Under the pieces are notes generated by a model that worked only from the letters and a program-made list of their open reading frames with translations, had not been told where the DNA came from and searched no databases. From a virus, in IMG/VR virus record IMGVR_UViG_3300031524_000031, positions 1 to 40,599 of that record: 40,599 nucleotides of DNA; one strand, 5' to 3'. The number at the start of each line of letters is the position of its first letter. The stretch's first letter is position 1. The position numbers and the translations under genes were made by a program. This document shows, in pieces, positions 1 through 40,599 of the stretch.

Positions 1-159
1 AGCTCAATAGCTGCCGCACTGCCATGCGCGAGATCGCACAACAGAAAAAAAAATCAAGATAACGCGAATATAATATCTGTTTTGCAGGAATGCAAATTAT
101 TTCTTTTTACAAAGAAATCAAGCATATAGCTGATTTCCTTGTTGTCAGCGTGAAACTGG

Positions 160-239
160 TGATGGGGGCATGCGAGCGGACGCGAAGCGGCTGCGCTGCT
201 GATGCCCCCATCAACGAGCAGTGCGCGCTTGCGCACTGC
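160..239. repeat. Two adjacent inverted repeats
   Basis: Bases 160-171 (TGATGGGGGCAT) are perfectly complementary to 202-213, giving a 12-bp stem around a 30-base spacer. Directly after it, 218-226 (GCAGTGCGC) pairs perfectly with 231-239 across a GCTT tetraloop. No T-run follows either stem, so they look more like structured RNA or protein-binding sites than intrinsic terminators. Confidence 0.6.
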
Positions 240-339
240 GAAGTTCAAGCCTCTCAGCTGCTTTTAACTAGTTGCCTCGCGCGCGCGTTTTTTTAATTAG
301 AATGTAGTAATAGTAATACTACTCTCGCTTCGCTCGAGT

Positions 340-383
340 GACGAGCATCGCCCGGATAGAGGGCGATGCTCGTCGAAGCTTTT
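340..383 (+). terminator. Hairpin with T-rich tail, probable terminator
   Basis: Bases 340-353 (GACGAGCATCGCCC) pair perfectly with 361-374, forming a 14-bp GC-rich stem with a 7-base loop. TTTT (380-383) and a T-rich tract (387-393) follow. This fits rho-independent termination of transcription entering from the left. The tail is not immediately adjacent to the stem, so efficiency is uncertain. Confidence 0.5.
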
Positions 384-431
384 GATCTTTTTTATATATT
401 ATATCTTTCTTAGATTGTTTATATTGATAAA

Positions 432-456
432 CGCGCGCGCGCGCTCGCGCGCGCGA
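432..456. repeat. Alternating CG tract (Z-DNA-prone)
   Basis: Twenty-five bases of almost pure alternating C and G, interrupted by one T (445), lie about 25 bases upstream of the promoter-like element at 479. A second, shorter CG run is at 278-287. Such tracts can self-pair or adopt the Z form. No protein-coding explanation is apparent. Confidence 0.55.
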
Positions 457-478
457 GGGATCGGTGTTAAATCAGCCG

Positions 479-488
479 CGGTATATAT
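479..488 (+). promoter_or_regulatory. CGGTATA promoter-like element upstream of the winged-helix gene
   Basis: CGGTATATAT lies about 32 bases before the start codon at 520, in the context CCGCGGTATATA that also occurs at the elements before queC and folE. No -35 hexamer is obvious at the usual spacing. Confidence 0.45.
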
Positions 489-519
489 CCAATATGGCGC
501 CTGGTTAGAGGAGGTCGGC

Positions 520-909
520 ATGCCGGAATTAGTTGTTGAACGGATCGGTAGAAAGTGGCATCTCCGCTGGGGCGACCGCGCTTGTCACCTGTTCCCTCGC
601 GAGGCATTGTTAATTTCTCGACTTCTCTTGCAGCCTGAGTATCCCGTACATCGCCTGCTTTTGTTGCGGGCAATATATCCCGATGGGATTATCTCAGCAT
701 GCCGACCTCGTGATCTTATCCACCGGCAAGTCTACAAAGTTCGGCAAGCACTTGCCACGCTCGGCTGGCCAGGAACGATCGTGCGCGAGGACAAACGCGG
801 TTACTACTTACACCGGTATTTCGACGTGTTTCCTTCGCACGCAAGTTTTTGCGAAAATGCTTGCACCCCGAACAATGATTCTGCTAATCCATTCACAGGA
901 GGCCCATAG
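520..909 (+). CDS. Winged-helix (OmpR/PhoB C-terminal type) DNA-binding protein
   Basis: This 129-residue protein looks like a free-standing winged-helix effector domain of the OmpR/PhoB type. The helical core is around residues 26-52 (FPREALLISRLLLQPEYPVH). The recognition-helix region is around residues 65-82 (DLIHRQVYKVRQALATLGW), and the wing is REDKRGYYL at 89-97. There is no receiver domain, so it is not a two-component regulator in the usual sense. I chose the ATG at 520 because GAGGAGG at 509-515 is well placed; upstream in-frame codons encode an implausible low-complexity leader read through the CG tract. It is the first gene of the early block and probably a phage transcription regulator. 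The C-terminal 30 residues are not recognised. The fold call rests on pattern only. Confidence 0.6.
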   Translation: MPELVVERIGRKWHLRWGDRACHLFPREALLISRLLLQPEYPVHRLLLLRAIYPDGIISACRPRDLIHRQVYKVRQALATLGWPGTIVREDKRGYYLHRYFDVFPSHASFCENACTPNNDSANPFTGGP

Positions 910-918
910 GAGGTTATC

Positions 919-1389
919 ATGCTTGCCCTCGACGAACTTGATCAGGCTGAACAGCGCGCTCTCTACGACCAGCTCGCATACCGGTTCAGCAAGCAGCCGC
1001 AGACGATCTCTGCGGATGAGGGCGAGCTGTGGGACGCGATCGCCGACGCGCTGGACTTGCCCGCTCGCGAGCGTCCGCCCCTGAAAAACTACATTCAGGC
1101 GCGTGGCAAAGCGCGCTACATTGAGCACGTCGAGGCAGTTGAGTCGCTCCTATCTCGCGCGCTTCCTGAGATGGTGCGCCGGCCTGTCAAGGCATCGGTG
1201 CGCCGACGCATGCTGACTTGTCTGGCTAAATACCTTCGCGCGATTGACGTCCCGCCAACGCCAACGACGATGATACAGAATCTCAGTCGGTTGGAGCACG
1301 CGGTCAACTCTTGCTATCCCGGCTACATCAACGCGCGGCTGCTGCACCGCATCGCGCCGCTCGCCGCAGCCGGAAAAGTCGGTATATAG
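919..1389 (+). CDS. Hypothetical protein, 156 aa
   Basis: I do not recognise this family. It has a strong ribosome-binding site (AGGAGG at 909-914) and starts nine bases after the winged-helix gene, so the two are probably co-transcribed. The protein is largely helical and basic in the middle (RRPVKASVRRRM around residues 91-102), with an acidic N-terminal third and no signal peptide or membrane segment. Its last codons, GGT ATA TAG, are themselves part of a CGGTATATAG element, so the promoter-like element for the next gene is embedded in its stop region. Confidence 0.7.
   Translation: MLALDELDQAEQRALYDQLAYRFSKQPQTISADEGELWDAIADALDLPARERPPLKNYIQARGKARYIEHVEAVESLLSRALPEMVRRPVKASVRRRMLTCLAKYLRAIDVPPTPTTMIQNLSRLEHAVNSCYPGYINARLLHRIAPLAAAGKVGI
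1380..1389 (+). promoter_or_regulatory. CGGTATATAG element at the end of the 919 gene
   Basis: CGGTATATAG supplies the stop codon of the upstream gene and lies about 30 bases before the ATG at 1419. It is preceded by CCGGAAAAGT, giving a 17-bp match (CCGGAAAAGTCGGTATA) to the element at 4862-4878. Confidence 0.45.
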
Positions 1390-1418
1390 TTTCTGTGAAC
1401 AACCAGAAGAAGAAATAG

Positions 1419-1712
1419 ATGTCTATCTACACGAAATGGATTGGAAGGCACGTCGTCGTCCGCACCTTCTCGGCCGGCGTGCACATTGGCGTGCTCGCCG
1501 AGGTGGAAGGGCAGGCTGTTGTGCTCACCAATGCCCGCCGGCTCTGGGCGTGGAGCGGCGCATTTACGCTTTCTGAAATCGCAGAAACAGGGATCAAGCC
1601 GAGCGAAAGCCGCCTGTCGACTAACGTTCCGGAAATTCTGCTTATCCAGGCAATCGAGTTGATTCCAACCAGTGCTGCGGCCAGGAGTTCTTTCGATGCG
1701 ACTCACGAATAA
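1419..1712 (+). CDS. Small phage protein, DUF6948-like
   Basis: This 97-residue protein resembles, from memory, the small phage family annotated DUF6948. Typical features are the opening YTKWIGRHVVVRTFSAGVHI, a central LTNARRLWAWSG segment and a C-terminal region with LIQAIELIPT. The function of that family is not known to me. It is mostly beta, with no signal peptide. AGAAGAAG precedes the ATG. Its 3' end overlaps the start of the glycine-rich gene by 17 bases, and this pairing with a glycine-rich repeat protein recurs, as I recall, in other phages. The family assignment is unverified. Confidence 0.65.
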   Translation: MSIYTKWIGRHVVVRTFSAGVHIGVLAEVEGQAVVLTNARRLWAWSGAFTLSEIAETGIKPSESRLSTNVPEILLIQAIELIPTSAAARSSFDATHE

Positions 1713-2304
1713 CGGCTCCGGTGGCGGCTACGGCCCCGGCTACCGCTTCGGTGACGGCTTCGGTGACGGCGAAGGCTTCGGTGACGGCTTCGGTGACGGC
1801 TTCGGTGACGGCCACGGCTTCGGCGGCGGTTCCGGCTGCGGCTCCGGTTCCGGCGACGGTTCCGGCGACGGCGGCGGCTCTGGCGACGGTTCCGGCTCCG
1901 GCGGCGGCGAAGGCTTCGGTAACGGCTTCGGTAACGGCTTCGGTAACGGCTTCGGTGACGGCTTCGGTGACGGCTTCGGTGACGGCCACGGCTTCGGCGG
2001 CGGTTCCGGCTGCGGCTCCGGTTCCGGCTGCGGCTCCGGTTCCGGCGACGGTTCCGGCGACGGTTCCGGCGACGGTTCCGGCGACGGTTCCGGCTCCGGT
2101 TCCGGCGAAGGCTTCGGTAACGGCTTCGGTAACGGCTTCGGTGACGGCTTCGGTGACGGCTTCGGTGACGGCTTCGGTGACGGCCACGGCTTCGGCGGCG
2201 GTTCCGGCTGCGGCTCCGGTTCCGGCTGCGGCTCCGGCTCTGGCGACGAATCCGACGACGACGAATCCGACGACGACGAATCCGACGACGACTCCGGTAT
2301 ATAG
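1696..2304 (+). CDS. Glycine-rich repeat protein with acidic tail
   Basis: This 202-residue protein consists almost wholly of GFGDG, GFGNG and SGSGDG repeats, organised in three larger blocks that each contain [15 protein letters not shown]. It ends with three DESDDD-type acidic units before SGI. It is strongly acidic, presumably disordered, and contains regularly spaced cysteines. I chose the ATG at 1696 because AGGAG at 1683-1687 is ideally placed and the start overlaps the preceding gene, as expected for coupled genes. The antisense frame is also open (Ser/Pro/Lys repeats), a consequence of the repeat, and is not preferred. The function is unknown. The stop codon lies inside another CGGTATATAG element. 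Confidence 0.7.
1745..2247. repeat. Three-block GC-rich repeat within the glycine-rich gene
   Basis: The 12-bp unit GGCTTCGGTGAC (and its AAC variant) and the 12-bp unit TCCGGCGACGGT recur in tandem. Three higher-order copies, centred near 1820, 1995 and 2190, share the same order of units but differ in copy number, as expected from slippage or unequal recombination. Confidence 0.8.
2295..2304 (+). promoter_or_regulatory. CGGTATATAG element at the end of the glycine-rich gene
   Basis: An exact CGGTATATAG contains the stop codon of the glycine-rich gene. The next feature downstream is the terminator at 2370, so if it fires it would give only a very short transcript or reinforce read-through into the primase gene. 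Confidence 0.35.
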
Positions 2305-2369
2305 CTGCCATCGCGGGCCATGCCGCGGCGTAGATTGCATGGCGGACGTTTCCTCCTGAGCCCAAACTT

Positions 2370-2402
2370 AGCCCCCGTCCTTAACCGCCGGGGGCTTTTT
2401 TT
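2370..2402 (+). terminator. Rho-independent terminator after the glycine-rich gene
   Basis: AGCCCCCG (2370-2377) pairs perfectly with CGGGGGCT (2389-2396) and is followed directly by seven T residues (2396-2402). This is the clearest intrinsic terminator in the window. It separates the regulator/glycine-rich unit from the primase unit. Confidence 0.85.
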
Positions 2403-2407
2403 GTGTC

Positions 2408-2417
2408 TGGTATATAG
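2408..2417 (+). promoter_or_regulatory. TGGTATATAG promoter-like element upstream of the primase
   Basis: TGGTATATAG (one mismatch from the recurrent CGGTATATAG) lies six bases past the terminator and about 70 bases before the primase start. The terminator-then-element arrangement is repeated at 4001-4042. Confidence 0.45.
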
Positions 2418-2486
2418 AGCACGAAAAGAGGCGAAACGCATACAGTAAATGTTTTATCTCGCCCCCACATTACTGTTCATCCAGGC

Positions 2487-3422
2487 ATGATCGACTGGCG
2501 CTCCCTGTTTGATGCGCTCCATGTCGAATGGCGCGATCACGGCGGCAACAGCTCCCGCAACAGCATCGCCATTAAATGCCCGTTCTGCCGCGATGACCCC
2601 TCAACTCACCTGGCAGTCGCATACGACGGAGCAGGCTATTACTGCTATCGTAATCCGTTGCATCGGGGGGTCAGCGCTTCCAGGCTGCTGGTCCGGCTCG
2701 GCGCCTCTTACGACGAAGCTCGGCGCTTACTGCGGCATTACTCCGGCGGCCCGACCGTCGTCGCTGCGCCGCGCGAGGTCCCGAGCTTTTCGCAGCTTCA
2801 AACAGCCTGGTCACATTTCGATCCGGTCTCGCAGAGCGATCGTTACATCGACTACCTCACCTGTCGCGGATTCGAGGACGCGGACCTCGTCGCTGACTAT
2901 TACGACATGCGCTATGCGCGCGTCGGCAAATGGTCGGGGCGGCTGCTGATCCCCTATTATGAAAACGGATCGCTGATCTCCTGGGTCGGCCGCTCAATCA
3001 TCAACCACGATCCCAAATACCTGGCGCAAATCAGCGATGCGAGCTTGCTGTTTGTGCCTGGCAGGACGCAAGCAGCCTATTCAGTTGGAATCCTGGTTGA
3101 GGGGCCGCTCGACGCGCTCAAGATCGCGGCGGCCTGCCGCACGCAGGGTATCATGGCGGCTGCCTTATCCGGCAAGGCACTGCCGGCATCCAAGCTGCTG
3201 CGCATCAGTCGGTTCCTGGATGGATGCGCGCGCCGCTACCTCGCCCCGGACAGTGACGTCCCGATGTCACAGATCATGGCCGCGATAAACACCATTGCGT
3301 GCGCCCTAAAAAGCCGCTATATAAGACGCTTGCCGATCCCACAAGGTCGCAAAGACCCGGGGGAGCTTAGTTATCAGGAGGTGCGAACATGGTTAACCGG
3401 CATGAAATCGGGGCGGGGATAG
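2487..3422 (+). CDS. DnaG-type primase (zinc finger + TOPRIM)
   Basis: This 311-residue protein would lay down RNA primers at the phage fork. The N-terminus has a CHC2-like zinc site: C31, C34, C53 and H59 in CPFCRDDPSTH and YYCYRNPLH. Residues about 110-190 match the primase core, and a TOPRIM domain follows with the catalytic glutamate in ILVEGPLDALKIA and an acidic DSD further on (APDSDVP). It is shorter than bacterial DnaG (about 580-600 residues) and lacks an obvious C-terminal helicase-binding domain. A separate DnaB-like helicase is at 25509. It overlaps the following sigma-like gene by 34 bases, so the two are coupled. The TOPRIM acidic triad is only partly identified. Confidence 0.85.
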   Translation: MIDWRSLFDALHVEWRDHGGNSSRNSIAIKCPFCRDDPSTHLAVAYDGAGYYCYRNPLHRGVSASRLLVRLGASYDEARRLLRHYSGGPTVVAAPREVPSFSQLQTAWSHFDPVSQSDRYIDYLTCRGFEDADLVADYYDMRYARVGKWSGRLLIPYYENGSLISWVGRSIINHDPKYLAQISDASLLFVPGRTQAAYSVGILVEGPLDALKIAAACRTQGIMAAALSGKALPASKLLRISRFLDGCARRYLAPDSDVPMSQIMAAINTIACALKSRYIRRLPIPQGRKDPGELSYQEVRTWLTGMKSGRG

Positions 3423-3973
3423 CGCGGCGCCCGATCAACTGGCCCACCCTGCATGTGCAGTGGAAGGGCGTTTTCGAGAACTACGCGCGCTCCTGGGTAT
3501 CCAAGAATTTCTGGAAGGTGCGAGAGCAGTTCGGCAGCCAGGAAGATGCGCTCGCTGAATGCGCCCTGATATTCACCCGCTGCCTCAGGCGATATGAGCG
3601 GTCCGTCGACAATCCCGCCTGGTTTATGGCGATCTTCAAGCGCGCCATCGCCAACGCCTGGACGACCTATGCCGCGAAGTCAACGCAGCAGCGCGGCCTG
3701 ATCGTCCACGCGCGCGATGAGGATGACGAGGCGGTGCGCGACAACGCAGGGCCGGCGGAGGATTCGCAGGGGTTTCTACTGGCGCTGCTTGGAGAGGCTA
3801 GCGAGGAACTGCGCCAGGTGCTGTCGATCCTGGCAACGGCGCCGGCCGAAGCGCTCAGCATCCTGTTCTGCTCGACCGACAACACGGTGCTCAATCGGGT
3901 CTGGAAACGCTGGGCCGGCATCAGCGACTCCAGGGCGGATGTGGTTGCCGAGCTACGAAAACTTTTGTCATAA
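3389..3973 (+). CDS. Putative phage sigma-factor-like protein
   Basis: This 194-residue protein resembles region 2 of sigma-70-family factors and the related proteins common in phages. A helical stretch, ARSWVSKNFWKVREQFG (about 33-49), is followed by QEDALAECALIFTRCLRRYE (51-70) and NPAWFMAIFKRAIANAW (77-93). Region 4 is not clear; the C-terminal part is helical but lacks a confident helix-turn-helix. A perfect AGGAGGTG ribosome-binding site (3376-3383), inside the primase gene, sets the ATG at 3389. If it is a sigma factor, it could direct host polymerase to the CGGTATA elements of this block, but nothing in the sequence proves that. It could instead be a non-sigma DNA-binding protein with a similar helical core. 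Confidence 0.5.
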   Translation: MVNRHEIGAGIARRPINWPTLHVQWKGVFENYARSWVSKNFWKVREQFGSQEDALAECALIFTRCLRRYERSVDNPAWFMAIFKRAIANAWTTYAAKSTQQRGLIVHARDEDDEAVRDNAGPAEDSQGFLLALLGEASEELRQVLSILATAPAEALSILFCSTDNTVLNRVWKRWAGISDSRADVVAELRKLLS

Positions 3974-4000
3974 ACGCATTTTTCGTCAATCGACAGCAAC

Positions 4001-4020
4001 AGGGGCGCTTCGGCGCCCCT
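4001..4020 (+). terminator. UUCG-capped hairpin after the sigma-like gene
   Basis: AGGGGCGC (4001-4008) and GCGCCCCT (4013-4020) form a perfect 8-bp stem closed by a TTCG tetraloop, one of the most stable RNA hairpins. Only two T residues follow, so termination may be weak or the hairpin may protect the 3' end of the primase/sigma-like mRNA. Confidence 0.6.
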
Positions 4021-4042
4021 TAGCTTGTCCGCGGTATATAGC
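4021..4042 (+). promoter_or_regulatory. 22-bp promoter-like element upstream of queC
   Basis: This 22-bp sequence ends in TTGTCCGCGGTATATAGC and is repeated without mismatch at 7966-7987, upstream of folE. Its CGGTATATAG core (4032-4041) is 31 bases before the queC ATG. The GC hairpin directly upstream occupies the expected -35 position, so a canonical -35 is absent. Confidence 0.6.
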
Positions 4043-4072
4043 TGACAACGCCGAGCTGAAAGGGACCGACGC

Positions 4073-4768
4073 ATGATTCAGCAGCGACTAGTCGTATATT
4101 CCGGGGGCATGGATTCGTTCACGCTCCTGCATCACGTCCTCCGCCTGCGAGGGCCGTCGATCATCCGCACGATCGGCTTCGACTACGGCCAGCGCCATCG
4201 CAGGGAGCTCGATGTCGCCGCCAAGGTCTGCGACTTCCTCGGGATCGAGCGGATCGTGGTCAATCTGACCAGTCTGCGCCCGCTGTTGTCGGCAAGCGCA
4301 TTGACCAATCCCGACATGCTGATGCCGGAAGGCCACTACGAAGCGGCCAGCATGTCACAGACCGTCGTGCCTGGCCGCAACACGATCATGCTGTCAATCG
4401 CAATGGGCGTTGCGGAATCCGCGCTGGGCGAAGACGATGTCGCGACGGTGTACTACGGGGCGCACAGCGGCGATCATCACATCTACCCCGACTGCCGGCC
4501 GAAGTTTTATGACAGCATGCGTAAGGTTTTCGCCGACGCAACCGAGGGCCGCGTCGGCCTTGAAGCTCCGTTCCTGTGGGGCAGCAAGACGACTATCCTC
4601 AGGGCTGGACAGAAAATGGGCCTAGATTACGGTAAAACGTATACCTGCTACGCCGGGGGCGAGCTTGCATGCGGCAAATGCGGCTCTTGCCAGGAGAGGC
4701 TGGCCGCTTTCTCGGAGATCGGGGCGACCGATCCGCTAGATTACCAATCCCGTGAGATTTTTAAGTAG
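4073..4768 (+). CDS. queC: 7-cyano-7-deazaguanine synthase QueC
   Basis: QueC converts 7-carboxy-7-deazaguanine to preQ0 using ATP and ammonia. The 231-residue protein has the PP-loop ATP pyrophosphatase motif SGGMDS at 10-15, the family stretch FDYGQRHRREL, VPGRN and YYGAHSGDHHIYPDCR. It ends with a zinc site of C192, C200, C203 and C206 (CYAGGELACGKCGSC). Length is normal for QueC, and there is no amidotransferase (Gat) fusion of the kind phage 9g uses to make archaeosine-type G+. It is transcribed alone, between two hairpins, from the 22-bp element shared with folE. With folE, queD, queE, queF and dpdA it forms a DNA-modification pathway. Confidence 0.95.
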   Translation: MIQQRLVVYSGGMDSFTLLHHVLRLRGPSIIRTIGFDYGQRHRRELDVAAKVCDFLGIERIVVNLTSLRPLLSASALTNPDMLMPEGHYEAASMSQTVVPGRNTIMLSIAMGVAESALGEDDVATVYYGAHSGDHHIYPDCRPKFYDSMRKVFADATEGRVGLEAPFLWGSKTTILRAGQKMGLDYGKTYTCYAGGELACGKCGSCQERLAAFSEIGATDPLDYQSREIFK

Positions 4769-4782
4769 TCCAGCGTTTTCAA

Positions 4783-4805
4783 GGGGCGGCAGCCGAAGCC
4801 GCCCC
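4783..4805 (+). terminator. Hairpin downstream of queC
   Basis: GGGGCGGC (4783-4790) pairs perfectly with GCCGCCCC (4798-4805) across a 7-base loop, 15 bases after the queC stop. There is no T-run, so it is either a weak terminator or a 3'-end stabiliser. Confidence 0.55.
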
Positions 4806-4871
4806 GTAACATGCTGTTTGGTAAGTAGAATAAAATAATCTTACAGCTAGGTTGCATAAATCCGGAAAAGT

Positions 4872-4881
4872 CGGTATAACT
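4872..4881 (+). promoter_or_regulatory. CGGTATAACT promoter-like element
   Basis: CGGTATAACT, preceded by CCGGAAAAGT as at 1370, lies about 48 bases before the ATG at 4929. The same 10-mer occurs at 7049. Confidence 0.45.
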
Positions 4882-4928
4882 TGCTTAGCGGCCTGATAAC
4901 CAGCGCCGTCTTTCGAGGAGATCGTGAT

Positions 4929-5795
4929 ATGGCAACCAAGTCCGTCAAGGTCGCTGCTTTGCGCCAGGCCCTCGCCGCCCCTAAGGCCGCCGCCCTCGCC
5001 GCCCCTGTTGCTGCGCCGGAGCCTGTCGCCGCCCCTGTTGCTGCGCCCGAGCCCGCTGCCGCCCCTGTTGCTGCGCCGGAGCCCGCTGCCGCCCCTGTTG
5101 CTGCGCCGGAGCCTGTTGCTACGCCCGAGCCTGTCGCCGCCCCTGTTGCTGCGCCCGAGCCCGCTGCCGCCCCTGTTGCTGCGCCGGAGCCTGTTGCTAC
5201 GCCCGAGCCTGTCGCCGTCGCAACCGTTTTCAGCGCGCTGTCCGATGCCGCCAGGACCGTCGACCCGACCGCCGTCGCGCAGCTCCCGACCGAGGCCCCG
5301 CAGGTCTTCCTGAAGCGGCTGGTCCAGGCGGTTTCCCAGGCAGCCGACCCGGTTTGGGAAGCGCTCGGCGAGCCCTCGCAAACCTGGTACAACACGGCAG
5401 CCGAGTCGATCGAATGCGGCGCCGCCATTGCTGAGCCGGCCGGCTTTGTCGCGAACGCGCCCGTCGCTAAGCACGCTGCTGCTGCCGCTAAGACCAAGGC
5501 GCCGCCCGCCCCCAAGGCCGCCAAGCCGGCGAAGGCGCCGCCCGCCCCCAAGGCCGCCAAGCCGGCGAAGGCGCCGCCCGCCCCCAAGACGCCCAAGGCC
5601 CCCGGAATCGTGGCGATCGCGCGCAAGCTGATCGTGACCCACCCTGATCCGCTGACCCTGACCAAAGAGACGGCGCGCGCCCTGATGGCCGCGAAAGCGC
5701 CCAAGCTCGTGATCACGGATGCGACTCTCGGCGCTGTGATCTCCGATACGCTGGCTACGATTCGCATGGCGGTCGAGGCCGGTCGGTTCAAGTAA
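4929..5795 (+). CDS. Ala/Pro/Lys-rich repeat protein with C-terminal domain
   Basis: This 288-residue protein has an N-terminal basic start (MATKSVKVAALRQAL). A long Pro/Ala linker with APVAAPEP repeats runs from about residue 20 to 95. A helical domain follows (about 100-180, including FLKRLVQAVSQAADPVWEAL). Then comes a histone-H1-like AKAPPAPKAAKP triple repeat and a C-terminal helical domain ending in DTLATIRMAVEAGRFK. GAGGAG at 4915-4920 sets the ATG at 4929. A lysine/alanine/proline linker next to a small folded domain suggests nucleic-acid binding or a flexible tether. I recall similar modular proteins in other phages, without a known function. The long antisense frames over this region are compositional shadows. 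Confidence 0.75.
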   Translation: MATKSVKVAALRQALAAPKAAALAAPVAAPEPVAAPVAAPEPAAAPVAAPEPAAAPVAAPEPVATPEPVAAPVAAPEPAAAPVAAPEPVATPEPVAVATVFSALSDAARTVDPTAVAQLPTEAPQVFLKRLVQAVSQAADPVWEALGEPSQTWYNTAAESIECGAAIAEPAGFVANAPVAKHAAAAAKTKAPPAPKAAKPAKAPPAPKAAKPAKAPPAPKTPKAPGIVAIARKLIVTHPDPLTLTKETARALMAAKAPKLVITDATLGAVISDTLATIRMAVEAGRFK

Positions 5796-5816
5796 TCGCG
5801 CTGGCAACAAGCCGAT

Positions 5817-5826
5817 CGGTATATTG
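5817..5826 (+). promoter_or_regulatory. CGGTATATTG promoter-like element upstream of the transferase gene
   Basis: CGGTATATTG lies 50 bases before the GTG at 5877. Its last four bases form the foot of the long hairpin at 5823-5860, so promoter and hairpin are physically joined. Confidence 0.4.
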
Positions 5827-5860
5827 AGGGAGGGAGAGGGGAACCTTTCCCTCCCTCAAT
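5823..5860 (+). terminator. 17-bp hairpin between the 4929 and 5877 genes
   Basis: Bases 5823-5839 pair with 5844-5860 (one G-U pair) around a GGAA tetraloop. The outer 13 bp (5823-5835 with 5848-5860) are perfect. It may terminate the 4929 transcript. Because it begins inside the CGGTATATTG element, it could equally be the 5' leader structure of the 5877 transcript. Only a short T stretch (5862-5864) follows. Confidence 0.55.
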
Positions 5861-5876
5861 CTTTGCGGAGACGGAC

Positions 5877-6761
5877 GTGGTCGGATTTTTTTCTGAGTCG
5901 GAGCTGTCCCCAACATATTCATCGTCCCGAGAACAAATAATTGCGTCAATTCGAGCGCAGAACAGAAGTAACGTACACAATTTTAGTATAGGAACGCTAT
6001 CTTGCTACTTTCGACTGCTCTCCTTACCGGATGATAATGTACTTTGGGAGGATTGTGTTCTATTTCTTTCAGGGCTTCCAGGGGCCGCAAGGCGAAAAAC
6101 CTTTGTGTACAAATCGGAATGCGCCCCGAATTTATTGCGAAAGTGGCGAACAGAAGGAGTTGTATATAGTATCAACAATATTGGTGCGGGCGCGGGCAAG
6201 TTTAGTGAAACAGTTTATGATCTTGATGCTGTATTTTCCCGAAACTCGTACCCCAGCTCGAATAAATACTACCGTCGGATAACAAGTCCATTAAATTGGA
6301 TGGCAGCAAGATACGACGTTCGTCCAATTTATATATCAGATAGACAAGCGGTCTCGCGCCTGCATAGTAAGTGGGTGGCGTATAAAATAGCGCAGCCCGA
6401 TACATTTAAGATGATGTTTCCAAAAGCCAGGTATCTGCGTTGTTTGGATATCGCACTAGCACGGCCGCATGAATATACGACATTTGGCGCGTTTACACAC
6501 ACAGGAGAGCTGCAAGCCGTTCGAGTCGTATCAATCGAGGCGGCTATAGTGTACGACCTGGCATTTTTTGCTAATACGTGGGACGCGCCATCTAATCTTG
6601 TTGAACATTTTGCTGTATTTGGAATGAAAAGACTGCACGAGCTAGGCTGCCGGACTTTGAATACAGGCTCCGGCCTTAACAAAAAGTTGTCAGCATACAA
6701 AGAACATTGGCCATTCAGCCATCTGATAAGCTATGCTTATCCGAAGTTGCCGGGAGCCTGA
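5877..6761 (+). CDS. GNAT/FemAB-like acyl- or aminoacyl-transferase (putative)
   Basis: The 294-residue product has, in its C-terminal half, a pattern typical of the GNAT-fold FemAB/DUF2156 group. A strand pair at about 201-218 (TTFGAFTHTGELQAVRVV) and YDLAFFAN lead into an amphipathic helix (EHFAVFGMKRLHELGC) and then NTGSGLNKKLSAYKEHWP (262-279), close to the end-motif of that fold. The N-terminal half is unrecognised. Start is GTG with GGAG just upstream. The gene is strikingly AT-richer than its neighbours and uses A/T-ending codons, which suggests recent acquisition. It sits between queC and folE/dpdA, so it could modify the amine of preQ1, but host targets such as a peptide or lipid are equally possible. 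No function is proven. Confidence 0.5.
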   Translation: MVGFFSESELSPTYSSSREQIIASIRAQNRSNVHNFSIGTLSCYFRLLSLPDDNVLWEDCVLFLSGLPGAARRKTFVYKSECAPNLLRKWRTEGVVYSINNIGAGAGKFSETVYDLDAVFSRNSYPSSNKYYRRITSPLNWMAARYDVRPIYISDRQAVSRLHSKWVAYKIAQPDTFKMMFPKARYLRCLDIALARPHEYTTFGAFTHTGELQAVRVVSIEAAIVYDLAFFANTWDAPSNLVEHFAVFGMKRLHELGCRTLNTGSGLNKKLSAYKEHWPFSHLISYAYPKLPGA

Positions 6762-6764
6762 CAG

Positions 6765-7037
6765 ATGATCGAGCAGCGCCCACTCCGCCCCGATGAGATC
6801 GCCCGCATTCTGGCAGTGGATACCACGTTCCACGTGCATCTGCGTCGCGGGCCGCATGATGTCCAGAATGAGAGCTTTCCGACGCTTTTACTTGCTCGTC
6901 AGCGGCTTACCGAGATCGAGCTGCATCTCCCTAAAGGATCACGGCTGCCGGTCATTTACGCCGCTTCTGCAAGCGGGAGGACTGACTACGTCCCACAAAG
7001 TTTCTTGGCGAAAAGACCTATTACAGGCTTGTGTTAA
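6765..7037 (+). CDS. Hypothetical protein, 90 aa
   Basis: Starts three bases after the transferase gene, with GGGAG upstream. The product has an N-terminal helix (RPDEIARILAVD), a beta-rich middle with HVHLRRGPHDVQNESFP and a second helix (LLARQRLTEIELHL). I recall similar small proteins in other phages but know no function. Its base composition returns to the phage average, so it is not part of the AT-rich insertion. Confidence 0.6.
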   Translation: MIEQRPLRPDEIARILAVDTTFHVHLRRGPHDVQNESFPTLLLARQRLTEIELHLPKGSRLPVIYAASASGRTDYVPQSFLAKRPITGLC

Positions 7038-7048
7038 CTAGCGCCATG

Positions 7049-7058
7049 CGGTATAACT
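7049..7058 (+). promoter_or_regulatory. CGGTATAACT promoter-like element
   Basis: Identical 10-mer to 4872-4881. It is flanked by the inverted pair GCCAT (7043-7047) and ATGGC (7061-7065), which could form an operator. The next gene starts 57 bases downstream. Confidence 0.45.
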
Positions 7059-7115
7059 ATATGGCTAGAGAGAGCCCGGACACCGCGCCTCGGGGATCAG
7101 GGGCAGGACACTGAG

Positions 7116-7436
7116 ATGACCACCATTACTCTAACGCATCCCGAGGACAGCGCTCGGGAATTCCAAGCCGGCGACAGCTACGATCGCTCCGGACCTGTCG
7201 ATGACGACGACATCGAGCGCGCTCTGTCTGCGGCTCTTGCCGTGCTGCGCGAAGCAGGCGTGACGCCGGAAGCGGCCGACGCCGCATATCGCAGGCAATG
7301 GGAAGAATTTGACGACGAAACCCCAATGACCGGCCTGGCAGTCGTCTGGATCGAAGCCCGCGAGGTCGCGAACCGCGCGCTGACCTCCACCTGGTTCACG
7401 CGCGCTAATCTGGGTGTTGGCCTGCGGGCCATCTGA
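7116..7436 (+). CDS. Hypothetical acidic protein, 106 aa
   Basis: I do not recognise this protein. The N-terminal third is acidic and probably flexible (DRSGPVDDDDIERAL). The rest is helical (LSAALAVLREAGVTPEAADAA and VWIEAREVANRALTS), without signal or membrane segments. It is the first gene after the CGGTATAACT element at 7049 and is followed by two further small genes in the same direction, suggesting one short early transcript of small, possibly host-directed proteins. Confidence 0.6.
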   Translation: MTTITLTHPEDSAREFQAGDSYDRSGPVDDDDIERALSAALAVLREAGVTPEAADAAYRRQWEEFDDETPMTGLAVVWIEAREVANRALTSTWFTRANLGVGLRAI

Positions 7437-7496
7437 CGATGGGTGCTAAGACCGGCGCCTCAGAAATCCGCGCCATCCGTATACAGGAGAACGAAG

Positions 7497-7727
7497 ATGA
7501 ACGCCAAACACCTTAAAGTCATCGACAAGGCCGTCGCGCTGATCGAGGAAGCCAGAGGGCTGCTCGAAGGCGCCCGCGATGATGAACAGGACTACTTCGA
7601 CAATATGCCTGAGGGCATCCAGAATAGCGACAATGGCGCCAAAGCCCAGGAAGCGGTCAGCGAACTCGAAGAAGCGTGCAGCGCTCTCGGCGGCGTCCTC
7701 ACGTATCTCGATATCGCCAGCGAGTAG
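7497..7727 (+). CDS. Small acidic coiled-coil phage protein, 76 aa
   Basis: The ATG at 7497 has AGGAGA at 7485-7490. An upstream in-frame start at 7443 lacks one and would add an unconserved-looking leader. The product is helical: an N-terminal helix with LIEEARGLLEGA, the loop EQDYFDNMPEGIQNSDNG and a second helix with AVSELEEACSALGGVL. From memory, the DEQDYFDNMPE stretch is typical of a small protein family widespread in phages, of unknown function. It is probably a helical hairpin. Confidence 0.7.
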   Translation: MNAKHLKVIDKAVALIEEARGLLEGARDDEQDYFDNMPEGIQNSDNGAKAQEAVSELEEACSALGGVLTYLDIASE

Positions 7728-7731
7728 TATA

Positions 7732-7968
7732 ATGGAACGCCGCCCGCTGGAAAAGCCTACATGGCGCGTCTTGCCCTGGCGCACGATGAAGGGCGCGATC
7801 GTCGGCTACTGCGTCGTTTGCGGCGACGGCTTCGATCACAACGTGCCGCCGGTCCGGGTCGTCAACGATACATTTGTCGCCACTAAAGGTGGCGCCGGCC
7901 GCATGACGCTTGAGAAGGCTTTTGCCGCCGCGATCGAAAGATGCGCCGCACGCAACGCCGCCCCGTAG
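7732..7968 (+). CDS. Hypothetical protein with CxxC motif, 78 aa
   Basis: The ATG at 7732 follows the previous stop by four bases. The product begins MERRPLEKPTWRVLPW and contains one CVVC pair (residues 28-31), with a histidine at 37 and a late cysteine that might complete a metal site. No family is recognised. The stop codon TAG forms the first three bases of the 22-bp element that precedes folE, an arrangement like those at 1380 and 2295, where a promoter-like element contains a stop codon. Confidence 0.6.
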   Translation: MERRPLEKPTWRVLPWRTMKGAIVGYCVVCGDGFDHNVPPVRVVNDTFVATKGGAGRMTLEKAFAAAIERCAARNAAP

Positions 7969-7987
7969 CTTGTCCGCGGTATATAGC
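7966..7987 (+). promoter_or_regulatory. 22-bp promoter-like element upstream of folE-dpdA
   Basis: Exact copy of 4021-4042, with the CGGTATATAG core at 7977-7986 and 27 bases before the folE ATG. Identity extends over TTGTCCGCGGTATATAGC and four bases upstream and then stops. The flanking DNA is unrelated, so the identity is not a simple gene duplication. Confidence 0.6.
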
Positions 7988-8013
7988 ATGCGCGCAGACC
8001 CGCAGGAGGACCG

Positions 8014-8676
8014 ATGCTTAAGCTAGACCCCGATGAGTTCCCAGCAGAGGCGCGCGAAGCTGTACGCACGCTAATCCGCTTCATAGGCGACGATCCCGAT
8101 CGGCCGGGCCTGCTTGATACGCCGCGCCGCTTCCTGCGCGCCTGGCGCGAGACCTGGGGCGCCGGCTACCGCGATCTGCCGAAGAACTGCCTGCGCGTGT
8201 TCATGAACGAGGGCGCCGTCTACAACCAGATGGTTTTTCAGGGCAACGTCATGCTGGCATCTACTTGCGAGCATCATCTTGCGCCCTTCTTCGGCGTTGC
8301 GCATGTCGCCTACATCGCCGAAGAAGGCGGCCCCGGACTGCTTGGTCTCTCCAAGCTGGCGCGGATCGTTACCCACTGCTCGCGCCGGCTCCAGGTCCAG
8401 GAGCGGCTGACCGAAGAGATCGCGGATACGTTGTCAGGTGTCCTTCGTCCCTGCCGGCCACTGTCGAAGACGCAGCGGGAGAGCGGCCGAATTCCAGTAG
8501 CCTCGGTGGGCGTTCAAATTCGCGCGACGCATCTTTGTATGACGACGCGCGGCGTTCAGCAGCCGCATTCGCTCACTACCACGACTTCGTTGAGAGGCGC
8601 ATTCCTCGATGATCCGACGACGCACTCCGAATTCCTCTCCCAATGCGCCAACGCCAGCCAGACGCCGCGTGGCTGA
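8014..8676 (+). CDS. folE: GTP cyclohydrolase I FolE
   Basis: FolE converts GTP to 7,8-dihydroneopterin triphosphate, the first step of both folate and 7-deazaguanine synthesis. The 220-residue protein contains the family core STCEHHLAPFFGVAHVAYI. Zinc ligands C85, H88 and C175 are in place, as are QVQERLTEEIA and the C-terminal HLCMTTRGVQQPHS and TTTTSLRGAF stretches. AGGAGGA precedes the ATG. Compared with bacterial enzymes it has roughly 15 extra residues (about 146-162, CRPLSKTQRESGRIPVA) before the final strand that carries the third zinc ligand. It overlaps dpdA and shares its promoter-like element with queC, which places it in the DNA-modification pathway rather than in folate supply. 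Confidence 0.95.
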   Translation: MLKLDPDEFPAEAREAVRTLIRFIGDDPDRPGLLDTPRRFLRAWRETWGAGYRDLPKNCLRVFMNEGAVYNQMVFQGNVMLASTCEHHLAPFFGVAHVAYIAEEGGPGLLGLSKLARIVTHCSRRLQVQERLTEEIADTLSGVLRPCRPLSKTQRESGRIPVASVGVQIRATHLCMTTRGVQQPHSLTTTTSLRGAFLDDPTTHSEFLSQCANASQTPRG

Positions 8677-9712
8677 CGGCCGCGAGCCTGTCGTAAAAAT
8701 TATCCTTGACAGCGGGGCTTACAGCGTGTGGAAGCTGGGCAAGCAGATCAACCTGCCCGAATATTGCGATTACATCGACCGCAACCGCGACTGGATCGCG
8801 CACTATGTCAACCTGGATGTGATCAATCCGGGCAATCCCGAAGCTGCGGCGGCAGCAAGTTTCGAGAATTTAGTCTACATGCGGTCACGCGGTCTCGACC
8901 CGATGCCGGTGTTCCACGTCGGCGAAGACATCTCCTGGCTCTACAAGATGCTCGACCTTGGCTGCCGGCACATCGGGCTCTCCGCATCATCGCTAGTCTC
9001 GCGTAATCAGGTCGACGACTGGTACGCGCATGCCTGGTCGTACTTAGTTAACAGCGATGGACTGCCGCTCGTCCGCGTGCATGCGTTTGGCGAAGCGCGC
9101 TACAAATCTCTGGTGAAGTTCCCGTGGGCGAGCGCGGATTCGGCGAGCTGGATTTACGAAGCTGAACGAGCCGCGACAATGCTTCTCGAGGATGGACGCA
9201 AAGTCAACATGCGGAGAGACGGCATCTCTTTGGCGAACGCGCAATATGTTGGCGCGATGGATGATTTGGATCGCGGCGCCCTCAACACTCTGGCTGCGAC
9301 TGTGGGGCTCAAAGATTTATCGCTGCTTGATCGCTGCGACACAGATTCGCGAGCACTGCGTCTGTTCATAGCAGCCCTCTTCTACAAAGCACAGGTCGAG
9401 CGCATCAACAAGAAATGCCCGATCCGCTTCCATCCGCCAGGATTCATCAAGAATGTTCCGCGCACCGATCTCTCTGTTATCCATCTGCCGGAGATGGAGT
9501 TTTACTTGGTGTGCGGGACCAACCCGCTCGCATTAGCCGCGATAGCATTCCTCGGATATCGACATGTGCTCGCCTCGTTCTTCGTCATTAAACAGCTCAA
9601 GAGCTCGGGTTATTCGTCGGGATACGCGGCTGACCCGATCTCTGCAATACGAGCAGATAAATCCTATGCGCAATACCTTGTAATATTGGAGAAGTACCTT
9701 GAAAAGCGGTGA
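8669..9712 (+). CDS. dpdA: DpdA-type 7-deazaguanine DNA transglycosylase
   Basis: Phage DpdA proteins, relatives of tRNA-guanine transglycosylase, exchange guanine in DNA for a free 7-deazaguanine base. This protein (347 residues from the GTG at 8669) has the opening KIILDSGAYSVW with an Asp (D14) equivalent to the TGT active-site DSG motif. It also has YVNLDVINPGNP, PVFHVGED, GLSASSL, and the characteristic VRVHAFGEARYKSLVKFPW followed by SADSASW (155-161), where a second Asp (D157) may be the nucleophile. I prefer GTG 8669 because it overlaps the folE stop. An in-frame ATG at 8609 would add 20 Arg/Pro-rich residues inside folE. It overlaps the sliding clamp by 14 bases. The subfamily (DpdA1-4) is not assigned. 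Confidence 0.85.
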   Translation: MADGREPVVKIILDSGAYSVWKLGKQINLPEYCDYIDRNRDWIAHYVNLDVINPGNPEAAAAASFENLVYMRSRGLDPMPVFHVGEDISWLYKMLDLGCRHIGLSASSLVSRNQVDDWYAHAWSYLVNSDGLPLVRVHAFGEARYKSLVKFPWASADSASWIYEAERAATMLLEDGRKVNMRRDGISLANAQYVGAMDDLDRGALNTLAATVGLKDLSLLDRCDTDSRALRLFIAALFYKAQVERINKKCPIRFHPPGFIKNVPRTDLSVIHLPEMEFYLVCGTNPLALAAIAFLGYRHVLASFFVIKQLKSSGYSSGYAADPISAIRADKSYAQYLVILEKYLEKR

Positions 9713-10787
9713 ACTCGTAACAGCCCTCGCGCCCTTCGCGCTGATCGCCAACAAACATGCGCTGTCGCCGGCATATCGGAGCATCGCGCTATCCGCCAAG
9801 CTGGTGCGCGGCTGCTCATCCTACGCGCTGGTTGAACTCGATATCGACATGCCGTTCGACAAGCCGCCTGATGCAGATGTCTACGTCGATGCGGAGTCGT
9901 TCATCGCGGTCATCAAATCGCTGCCCGATGAAGAGGTCAAACTGTCGCTGACCAGCGGCGTGATCGCCTGGGAGTGCAGCGCCGCGAAGGGTCGGCTGGC
10001 AACGGCCGTCGTTACGGATTCGCCCACGCTGACCCGCGACACAAGCGGCGATATCCCCTACGAGCCGACCGATGCATTCTACCAGGCGCTCGACCTCGGC
10101 GCGATGGCTTGCACCAATGTCGCGCTGACATCCGCCGGGCTCCATGGCGTCGTCATCGATAACCGCCATGATCTGGCCGTGATCGCCTCCGACAACATCT
10201 CGGTATCGGCGGCGTTTTGTGGCGCCACGATTGCCAAAGCGCCCGACCTGATGACCTTCACCCCCGACGCGCTCGAACTGCTGCGCTGCTGCATCATGTA
10301 CGGCAACGATGTCTGTCAGCTCACCTTCAACGAGAAGGAGTGCAACGTTGTTACCGGCCCCATGCGCGCGAGCATCAAGCAGGTGCCGCCGCTCAAGCAC
10401 GACCTGCGTGCGATCGTTGCCGCCTACAGCGGCGCAGACGTTATCTCGCCCATTCCCCGCGACCGTATCGCCGCCTTCCTCAAGCGGGCGGCGGCAATCG
10501 CCGAGGCCAAGCGGATGGCGGTGGTCACGCTCGGCGGATCAGATGGGCGACTGACGCTCTCGTTCGAGGAAGGCTCAGCGTCGTCGGAGGAATACTACCT
10601 GGTCGAGGATGTCAAGATACCCGACATCGCGCCGCTGATGATCGAATCCGCCCGCCTGGCGCGCGCGCTCGCGCATATCGATCACGTGGTCCTCGATCAC
10701 GCGGATCGGTCAGTGCTGGTGCTTCGGAATATCCCCGCCTCCGACGACGACGTATTGTTCTCCTACTTGCTGGTCGGGAAGAAGTGA
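9699..10787 (+). CDS. dnaN: DNA polymerase sliding clamp (DnaN-like)
   Basis: The 362-residue protein has the length and strand pattern of a bacterial beta clamp. Three repeats are visible: an N-terminal segment with LVTALAPFALIANK and LVELDIDMP; a middle one with ACTNVALTSAGLHGVVIDNRHDLAVIASDN, very like the DnaN repeat LTGVRLEA..L.VVATD; and a C-terminal one starting near PRDRIAAFLKRAAAIAEAKRM. It would encircle DNA and tether the polymerase at 11813, with loading by the clamp loader at 14348. The start is TTG at 9699 inside the dpdA 3' end, so translation is coupled; the preceding GGAGAAG is a fair ribosome-binding site. A phage-encoded bacterial-type clamp is uncommon outside larger phages. 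Confidence 0.85.
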   Translation: MKSGELVTALAPFALIANKHALSPAYRSIALSAKLVRGCSSYALVELDIDMPFDKPPDADVYVDAESFIAVIKSLPDEEVKLSLTSGVIAWECSAAKGRLATAVVTDSPTLTRDTSGDIPYEPTDAFYQALDLGAMACTNVALTSAGLHGVVIDNRHDLAVIASDNISVSAAFCGATIAKAPDLMTFTPDALELLRCCIMYGNDVCQLTFNEKECNVVTGPMRASIKQVPPLKHDLRAIVAAYSGADVISPIPRDRIAAFLKRAAAIAEAKRMAVVTLGGSDGRLTLSFEEGSASSEEYYLVEDVKIPDIAPLMIESARLARALAHIDHVVLDHADRSVLVLRNIPASDDDVLFSYLLVGKK

Positions 10788-10788
10788 T

Positions 10789-11112
10789 ATGGAAGGGTAT
10801 CTAGGCGAGTTCCTTGTGCACCTGCCGGATTCCGAGTTCTCGGACTATACTTCCATTGATTGGGCGATCTACTTTATTGAGATGTACGGCCAGATTGATG
10901 GCGAACACCACAAAGCATGGGTTCTCGATCAAGTTGCGCGTATCCTTATGGAAACTCCGGTGATCGTGAACGAAGCGAGATGGACGGGCGGAGAAAAAGA
11001 GTATCGCGTACGTGTAGACTGGCCATCAAACGAATACATCGAGTGGGCGAAAGAAATGCGCGGCTCGCCCGAGACCGTCGAGTATTCTTATGACGAAGGA
11101 ACACCTCCGTAA
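10789..11112 (+). CDS. Hypothetical acidic protein, 107 aa
   Basis: Starts one base after the clamp stop and ends directly before the next ATG, so it belongs to the same operon. It is acidic and aromatic-rich (SDYTSIDWAIYFIEMYGQIDGEHHKAWVLDQVARIL), with a beta-like centre (EKEYRVRVDWPSNEYIEW). The helix containing HHKAWVLDQVARILMETPV recalls helical phage proteins of unknown role. No catalytic motif is recognised. Confidence 0.65.
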   Translation: MEGYLGEFLVHLPDSEFSDYTSIDWAIYFIEMYGQIDGEHHKAWVLDQVARILMETPVIVNEARWTGGEKEYRVRVDWPSNEYIEWAKEMRGSPETVEYSYDEGTPP

Positions 11113-11322
11113 ATGCAGTGCGAATGGTCGCATCAGTATGACTGTTGGGCGGTGCTGACGCACTATTACGATAAGGCGGACAAAGTCATCGATGAGTGCT
11201 GCCGACTTGGCGCCACTTACTCCGGGCCGAAAGGCGGCGGCTTTGTTGTTCAGTTACCAGGAACTATGGTTTTCTCGATCGTTTCCGTAGCTGACATCAA
11301 GCGCGCATGCAAAGGGATCTGA
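11113..11322 (+). CDS. Hypothetical cysteine-containing protein, 69 aa
   Basis: Starts immediately after the stop of the previous gene. The 69 residues include four cysteines (MQCEW, DCWAV and ECCRL) and a glycine-rich turn GPKGGGF. The predicted order is strand-helix-strand-helix, like a small alpha/beta domain. No function is recognised. It overlaps the region that supplies the ribosome-binding site of the next gene. Confidence 0.55.
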   Translation: MQCEWSHQYDCWAVLTHYYDKADKVIDECCRLGATYSGPKGGGFVVQLPGTMVFSIVSVADIKRACKGI

Positions 11323-11327
11323 CCGAA

Positions 11328-11813
11328 ATGGCTACACAAGACAGCCCATCTACAGCCCTGACGCCGCTGCCCGCATACGCGGATGACGCAGCAGAAGTCG
11401 TGCGGCGTTTCGAGAAAATGGCTTACGACTACGGCACGATGTTCTGGGCGAACGAGATGGGCTACGCCGCAAAGATATTCCGCCGCTTGTTCGCCGCACA
11501 GGGAGCGCCCATGCTGCCGCCCGCCGACATCGTCGCTCGGCAGATGCGTATGAGCGAGGGAGCGGTGCGGATGGTTTATGAAGGCATCCGGGCCGTCAGT
11601 AAGGCAGGGGGCGTGCTACCCGCGCTCGCTGAGCGGCAAGCGCAGCTTGAAGCGGCGGAAGCGGCTGATGCGGCGCTACCCAAGCGCCAGCCAATAGTAA
11701 CGGCCGTAAAAGCGGCTCCAGCCGCTCCCGCCATGCAGCAGCCGATCGCGCGCAGACCGCTTTCTACGGCCGTTACTTCCGCTAAGACGACCGGGTCGGG
11801 GTTCTTCGGTTAG
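11328..11813 (+). CDS. Hypothetical protein with Ala/Pro-rich C-terminus, 161 aa
   Basis: I place the start at the ATG at 11328, six bases after the previous stop and preceded by AAAGGGA. An in-frame ATG at 11307 overlaps the previous gene and lacks a site. Residues about 18-90 form a helical domain (EVVRRFEKMAYDYGTMFWANEMGYAAKIFRRLF, then VARQMRMSEGAVRMVYEGIRAVS), the latter resembling a helix-turn-helix. The C-terminal 70 residues are Ala/Pro-rich and probably disordered, ending in TTGSGFFG. The stop overlaps the GTG of the polymerase gene. A C-terminal phenylalanine peptide could be a partner-binding tail, but that is speculation. Confidence 0.6.
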   Translation: MATQDSPSTALTPLPAYADDAAEVVRRFEKMAYDYGTMFWANEMGYAAKIFRRLFAAQGAPMLPPADIVARQMRMSEGAVRMVYEGIRAVSKAGGVLPALAERQAQLEAAEAADAALPKRQPIVTAVKAAPAAPAMQQPIARRPLSTAVTSAKTTGSGFFG

Positions 11814-14326
11814 TGGGCTTCTTTCTTCCAGATGTTGTAGATGCGCCGGCGGCGACAGTCGGCCGACGTCGCGCTGTTCCTGCCGAAACGCAGCTTGACC
11901 CAAACGCGCGCGGCTGCGATGCTTGCCCGCTCAAGAATGAGTGGCATCGGCTCAGCTCGCCGCGCATGCCCGCGACTGGGAACGGCGATATCCTGATTTT
12001 AGGAGAAGCACCTGGCGAAAACGAGGATCAACAGAACACACAGTTTATTGGGGATACCGGCAAGCTGTTACGCAGCGTAATCCCAGGCCGCGAATTCGAC
12101 CGGCTAGTCTGGCAGAACACTGTAAGGTGCCGGCCGCCTGATAACCGCGATCCAACGCCACGTGAGACGCATGCGTGCAGCCTCTATCTAGAGCGGGATA
12201 TTGCCGAGCACAAGATCAAGGCCGTCCTCGGCGTAGGAGGCGTTCCGCTGCGACGCTATCTCGACGGCAGCAACATTACGCGCATTCACGGCACTAAGTT
12301 CCCAGTCCAGATCGGCGAGCACACCCTTTGGTATTTCCCCGTCCTGCATCCTTCATTTGTGCTGCGCGGCGGCGGTGACAGATCGACTGCATACCCTGTC
12401 TTTCGCGCTGATATTAAATCCTTCTTCAAGCAAGTAGACAAATGGCCGAAGCCGACAATCGCATCGATCAGTAAGGACGATGTGCTGCTGCCCCAGTCGG
12501 CGAAGGAGGCTCTGTCGATTATCGAGCGGATGCGGGAGCCGCTGGGCGTTGACATCGAGACATCCGCCCTCCGCCCGCATCTGGTCGGCGCCAAGATCAT
12601 CACAGCGGCCATCAGCGACGGTAAGTTGACATGCGCCTGGCCGGTCGAGCATCCCGAGCATACAACGGATTGGGGCCTTGACCTGCTCTTGTATGCGACT
12701 TCGGCGTTCCGCTGGATTGCGCACAATGCAGCATTTGAGTATTCATGGTTTGTGTCGTCGGCGAGGCAGCGCAGCATCGACTATGAGCCTGCGTCTTTCG
12801 ACGACACAATGGCACAGGTCCGTCTTTATCACGAACGCGAGACGCTGCTCGATCTGAACATTGCCAGCCGTATCCACCTGGGCGTTGCAATCAAAGGGTT
12901 GACCGGCGTTAGCGCCAAGCAGATCATGGCCTATCCGCTCGCGGATGTGCTGCCCTACAACGGCCTTGACGCGCTTGCCTCCGCGCTGATCTTCCGCAAG
13001 CTCGACGGCAAGGTCAAGAAAGAGCCCTACCAGCGCATCCTCGATTCGGTGGTCAGCACCAGCGAAATGGAACTGGCGGGCCTGCCGATCGATCTTGAGA
13101 AGGCCAAGCTGCTCGACATCAAGTGGGCTGACAAGGCGATCCAGGCCGAGGCAGCAGCTAAAACAATCTACGAGGTGCGCACATTCGAGCAAGCCCGACA
13201 AACGGAATGGCGGATCAGCGCGCCCGATGACGTTGGTATCGCTTTGGCAGAATACGGCCGGCTCGAACTTAAAAAGACCAAGGGCGGAAAACAGTATTCG
13301 ACTGATGACCAAGAGCTGCATAAAGCGTCGCCTGACCACCCGCTGATCAAAGCGGTGCTCGAGTTCCGTAATGCCGCCAAGATGCGATCTACATACATCA
13401 GCCCGATCCTTGCTGCGCCCGCGCTGCATATCGACGGGCTGCTGCATCCCGGCTACACGACGATGCTGACGGCGACGCTGCGCCTGTCTTCGGAGTCGCC
13501 GAATATTCAGAACTATCCGAAACGCACAAAAGAGGGGCGAGAGCTACGCGAGATGGTCGTCGCCAGCAGCGGGCTACTGCTGGTCTCTTTCGACTTCAAG
13601 CAGCTTGAAGTGCGGATCGAAGCCTGTGCGGCGCGCGACAATGCTTTGTGCAGTAGTATCATCCGCGGCGAAGACATCCATGCGATCTGGCGCGACAAAA
13701 TCCTTGACATCTATCCCGACTATTGGGAACGGCTGGTCGAGAAGTCGGGGGAGTCAGAAGAGAAAGCGATCCTTAAGGCGGGCCGCGATGTCATCAAGAG
13801 TGACTTTGTGTTCGCCTCATTCTACGGAGCAACAGTCGGGTCTTGCGCTGAGCGCACCGGGCTGCCCTTTCCGATCATGCAGGAAGTCTCCAACGAATTC
13901 TGGGGCATGTTCTCGGGCGTGCGCGCGTGGATTAAAGGGCAGCGCCGCGAGTATGCTGATACGGGCAGCGTGCGCACGCTCACCGGGCTGATGCGGCACC
14001 AGATCCTACCAGGCAACGAAGTTATCAATACGCCTATCCAGGGAACGGCCGCAGCAGTCGTGCTTGAAGCGCAGAATACAATGTCGCAAATGGCGCTGAA
14101 AGAGCGCGATCCCTTCTTACATCCGCGCATTAACATCCATGATGATCTGACATTCTTGTTGCCGGACGATGAACGACTGCCTCAGTATATAAAGCTGATA
14201 GGAGAAACCATGGTCAAGTGCCGCTTCGACTGGCAAATCGTCCCGCTCGCTGTTGACTGCACGATCGGCACTGACTGGGCGAACATGGAGTATGTTTCCT
14301 CCTTTACTGGGGATTATGTGCGATGA
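11813..14326 (+). CDS. Family 4-like uracil-DNA glycosylase fused to family A DNA polymerase
   Basis: This 837-residue replicative polymerase has three parts. Residues about 30-215 are a UDG family 4-type domain, with GEAPGENED, the four cysteines expected for an iron-sulfur cluster (CDACP; VRCRPPDNRDPTP; ACSLYLERD) and LHPSFVLRGG. Residues about 240-420 are a 3'-5' exonuclease with VDIETSA, AHNAAFEYSW and YNGLDALAS. The rest is a Pol I polymerase: motif A SFDFKQLEVRIEA, motif B RDVIKSDFVFASFYGA and motif C INIHDDLTF (HDD for the usual HDE). The start is GTG, overlapping the previous stop. SPO1 polymerase is a known precedent for an N-terminal UDG-like domain. It would read or remove uracil at the fork and act with the phage clamp. 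Confidence 0.93.
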   Translation: MGFFLPDVVDAPAATVGRRRAVPAETQLDPNARGCDACPLKNEWHRLSSPRMPATGNGDILILGEAPGENEDQQNTQFIGDTGKLLRSVIPGREFDRLVWQNTVRCRPPDNRDPTPRETHACSLYLERDIAEHKIKAVLGVGGVPLRRYLDGSNITRIHGTKFPVQIGEHTLWYFPVLHPSFVLRGGGDRSTAYPVFRADIKSFFKQVDKWPKPTIASISKDDVLLPQSAKEALSIIERMREPLGVDIETSALRPHLVGAKIITAAISDGKLTCAWPVEHPEHTTDWGLDLLLYATSAFRWIAHNAAFEYSWFVSSARQRSIDYEPASFDDTMAQVRLYHERETLLDLNIASRIHLGVAIKGLTGVSAKQIMAYPLADVLPYNGLDALASALIFRKLDGKVKKEPYQRILDSVVSTSEMELAGLPIDLEKAKLLDIKWADKAIQAEAAAKTIYEVRTFEQARQTEWRISAPDDVGIALAEYGRLELKKTKGGKQYSTDDQELHKASPDHPLIKAVLEFRNAAKMRSTYISPILAAPALHIDGLLHPGYTTMLTATLRLSSESPNIQNYPKRTKEGRELREMVVASSGLLLVSFDFKQLEVRIEACAARDNALCSSIIRGEDIHAIWRDKILDIYPDYWERLVEKSGESEEKAILKAGRDVIKSDFVFASFYGATVGSCAERTGLPFPIMQEVSNEFWGMFSGVRAWIKGQRREYADTGSVRTLTGLMRHQILPGNEVINTPIQGTAAAVVLEAQNTMSQMALKERDPFLHPRINIHDDLTFLLPDDERLPQYIKLIGETMVKCRFDWQIVPLAVDCTIGTDWANMEYVSSFTGDYVR

Positions 14327-14347
14327 ACCGTCTGGGAGTATAATGCT

Positions 14348-15289
14348 GTGACCGAGCACCTGCCGCTCGTAACAAAATATCGACCGAGCGATTTCGAGAC
14401 CTTCCTCGGCAACGAGACGACTATCGCGGCACTCAAGCGTGCAGTCGGGAACGAGGTCAGCCGGCCACACGCGTTCTTGTTCACCGGCCCCTCCGGCATT
14501 GGCAAGACCACCGGCGCGCGCATTGTCGCGACGATGCTGAATGCCGAGGTTGTTGAGATCGATGCGGCCTCAAACAACGGCGTCGACGCCATGCGGCTGC
14601 TGGTCGAGCTGGGCAATCACATGTCGCTGACCGGTGCCGGTGTGCGGATGTTCATCATCGACGAGTGCCATAGTCTGTCGAAGAGCGCGTGGCAAGCCAT
14701 CCTCAAGATGTTGGAGGAGCCGCCCGCGCATCTCTACATCGCGCTGTGTACGACCGAGCTGCACAAGGTGCCTGAAACGATCGTGACGCGCTGCTACCAT
14801 GTCGCGCTGCGCCCGCTCAAGCCGGCCGAGATCGAAGACCTGTGCGTGGTCGTCGCCGAGCTTGAGGGCTGGACCGTCCACAACGATGTCATGCAGGCCG
14901 TTATCCAAGCCGCGACCGGCCAGCCGCGCAAGGCGCTGTCGATCCTGCAAGCGGTCCATGATGCGCCCTCGCGCGATGAGGTGCGGCGTATTATCACGCT
15001 GATGGATGCGACTGACCCGCTGATTGCACTACTCCAATACCTGCTCGCGGGCAAGAAAGCGTGGGCGGTAATCAAGGGCCATCTGTCGCGGATCGAGGAA
15101 GACGACTTCGAAGAGCTTTCGATCGGGGCTGGCCGGTATATTGTTGGTGCGCTGCTGCGCGCGGAAACTGATGCTTCCGCACAGCTTGCGTGGCGTCTTC
15201 TGGATGCGCTGGTTTTCCCGACCAGCACGTTTGACAGAAAAGCCTCCTTTATGGCGGCGATTGGCCGCATGATCTGGGGAAATAACTGA
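14348..15289 (+). CDS. Clamp-loader ATPase (DnaX/RFC small-subunit type)
   Basis: This 313-residue AAA+ protein opens and loads the sliding clamp. It has the Walker A GPSGIGKTT at 47-55, Walker B with IIDECH at 103-108, the arginine-finger region TRC (147-149, for the usual SRC) and LTKYRP-like start LVTKYRPSDFETFLG. The C-terminal third is a helical collar. Only one loader subunit is seen, so the complex may be a homo-oligomer or may recruit host delta subunits. The start is GTG, 21 bases after the polymerase gene, with GGGAG upstream. It overlaps the next gene as ATGA. Confidence 0.9.
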   Translation: MTEHLPLVTKYRPSDFETFLGNETTIAALKRAVGNEVSRPHAFLFTGPSGIGKTTGARIVATMLNAEVVEIDAASNNGVDAMRLLVELGNHMSLTGAGVRMFIIDECHSLSKSAWQAILKMLEEPPAHLYIALCTTELHKVPETIVTRCYHVALRPLKPAEIEDLCVVVAELEGWTVHNDVMQAVIQAATGQPRKALSILQAVHDAPSRDEVRRIITLMDATDPLIALLQYLLAGKKAWAVIKGHLSRIEEDDFEELSIGAGRYIVGALLRAETDASAQLAWRLLDALVFPTSTFDRKASFMAAIGRMIWGNN

Positions 15290-15786
15290 TGACTGCTATT
15301 CACGAGGCTCAATACGCCAAGCTCAAGGCCAAATTGGCAATTGACATGCTGCGCTTCGATCAGGAGTTGATCGAAATAGCACAGCTCGTCCAGGAGGCGG
15401 CGGAGCTTTCGGCGACGGTGACCGCACTGCGTGATACCGCAAAAATGGATCTCGACACCGAGACTGCATTGGCGGCATCCGCACTTCGCGGCGTTCTTGA
15501 CGACAAGGGTAAGGCGCGGTCGGAGGCCGCCATCGCTTCCGAGCTGCCGCTGGTCGACAAGGTGCAGGATGCGCGCGCCGCGCTGATCGAGGCGGAACGG
15601 GAGATGTCGATCTACCGCAGCCTCGTCGAGACGCTGAAGCACAAGAAAGAGGCGCTGCGCACGCTGTCCGAGCAGATGGTCGCCGGCTTCATGACGCCGT
15701 CCTCGCTTTCGGTTAACGCGCGCAAGGAGATCAACGAGGTCCGCCAAGCGGGAGCCACGCGGCGGGCAGTAACAAGCGGGACCTGA
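15289..15786 (+). CDS. Hypothetical coiled-coil protein, 165 aa
   Basis: The product is almost entirely helical with coiled-coil heptads (AKLKAKLAIDMLRFDQELIEIAQLVQ, then EAEREMSIYRSLVETLKHKKEALRTLSEQM). It has no catalytic motif, signal or membrane segment. Its start overlaps the clamp-loader stop, and its own stop overlaps the next ATG (TGATG), so it is translated as part of the replication operon. Position suggests an accessory structural or fork-associated protein, but I do not recognise the family. Confidence 0.65.
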   Translation: MTAIHEAQYAKLKAKLAIDMLRFDQELIEIAQLVQEAAELSATVTALRDTAKMDLDTETALAASALRGVLDDKGKARSEAAIASELPLVDKVQDARAALIEAEREMSIYRSLVETLKHKKEALRTLSEQMVAGFMTPSSLSVNARKEINEVRQAGATRRAVTSGT

Positions 15787-15929
15787 TGGACACGCTGCGT
15801 TTCATCGGACTGGCGATCATCTTGACAATGATGGCGGCTGTGTTCCTTTACGCAGCCGCTCGACTCGTGTCTACAGCGTGGTTCCGCAGTAAGCGGGACT
15901 TCTACCGATCTCAACACAAGGAGAAATAA
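15786..15929 (+). CDS. Very small single-pass membrane protein, 47 aa
   Basis: A 47-residue frame begins in the ATG overlapping the previous stop and ends 1 base before the ssDNA-binding protein gene. It has a clear membrane segment (FIGLAIILTMMAAVFLYAAA, residues 6-25) followed by a basic tail (WFRSKRDFYRSQHKEK), so the C-terminus is probably cytoplasmic. The tight overlap and spacing support it as a real gene. Its AAGGAG 3' end also serves as ribosome-binding site for the next gene. The function is unknown. Confidence 0.6.
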   Translation: MDTLRFIGLAIILTMMAAVFLYAAARLVSTAWFRSKRDFYRSQHKEK

Positions 15930-15930
15930 C

Positions 15931-16869
15931 GTGGCTTTCCAATACAAGAAACGCGACGCCGGCGCCTGGGAGAAGCGCGCATCCCAACAAGGCGGCGACT
16001 ACCAGGGCTTCATCGTTGATGAGGCCAAGGTCTACACGCCCAAGAAGGGCGACAACTTCGTGCGCATTCTGCCTCCGACCTTCGAGAATGCTGACCACTA
16101 CGGTATAGATGTGTGGGTCCATTACGGCATCGGCCCGGATCGTGCCTCGGCGATCTGCTTACAGAAGATGAAAAACATGCCATGCCCGCTCTGCGAGGCG
16201 CGAGCCCGCGCGGAACGCGGCGGCGACGAAGACCTGGCCGGCGAACTGAAGCCCTCGCGGCGGGTCATGGTCTATATGCTCGACCGCAAGGACGAGGCGG
16301 CGGGGCCACAGGTCTGGTCGATGCCCTGGACGCTCGACCGGGAGGTCTGTAAGATCAGCCGCGACAAGCGCACGGGGCAAGTCTATGCCATCGACGATCC
16401 GAACGAGGGCTATGACCTCTCCTTCGAGCGCGAGGGCGAAGGCATGATGGTCAAATACGCCGGCATCCAGCTCAGCCGGCGGCCGTCATCGGTCGACGAG
16501 GAAACGCTCGAATACATCTCGACGCTGCCGCTGCCGATGGTGCTGCGCTGGCGTGAATACCAAGAACTGCATGAGCTATTCGCCGGCAGCGGCATGGAGC
16601 AGACGGCAGCAGTCAACAAGCCGGTTGCCCCGGTATCGCTCGCTCGTCGACCTATTGCTGCTGCGCGTCCGGCAACGCCGCCCCTTGCGGCAGAAGAGCC
16701 GCCGCCTCCCGAACCGCCGGAGGATGAGCCGCCATTTGATCCGGTTCCTGCCCGTGATCCCCCTCCAAGGCCGATAGCGCCGGCTGCCGCTGCTGCTGCC
16801 GTTCCATCCGGCGAAGTCACCGGCAAATCGCGCGCTGCGTTGCTGCGCGAGAAACTCGCCGCCCGCTGA
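15931..16869 (+). CDS. Single-stranded DNA-binding protein (gp32-like)
   Basis: This 312-residue protein resembles gp32-type phage ssDNA-binding proteins. An N-terminal basic/aromatic segment leads into an OB-like core with a zinc site of H64, C76, C85 and C88 (VHYGIG, AICLQKM and MPCPLCEA). The core ends near residue 205, and the tail is long, Pro/Glu/Ala-rich and disordered (EEPPPPEPPEDEPPFD). The tail has an acidic part, as in gp32 and SSB, where it recruits partners, but ends in a basic helix (GKSRAALLREKLAAR). The start is GTG with AAGGAG. It lies between replication and recombination genes, as expected for a coordinator of polymerase, RecA and nuclease. Confidence 0.8.
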   Translation: MAFQYKKRDAGAWEKRASQQGGDYQGFIVDEAKVYTPKKGDNFVRILPPTFENADHYGIDVWVHYGIGPDRASAICLQKMKNMPCPLCEARARAERGGDEDLAGELKPSRRVMVYMLDRKDEAAGPQVWSMPWTLDREVCKISRDKRTGQVYAIDDPNEGYDLSFEREGEGMMVKYAGIQLSRRPSSVDEETLEYISTLPLPMVLRWREYQELHELFAGSGMEQTAAVNKPVAPVSLARRPIAAARPATPPLAAEEPPPPEPPEDEPPFDPVPARDPPPRPIAPAAAAAAVPSGEVTGKSRAALLREKLAAR

Positions 16870-16927
16870 TCCACTTGATTGCGCCAGCCGCCTGGGCGAT
16901 CCTGGGCGGAGACGCGAAGGAGAAGAT

Positions 16928-17380
16928 ATGTCCGACAAACTAACACAGCTTGGTCATCGCTCGGAGACTGCTGCCTCGCCATACGACGCGCTCCTCGAAA
17001 GGATCGCGGTCGCGGACGGGCGCATGTTGGGAACAGTTATCCGGTTAAGTGCGCCGGAATTCACTTCAATCTGCCCAGTGACCGGTCAGCCGGATTTCGC
17101 GACAATTTACGTCGACTACGTACCGAGAAACTGGCTGATCGAATCCAAGTCCTACAAGCTGTTCTTGGGCTCATTCCGCAGCTTCGGGACCTTCCACGAG
17201 GAAGCGGTGGCGATAATCCGTGATCGGCTTGTGCTCGCACTCGATCCGGTCTATCTGCGTGCTGCCGCTTTCTGGTACCCACGCGGCGGCATCCCCATCG
17301 ACGTCTTCTGCCAATATGGCAGGCTGCCGGCGAACTGCTGGGCGCCCGATCTTGGTATTCCGACCTTCCGGGGCCGGTAA
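16928..17380 (+). CDS. queF: NADPH-dependent preQ0 reductase QueF
   Basis: QueF reduces the nitrile of preQ0 to the aminomethyl group of preQ1 with two NADPH. The 150-residue protein is the short (unimodular) form. It contains EFTSICPVTGQPDFATIYV, with catalytic C49 and D56. The NADPH-binding signature ESKSYKLF is at 72-79 and the substrate-binding pair H90-E91 is in GTFHEE, followed by PRGGIPIDV. All residues needed for reduction are present. This argues against the archaeal QueF-like amidinotransferase, which lacks the NADPH motif. GAAGGAG precedes the ATG. Its position between the ssDNA-binding and RecA-like genes is unusual, as the pathway genes are scattered over 21 kb. It implies that the DNA base is preQ1 rather than preQ0. 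Confidence 0.93.
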   Translation: MSDKLTQLGHRSETAASPYDALLERIAVADGRMLGTVIRLSAPEFTSICPVTGQPDFATIYVDYVPRNWLIESKSYKLFLGSFRSFGTFHEEAVAIIRDRLVLALDPVYLRAAAFWYPRGGIPIDVFCQYGRLPANCWAPDLGIPTFRGR

Positions 17381-17382
17381 AC

Positions 17383-18396
17383 ATGGTCGAGCGCCGCGTC
17401 GTTGCTGCACCAATCGTTGATCGACCGACCGACTACTTCCCTGACAGTTTCATCTCGTCGGGGTCGTTCCTGCTCGATTGCGTGCTTGGGGGCGGCTGGG
17501 CACGCGGTCGAGTGATTAACATCGTCGGCGACAAGTCATCCGGCAAGACGCTACTCGCCGTCGAGGCGTGCGCCAACTTTGCGCGCACATACAACGCTGA
17601 GGATATTCGTTACGTCGAGCCGGAGAACGCCTTCCTACGCTCATACGCAGAGTCGATCGGATTCCCGCCAGGCGTCCGACTTACCGAGGAGGGCGATCCG
17701 CGCATTGACACCGTTGAGGCATACTACGAAGATGTCGCCGCGTTCCTCAAGGATCGGGCCGGCGCCAAGCGCCCGTGTATGCACATCCTCGACTCGCTCG
17801 ACGCGCTCTCTGATGGCGCCGAGCAGGGGCGCGCGTTTGGCGAAAGCACCTACGGCGTGAGCAAGCCAAAGGCGATCTCTGAGATGTTCCGCCGTCTGAT
17901 TGGTGACATCCGTGATGCCGATTGCCTACTCGCCATCATCTCGCAAATACGTGACAACATCGGCGCCACATTCGGCGAAACAAAGAAGCGCAGCGGCGGT
18001 CGAGCGCTCGACTTCTACGCTTCACAGGTGCTCTGGCTGGCGGAGACGGGCAAGATCAAGCGCACGGTATTGGGCGTCGATCGCGTGATCGGCGCCTCTG
18101 TACTCGCCCGCACTAAAAAGAACAAGGTGGGGATGCCTTTTCGCGAAGCCGAGCTTTTTGTGATTTTCAACTATGGCGTCGACGATGAATCCAGCATGAT
18201 TAACTGGCTGGTCAAATACAAAGCGATTGACCTCCTCGGCATTACTGACAAAGACGCGAAGAAGATCCTCTCCGACGCACGCCACGCCCACGATACGCAC
18301 GCAATCTTTGAGTTGCGCGAAAGTTTACGCGCTGCGGTATATGAGCATTGGCAGCGCATCGAATCCGAGCTGGCGCCGGCCGTGAGCAAATACTGA
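17383..18396 (+). CDS. RecA/UvsX-like recombinase
   Basis: This 337-residue protein is a RecA-fold ATPase. Walker A is GDKSSGKT (49-56), and Walker B is MHILDSLDALS, with a strand segment LLAIISQIRDNIG that includes the equivalent of the L1/Gln region. GRALDFYASQVLWLAE is typical of RecA/UvsX. It would form filaments on ssDNA for recombination and recombination-dependent replication. Starts two bases after queF. The C-terminal region differs from bacterial RecA, with DnaB-like RecA-fold proteins as a less likely alternative. It is followed by the nuclease and SbcCD genes, a coherent recombination module. Confidence 0.85.
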   Translation: MVERRVVAAPIVDRPTDYFPDSFISSGSFLLDCVLGGGWARGRVINIVGDKSSGKTLLAVEACANFARTYNAEDIRYVEPENAFLRSYAESIGFPPGVRLTEEGDPRIDTVEAYYEDVAAFLKDRAGAKRPCMHILDSLDALSDGAEQGRAFGESTYGVSKPKAISEMFRRLIGDIRDADCLLAIISQIRDNIGATFGETKKRSGGRALDFYASQVLWLAETGKIKRTVLGVDRVIGASVLARTKKNKVGMPFREAELFVIFNYGVDDESSMINWLVKYKAIDLLGITDKDAKKILSDARHAHDTHAIFELRESLRAAVYEHWQRIESELAPAVSKY

Positions 18397-18409
18397 GGAG
18401 GATGCGATC

Positions 18410-18631
18410 ATGCTTAACGAGGCCCAGTGCTGGTTGATCCAATGCTGGTTGATGGTGATAGAGCGCCCCCTCTCGGAGCATCCCTTCCGACTCCTGTATG
18501 AGATTCTCTCGCAGGCGGCCATTCAGAAGTTCCCATTAGGGGCGACCGGCTATGTGTATTGCTTTAGAGACATGAGCAAGCTGATGACGTACTACGACAA
18601 ATTCGGAACTTTGATCAGCGTGATAGCGTAA
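18410..18631 (+). CDS. Hypothetical protein, 73 aa
   Basis: GAGGAGGA at 18395-18402 gives a strong ribosome-binding site for the ATG at 18410, and the stop (TAA) overlaps the next ATG (TAATG). The product has an aromatic N-terminal helix (QCWLIQCWLMVIERPL) and a mixed C-terminal half (YVYCFRDMSKLMTYYDKF). No family is recognised. Confidence 0.6.
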   Translation: MLNEAQCWLIQCWLMVIERPLSEHPFRLLYEILSQAAIQKFPLGATGYVYCFRDMSKLMTYYDKFGTLISVIA

Positions 18632-19221
18632 TGTTACCAGGTCGTGGGCATGAAAAGGGCGCTGAGTTTGAACGCGTTGTCGGTCGCCAGCTCAGCTTTT
18701 GGCTGACGCACGACAAGCGCGCTGACCTGTTCACGCGCAACGTGCTGTCCGGCGGATCGTTTACTCGCCGCGTCGCCTCAGATGACAAAGCGGCTGGGAT
18801 ACCAGGCGACATCATGGCCAAGCACCCGCTGGCCTACAGCTTCCTCCAAACTTTTTTGATCGAGTGTAAGCACTATGCGGACCTAGGCGTGCTGCCTTTC
18901 CTGCTCGACTTGGAGGGCACATCATTTCTTGCGAAGACTATACATCACGCACAAATCCAGGCGGCGCAGGCGAATGTCCACTTCCTGGTGATCGCCAAAC
19001 AGAACCGGATTGTGCCGCTCGTGATCATGTCGCGCCGATTGGGCGAGCTTGCATGGGCGGCAGCTTGCCCAAAAGGCACATTCATCGCGCATCGACTACA
19101 CAGTCGCTACTTCATGACGACGCTGCCCTGCCTGATGTCCTGTATTCAGGCGCGCGCGTTTGTACAGGATGCGGCCGGCATGTTAGTCGTGAAACGCCGC
19201 CCACTTTCGTTGAAGCAGTAA
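18631..19221 (+). CDS. PD-(D/E)XK nuclease, Holliday-junction-resolvase-like
   Basis: The 196-residue protein has the signature of a PD-(D/E)XK nuclease: KGAEFERVVGRQL (N-terminal helix with the first acidic residue, E13-E15 area), PGDIMAK (central Asp) and FLIECKHY (the ExK pair). This layout matches archaeal Hjc-type resolvases and phage relatives; other nucleases of the fold are possible. It could cut branched intermediates made by the neighbouring RecA-like protein and SbcCD. The second half (residues 100-196) is less typical. It is coupled to the previous gene by overlap. Confidence 0.7.
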   Translation: MLPGRGHEKGAEFERVVGRQLSFWLTHDKRADLFTRNVLSGGSFTRRVASDDKAAGIPGDIMAKHPLAYSFLQTFLIECKHYADLGVLPFLLDLEGTSFLAKTIHHAQIQAAQANVHFLVIAKQNRIVPLVIMSRRLGELAWAAACPKGTFIAHRLHSRYFMTTLPCLMSCIQARAFVQDAAGMLVVKRRPLSLKQ

Positions 19222-19232
19222 GGAGCCTCCTA

Positions 19233-20243
19233 GTGCGACTTTTAACTGCGGACTGGCACCTCACGGATAGCGCCTCCGAAGACTATCGTTGGAAGGTGTT
19301 TAACAATGTGCGCAATGTAGCGCTTGCGCATAAGTGCGATGTCATCCATATCTGTGGCGATCTGACAGACAGGAAGGACAGACACAGCGCCGCGCTTGTC
19401 AATAACATGCTGCGCGGCATTCGGGATTTGCTTGATGCCGGCTTGCGCGTTGAGTTCCTCCTCGGAAACCACGACATGCCGCTATCCGGCCCGCCATTCT
19501 GGGCAGCGCTCAACTATGCCTTCGACGCTGCCTCCGGCTTCCACGCGATCACGCGGCCTGAGCGATCCGGCAATATCATCTCCCTGCCATTCGCGCCCGA
19601 TCCCATCGAGGCGTGGAAGAGCGTCGACTTCAGGCCAGAGTTTACCGTCCTCATGCACCAGCCGGTCGATGGTGCTGTTGCAGCAAACGGGCATCCTGTC
19701 ACTGGCCTAGACATCAGCATTTTCCCGCGCGGCGTGAAAGTCTATTCCGGTGACATCCATCTGCCGCAGGTCATCGGTCCGGTCGTCTACATCGGGGCGC
19801 CGCATCATGTCAGCTTTGGCGACGAGCATCCCTGCCGGTTCCTGCTTCTAGACAGCTTGGGCGGGTCGACAGAAGTCCTGCTGCCGGCGATCCGCAAGGC
19901 GGTCATACCGATCACCCGCGCCGCTGATCTTGACAGCGCGGGGCTATCGGAGGGTGATCAAGCACGCATTCGCGCGACGATCCCGATATCACGCGTCGAG
20001 CAGTGGCCAGTCGAGGAGGAGGCGATCCGCGCCTGGGCGTCTGAGCATAACGTGACAATCGCCTCAATCGACGTCGAAGTGAGCACAATCCGCAAGCGCG
20101 GGGCCGCAGCGCAAGTAGACGCGCTTAGTAAGGCGCCTGCCGACGTGTTACGCGCCTTTGCAGCATCTGAAGGCATCGAGGGGCCGGTCCTCGATGCGGG
20201 CCTGTCACTGCTTGAGGAAACGGTCGGTAATCAGGTGTCATGA
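19233..20243 (+). CDS. sbcD: SbcD/Mre11-type exonuclease subunit (gp47-like)
   Basis: This calcineurin-fold nuclease partners the next gene. Motifs are TADWHLT (D7, H9), HICGDLTDRKD, FLLGNHDMP, a later MHQPVDG histidine and YSGDIHLPQ, which together provide the two-metal site. I chose the GTG at 19233 (336 aa) because AAGGAG precedes it and motif I then lies at its normal place next to the N-terminus. The longer upstream extension would overlap the nuclease gene by about 170 bases and has no function. In phage T4 the gp46/47 complex resects ends to start recombination. The start of sbcC overlaps its stop by four bases. Confidence 0.9.
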   Translation: MRLLTADWHLTDSASEDYRWKVFNNVRNVALAHKCDVIHICGDLTDRKDRHSAALVNNMLRGIRDLLDAGLRVEFLLGNHDMPLSGPPFWAALNYAFDAASGFHAITRPERSGNIISLPFAPDPIEAWKSVDFRPEFTVLMHQPVDGAVAANGHPVTGLDISIFPRGVKVYSGDIHLPQVIGPVVYIGAPHHVSFGDEHPCRFLLLDSLGGSTEVLLPAIRKAVIPITRAADLDSAGLSEGDQARIRATIPISRVEQWPVEEEAIRAWASEHNVTIASIDVEVSTIRKRGAAAQVDALSKAPADVLRAFAASEGIEGPVLDAGLSLLEETVGNQVS

Positions 20244-22042
20244 AACGACTGGAACTTAACGCTCTGACCATTGAGGGCTTCCGCTCCTTCGCCGGCAGCG
20301 CGACTATCGAGTTCGGCGAGCCTGGCGGCCTGCGTATGCTGTTCGGCAAAAATGAAGTCGAGCCACGACTGGGCGGCAACGGCGCCGGCAAAAGCACGAT
20401 GTGGGACGCGCTCTGCTGGTGCTTGTTCGGGTTCTCCGCGCGCAACCTACGCGCGTCCGATCTGATGAACTGGTCCCGAAAACAAAACCCGCATGTGATC
20501 GCCAATCTGTTGATCAACGATGCGCCATTCGCAGTCGAGCGGTTTGGATCGCCCAACCGACTGCTGCTGGATGGCGAGCCGGTCGAGCAAGACAAACTCG
20601 AGCGCGAGGTGCTGGGCATCTCCCGCGCTCGATTTATGCACAGCGTCTTATTTGGCCAGATGGTGCGCCTATTCATCGACCTGTCAGTGCCCGAACGCGG
20701 TGCGCTGCTCGACGAAGTCCTTGACCTGGGCCTATGGCTGCGCGCTTCTGATGCAGCTAATGCGCGCCACCGCGGCATGACCGCGGAAATGCAAACGATC
20801 GAGAAGGCGTTGGCATTCTCGCGCGGCAAGCTGGAAGGGCTGGAAAACGAAGACACTATCCGCGCACGTGAAGACGCGTGGACTGCTGAGCACGATGCTG
20901 TGATCGAAGCGGCGATCAAGCGGGTCGAGGAAGCGGAGCTGTCCCTGACAAGCAACAAAATTGTCCTGCAACGAACCCCGCTTGGAGAAGAGCCGGCTGC
21001 TGATGTGCTCAAGCTAGAACAGCGGCGTAGTAAAGCAAATACGATTCTTCAGGGTCTGCGCGAGAAATACGCGGTAACGATCGCTGATAGTAAGCGATTG
21101 AAAGCAGAGCGCGACTTCCTTGCAGACCACCCGGACAGATGCCCTACTTGTTCACAACCAATATCCGAGGACTTTGCTGCCCCGCGCGTACACGAATATG
21201 ATGAGCGCATAGTAAAGATTGCGATGGAGCAGACAAGCCTGTTTGCAGATGCCAAGCTCGCAGACGGCGTCATAGCTGACTTACAGACGCATCTCGATAA
21301 CGAGCGGCGGAAGCAGCAGGAGGCGCACGTTGCCTATGCACGGGCTGAAGCAGCTTTTAAGTCGCAGCAGCATGTAGTTGATTTAGCGGTCGAAGCGGCC
21401 GAACGCGAAGCATCTGTCACCAATCCGCACACTGCCCTGCGTGATTCCGTCCGCGCCCAACGCAGCGCGCTACAGCGTGAGATCGGGGCGCAGCGGCTCA
21501 AGCTCGGCGGCATAAAAGAACAGCTCGCCTCCCTCGACTACTGGCGGCAAGGGTTCAAGCGTGTGCGGCTGTTCCAGACCAAGCAGTCGCTTGATTTGCT
21601 GCGGTTGGAAGTTGCCAACGCTGCGCAGTCGCTCGGCCTGCTCGGCTGGACGATCGACTTTGCCACCGAAGTCGAGACCAAGTCCGGGTCGATGAAGCAG
21701 GGCGTGCAGATCGTCGTGACATCGCCGCAAGCATCGGGTTCGTGGGAAGTCTGGTCAGGCGGCGAGGGGCAACGCATCCGGCTCGCGGTCGCTATCGGCC
21801 TGGCATCACTGATCCAGCGTATGGCCGGCGTTTTCTACACGTTTGAGATCTGGGATGAGCCATCAGCATGGCTCAGCCCGGAAGGCATCACCGACTTGCT
21901 CGACTGCCTGGCGCAGCGCGCGCAAATCACCGGAAAGACCGTTTGGGTCGTTGATCACCGCGCGCTCGATGTCGGGATGTTCTCGCAGGTCTGGCAAATA
22001 ACAAAGACTAATACTGGCTCTTCTGTGCAGCGCATTTCCTGA
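20240..22042 (+). CDS. sbcC: SbcC/Rad50-type ATPase subunit (gp46-like)
   Basis: This 600-residue SMC-like ATPase pairs with the SbcD-type nuclease. The Walker A GGNGAGKST (45-53) follows the opening LTIEGFRSFAGSATIEFG. Two coiled-coil arms flank the zinc hook CPTC at about 302-305. The C-terminal ATPase lobe has the signature WSGGEGQRIRLA, the Walker B FEIWDEPSAWL and the D-loop/H region VWVVDHRA. At 600 residues it is close to gp46 of T4 and much shorter than bacterial SbcC, as expected for phages. Start ATG overlaps the sbcD stop. Together with the recombinase and nuclease this forms a full end-processing module. Confidence 0.92.
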   Translation: MKRLELNALTIEGFRSFAGSATIEFGEPGGLRMLFGKNEVEPRLGGNGAGKSTMWDALCWCLFGFSARNLRASDLMNWSRKQNPHVIANLLINDAPFAVERFGSPNRLLLDGEPVEQDKLEREVLGISRARFMHSVLFGQMVRLFIDLSVPERGALLDEVLDLGLWLRASDAANARHRGMTAEMQTIEKALAFSRGKLEGLENEDTIRAREDAWTAEHDAVIEAAIKRVEEAELSLTSNKIVLQRTPLGEEPAADVLKLEQRRSKANTILQGLREKYAVTIADSKRLKAERDFLADHPDRCPTCSQPISEDFAAPRVHEYDERIVKIAMEQTSLFADAKLADGVIADLQTHLDNERRKQQEAHVAYARAEAAFKSQQHVVDLAVEAAEREASVTNPHTALRDSVRAQRSALQREIGAQRLKLGGIKEQLASLDYWRQGFKRVRLFQTKQSLDLLRLEVANAAQSLGLLGWTIDFATEVETKSGSMKQGVQIVVTSPQASGSWEVWSGGEGQRIRLAVAIGLASLIQRMAGVFYTFEIWDEPSAWLSPEGITDLLDCLAQRAQITGKTVWVVDHRALDVGMFSQVWQITKTNTGSSVQRIS

Positions 22043-22057
22043 TGGGTATAAATTAGC

Positions 22058-23449
22058 ATGAAACGTCACAGTATCAGTCCCGGAAGCGACTATGCTTCCT
22101 TTATCCAGAACAAGCATCTCAAGGCGGCGCCAATGGGCATCGACTTGCCTCTGCCGATGCATCCTGATTTGTTCGATTTTCAGCAGCTAACCGTAAGCTA
22201 TTGTTTGCGCATCGGAACCGGAGCCCTTTTTCTCGACACCGGCCTGGGCAAAACATTCATTGAGCTGGAACTGGCGAAGCAGTGTATCGCGCATACTAAC
22301 CGCCCCGCGCTGATCCTGACGCCGCTGGCCGTAGCACAACAGACTAAAGCTGAGGCTGATCGCTTCGGTTACGCTGCCAAAATCATCCGCACCCAGTCAG
22401 AGGCGGGTCCCGCAACTAATATCTGCAATTACGAAATGATGCACCAGCTCGATTTCAGCGCCTACTCTTGTTTGATACTAGACGAGTCCTCGATACTCAA
22501 AAATTTCGGCGGCAAAACAGCACAATCATTGGTTCAAGCAGGGGCCGCAGTTCCTTTTCGGTTCTGCGCGTCTGCCACGCCGGCGCCAAACGATCACATC
22601 GAGCTGGGGATGCACTCCGAGTTTCTTGGACGCATGTCTATCGGCGAGATGCGCGCGCGCTGGTTTGTCAATGACAAAGGAAACACCTCGACTTGGCGCC
22701 TGAAAGGCCACGCTGTTGCATCATTCTGGGACTGGGTCGCATCATGGGCGGTATTGGCGGAAAAGCCCAGCGATCTTGGTTTCCCCAGCTCGCGCTTCGA
22801 GTTGCCGCCTCTGCGCGTTGAGGAGCATGTCGTCAATCATATCGTGGACGCGCGATCCGGCGTCGGATTCTTCTCGCCACTCTCGGCCACCAATCTGCAT
22901 GGCGTAAAGCGATCAACCGTCGAGGGCCGCGCGGCGCTGGTAAAAGAGATCGTGCAACAAGAACCAAACGAAGCCTGGGTGATTTGGTGCGATACAGATT
23001 ATGAAGCTGATGCCTTGCACCGAGCACTGCCAGGAGTAGTTGAAGTGCGCGGCAGTATGAGCCCGCATGACAAAGAAAAAGCGCTGCTGGCCTTCGCCGC
23101 CGGTAGTCGGAAGCAGATCATCACAAAGCCCTCGATTGCCGGCTTTGGACTGAATTGGCAGCACTGCGCGCGAGTCGTCTTTGTCGGCCGATCGTTCTCC
23201 TACGAAACCTGGTACCAGGCCGTTCGCCGATGCTGGCGATTTGGTCAGAAGCGAGAAGTTGTTGTCCATCTGATCTTCGCCGATGGCGAGCGCCATATCG
23301 ACGCCATCATCGGCGAGAAAGCGGAACGGCATGCCAGCATGAAGCTGGAGATGCGCGCCGCCGCCTCGCGCGCAATCCGAGATATCCCATTGGTCGATGA
23401 AGTCATTCTCGCCAATAAAACGCAAGGAAACCTGCCAGCATGGCTATAA
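22058..23449 (+). CDS. SNF2/DEAD-like helicase (superfamily 2)
   Basis: The 463-residue protein has the SF2 motifs in order: I LDTGLGKT (about 59-66), II LDESSIL, III ASATPAPND and VI QAVRRCWRFGQ. This pattern (QAVRR...GQ in VI) is the SNF2-like type common in phages. I give the ATG at 22058, but the in-frame ATG at 22133, preceded by AAGGCGG, is a reasonable alternative. The 3' end overlaps the DNA methyltransferase by 10 bases. The adjacency suggests the helicase/translocase and methyltransferase act together on DNA, as in many phage genomes, but no target site can be read from sequence. Confidence 0.85.
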   Translation: MKRHSISPGSDYASFIQNKHLKAAPMGIDLPLPMHPDLFDFQQLTVSYCLRIGTGALFLDTGLGKTFIELELAKQCIAHTNRPALILTPLAVAQQTKAEADRFGYAAKIIRTQSEAGPATNICNYEMMHQLDFSAYSCLILDESSILKNFGGKTAQSLVQAGAAVPFRFCASATPAPNDHIELGMHSEFLGRMSIGEMRARWFVNDKGNTSTWRLKGHAVASFWDWVASWAVLAEKPSDLGFPSSRFELPPLRVEEHVVNHIVDARSGVGFFSPLSATNLHGVKRSTVEGRAALVKEIVQQEPNEAWVIWCDTDYEADALHRALPGVVEVRGSMSPHDKEKALLAFAAGSRKQIITKPSIAGFGLNWQHCARVVFVGRSFSYETWYQAVRRCWRFGQKREVVVHLIFADGERHIDAIIGEKAERHASMKLEMRAAASRAIRDIPLVDEVILANKTQGNLPAWL

Positions 23450-24333
23450 CCTGTATCGACCAAGCACATGGCGAGAACTTCGCACTCTACAATGGGGACT
23501 GCGTTTCCTTACTCGAACAACTGCCTGATCACTGCATCGACTTCTGCATCTACTCGCCCCCATTCAGCAATTTGTTTGTCTACTCAAAAAGCCCGCTGGA
23601 TATGGGAAATTCGGTAGATGATGCCGAATTCTTTAAGCATTATGACTTCTTGATACAGCAATTGTCGTGCATCATGAAGCCTGGGCGCGAGATCGCCGTG
23701 CATTGCTCAGACCTGCCACACCACAAATGGAAAGATGGCTACATCGGCTTGAAGGATTTCAGCGGCGCGCTGATCCGGGCGCATGAAAGCCGCGGGCACA
23801 TCCTGACCAGTCGAATTACGGTCTGGAAGTCGCCGGTCGTTGAAATGCAGCGCACTAAGGCGATTGGGCTCCTATACAAGCAACTACGAAAAGACAGCAC
23901 CATGTCTCGAACAGGGATGCCGGATTATGTGCTGGTATTTAGGATGCTTGGCGATAATCCTGTGCCCATCGAGCATACTTTCGAGAATTTCTCGCTGGAC
24001 CAATGGCAGGAGTGGGCTTCGCCAGTCTGGATGACTATTAACCAGTCCAATACATTGAACAAGGATGGCGCGAAAGAGGAAAACGACGAGCGACATATCG
24101 CTCCACTCCAGCTTGATTTAATCGAGCGGTGCGTAATACTTTGGAGTAATCCGGGAGAAGTTGTGTTAAGCCCATTTGCCGGCATCGGATCAGAAGGGTA
24201 TATCAGCTTGCAGCAAGGTCGACGCTTTGTTGGCGTTGAGCTGAAACCAACATACTTCCAACAAGCCGCGAAGAACCTGCAAAGCGTCGGCAGAATCAAT
24301 ACCGCGGGTTTCTTCGGGCAAAGCGTTATATAA
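23440..24333 (+). CDS. DNA methyltransferase, beta class (SPPF motif)
   Basis: The 297-residue protein has the beta-class order. The catalytic motif IV SPPF (39-42) lies near the N-terminus after FALYNGDCVSLLEQLPD, and the AdoMet-binding motif I SPFAGIGSEG lies near the C-terminus, followed by FVGVELKPTYFQQA. SPP(Y/F) favours N4-cytosine methylation, although some N6-adenine enzymes share it. It has no cognate endonuclease nearby, so it is an orphan protective or regulatory enzyme. It overlaps the helicase. In a phage whose guanine is hypermodified, an additional cytosine or adenine mark would give a second, independent layer of restriction protection. Confidence 0.85.
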   Translation: MAITCIDQAHGENFALYNGDCVSLLEQLPDHCIDFCIYSPPFSNLFVYSKSPLDMGNSVDDAEFFKHYDFLIQQLSCIMKPGREIAVHCSDLPHHKWKDGYIGLKDFSGALIRAHESRGHILTSRITVWKSPVVEMQRTKAIGLLYKQLRKDSTMSRTGMPDYVLVFRMLGDNPVPIEHTFENFSLDQWQEWASPVWMTINQSNTLNKDGAKEENDERHIAPLQLDLIERCVILWSNPGEVVLSPFAGIGSEGYISLQQGRRFVGVELKPTYFQQAAKNLQSVGRINTAGFFGQSVI

Positions 24334-24355
24334 ACAGCGAAAGCAGGCGGATCAA

Positions 24356-24787
24356 ATGATTACAATAGAACGCTACCATGACTTTTCTTATGGCCACCGT
24401 GTGGTCGGCCACGAAGGGAAGTGCGCCGGGCTTCATGGGCACAACGGACGCGTGACGTTCACCTGCGTCGCCGAGAAGCTGGACGAGCTTGGGCGGATCG
24501 TCGATTTCAGCGTTCTAAAGTCCAAGCTCTGCCAGTGGATAGAGGACAACTGGGACCACAAGATGCTGCTGTGGAGGAAGGACCCGGTGCACGCTATTCT
24601 CGGACGTACCGATAACGACAGCATCGTGAACAGTATCCAGCCGGTGTCCTTTAACCCGACCGCCGAGAACCTGGCGCACTATCTTCTCACTACTGTTGCG
24701 CCACTGCGGATGCAGGGCACCGGTATCACTGTTATCGCTGTCAAGTTTGAAGAGACGAGGAAATGTTCCGCCGTTGCAACCCTATAA
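24356..24787 (+). CDS. queD: 6-carboxytetrahydropterin synthase QueD
   Basis: QueD converts dihydroneopterin triphosphate to 6-carboxy-5,6,7,8-tetrahydropterin. The 143-residue protein has the zinc ligands H14, H27 and H29 (SYGHR, LHGHNG), the catalytic C23 in EGKCAGLHGHNG, DHKMLL and a late EETRKCSA, all diagnostic. The length is normal. It is followed after 12 bases by queE, the next step in the pathway, and the two are probably one unit. AGGCGG precedes the ATG weakly. It acts on the product of FolE, encoded 16 kb away. Confidence 0.95.
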   Translation: MITIERYHDFSYGHRVVGHEGKCAGLHGHNGRVTFTCVAEKLDELGRIVDFSVLKSKLCQWIEDNWDHKMLLWRKDPVHAILGRTDNDSIVNSIQPVSFNPTAENLAHYLLTTVAPLRMQGTGITVIAVKFEETRKCSAVATL

Positions 24788-24799
24788 GGAATTGACCCT

Positions 24800-25507
24800 A
24801 TGCTCGGAATGAATCCAATCGACGGCCCCCACACGTTGTCGGAGGATTTTAAGGTCAATTCGATCTGGCGGACGATACAAGGCGAGGGACCTTGGTCGGG
24901 ACTGCCGGCAATTTTCGTGAGATTCAGCGGCTGTTGTTTGCGCTGTACCTGGTGCGATACTTCGTTCGAGACAGGAACCTGGCGCAACCTGCCAATGCTC
25001 GCTGATGAAATCCATTCGCTGGTTCGATCTACTGGGCACAGGCGGGTCGTGTTCACCGGCGGCGAGCCGATGCTGTGGCCGCTTGGTGAGCTGATTACGA
25101 TGCTGCACGACTCCGTCGAAGCGCAGATCGAAACTGCTGGTACCGTTTGGCCCGAGGGACTGGATCGGGTGTTCGAGCGGGCCAACGTGAGCATCGTCTG
25201 CTCGCCAAAAACGCCCAAGGTGCATCCCAAGATCATCCATTACGCAGACGCTTGGAAATACATCATCAGGGTGGGCTGCGTCGATCCGCAAGACGGCCTG
25301 CCGATCGGCAGCACTCAGCGCGGCGTCGACAATCCGACGCAGAAGCTCTACCGGGCGGATACGAGCCCGAACAAGATATTCGTGCAGCCCTGCGACGAGG
25401 ACGATCCGCGCAAGAACGCGGCCAACTTGCAGGAAGCTGTCCTGTCATCGCTACGTTTCGGGTATCGCCTCAGCCTTCAAATCCATAAGATCGCCGGCGT
25501 GCCTTGA
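24800..25507 (+). CDS. queE: 7-carboxy-7-deazaguanine synthase QueE
   Basis: QueE is a radical-SAM enzyme that rearranges 6-carboxytetrahydropterin to 7-carboxy-7-deazaguanine. The 235-residue protein has the cluster motif CX3CX2C at C45, C49 and C52 (CCLRCTWC), the opening IWRTIQGEGPWSGLPAIFVR, the TGGEPML motif and ETAGTV. The alternative CX14CX2C form seen in some bacteria is not used. It follows queD after 12 bases (AAGGA upstream of ATG) and is followed by the DnaB-like helicase after one base, so modification and replication genes are translated together. Its product is the substrate of QueC. Confidence 0.95.
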   Translation: MLGMNPIDGPHTLSEDFKVNSIWRTIQGEGPWSGLPAIFVRFSGCCLRCTWCDTSFETGTWRNLPMLADEIHSLVRSTGHRRVVFTGGEPMLWPLGELITMLHDSVEAQIETAGTVWPEGLDRVFERANVSIVCSPKTPKVHPKIIHYADAWKYIIRVGCVDPQDGLPIGSTQRGVDNPTQKLYRADTSPNKIFVQPCDEDDPRKNAANLQEAVLSSLRFGYRLSLQIHKIAGVP

Positions 25508-25508
25508 A

Positions 25509-26909
25509 ATGCCGCCGCAGCTTAAGGGGGCGCTTGAAGACAATGTACTGACCGCGCTCTGTTGGAGCGACCAGCACGCCGCCAACGTGTCGATGCAAGT
25601 GCCGGCCGAGCTGTTCGCGACGCGCGCCTATCGCGAGATTGCTGAGAAGGCGATCGATCATCTACAACGATATAATATCCCGCCCAAAGGCCATTTGCGC
25701 GACCTGCTTGAAGACAAACTGCGGCGCGGCGACGAAGGTATCCTGCTCAAGCGCACACTTGATGCAATGGAGGAACTACAAGCTAATTTCCAGCCCGAGT
25801 TTGTACTTGAGCAACTTCAGCATTTCATCGCCATGCGAAAGCTGTCCATGGCGGTCGAGCAGGCCGCCGATGCGCTCAATGAGGGCGATGTCGACAAGGC
25901 GCGCGAGGCGCTGTTCGAGCAAGACTTAGCGCCAAAACAAACGCCCGGCATCTGGCTCAATGATCCCAAGCGCGCGCTGTCATTCCTCGACCACCGTGAT
26001 GAAGACTTCTTCTCCTCTGACATCGACGTGCTCGACGATCTCGGCGTAAGGCCCCGCCGCAAGACGCTCACCCTGATGATTGCTGCCGCCAAGCGGGGCA
26101 AGTCGACGTGGCTAGTCGGCGTCGGAAAACGCGCAATCCTGCATCACCAGAAGGCGCTCCACATCACGCTTGAGAACAGCGAGGAGCTAACTTCCAAGCG
26201 GTATACTCAAGCTCTATTCGCGATGGCAGCGGACAGCCGCGACGCGAGCATTCGTGTGCCGGTATTTAAGCGAGACTCGCTCGGCCGGTGCCTGTCGATT
26301 GAGCATGATGTCCTGACGCCGGAGGTTCTGCGGCCGGAAGCGCGCAAGCAGCTCGGCAAGCGGCTTTCAGCACTGCGCGGCAAGCTGCTGATCAAGGAGT
26401 TCCCGACCTCTACACTGACGATCGCGCAGCTTAACGCCTACTTAGATGTGCTTGAACGCGCAGAGAGCTTCATCCCTGATCTATTGATAATCGACTACCC
26501 CGACCTGATGGCGGTCGGCGATGTGCGCGACATGCGCGTCAACTTGGGTAAGCTCTTCGCGCAGCTTCGTGGCATTGGCGTAGCGCGCAATATGGCAGTC
26601 GTTGCCGTCACGCAAGGCAACCGGTCCTCTGACCATGCGCGCACGGTGACGGCCGGCATGGTTGCGGAGGACTGGAGTAAGATCGGCACCGCCGACACCG
26701 TGCTTACCTACTCACAGACCTCGGAGGAGAAAGAGATTGGCCTGGCGCGGGTGCTGGTCGCTGCCGCCCGCGATGCCCGAGACAAATATGTTGTGATGAT
26801 CTCGCAATCCTACGCCACGTGCCAGTTCTGCATCGACTCAGTTTACATGAGTAAATTCGTAGAATCCGAGGTCGATCGGATGACCGGCAACGGAAAAAAC
26901 GAAGACTAA
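25509..26909 (+). CDS. Replicative DnaB-like helicase
   Basis: The 466-residue protein has an N-terminal helical domain (ALEDNVLTALCWSDQHAANV, typical of DnaB, to about residue 150). The RecA-like motor has Walker A AAAKRGKST (about 193-201), Walker B LLIIDYPDLM and a beta-finger VVAVTQGNRSS region. It would unwind DNA at the fork, with the primase at 2487. The sequence is divergent from bacterial DnaB, and no separate loader is seen in the window. Starts one base after queE and directly abuts the next gene (TAAATG). Confidence 0.85.
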   Translation: MPPQLKGALEDNVLTALCWSDQHAANVSMQVPAELFATRAYREIAEKAIDHLQRYNIPPKGHLRDLLEDKLRRGDEGILLKRTLDAMEELQANFQPEFVLEQLQHFIAMRKLSMAVEQAADALNEGDVDKAREALFEQDLAPKQTPGIWLNDPKRALSFLDHRDEDFFSSDIDVLDDLGVRPRRKTLTLMIAAAKRGKSTWLVGVGKRAILHHQKALHITLENSEELTSKRYTQALFAMAADSRDASIRVPVFKRDSLGRCLSIEHDVLTPEVLRPEARKQLGKRLSALRGKLLIKEFPTSTLTIAQLNAYLDVLERAESFIPDLLIIDYPDLMAVGDVRDMRVNLGKLFAQLRGIGVARNMAVVAVTQGNRSSDHARTVTAGMVAEDWSKIGTADTVLTYSQTSEEKEIGLARVLVAAARDARDKYVVMISQSYATCQFCIDSVYMSKFVESEVDRMTGNGKNED

Positions 26910-28472
26910 ATGTCCATTGAGCCCGAAGCTATTGAGAGGTTTCTGGCCTGGACTCCGCCTGAGCATCCGGAGTTTAAAGGCAAGTCGGCGAATGAGCTTT
27001 GTGATATCATCTACAGACTGACGGGCGCGCCCTACGTTCACTTTGGTCCCGAGCCGCGACAGCATCAGCTCGAGGGTCTGGCGTTCGCGTTATGGCAGCG
27101 GCGCGCGCTCTTGTATTTCTGGATGCAGCTCGGCAAGACCAAGATCGCACTAGACTGGCTGCGCTACTGCAAGGCGGCGGGCTGGTCGTGGGGCAAGGGG
27201 CTGGTAATTGCGCATTCGCCAGTCGGCGTCGACGTTTGGGACGCGCAGGCCGCTATCCATTCCGCGCTAAGCGTGGCGACCGTTGTATCCGGTCCAGGCT
27301 CGCTTGACAGATTCCTGGGAGCGTGCGAGGGCGGGGCCGATATCGTTATCGTTGCCTGGTCGACGCTCCAGCAGTTATTCACGCAAAAGCGGAAGAGCCG
27401 CAAAGGCGTATCCAAGCTCTGCCCGATGATGGATGCTGCCCAGCTCGCTGGGGAGTATTTTACCTCCGTCGTGATCGACGAAATCCATCTAGCTGGCAAT
27501 CACACAACCAACCGCTTCAATATCGCCTCAGCGCTTGTGCAGAACTGTAACTGTCGGCTGGGACTATCCGGCACGCCGGTCGGCCGCGATGCTTTCAAGC
27601 TGTGGGCATCGACATTCCTGATCGACGGTGGCGAGACGCTGGGACGCAATTATTACTTCTTTGAAGCAGCGTTCGGGAAAACTCGGCGCAATCCCTTCAT
27701 GAAGCGGCCGGAGGTTATATTCGACAAGACAAAGCTTCAGATGCTCAAGTCACGGCTGGAAGGCCTTGCAATGAGCTATGAGCTGTCAGAGGTGCGGAAG
27801 CTCAACACGCTGCGCGGACAAGTCGATCTCAAAATGCGTGGAGATCAGCGCGCAGCCTATAACGATATGGTCGACAAAGTCATCAAGATCAAGGACGGCG
27901 ATACGCAGGAGATCCATAGCGCGTTTGTGCGGCTGCGGCAGATCGCATCCGGATTTCTGCCGTTTGTTGATAACAGCGGCGCATCGAGGATCGTCAACTT
28001 CGAGAGCAGCGCCAAACTCGAATGGATTTCGTCATTCCTTGAGGAATATGACGGCGTCACGCAGTGCGTAATCTTCCACGAGTTCGTCCACAGCGGACAG
28101 ATGATCTGTGAGCGGCTCAAGCGCGCCAAAATATCGCACGCCTGGCTACACGGCGGCACCAAGAATCCTAAACTAGCTATCGAGTCTTTCCAGAAGGGCC
28201 GCGCCCGGTTCCTGGTGGCAAACACAGCTAAGGGCGGCACCTCAATCAATCTGCCGATGGCTGACTACCTGCTTTTTTACGAATGCCCGACTTCTCCGAC
28301 GGTTAGGCAACAGGCGGAGTCGCGGCCGCTTGCGCGCGGCGACCGGGTGCTGTTGCTCGACGACCTGGTCTGCTCGCCTGTCGAGCGCAAGATCCTCGGC
28401 TATGTGCAGGAGGGGCGGGACATGCTATCGGTGATCCTGCATAGCCGCTCGCTGCTGCGCGATCAAGATTAG
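26910..28472 (+). CDS. Second SNF2-like helicase (superfamily 2)
   Basis: The 520-residue protein has motif I YFWMQLGKTKIAL (about 69-81, with MQLGKT in place of the usual GxGKT), motif II VIDEIHLAG, motif III LGLSGTPVGRD and motif VI RQQAESRPLARG. These fit SNF2-like proteins in phages. It differs from the helicase at 22058 in length and motif sequences, so the two are not recent duplicates. It lies at the end of the long replication block, followed by a promoter. Confidence 0.85.
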   Translation: MSIEPEAIERFLAWTPPEHPEFKGKSANELCDIIYRLTGAPYVHFGPEPRQHQLEGLAFALWQRRALLYFWMQLGKTKIALDWLRYCKAAGWSWGKGLVIAHSPVGVDVWDAQAAIHSALSVATVVSGPGSLDRFLGACEGGADIVIVAWSTLQQLFTQKRKSRKGVSKLCPMMDAAQLAGEYFTSVVIDEIHLAGNHTTNRFNIASALVQNCNCRLGLSGTPVGRDAFKLWASTFLIDGGETLGRNYYFFEAAFGKTRRNPFMKRPEVIFDKTKLQMLKSRLEGLAMSYELSEVRKLNTLRGQVDLKMRGDQRAAYNDMVDKVIKIKDGDTQEIHSAFVRLRQIASGFLPFVDNSGASRIVNFESSAKLEWISSFLEEYDGVTQCVIFHEFVHSGQMICERLKRAKISHAWLHGGTKNPKLAIESFQKGRARFLVANTAKGGTSINLPMADYLLFYECPTSPTVRQQAESRPLARGDRVLLLDDLVCSPVERKILGYVQEGRDMLSVILHSRSLLRDQD

Positions 28473-28481
28473 AAGTTTAAC

Positions 28482-28511
28482 TTGCCCTGATGACCGATCT
28501 GCGGTATATAC
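28482..28511 (+). promoter_or_regulatory. Promoter-like site with CGGTATATAC upstream of the 28546 gene
   Basis: CGGTATATAC at 28502-28511 is a copy of the recurrent element. Here a partial sigma-70 -35 hexamer, TTGCCC (28482-28487), is present 17 bases before TATATA (28505-28510). The next gene starts 35 bases further on. Confidence 0.5.
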
Positions 28512-28545
28512 GCATTGACTCAACTCGAGCCCAAGGGAGAACCCA

Positions 28546-28728
28546 GTGGCCATGTCTTCAACGGAAACAAAACAGTGGGCGCGTGAGATGATCCTTCGCG
28601 CGCTTGACACAGAGCTTTTTAACGATGACAGTTTTGTAATGTACTCCCTCGATTTCGATGATCGGGAGGCACTTCTGAAAGAGCGCAATCGAGTAGCGAA
28701 GCTCTTCAAGCTCCCCAGCAAGAAGTAG
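28546..28728 (+). CDS. Small hypothetical protein, 60 aa
   Basis: AAGGGAGA at 28533-28540 precedes a GTG at 28546, with an ATG two codons later as alternative. The product is helical and charged, beginning MAMSSTETKQWAREMILRALD, and ends with KLFKLPSKK. It is the first gene of the transcription unit that includes the UvrD-like helicase. I see no family. Confidence 0.6.
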   Translation: MAMSSTETKQWAREMILRALDTELFNDDSFVMYSLDFDDREALLKERNRVAKLFKLPSKK

Positions 28729-28736
28729 AGAGAGCT

Positions 28737-30488
28737 GTGAATATGATCGCCCGCAGGCATATCGATCCCGCGCTGTTTACAACGGCGCTGACGCCGGTCC
28801 CCACCCTCCCGGATATGCAGCGGCCGGAAAGCGCCGCACCCGCTTCTACTGACGAAAAAACCGGCTGTAATGCCGCATCCGCAGCTCCGGCCACCTTCGT
28901 ATATCAGGAGCGCGACAAGGGCTTCGCACCCAGCCCGCAACAGCAGGCATACTTCGACTGGATCGAGAGCGGCAAGGGCTCTGCGGTCGTGATCGCGGTG
29001 GCCGGCAGCGGCAAAACTACCACGCTTGTGCAAGGTCTCGGCTTGATGGAGGGGCGCGGATTCTTCGGAGCCTACAACAAAGCTGCCGCACAAGAGATCA
29101 GGGATCGCGTTGAGCAGGAGCGCAGCAAGCGCCGCGATCCCGACTTCGGCAAGAAGTTCTACATCGCGACCGTCCACGCCGCTTGCTTCTCAGCGTGGCG
29201 GCAGATATATCCGAAAGTCGAGGTCGACGATCGTAAGGTCGGCAATCTGATCACGCGATATGCCGAGGAGATCGGCGACAATGATGGCGCCGTGATCAAG
29301 CAGGCGCTTCCATTCATCAGCAAGATGGTCAGCTTCGGCAAACAATACCTGATCGGCGTCCTGGGCAAGTTCGGCTTCCGCGACCTCGACAAGTGGTTCG
29401 AGTTGGTCGAGCACTTCTCGGCAGACGAAGACCTGCCGGAAGGCGTCGACCTACGTGCTGCGCTAGAATGGGTGATTACGATTTCGATGCGTAGCAAGGA
29501 GCTATGCCGCGAGATCATCGACTTCAACGACATGATCTACGCGCCGCTCGCGTTCAAAGCGCATTTCTTCCAGAATGATTGGGTTTTATTGGATGAATGC
29601 CAAGACATCAATCCCGCTCGCCGCGAGGCTGCGCGCCGCATGCTTAAGCCGGGCGGGCGCTTCGTGGGCGTGGGCGATGATCGGCAGGCTGTGTATGGAT
29701 TCACAGGCGCCGGGGCAGATAGTATTGACCGCATCGCGGAGGAATTCGGCTGTATCCGCCTACCGCTGACCGTGTCCTACCGCTGCCCGAAGACGGTCGT
29801 CAACTACGCACATCAGTGGGTGCAGCACATCCAGGCGCATGAGTCAGCACCGGAGGGCGTCGTGCGGGAAGTGAAGATTGATAAACTGCCTGCCTCGCCT
29901 GATCACACGCCCGACCAGCGTCCTTGGTTTTTACAAGATGCTGTCGGCAATGCAGACGCGATCTTGTGCCGATATACCGCTCCGCTGATCAAGACTGCTT
30001 ACAGCATGATCAAGGAGGGCGTTGCTTGCCGCGTCGAAGGGCGTGATATCGGCCAAGGGCTCGCCATCCTTGCCAAACGGTGGAAGGTCAAGACGCTAGA
30101 CAAGCTGGCCGAGCGACTTGAGCAGCATCGTAAGCGTGAGGTCGAGAAGGCGCGCGCGGCGGGCAGCGAGCGCCGAGAGCAGGAAGTCGAAGACAAGATC
30201 GCGACGCTGTTTGTCATCATCGACCGCTGCCATGCGCTGGGCAAACACACCGTGCTCGATATGCTCGACGAGATCGCTCTGATCTTTGCAGACAACGTGA
30301 AAGGAACTGCTGTGCTTTGCACCGGTCACAAAGCTAAGGGCCGCGAATGGTCCAGGGTATATTGGATATTGCCGAAGACTGGCGGCCGACGCTCACGCAA
30401 GGATTGGGAACAGATACAGGAGTCGAACCTATGTTATGTAATCTGCACCAGAGCTAAGTCCGAACTAGTATTGGTGCCTGAGCCGTGA
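28737..30488 (+). CDS. UvrD/Rep-type superfamily 1 helicase
   Basis: The 583-residue protein contains PSPQQQAYFDWIE (Q motif), Walker A VAGSGKTTT (about 88-96), IATVHAACF, Walker B VLLDECQDIN, GDDRQAVYGFTGAG, VSYRCP and the late TGHKAKGREW and CYVICTRAK motifs. These are the hallmarks of a 3'-5' SF1A helicase. The first 45 residues are Ala/Pro-rich and probably flexible. The start is GTG, or the ATG two codons on. It may take part in repair, recombination or replication restart, since no RecBCD is present. It lies with two small genes after the 28502 promoter. Confidence 0.9.
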   Translation: MNMIARRHIDPALFTTALTPVPTLPDMQRPESAAPASTDEKTGCNAASAAPATFVYQERDKGFAPSPQQQAYFDWIESGKGSAVVIAVAGSGKTTTLVQGLGLMEGRGFFGAYNKAAAQEIRDRVEQERSKRRDPDFGKKFYIATVHAACFSAWRQIYPKVEVDDRKVGNLITRYAEEIGDNDGAVIKQALPFISKMVSFGKQYLIGVLGKFGFRDLDKWFELVEHFSADEDLPEGVDLRAALEWVITISMRSKELCREIIDFNDMIYAPLAFKAHFFQNDWVLLDECQDINPARREAARRMLKPGGRFVGVGDDRQAVYGFTGAGADSIDRIAEEFGCIRLPLTVSYRCPKTVVNYAHQWVQHIQAHESAPEGVVREVKIDKLPASPDHTPDQRPWFLQDAVGNADAILCRYTAPLIKTAYSMIKEGVACRVEGRDIGQGLAILAKRWKVKTLDKLAERLEQHRKREVEKARAAGSERREQEVEDKIATLFVIIDRCHALGKHTVLDMLDEIALIFADNVKGTAVLCTGHKAKGREWSRVYWILPKTGGRRSRKDWEQIQESNLCYVICTRAKSELVLVPEP

Positions 30489-30584
30489 ATGAGACTGAAT
30501 CTAGACCTTGCGCGTAAGCATGCTCAGGACTTCGATCTGGTGATCGACAGGAAGAAAGAGACGATGAAAGGGATAAAGATATGA
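30489..30584 (+). CDS. 31-aa frame, truncated copy of the LDLARKHAQDF module
   Basis: This small frame starts directly after the helicase stop and overlaps the next ATG. Its residues NLDLARKHAQDFD match the LDLARKHAQDF module of the proteins at 31328 and 31927, and the DNA match to 32030-32060 (CTAGACCTTGCGCG with one substitution, then AAGCATGCTCAGGACTTCGAT) is near identical. It then diverges. It may be an expressed leader or a truncated duplicate. I cannot tell which. Confidence 0.35.
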   Translation: MRLNLDLARKHAQDFDLVIDRKKETMKGIKI

Positions 30585-30826
30585 TCGCTACATCGCTAGA
30601 ACTGCGTGCGCTCGCCGGTAACCTAGCGGCGGCGGGACGCGGTCTGTCGGCCCGCGAAGTTGTTAGTCTGGCGCGCGATCTGACTGACGCCGCGTGCAAA
30701 TGGCGCAGACAAGAGCGTGCTCTTGACGAGCTGGTGGCCGATGCTATGCAGGATGCGCGGTTGATCGATGCGGCCGAGGATGATGGCAAGGTTATCGTGC
30801 TGCGTCGGCCCCCGCCGACGCCATAA
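30581..30826 (+). CDS. Hypothetical helical protein, 81 aa
   Basis: ATG at 30581 overlaps the 31-aa frame, with AAAGGGA at 30567-30573 as ribosome-binding site. Helical N-terminal two thirds (LRALAGNLAAAGRGL, then LARDLTDAACKWRRQERALDELVADAMQD) and a short basic/Pro tail RRPPPTP. I see no family. The 17-bp sequence CATAAAATCCTCTTGAC that spans its stop recurs at the stop of the gene at 30889. Confidence 0.6.
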   Translation: MIATSLELRALAGNLAAAGRGLSAREVVSLARDLTDAACKWRRQERALDELVADAMQDARLIDAAEDDGKVIVLRRPPPTP

Positions 30827-30833
30827 AATCCTC

Positions 30834-30861
30834 TTGACTGACTCGCGTCGCGCCTTATACT
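30834..30861 (+). promoter_or_regulatory. Sigma-70-like promoter upstream of the first repeat-protein gene
   Basis: TTGACT (30834-30839) and TATACT (30856-30861) are separated by 16 bases. This is the best canonical sigma-70 promoter in the window and lies 28 bases before the ATG at 30889. Confidence 0.55.
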
Positions 30862-30888
30862 GAAACCCTGATACCGGATTACCCGCGT

Positions 30889-31278
30889 ATGACCGACTCG
30901 CACGTTCCCCTTAACCGCACCGCATATGAGGCTGCTCGCGTCATATATGATGCCGCCAGGGCCTCCACCGGTGCCACCTACCGCGCCGCCGTGGCCCGCG
31001 CCGACGACGCATACGCGGCCACCATGGCCTCCATCGACGACGCATACGCGACCGCTGTGGCCTCCGCCGCCACCTGCGTCGCCCATTCCGACGCCATCTT
31101 TGTCTGCGCTGCTGCCCGAGCCGCCGACATCTGCGCCTCCGCCGCCGCCCTCGCCGCTTACGAAGTCACCCTGACCTCCATCTACGCCGCATACAATGCC
31201 GGCATGGCCTCCGCCTATGCCGCCTACGCCGCATACGATGTCGACACGATCCCCGCCGACGTCATAAAATCCTCTTGA
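30889..31278 (+). CDS. Alanine/tyrosine-rich 11-residue repeat protein, 129 aa
   Basis: The protein is built of Ala-rich segments spaced by aromatic residues, with about 11-residue spacing (for example DDAYAATMASI, DDAYATAVASA). It contains no recognised domain. The pattern is that of an amphipathic hendecad helix and is similar in style to the repeats of the next two genes, but it lacks their N-terminal LDLARKHAQDF module. The start follows the sigma-70-like promoter at 30834, and no ribosome-binding site is obvious. The function is unknown; possibilities include a DNA-coating, membrane-associated or stress-protective protein, none supported directly. Confidence 0.65.
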   Translation: MTDSHVPLNRTAYEAARVIYDAARASTGATYRAAVARADDAYAATMASIDDAYATAVASAATCVAHSDAIFVCAAARAADICASAAALAAYEVTLTSIYAAYNAGMASAYAAYAAYDVDTIPADVIKSS

Positions 31279-31327
31279 CCGGCTCACCCTTTTACGCACA
31301 TTCAGCGCAGCAAGGAGAATCCGTCAC

Positions 31328-31861
31328 ATGTCTGCTAGTGAAATCGCTCTCGCCTTGGTCCGCGAAGGCCAAACGGCTCGTTTCGAGAAATTTTTCGGAG
31401 AACCAGTCCCACTGACCGAGGCGCTCGCGCTTGATTTTGCACGTAAGCATGCACAGGACTTTCGCTTTGGCTGGGAGGTGCAGGACTTTGACTTTGGCTG
31501 GGGGGCGCAGCATCTGCTTTCGCCCTCCGCCCGCGCCGCATACCGCGCCACCTTCGCCTCCGCCGACGCTGCATTCGATGCCGCCGTGGTCTCCGCTAAC
31601 GCCGAGTACAGTGCCACCTTCGCCTCCGTCGACGCTGCATTCGCTGCCGCCATGGTCTCCGCTAACGCCTCGTACCGTGCCCCCTTCGCCTCCGCCGACG
31701 CTGCATTCGATGCCGCCATGCTTCCCATCCGCGCCGCGTACCGTGCCACCTTCGCCTCCGCCGACGCTGCATTCGCTGCCGCCATGGTCTCCGCCCACGC
31801 CGTGCATGACGCTGCTAAGGTAGTGGCTTTTGCCCGTGCTTATTGCTGGTCTGCCCCATAG
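31328..31861 (+). CDS. LDLARKHAQDF-module protein with four 22-residue repeats, 177 aa
   Basis: The N-terminal 60 residues carry the shared module (ALDFARKHAQDFRFGW, with a second DFDFGW repeat). From about residue 72, four exact-length 22-residue repeats follow, each with two 11-residue halves of the form YRATFASADAA and FDAAVVSANAE, encoded by a 66-bp tandem repeat. The C-terminus is short. AAGGAGAAT precedes the ATG. Amphipathic helices with an 11-residue period fit hendecad coiled coils or lipid-binding helices. It is a paralogue of the 31927 gene, with about 23 bases of near-identical upstream sequence. The function is unknown. Confidence 0.75.
   Translation: MSASEIALALVREGQTARFEKFFGEPVPLTEALALDFARKHAQDFRFGWEVQDFDFGWGAQHLLSPSARAAYRATFASADAAFDAAVVSANAEYSATFASVDAAFAAAMVSANASYRAPFASADAAFDAAMLPIRAAYRATFASADAAFAAAMVSAHAVHDAAKVVAFARAYCWSAP
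31541..31804 (+). repeat. Four 66-bp tandem repeats inside the 31328 gene
   Basis: Copies begin at 31541, 31607, 31673 and 31739, each starting TACCG or TACAG and containing TTCGCCTCCG and GACGCTGCATTCG. Differences between copies are scattered (GAT/GCT, GTG/ATG, AACGCC/CCCACGCC). In-frame length (22 codons) means copy number can change without frameshift. Confidence 0.9.
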
Positions 31862-31926
31862 CGGGCTGTCGCACGACTAGACTTTCTGCAGCCCCATAAC
31901 TCAACACAGCAAGGAGAATTCGTCAC

Positions 31927-32364
31927 ATGCCCTCCCAGATCACTCTGACCCAGCTTCGCAAAGCCGGCGCCGACAAAAGACAAACGGATCTTTTTAAGGA
32001 GCTGTTCGGAGAATCAGTCACACTGACTCTAGACCTTGCGCGCAAGCATGCTCAGGACTTCGATTTCGGCTGGATAGCGGGGAATCTGCTTGTTTCGCCC
32101 TCCGCCCGCGCCGTTTTCGATGCCGCCATAGTCTCTGCCGTCGCCGCATACAAGATAGCTATGGTCTCCGCTAGCGCCTCATATGATGCCGCCATGAACT
32201 TCGCCATCGCTGCATACCGCACCGCCACAATCTCCGCCAACGTCACATACAATACTGCCAAGGCCTCCGCTAGCGCCGCGCACCTGGTCGATGTAGCCTC
32301 CGCCCGCGCCGCATACAAAGCCGCTGTGGCAGTGGCTTTTGCCTGCGCCTATTTGTCCGAATAA
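31927..32364 (+). CDS. LDLARKHAQDF-module protein with degenerate hendecad repeats, 145 aa
   Basis: This is the most diverged paralogue of the 31328 gene. It opens with MPSQITLTQLRKAGADKR, contains SVTLTLDLARKHAQDFDFGW and LLVSPSARAVF, and then about eight 11-residue units with an aromatic or hydrophobic residue at the first position (AYKIAMVSASA, SYDAAMNFAIA, AYRTATISANV). It ends in a hydrophobic AVAFACAYLSE. The ribosome-binding region AGCAAGGAGAATTCGTCAC is almost the same as that at 31309-31327. Gene copies next to each other with such divergence suggest old duplication plus continued repeat turnover. Confidence 0.7.
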   Translation: MPSQITLTQLRKAGADKRQTDLFKELFGESVTLTLDLARKHAQDFDFGWIAGNLLVSPSARAVFDAAIVSAVAAYKIAMVSASASYDAAMNFAIAAYRTATISANVTYNTAKASASAAHLVDVASARAAYKAAVAVAFACAYLSE

Positions 32365-32415
32365 CCACCTCCCGCCGCGCACTTACCCGGATAGAAACCA
32401 AGGATAGCACGCATC

Positions 32416-32727
32416 TCAGTACCTCACTGCCACGAAGGCGTGCCCGGCCGTCGCCGCTACTGCCGATACCGCAGTGGAGATCGGCCCTGATACCCGGTAG
32501 GAGCCGCCCGGCTGGAGCGGAAATGACGTGGCAGAGCCGGCTACCGCAGTGGTCACGATATCGATGTAGAGCGTTTCCGTGGCCGTTGGCGGGTTGGCGA
32601 TGTCGGCCACGTTTGCGATGCTGTTGGCGGGAAACACCACCACGGCGGTTCCCCCGGTCACGATGGAGGTAGCGGCGCCGACAACTGGTGTGCTTCGGAC
32701 TGCGAAGGGTGGTGAAAGAGCGGACAT
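32416..32727 (-). CDS. Hypothetical protein, 103 aa
   Basis: First-read from the right, this is the last gene of the minus-strand block. AGGAGCCC lies just upstream of the ATG. The sequence is beta-like, Ala/Thr/Val-rich (TSIVTGGTAVVVFPANSIANVADIANPP), reminiscent of small virion decoration or fibre-associated domains, but I recognise no family. It converges with the plus-strand repeat genes; 51 bases separate the two stop codons, with no clear terminator between them. Confidence 0.6.
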   Translation of the reverse strand: MSALSPPFAVRSTPVVGAATSIVTGGTAVVVFPANSIANVADIANPPTATETLYIDIVTTAVAGSATSFPLQPGGSYRVSGPISTAVSAVAATAGHAFVAVRY

Positions 32728-32808
32728 GAAGATGGGCTCCTACTTGGTCTTTTTGGCGGGTTTCGCCGGCATCTGCTGCTGCGCCACCGTCGAGGGACAG
32801 GATGCGCG

Positions 32809-33558
32809 TCATGCCGTGATCGCCAGCAACGCGGCGTCAAGACCGACCAGATCGAGCTGCGCGGGCGATACGGCGGTGGTGTTCAGCCAGTCGCGGTCGA
32901 GCAACACGTAGGCTTCTTCGCAATAACGCTTCCAGAACGCCCAGGTCATGCGCTGCACTGTGCCCCAGGTGATGCAGGCGATCCCGGCATCGTCGTAGTC
33001 GGTCACCCACACGGCATGGCCGCCCCAGGTTCCAGGCTCGCTACCAATATCCCATACCGGCTGGTTCTGCGCGCTGTCGGGCAGCAGCAACCCGACGTAG
33101 AGGCCACCGAAATGGTAGATCGCCTCGCGTACTTCGGCATCATTGGCCGGCTGCACGGCTGCCCACCGGGTGACGTCCTCGCCTTGCCGCCCGATATCCC
33201 AGCCGTGCTGCGACCACATGCCGAGCACGTCGGTCTCGACAGCGCCCATGTCCGTCTCGGGCTTGCCCAACTGGTAGCCGGACACGGCGCTGTAGCGGGC
33301 CTCCACGACCGGATCGGACATGCACCAGGGCGCTCCGTTGGCCGCGGTCCAAGTCAGGATGGCATTCGCCGCGGCGGCAATGGTGCAGTCGCCGATGCTA
33401 TCGTTAAGGTGCATTCCCCATTCGGAAACGATGTCGCTACGCTTGCACGCCGGCGGTGGAGGCGGCAAGGCGCGCCGCCGGAAGTCAGCTAGTTTTGGCA
33501 CAATGAGGTCGGGGTCGGGCGCCCGACGACCGAGCTTCACGAAACGATGATCAATCAC
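32809..33558 (-). CDS. Papain-like (C1-type fold) protein
   Basis: The 249-residue protein resembles a papain-fold cysteine protease. The putative nucleophile C58 sits at the start of a helix in SIGDCTIAAAANAI, the putative His is H181 in TWGGHAVWVTDYDD, and a TWG turn (197-199) stands where C1 enzymes have NSWG, so the usual Asn is replaced. It could be a peptidase of the lysis system or a structural relative without activity. AAGGAGGG lies upstream. There is no signal peptide, so release would need a holin. After its TGA stop, the same frame continues open for 22 codons to a stop at 32740, at the ribosome-binding site of the next gene. Confidence 0.6.
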   Translation of the reverse strand: MIDHRFVKLGRRAPDPDLIVPKLADFRRRALPPPPPACKRSDIVSEWGMHLNDSIGDCTIAAAANAILTWTAANGAPWCMSDPVVEARYSAVSGYQLGKPETDMGAVETDVLGMWSQHGWDIGRQGEDVTRWAAVQPANDAEVREAIYHFGGLYVGLLLPDSAQNQPVWDIGSEPGTWGGHAVWVTDYDDAGIACITWGTVQRMTWAFWKRYCEEAYVLLDRDWLNTTAVSPAQLDLVGLDAALLAITA

Positions 33559-33570
33559 AGGGTGCCCTCC

Positions 33571-33996
33571 TTACTCCACGATCTGCCAGTCGTCGGCGAG
33601 TATGTCACTCTGGCTGGCGATCCACGGCACCACCTTGCCGTCCACCGTCTTCATATCGATGTGTGGGCAGTAACTTATCTCTGTGCCTTCGGGGTAGATG
33701 CCGAGCAACGGAGGTCGGTTCACCCTGAAAATGCTGCCAGGCACCAGGAACAGGAACATCCCCTTCCCGTTCCAGCCGGCGCGCGCGACGCGACACCCTT
33801 CCTTGAGGGCGACGACGGCGTGGCCGAACGACATCGCGTCGAGCGGCTGGTAGGCTGCCTCGAACACATCCTTGGGTGACCAGGAAATGTAACCATCAGC
33901 GTACTTGACCGCGTAGCCTGGTTGCGGATACGGACCGGCCTTACTGCTCCACCATGCGGTGACGCGTTTCGTGCCGTAATAGTCTTGGGTCATCAT
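33571..33996 (-). CDS. DUF2829 / Tad2-like anti-Thoeris protein
   Basis: The C-terminal part (about 55-141) matches DUF2829: MSFGHAVVALKEGCRVARAGWNGKGMFLFLVPG, YCPHIDMKTVDGKVVPWIASQSDILADDWQIVE. Members of this family include Tad2, which sequesters the signalling molecule of Thoeris defence and so protects the phage. The N-terminal 50 residues (GTKRVTAWWSSKAG, YADGYISWSPKDVFEAAY) form a separate small domain often found with it in phages, as I recall. The protein lies among lysis-like genes, a typical place for accessory genes. GGGGGA precedes the ATG. Function for this member is inferred, since not all DUF2829 proteins have been tested. Confidence 0.75.
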   Translation of the reverse strand: MMTQDYYGTKRVTAWWSSKAGPYPQPGYAVKYADGYISWSPKDVFEAAYQPLDAMSFGHAVVALKEGCRVARAGWNGKGMFLFLVPGSIFRVNRPPLLGIYPEGTEISYCPHIDMKTVDGKVVPWIASQSDILADDWQIVE

Positions 33997-34005
33997 GTTC
34001 CCCCG

Positions 34006-34566
34006 TCACTTCTCTGCGTATGTAGCCAGAATCGCCTGTGCCTGCGCGACGCTGGTGATCTGCACCGGGGCCGCCGCGAGCAATCGAGTGCGCGTCTGCA
34101 CCGTCGCGATCGATGCCGAAACGGCCGACGTGCCAAGGTAGGCAGTAACGAACGTTTCCAGCGTCGGCAGCAGAAACGCGATGGCGGCAATGGCGGTGCT
34201 GAAGGGAGCCGGGATCAGGCCGGCGATCGGCGCCGAGTCTAGGATGCCGAGTACCGTGTTGATATAGCCCTCAACTTTCTGAACGATGCTGGCCCCCGAG
34301 GTGGCGGAGACGCCGGATACCAGCGCGCTGGCCACGCTGGCGGCATCGGAAAGGGCGGTCGCAATCGTGGATTGCGACGCCGCCGGAATCAGACTCGGCG
34401 CGGCGGTCTCCACTTGCGCGAGCGCGCCCTTGGCACCAGTGATAATCGAGGACACCACAGCAATGATGCTATCCGGTGTCACCGTGACGGTGGTGTTGGC
34501 ACATGCCGCGAGCGCGAGCGGCACCAGCAGCGTGGTGGCGAGCAGAGTGCGACGAGAGGTGTTCAT
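34006..34566 (-). CDS. Phage lipoprotein with Ala-rich helices, 186 aa
   Basis: The N-terminus MNTSRRTLLATTLLVPLALAAC is a clear signal peptide with a lipobox (LALAAC) at residues 17-22, so the mature protein should be lipid-anchored at the cysteine. The remainder is Ala/Ser/Thr-rich and helical, with a more hydrophobic stretch (IAAIAFLLPTLETFVTAYLG) that might be a membrane helix. It could be a spanin-like (outer-membrane) lysis protein or a superinfection-exclusion lipoprotein. I favour neither strongly. It sits among small membrane proteins of the minus-strand block, with AAGGA at the ATG. Confidence 0.6.
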   Translation of the reverse strand: MNTSRRTLLATTLLVPLALAACANTTVTVTPDSIIAVVSSIITGAKGALAQVETAAPSLIPAASQSTIATALSDAASVASALVSGVSATSGASIVQKVEGYINTVLGILDSAPIAGLIPAPFSTAIAAIAFLLPTLETFVTAYLGTSAVSASIATVQTRTRLLAAAPVQITSVAQAQAILATYAEK

Positions 34567-34569
34567 GGC

Positions 34570-34758
34570 TTAGTCCTTCATTTCGCGGATGATAATATCG
34601 CCCTGGTCCCAAACGTGCTCGGAGAGGCTGGCGCCAGGCGGCAGCTTTGCCAGCGGTACTTCCTTCTCGATGACTAAAGGCGTTGATCCGTGTAGACGCG
34701 CGACCCGCACCCAGTTAGGGCTGTTGGCATCGTTCATGATCGTGATTCTAGTTGTCAT
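34570..34758 (-). CDS. Hypothetical protein, 62 aa
   Basis: A soluble small protein (TRITIMNDANSPNWVRVARLHGSTPLVIEKEVPLAKLPPGASLSEHVWDQ), mostly beta-like with a Pro/Gly turn. AGGGG precedes the ATG. Its stop is immediately before the lipoprotein gene, so the two are coupled. No family is recognised. Confidence 0.55.
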   Translation of the reverse strand: MTTRITIMNDANSPNWVRVARLHGSTPLVIEKEVPLAKLPPGASLSEHVWDQGDIIIREMKD

Positions 34759-34762
34759 TATT

Positions 34763-35176
34763 TTACCCCTTGATGGTTTCAGCGATCTTCGTCTGGCCGA
34801 CGACGAGTTCAGTATGGTTTGCCGCCATCACCGCGTCGACGTGAGTATCGCGGGCAACCTGAGTCGTCTGCGTATTCTTGATAGCCTGAACATCGTGCGC
34901 AACAGCCGCAATGTCCGCCATTATTGCGGAGGCAGCGGCCCAATTCTTCGCCGCCACGGCGGCAATCATGTCGCTTGCCAGCTTGTTCACGTCCGCCTGG
35001 GTGGTCGGCGCCTCCGGCAGCACCATGGCGAGGGCACCACAGACCCCAGTTGCGATGCCCGCTGCCAACGTAGCGTTGCCGCTCACCAGATAAGTGACGG
35101 CGCCGGCGGCAGTGCCGACGAACAGACCGATACCGAGGATGCTCGATGGCTGCTGCACCCATGTTTTGAAACTCAT
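34763..35176 (-). CDS. Small membrane protein, holin candidate, 137 aa
   Basis: The first 60 residues contain two hydrophobic segments (SILGIGLFVGTAAGAVTYLV and GNATLAAGIATGVCGALAMVL). The remaining 75 residues are helical and soluble, with QADVNKLASDMIAAVAAKNW. A short membrane-proximal N-terminus and position between lipoprotein and a single-pass protein make it a candidate holin or anti-holin, but holins have no diagnostic motif. AGGAG precedes the ATG. Confidence 0.45.
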   Translation of the reverse strand: MSFKTWVQQPSSILGIGLFVGTAAGAVTYLVSGNATLAAGIATGVCGALAMVLPEAPTTQADVNKLASDMIAAVAAKNWAAASAIMADIAAVAHDVQAIKNTQTTQVARDTHVDAVMAANHTELVVGQTKIAETIKG

Positions 35177-35277
35177 GCGTCATCTCCTGTTATTCCATCC
35201 GGTGTCAGGCTCATTTCACACTCCCACTTGTCTGTAGTTGCTGATTCGCGGCAGGGTCGCGTCCACATACATACAGC

Positions 35278-35613
35278 CTATCCGCCGTGGTTCGCGTCGG
35301 ATCTCTTGCCCAGCGCCCCGACAAGGTTTTGCAGCGTGTTGTTCACGGCATCCAGCTTCGTGGACAACGCCGCGATCTCGGATCGAGTTAGCTGTATATT
35401 GTCCGTCATAATTACGCGAATGTCTCCCTGCCGATCTTTAAGGTCCGATATCGCGTTACCCTGTGCCCCAAGCCAATACACCCCGCCGACCAGCGAGAGA
35501 AGAAGCGTCACAATGACCGGAATCATCATCCTAGCGATATTTATGTCATATCGCTTTTGCTCCTCCCGCGCAGCGTTTATTTGAGATTTAGTTTCCCCGT
35601 TAGTCTCTAGCAT
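35278..35613 (-). CDS. Single-pass membrane protein with coiled coil, 111 aa
   Basis: One clear membrane segment (MMIPVIVTLLLSLVGGVYWLG, residues 29-49) is preceded by a charged N-terminus and followed by a coiled-coil periplasmic or cytoplasmic tail (IQLTRSEIAALSTKLDAVNNTLQNLVGAL). Topology and size resemble an inner-membrane spanin (Rz-like) or holin-associated protein. With the lipoprotein at 34006 as a possible outer-membrane partner, a two-component spanin is conceivable. GGAGG precedes the ATG, which sets the start. No endolysin is recognised in the window. Confidence 0.5.
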   Translation of the reverse strand: MLETNGETKSQINAAREEQKRYDINIARMMIPVIVTLLLSLVGGVYWLGAQGNAISDLKDRQGDIRVIMTDNIQLTRSEIAALSTKLDAVNNTLQNLVGALGKRSDANHGG

Positions 35614-35776
35614 CTAGATTCCTCCATGTCAGGTCTAATGTGCGCTCAGGTCATACTTATGTTCCAGCCGGATACCCAGAATTGTCGGCCACCACGTCGC
35701 CTTTCAACGGCGGCTTGCGTTGCCACTATTCCGCGTAACTCATGATAATCGGCGGGCACGAGATCGATGCTCGTGC

Positions 35777-38071
35777 TTACTTGAACTCCATCTGCCCGGA
35801 CCCTGCGATCCAGTCGCAGGGGTTGCATCCCGACGCCCCCACAACGCCGATGTAGATGCCACCATGCGTCGTGTCGGCGCCCACAGTCGGGGTAGCAACA
35901 CTAGCGAGCGCGCCAATATGTTTCAGTTCTGTAATGGTAGCCGCAACAAGCGGCGTCGTAGAGGCAGCATTGGCCCCTTGCCCAAGGACTAAACCAGTCA
36001 CGCTCCATTCCGCAAAATCCGTAATGTTGGCGCGACTTTTCGCCATGATGACAAAAGGAGGAAAGGCCGTTATCTGTTGGGCTACCATGTTCATTACATT
36101 ATTAGAGGATGCCGCGGCTCCGGTGCCCGTGAGCTGCGTCATTGTCGTGCCATCTGTCGTCGTGCCTATTAAATACATCGCGAAGCGGTTCATAGCGTCG
36201 CCAATGGACACGAATTGATTTCCAGCGTAGCACATCCCGAGAACATTATGATCATAGGCACGGTTGCCCCAACAAGCATTGTTTCCTGCGCCGACTGATA
36301 CCTGGTTGCCGAAAGCAAATGAGTTAGTTCCGGATGCCGCTGAACTCGTGCCGCCGGATGCCGAGTTTGACCCGGCTTGAGTATTGCTGGTGCCCGAGAT
36401 ATTCCCCGAAGAGGATGCTGTAGAAATAGGAATATATGTGGTATCATTTGTCGGCGCCACCGTATAGGGAATTCTTGTCGTGACGCCAAATGCCGCCGTC
36501 GCCCAATATGTTGAACCGCATAGTGTGCCATCATCATAGGCTAAATAGTTTACTTGCCCCTGACCAACGAAGTAGTCACCGGTAAATCCCTCTCCACAGG
36601 TATTTGACAAGTAAATGTTCGGAAACATCCCCGCCTGTATTATGCTGTTATTGGTAAATCTAGCCCCGATAAAAGCCTGCGGAGACACGACTCCTTGACT
36701 CTGGATAAGAATGCCGAATTTTAGGTTGCTATCTATAGACCCCCCGATAAACGAGGATGCGTCCGATCCGGCGGGCGACATGCTAATGCCGATATAATTG
36801 TCAAACACCCTCGTGCTATCGAAGGTGTTTGCTGCTGTCGGCACGTTAACCCCTACCACAATTGCTTGAATAGTGCCGCCAGAGGTAAATGACCCGGCAA
36901 ACTGGGAACCTGCCAGATCAATGTTATAGGTATCTACAACCGTGCCTTGCCATACGCCAACCGCATTTGGCACTCCACCAGAATTGAGCACCAGAACTTG
37001 CGCCGCTGTCCCCGTCACGCCAAAGTTGTGCGCTTGAGTCGTGGTAACGCGGATCAATCCTGAGCCATTGTTGGCAACGCCGGATATTCCGAACAGCGGC
37101 ACCACTTCACCCCCAGACGTATAGGTGCCAGTGAAAGTCGAGCTGTTCTCAGTAAAGTGCGTGCCATCGATGACAGTAACGGTAGGCATGCCATTCGCTG
37201 CGGTTACACCGCCAACCTGCGATACCTCGGCCTGCATGCCCGTCGATAAGCCGTGCGACGTCGCGGTGGTGATCTCGATCAGGCCACCGCCGCTGGTGAC
37301 ATTCGAAACATTAGCGCCAAGAAGGGTCGAGCCCATGATCTGGCTACTGTTGAAAAACCAGTCACCAGAATTGAGAGTGACACCATTCCGGAATGGGTGG
37401 ATCATATTAGATGAATTAAATTGGCCCGCGCTGCAATTTGTTCCGATCCACAGGTTGTCACGCCCTGCATTCTTAAGAACAACACGAGAAAAATTGAAAG
37501 ACCCTGCGTATCCGGCCCCGCCATTGTTCGGGCACTGCACAACGTCACTGCCGTGATATTGCCCGTCGAATGTAATATCCTCAAAACTCGGTTCGGCCTG
37601 ATCGCCGTATCCGGGGCTGCCGAGGATCGTGAGCAGCGGGCCGGTTGCCCCGGACGACAAGAGAAAACGGCTCAAACCAGATCCAGCGCCTCGGAAGTGC
37701 CCAGCGAACTCAGTAGACTGAACGGTGTAGGTAAGCCCATCTACCTGATAGGTGCCGCTCGGAACAAAGCATGCGTGAGGCGTCCATGGCGCCAGCCCCT
37801 CGCAAGCGTTGATAAAATTCTGAGCCGCAACCTGGCTGTCCGTCGCTCCGGTCGGATCGGCGCCAAAGTCGTCAATCAGGTTCAACTCACGGCTAACCCG
37901 AGCACCGAGCGAACTGGCCACGCTCGCACCGGTCGCAGTGACAAGCGCGCCAGAAGCCGTGGCGCCGTTGAGCGTCGTAGCTGGAATAAACGGCGCAGGC
38001 GCCAGCTGCGCCCACACAGTGCCAGCCGGCGCCAGAAGCCCAAGAACAAGAACGAGAAAAAGTTTGCGCAT
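35777..38071 (-). CDS. Tail fibre/spike protein with N-terminal signal peptide, 764 aa
   Basis: Beta-helix spike type: DDFGADPTGATDSQVAAQNFINAC begins a pectate-lyase-3-like beta-helix, as in many phage spikes. Two inserted repeats resemble the small FCCH-like beta domains of phage fibres (ITTATSHGLSTGMQAEV and VTTTQAHNFGVTGTAAQV). A low-complexity Ser/Gly linker precedes the C-terminal part. Oddly, the N-terminus MRKLFLVLVLGLLAPAGTVWAQ is a perfect Sec signal peptide with an AxA-like site (VWA-Q). I place the start at 38071, as GGAG is 7 bases upstream; ATGs at 38074 and 38083 are possible. Fibres are normally cytoplasmic, so the signal is unexpected. Confidence 0.85.
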   Translation of the reverse strand: MRKLFLVLVLGLLAPAGTVWAQLAPAPFIPATTLNGATASGALVTATGASVASSLGARVSRELNLIDDFGADPTGATDSQVAAQNFINACEGLAPWTPHACFVPSGTYQVDGLTYTVQSTEFAGHFRGAGSGLSRFLLSSGATGPLLTILGSPGYGDQAEPSFEDITFDGQYHGSDVVQCPNNGGAGYAGSFNFSRVVLKNAGRDNLWIGTNCSAGQFNSSNMIHPFRNGVTLNSGDWFFNSSQIMGSTLLGANVSNVTSGGGLIEITTATSHGLSTGMQAEVSQVGGVTAANGMPTVTVIDGTHFTENSSTFTGTYTSGGEVVPLFGISGVANNGSGLIRVTTTQAHNFGVTGTAAQVLVLNSGGVPNAVGVWQGTVVDTYNIDLAGSQFAGSFTSGGTIQAIVVGVNVPTAANTFDSTRVFDNYIGISMSPAGSDASSFIGGSIDSNLKFGILIQSQGVVSPQAFIGARFTNNSIIQAGMFPNIYLSNTCGEGFTGDYFVGQGQVNYLAYDDGTLCGSTYWATAAFGVTTRIPYTVAPTNDTTYIPISTASSSGNISGTSNTQAGSNSASGGTSSAASGTNSFAFGNQVSVGAGNNACWGNRAYDHNVLGMCYAGNQFVSIGDAMNRFAMYLIGTTTDGTTMTQLTGTGAAASSNNVMNMVAQQITAFPPFVIMAKSRANITDFAEWSVTGLVLGQGANAASTTPLVAATITELKHIGALASVATPTVGADTTHGGIYIGVVGASGCNPCDWIAGSGQMEFK

Positions 38072-38113
38072 CATAATCTCCATATTAGTCCATGTCGCGT
38101 ATTCGCGTCCATT

Positions 38114-40438
38114 CTATTGGCCTTCAGTCGATTGCGGCACCGCTCGCCACGTCAGCGTGTAGCCGGCCACCCCGGTAACACCGATGTCCACGCCGCCGTT
38201 GGTCGTGTCGGCGACCGCCGTAACCGATGTTGCGGCGAGTCCCGCACCGGATAGAGTGGTGTCACACTGCGGCATGGTAATCGTGGGGCTGCCGATGCGA
38301 GCGGTCAGCGATGCGCTCGAACCGCGCTTCATCAGCAAGTTCTCGACGAACCACTCGCAGGCATAGTTGCCAGAGGAATTGTATGCCAACACAACGATGC
38401 GCCCGAACGCATAAGCCCCGTTGTTCGGCAGATTGAGGATGTTGATGGTGTTGGGGGCGCCGCCGTCCGCCGTGAGCGTCGCCGAAGCCGCGCCTGTCGT
38501 GGAGGCACGCAGCGGTTGCCAACAAATCTGGTAATCGCCTGCCGAGGCAATCAATCCGTTCGCGTAGCACAATCTTCCATAATCCGCGCGATCTGTGGTC
38601 TGGCCGCCGAGAGCAGCCGATCTCTCGCCACTGACGGAGACGGAGTTGCCAATCGCCAGAGCCTCGAGACCCGCCGCGTAGGCGCTGGTGCCGATCGCCA
38701 CGGCGCCGATGTTCGATGCGGTCGAATCGCATCCGGCGGTAAATGAGTTCTGGCCGGAAGCGACCTGGATCGCATTCGTCCGGGCGCATGTCTGCACGTC
38801 CACCGCGTTGGCGCCGAGCTGGTTGCCGGTCGCCGTGGTGTTCTGGTGCGGGTTCAGCGCGAACGAGCCATTATCTCCATAATAAGGGCCAAATCCGCGT
38901 TCGGGGATGCCGAGCCGCACGACGCCGGCCTGGGTCGGCGCGTCCGCCGTTACCAGCGGTGTGCTGCCAAGATAGCCGCCCTCATAGGTAAGATTTTGTC
39001 CCGATGCGACATAGAGTTGCGCCGAAGACCCGCCATCGGTCTTGTTGCCGACCAGCGCCAGGCCGCCGGCGGTGACACTGACGTGATTCAGGAAATTACC
39101 CCATTCCTGACAATTCGATGCTGTATGTGTAATACCGGCCGTATTGACCAGAATGCCGGTGTGCTGCGCCGATGCCTTGCAATCGGTCAGGCTCGCGTTG
39201 GTGGTCGTGCCCTCGAGGTCGATGCCGACGGCCCCCCAGTCGCCCTGGGGCGCGTCATTGTCCGCGCCGATACCGTGCAGCACATTGTGGTTGGAATTGG
39301 TTATCTGAAAACCAGTCTGGTAACCATAGCTGAAATCATCCTCGAAAATACCGTGATCATCGTTCTGAAGAACCTGGTAGGCGATGCCGTTGCGCAGGTT
39401 TGTTGTCGAATTGACCGTGCCCCCTGTTCCGGTTCCGGAGCCAGAGGAGACCGGTATTTGGATTGTCGTGGAGTTGATGACGGTGACCGGCCAGTAGCCA
39501 TTGAGTTGTGTTTGAGAGTTTCCGGCCACGATAACCTCCTGGCCGGTCGTATAGCCGTGCGGCGAGGCGGTGACGATCTGCCAATAACCGCCGACAATCG
39601 AGGCCGAGCTGATCGCCACCCTGATATCGGAGACCGATCCGCCGACCGTCAGGAACGGCCAGAAGTGAGCACGGGCGACGTGGCTGATGTCGAACGACTG
39701 CTGGATGCGAATGCCGTTGGTGTCGTCGCCGGAAACGTCGATCACCTTGAGCCTGTCGTTGCCGTTGCTGTCGATGGCGCGGTTGAAGCCAAGAACGAGA
39801 AGGTCCTTCAGTGTCACGTCATGCGCGTTGACCGATCCGTTCCCTGGACCGACAGTAATCCCGGTTCCCGCCATGTTGGCAATCTGGGTATAGGCGTCGC
39901 TGTCGGTGACGACGAGGATGATACCCTGGCGGCGCACAATCAGTCCGTCCAGGGTCGAACCCTGATTCATCTGGATAGTGTAGCCGGACGCGACGATGAG
40001 CGACCCTGGCGCTGACGTGTAATTGTCGCCGACGATGCGCCCTGGCCGTCCCCAGGGACCCTGCACGGTCAGTCCTGTTGGGACGACCAGATTGGCCGAG
40101 CCGATCAGGTACTGGTCGGTTCCGATGACAAATCGCTGCGCCCCGGCCGCCGCTGCGATGTTCATCCAGGACTGCAACGCAGCGGTCGCGTCGGTTGTCC
40201 CGGTGGGATCGGCGCCGCTGTCCCGAGCATAATATACGTCCGTGGCCCGCGCCGCGAGCGTCCGCGCGGTCGTGCCGCCCATGGCGGTGACGGTCGCGGC
40301 GGAGACATTGGTGCCGCTGAGCGAACCGCCCGTGATCGTTCCGCCCAGTGGACCGCCTGAAATGGGAACGGGGGTCGGCGCCTGACCGGCTGCAACCAGC
40401 GGCCAGAGCATCAACGCAATAACTATGGTCTTGTTCAT
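38114..40438 (-). CDS. Second tail fibre/spike protein with signal peptide and YadA-like repeats, 774 aa
   Basis: Architecture is parallel to the 35777 gene. A signal peptide (MNKTIVIALMLWPLVAAGQA) leads into a GADPTGTTDATAALQSWMN beta-helix start, and an FCCH-like insert ITASSPHGYTTG-type segment (IVTASPHGYTTGQEVIVAGN) follows. Near the C-terminus there are YadA/Hep_Hag head repeats (GAVAIGTSAYAAGLEALAIG, SVSVSGERSAALGG), which build trimeric left-handed beta rolls. I place the start at 40438, where ATGA overlaps the upstream stop, although GTG codons lie further left. The pair probably shares the role of binding different host glycans. Both have similar closing segments (ATPTVGADTTHGG and VTAVADTTNGGVDIG). 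Confidence 0.85.
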   Translation of the reverse strand: MNKTIVIALMLWPLVAAGQAPTPVPISGGPLGGTITGGSLSGTNVSAATVTAMGGTTARTLAARATDVYYARDSGADPTGTTDATAALQSWMNIAAAAGAQRFVIGTDQYLIGSANLVVPTGLTVQGPWGRPGRIVGDNYTSAPGSLIVASGYTIQMNQGSTLDGLIVRRQGIILVVTDSDAYTQIANMAGTGITVGPGNGSVNAHDVTLKDLLVLGFNRAIDSNGNDRLKVIDVSGDDTNGIRIQQSFDISHVARAHFWPFLTVGGSVSDIRVAISSASIVGGYWQIVTASPHGYTTGQEVIVAGNSQTQLNGYWPVTVINSTTIQIPVSSGSGTGTGGTVNSTTNLRNGIAYQVLQNDDHGIFEDDFSYGYQTGFQITNSNHNVLHGIGADNDAPQGDWGAVGIDLEGTTTNASLTDCKASAQHTGILVNTAGITHTASNCQEWGNFLNHVSVTAGGLALVGNKTDGGSSAQLYVASGQNLTYEGGYLGSTPLVTADAPTQAGVVRLGIPERGFGPYYGDNGSFALNPHQNTTATGNQLGANAVDVQTCARTNAIQVASGQNSFTAGCDSTASNIGAVAIGTSAYAAGLEALAIGNSVSVSGERSAALGGQTTDRADYGRLCYANGLIASAGDYQICWQPLRASTTGAASATLTADGGAPNTINILNLPNNGAYAFGRIVVLAYNSSGNYACEWFVENLLMKRGSSASLTARIGSPTITMPQCDTTLSGAGLAATSVTAVADTTNGGVDIGVTGVAGYTLTWRAVPQSTEGQ

Positions 40439-40599
40439 CCTGCCCTGGCCCACCACTGTGTAGATGCGGAATTTGTCGAAAACGCTACACCACCGCCACC
40501 TGCGACAATCACGAAAGGCTGATTGACGCCGAGCGCGTTGATCTGTGCCCCGACCGGGGGAAGGATTGGCGCGTTGTTCACCAGGTCCGCGTCCTGCAC
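40435..40599 (-). CDS. C-terminal end of a gene leaving the window
   Basis: The frame is open from the right edge and ends in TGA overlapping the fibre start (ATGA). The 54 visible residues (VQDADLVNNAPILPPVGAQI, then NALGVNQPFVIVAGGGG, VAFSTNSASTQWWARAG) are consistent with the tail end of a structural or fibre-associated protein. The overlap implies translational coupling with the fibre gene. No family is recognised, and the rest is outside the window. Confidence 0.6.
   Translation of the reverse strand: MQDADLVNNAPILPPVGAQINALGVNQPFVIVAGGGGVAFSTNSASTQWWARAG

What the first reader, a model, noticed from the sequence alone, without database searches (positions are those of the whole stretch)
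5877..6761. AT-rich orphan transferase between modification genes: possible preQ1 tailoring enzyme
The gene is clearly AT-richer than the DNA around it, implying recent import. Its C-terminal half resembles the GNAT/FemAB fold, which moves acyl or aminoacyl groups to amines. preQ1 offers a primary amine, and formyl- and methyl-preQ1 DNA derivatives are already known from other phages, so acylated preQ1 is chemically reasonable. A further N-acyl or aminoacyl derivative would be new. Placement between queC and folE/dpdA is supportive but not proof.
Basis: inference. Interest (0 to 1): 0.7.

Follow-up and report, generated by a model that had tools for sequence, protein, structure and literature searches.

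The report
Phage FemX-like enzyme for preQ1-DNA tailoring
A foreign-looking phage gene encodes a GNAT/FemX-type transferase whose relatives occur only in phages that also carry the genes that put the modified base preQ1 into DNA, so it probably hangs an extra acyl or amino-acid group on that base, a DNA modification I found no report of.

Summary
ORF 5877-6761 (+, 294 aa) is the most AT-rich stretch of this phage contig (GC 0.455, GC3 0.42; mean 0.588) and sits between queC and folE/dpdA. It hits no Pfam, PHROGs, NCBIfam, PDB or cultured-phage entry by sequence. I found six further members in uncultured phages, about 30-40% identical. Every member with usable context shares its genome with queF (which makes preQ1) and a dpdA/TGT gene; five are in or directly beside that cluster, one translationally coupled as ORF-queC-folE-queF-dpdA. 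The window also encodes queF (16928-17380), so preQ1 with its free amine is predicted. An alignment-based AlphaFold model (pLDDT 76, pTM 0.78) matches the double-GNAT aminoacyl-tRNA-dependent transferases (lysyl-PG synthase, FemX, streptothricin Sba18/Sbb17). Profile comparison favours LPG-synthase and FemAB-like proteins over CoA-GNATs; the CoA loop is absent, and the invariant Lys275 aligns with FemX Lys305. Best reading: a FemABX/DUF2156-like transferase that acylates, probably aminoacylates, the aminomethyl group of preQ1 (free or in DNA). Acceptor and donor are inferred; no chemistry was tested. New variant of 7-deazaguanine DNA modification.

The parts
5877..6761 (+). The gene in question: 294-aa GNAT/FemABX-like transferase; C-terminal GNAT domain about residues 147-290, invariant W235, N262, G264, K275, Y288
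4073..4768 (+). queC (preQ0 synthase), 231 aa, no amidotransferase domain
   Evidence: Pfam PF06508 E=2e-53, NCBIfam TIGR00364 over cut-off
4881..5795 (+). Ala/Pro/Lys-rich protein; similar proteins lie at the same place in related dpdA phages with or without the transferase gene
8014..8676 (+). folE (GTP cyclohydrolase I)
   Evidence: Pfam PF01227 E=5e-53
8636..9712 (+). dpdA (DNA guanine transglycosylase)
   Evidence: PHROG 887 E=2e-32; aligned with known phage DpdA
16928..17380 (+). queF (preQ0 to preQ1 nitrile reductase), 150 aa, with CPVTGQPDF and ESKS motifs; makes the primary amine
   Evidence: Pfam PF14489 E=1e-26, alignment A3
24356..24787 (+). queD (6-carboxytetrahydropterin synthase)
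   Evidence: Pfam PF01242 E=9e-25
24800..25507 (+). queE (radical SAM CDG synthase)
   Evidence: Pfam PF04055 E=6e-10; next to queD
6765..7727 (+). Three small ORFs lying with the transferase gene in the extra DNA between the Ala-rich gene and folE; function unknown

Best explanation
The gene encodes a GNAT-fold transferase of the FemABX/DUF2156 (aminoacyl-tRNA-dependent) type, found so far only in phages. It most likely transfers an acyl group, probably an aminoacyl group from a charged host tRNA, to the aminomethyl nitrogen of preQ1, either as the free base before DpdA inserts it or as dPreQ1 in DNA, giving an N-(amino)acylated 7-deazaguanine that further protects phage DNA from restriction. 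Shown here: a complete preQ1 pathway plus DpdA in the contig; co-occurrence of the family with queF and dpdA/TGT in every resolvable case; the fold; absence of the CoA-binding loop; alignment of the invariant lysine with the FemX catalytic lysine. Inferred: the acceptor (preQ1), the donor (aminoacyl-tRNA rather than acyl-CoA), the level (base or DNA), and the biological role.
For: (1) Context. DNA-pattern scans for motifs of the ORF alone (IMG/VR; GTDB genomes) found members without regard to neighbours. All with usable context carry queF and a dpdA/TGT gene: L024 ORF-queC-folE-queF-dpdA; L145 ORF-queC-folE-queF-dpdA with overlapping start/stop codons; L184 queC-ORF-CxxCxxCC-queF plus dpdA; L170 ORF-CxxCxxCC-queF-dpdA; L204 TGT/dpdA-queF-ORF-CxxCxxCC; G003 same genome; and the window. 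queF is uncommon even among dpdA loci: 6 of 80 carry it in the flanks sampled. (2) preQ1: the window has folE, queD, queE, queC, queF and dpdA; Streptococcus phage Dp-1 with a QueF-family protein and DpdA carries dPreQ1 (PMC6884629). (3) Fold: AF2 pLDDT 76, pTM 0.78. Foldseek hits include DUF2156 2hqy 1.5e-7, L-PGS 4v36 3.9e-7, DUF2156 5vrv 1e-6, Sba18/Sbb17 1.7e-6 and 2.5e-6, MprF, and FemX 6e-6. (4) hhalign: LPG_synthase_C P=3e-4 and Acetyltransf_6/FemAB-like P=9e-4, versus CoA-type Acetyltransf_1 P=0.85 and unrelated controls P=0.25-0.35; two members weakly hit LPG_synthase_C in Pfam. (5) The [RQ]xxGx[GA] CoA loop is missing at the GNAT site in all members; Lys275 is invariant 7/7 and aligns with the [FY]K lysine of FemAB-like proteins, which aligns with FemX residue 305. 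FemX Lys305 and DhpH-C Lys329 are the key residues in aa-tRNA-dependent GNATs (PMC12945691).
Against: TM-scores are moderate (about 0.45), and CoA-using tandem GNATs and N-myristoyltransferases also appear among the Foldseek hits. Sequence-level hhalign probabilities are modest (39% and 23%). The Lys275-FemX mapping is transitive, not a direct structural superposition. The alignment has only seven rows. No active-site geometry, donor or product was tested. Several queF+dpdA phages lack the gene, so it is accessory. The fold match by itself does not say whether the acceptor is preQ1, another nucleobase, a protein or tRNA.
Confidence: 0.5

Rival explanations
1. An acyl-CoA-dependent GNAT that acetylates or otherwise acylates the preQ1 amine.
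For: GNAT fold and link to queF/dpdA; CoA-dependent tandem GNATs such as VipF and the clavulanate-pathway GNAT are among the Foldseek hits.
Against: CoA pyrophosphate loop absent at the expected site in all members; no profile match to Acetyltransf_1 (P=0.85) while FemAB-like and LPG-synthase families match; invariant Lys aligns with the FemX catalytic Lys.
Confidence: 0.2
2. The enzyme is tied to the modification cluster but acts on something else: DpdA or another protein, tRNA-bound preQ1/queuosine precursor, or adenine as Mom does.
For: GNAT enzymes in phages often act on host proteins, and Mom-family GNATs act on DNA adenine (PMC7824862). Donor use like that of its structural relatives would also allow peptide acceptors.
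Against: Co-occurrence with queF specifically, not just with phage genes or dpdA; no profile similarity to Mu Mom (P=0.14); the Ala-rich neighbour also occurs in phages without the gene.
Confidence: 0.15
3. It is a member or functional equivalent of a known dPreQ1 tailoring enzyme (the published dPreQ1 formyl- or methyltransferases, DpdN/DpdM).
For: Same genomic niche (dPreQ1 phages); formyl transfer is an acyl transfer.
Against: No family member in 50,697 phage records at E<=10 with four different queries; no match in the Cellulophaga phage phiSM cluster. The only non-pathway enzyme-like gene there between queF and dpdA is the CxxCxxCC protein, which is unrelated and co-occurs with our gene. 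The defining paper is not held, so the reference sequences could not be compared directly.
Confidence: 0.1
4. Incidental cargo (moron) or a non-catalytic GNAT relic that happens to sit there.
For: AT-rich recent insertion; accessory in distribution.
Against: Seven divergent members keep catalytic-type residues and the same queF/dpdA context in different phage backbones (33% GC in L024, 51% in L145, 59% in the window), with translational coupling in L145.
Confidence: 0.05

Closest known systems
FemABX aminoacyl-tRNA-dependent transferases (FemX; natural-product relatives DhpH-C, Orf11; Sba18/Sbb17)
   Same: GNAT-based fold match by Foldseek; invariant [FY]-K lysine aligned with FemX Lys305; no CoA loop
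   Different: No significant sequence hit in Pfam or PDB; N-terminal half and the VHNFS, HxxWV and FxxxRY motifs private to the family; context is DNA-base modification rather than cell wall or antibiotic
LPG_synthase_C / DUF2156 (lysyl-phosphatidylglycerol synthase, MprF C-terminal domain)
   Same: Among the best Foldseek hits and best profile-profile match; N-x-G motif aligned
   Different: Below Pfam cut-off; no membrane domain; found only in phages
7-deazaguanine DNA modification (DpdA phages such as 9g, CAjan, Dp-1; dPreQ1, formyl- and methyl-dPreQ1)
   Same: Complete folE-queD-queE-queC-queF-dpdA set; gene in or beside the cluster
   Different: Adds a GNAT/FemX-type tailoring gene that I found in no cultured phage
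Mom (phage Mu adenine modification, GNAT superfamily)
   Same: GNAT-fold enzyme linked to phage DNA hypermodification
   Different: No detectable profile similarity; linked to preQ1 rather than adenine
CmoY amide ligase (Synechococcus phage S-B43, 5-carboxymethylcytosine-glycine amide)
   Same: Conjugates an amino acid to a phage DNA base through an amide
   Different: ATP-dependent asparagine-synthetase-like ligase using the amino acid's amine; ours would use a base amine and an activated amino acid (PMC12783734)

Membership tests
GNAT-fold superfamily | Beta1-alpha1-alpha2-beta2-3-4-alpha3-beta5-alpha4-beta6 core | tested here: met
   Order of elements in the AF2 model, residues 147-288; 224 PDB Foldseek hits at E<=1e-3, the listed named ones being GNAT-fold proteins
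CoA-dependent GNAT acetyltransferases (PF00583) | [RQ]xxGx[GA] pyrophosphate-binding loop and profile match | tested here: not met
   Motif absent after beta4 in all members; hhalign P=0.85; no Pfam hit
FemABX / aminoacyl-tRNA-dependent GNATs | Double-GNAT architecture | tested here: inconclusive
   Matches of 190-260 columns to FemX, L-PGS and Sba18, but TM about 0.45 and low-confidence parts in the N-terminal half
FemABX / aminoacyl-tRNA-dependent GNATs | Catalytic lysine equivalent to FemX Lys305 / DhpH-C Lys329 | tested here: met
   Lys275 invariant 7/7; aligned through FemAB-like proteins to FemX residue 305; indirect alignment, no superposition
FemABX / aminoacyl-tRNA-dependent GNATs | Use of aminoacyl-tRNA as donor | not testable with these tools
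   Needs biochemistry
LPG_synthase_C (PF09924) | Score above Pfam gathering cut-off | tested here: not met
   Best E 0.05, below cut-off
dPreQ1 DNA modification pathway | folE, queD, queE, queC, queF and dpdA in one genome | tested here: met
dPreQ1 DNA modification pathway | dPreQ1 or derivative present in DNA | not testable with these tools
   Uncultured virus; needs LC-MS
Mom family | Profile similarity to Mu Mom | tested here: not met
   hhalign P=0.14, 22 columns
DpdM/DpdN dPreQ1 tailoring enzymes | Homology to the described proteins | tested here: inconclusive
   No homolog in the phage records or in the phiSM cluster, but the paper is not held

The most novel reading that the evidence does not exclude
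A phage enzyme that takes an amino acid from charged tRNA and attaches it through an amide bond to the aminomethyl group of preQ1 in DNA: aminoacylated DNA made by borrowing the translation machinery's activated amino acids.
Probability: 0.38. Interest if true: 0.88.

Novelty: new variant of a known kind. Interest (0 to 1): 0.64.

Why it matters
If true, it adds a new chemical step and a new enzyme family to phage 7-deazaguanine DNA modification, and would be the first case I know of (from memory and the papers searched) of a tRNA-type donor used to decorate a DNA base. It turns a vague 'GNAT near dpdA' into a directly testable one-gene hypothesis with predicted masses and a predicted catalytic lysine. 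Such bases would be new shields against restriction enzymes and, with a free alpha-amine, handles for labelling DNA.

Tried and rejected
Sequence-only family searches of the ORF (Pfam, PHROGs, NCBIfam, PDB, phages, plasmids) gave nothing. Single-sequence AlphaFold was useless (pLDDT 32) and was not used. Residue-pattern search with the lone sequence found no relatives; relatives came from the dpdA and queF scans and then from motif patterns. Weak profile hits L046:1055-1906, L156 and L078 were rejected as chance. GTDB pattern hits L173 and L175 are chance; L174 is the same virus in a MAG bin. A Helicobacter prophage weak hit (E 0.2) lies on the strand opposite the annotated features and was dropped. 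Considered and rejected: Mom homolog; generic CoA GNAT; product limited to dPreQ0, rejected because queF is present. A PDB search with one FemAB-like domain fragment gave only designed Armadillo repeats and was replaced by a full-length query.

Full report
Observation. The window is a 40,599-base IMG/VR virus record. ORF 5877-6761 is an intact 294-codon gene. Its GC is 0.455 and its GC3 0.42; the lowest-GC 885-bp stretch of the contig falls on it, against a mean of 0.588 and sd 0.037, and the other genes measured have GC3 0.57-0.80. It lies between queC and folE/dpdA, though an Ala/Pro/Lys-rich gene (4881-5795) and three small ORFs lie in between. In the related contig L010 (DpdA 46% identical) the queC, Ala/Lys-rich, folE and dpdA genes follow each other with about 100 bp where the window has 2.2 kb, and twelve related records show no copy. 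Import by horizontal transfer is therefore well supported. A MAG contig (PLUE01000003.1) holds a 99.9%-identical copy of the virus.

Pathway. Phage Dp-1, which has DpdA and a QueF-family protein, carries dPreQ1 (PMC6884629). dPreQ1, with a primary amine, is thus the predicted base here (inference).

Family. By sequence alone the ORF matched nothing in Pfam, PHROGs, NCBIfam, PDB, plasmids or 50,697 phage records. Scanning viral contigs for dpdA, then queF, and then for motifs of the ORF itself gave six further distinct members (L024, L145, L170 partial, L179/L183, L184, L204), 29-40% identical to the window protein. The ORF-only motif scans recovered all six without using neighbours. Context: L024 ORF-queC-folE-queF-dpdA; L145 ORF-queC-folE-queF-dpdA with overlapping start and stop codons; L170 ORF-CxxCxxCC-queF-dpdA; L184 queC-ORF-CxxCxxCC-queF, plus dpdA; L204 TGT-type dpdA-queF-ORF-CxxCxxCC; the L183 genome has queF and dpdA 35 kb away. 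The one record without them, L179's, is a 66-kb fragment carrying the same gene as L183. Only 6 of 80 dpdA loci carry queF in the flanks sampled, so the link is specifically to preQ1. The reverse does not hold: many queF+dpdA phages lack the gene, as expected for an optional tailoring step.

Structure. With the seven-row alignment AlphaFold2 gave pLDDT 76 and pTM 0.78; the C-terminal half has the GNAT order of elements. Foldseek against PDB placed DUF2156 proteins, lysyl-PG synthase, the aminoacyl-tRNA-dependent peptide synthases Sba18/Sbb17, MprF and FemX among the best hits (E 1.5e-7 to 6e-6), with some CoA tandem GNATs and N-myristoyltransferases too. Among viral predicted structures the best match is an uncharacterised Myoviridae protein (TM 0.53), followed by viral NMTs and phage GNATs. 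Profile-profile comparison separated the options: LPG_synthase_C P=3e-4 and Acetyltransf_6/FemAB-like P=9e-4, CoA-type Acetyltransf_1 P=0.85, DpdA and QueF controls 0.35 and 0.25; Mom P=0.14. The CoA-binding loop is missing and W235, N262, G264, K275 and Y288 are invariant. K275 aligns with the [FY]K lysine of FemAB-like proteins, and such a protein aligns so that this lysine meets FemX residue 305. FemX Lys305 and the equivalent DhpH-C Lys329 are the key residues of aminoacyl-tRNA-dependent GNATs, which are thought to work by substrate-assisted proton shuttling (PMC12945691).

Mechanism. Most likely the enzyme binds an activated acyl donor, probably aminoacyl-tRNA, and lets the preQ1 amine attack the ester carbonyl, with Lys275 assisting. 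Whether it acts on the free base or on DNA is open. Shown: gene set, co-occurrence, fold, conserved lysine. Inferred: donor, acceptor, product, role in restriction evasion.

Novelty. Formyl and methyl derivatives of dPreQ1 are known (Cui et al. 2023, NAR gkad657, from memory; the text is not held). In the papers searched I found no GNAT/FemX-type enzyme or aminoacyl derivative linked to DpdA. Amino-acid amides on phage DNA bases exist by another route (CmoY, PMC12783734). I therefore file it as a new variant of 7-deazaguanine DNA modification, with a categorically newer reading (tRNA-dependent aminoacylation of DNA) that remains open.

Noticed in passing
L184:2-1375 (-): The QueF gene of this phage carries an intein (splicing domain, HNH and HTH parts) inserted at the conserved catalytic cysteine stretch.
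   Followed up: no
L204:9107-9745, L184:1372-2022, L170:7379-8017, L222:6344-6997 (phiSM gp53), L224:7578-8228 (Pan1): A CxxCxxCC (PF03692, YkgJ-like; PHROG 16018) protein co-occurs with queF in all loci sampled that have it, often between queF and dpdA. It is a candidate second preQ1 tailoring enzyme, perhaps the published methyltransferase; not tested.
   Followed up: partly
window 1642-2359, 4881-5795, 30889-32364: Long Ala/Gly/Pro-rich repetitive reading frames; the 4881-5795 protein has counterparts at the same place in several dpdA phages (Ala/Lys-rich with a small conserved C-terminal domain).
   Followed up: partly
L174 / PLUE01000003.1: The same virus (99.9% identical) was binned into a gammaproteobacterial bog MAG; the contig runs about 9 kb past the window's end. 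At most a weak hint of the host.
   Followed up: partly
window 23440-24333: Probable DNA methyltransferase by eye (not searched), another relatively AT-rich gene of the contig (GC 0.50); it may add a further modification.
   Followed up: no
window 5822-5862: Inverted repeat TTGAGGGAGGGA...TCCCTCCCTCAA just upstream of the ORF, resembling a terminator of the preceding gene (read).
   Followed up: no
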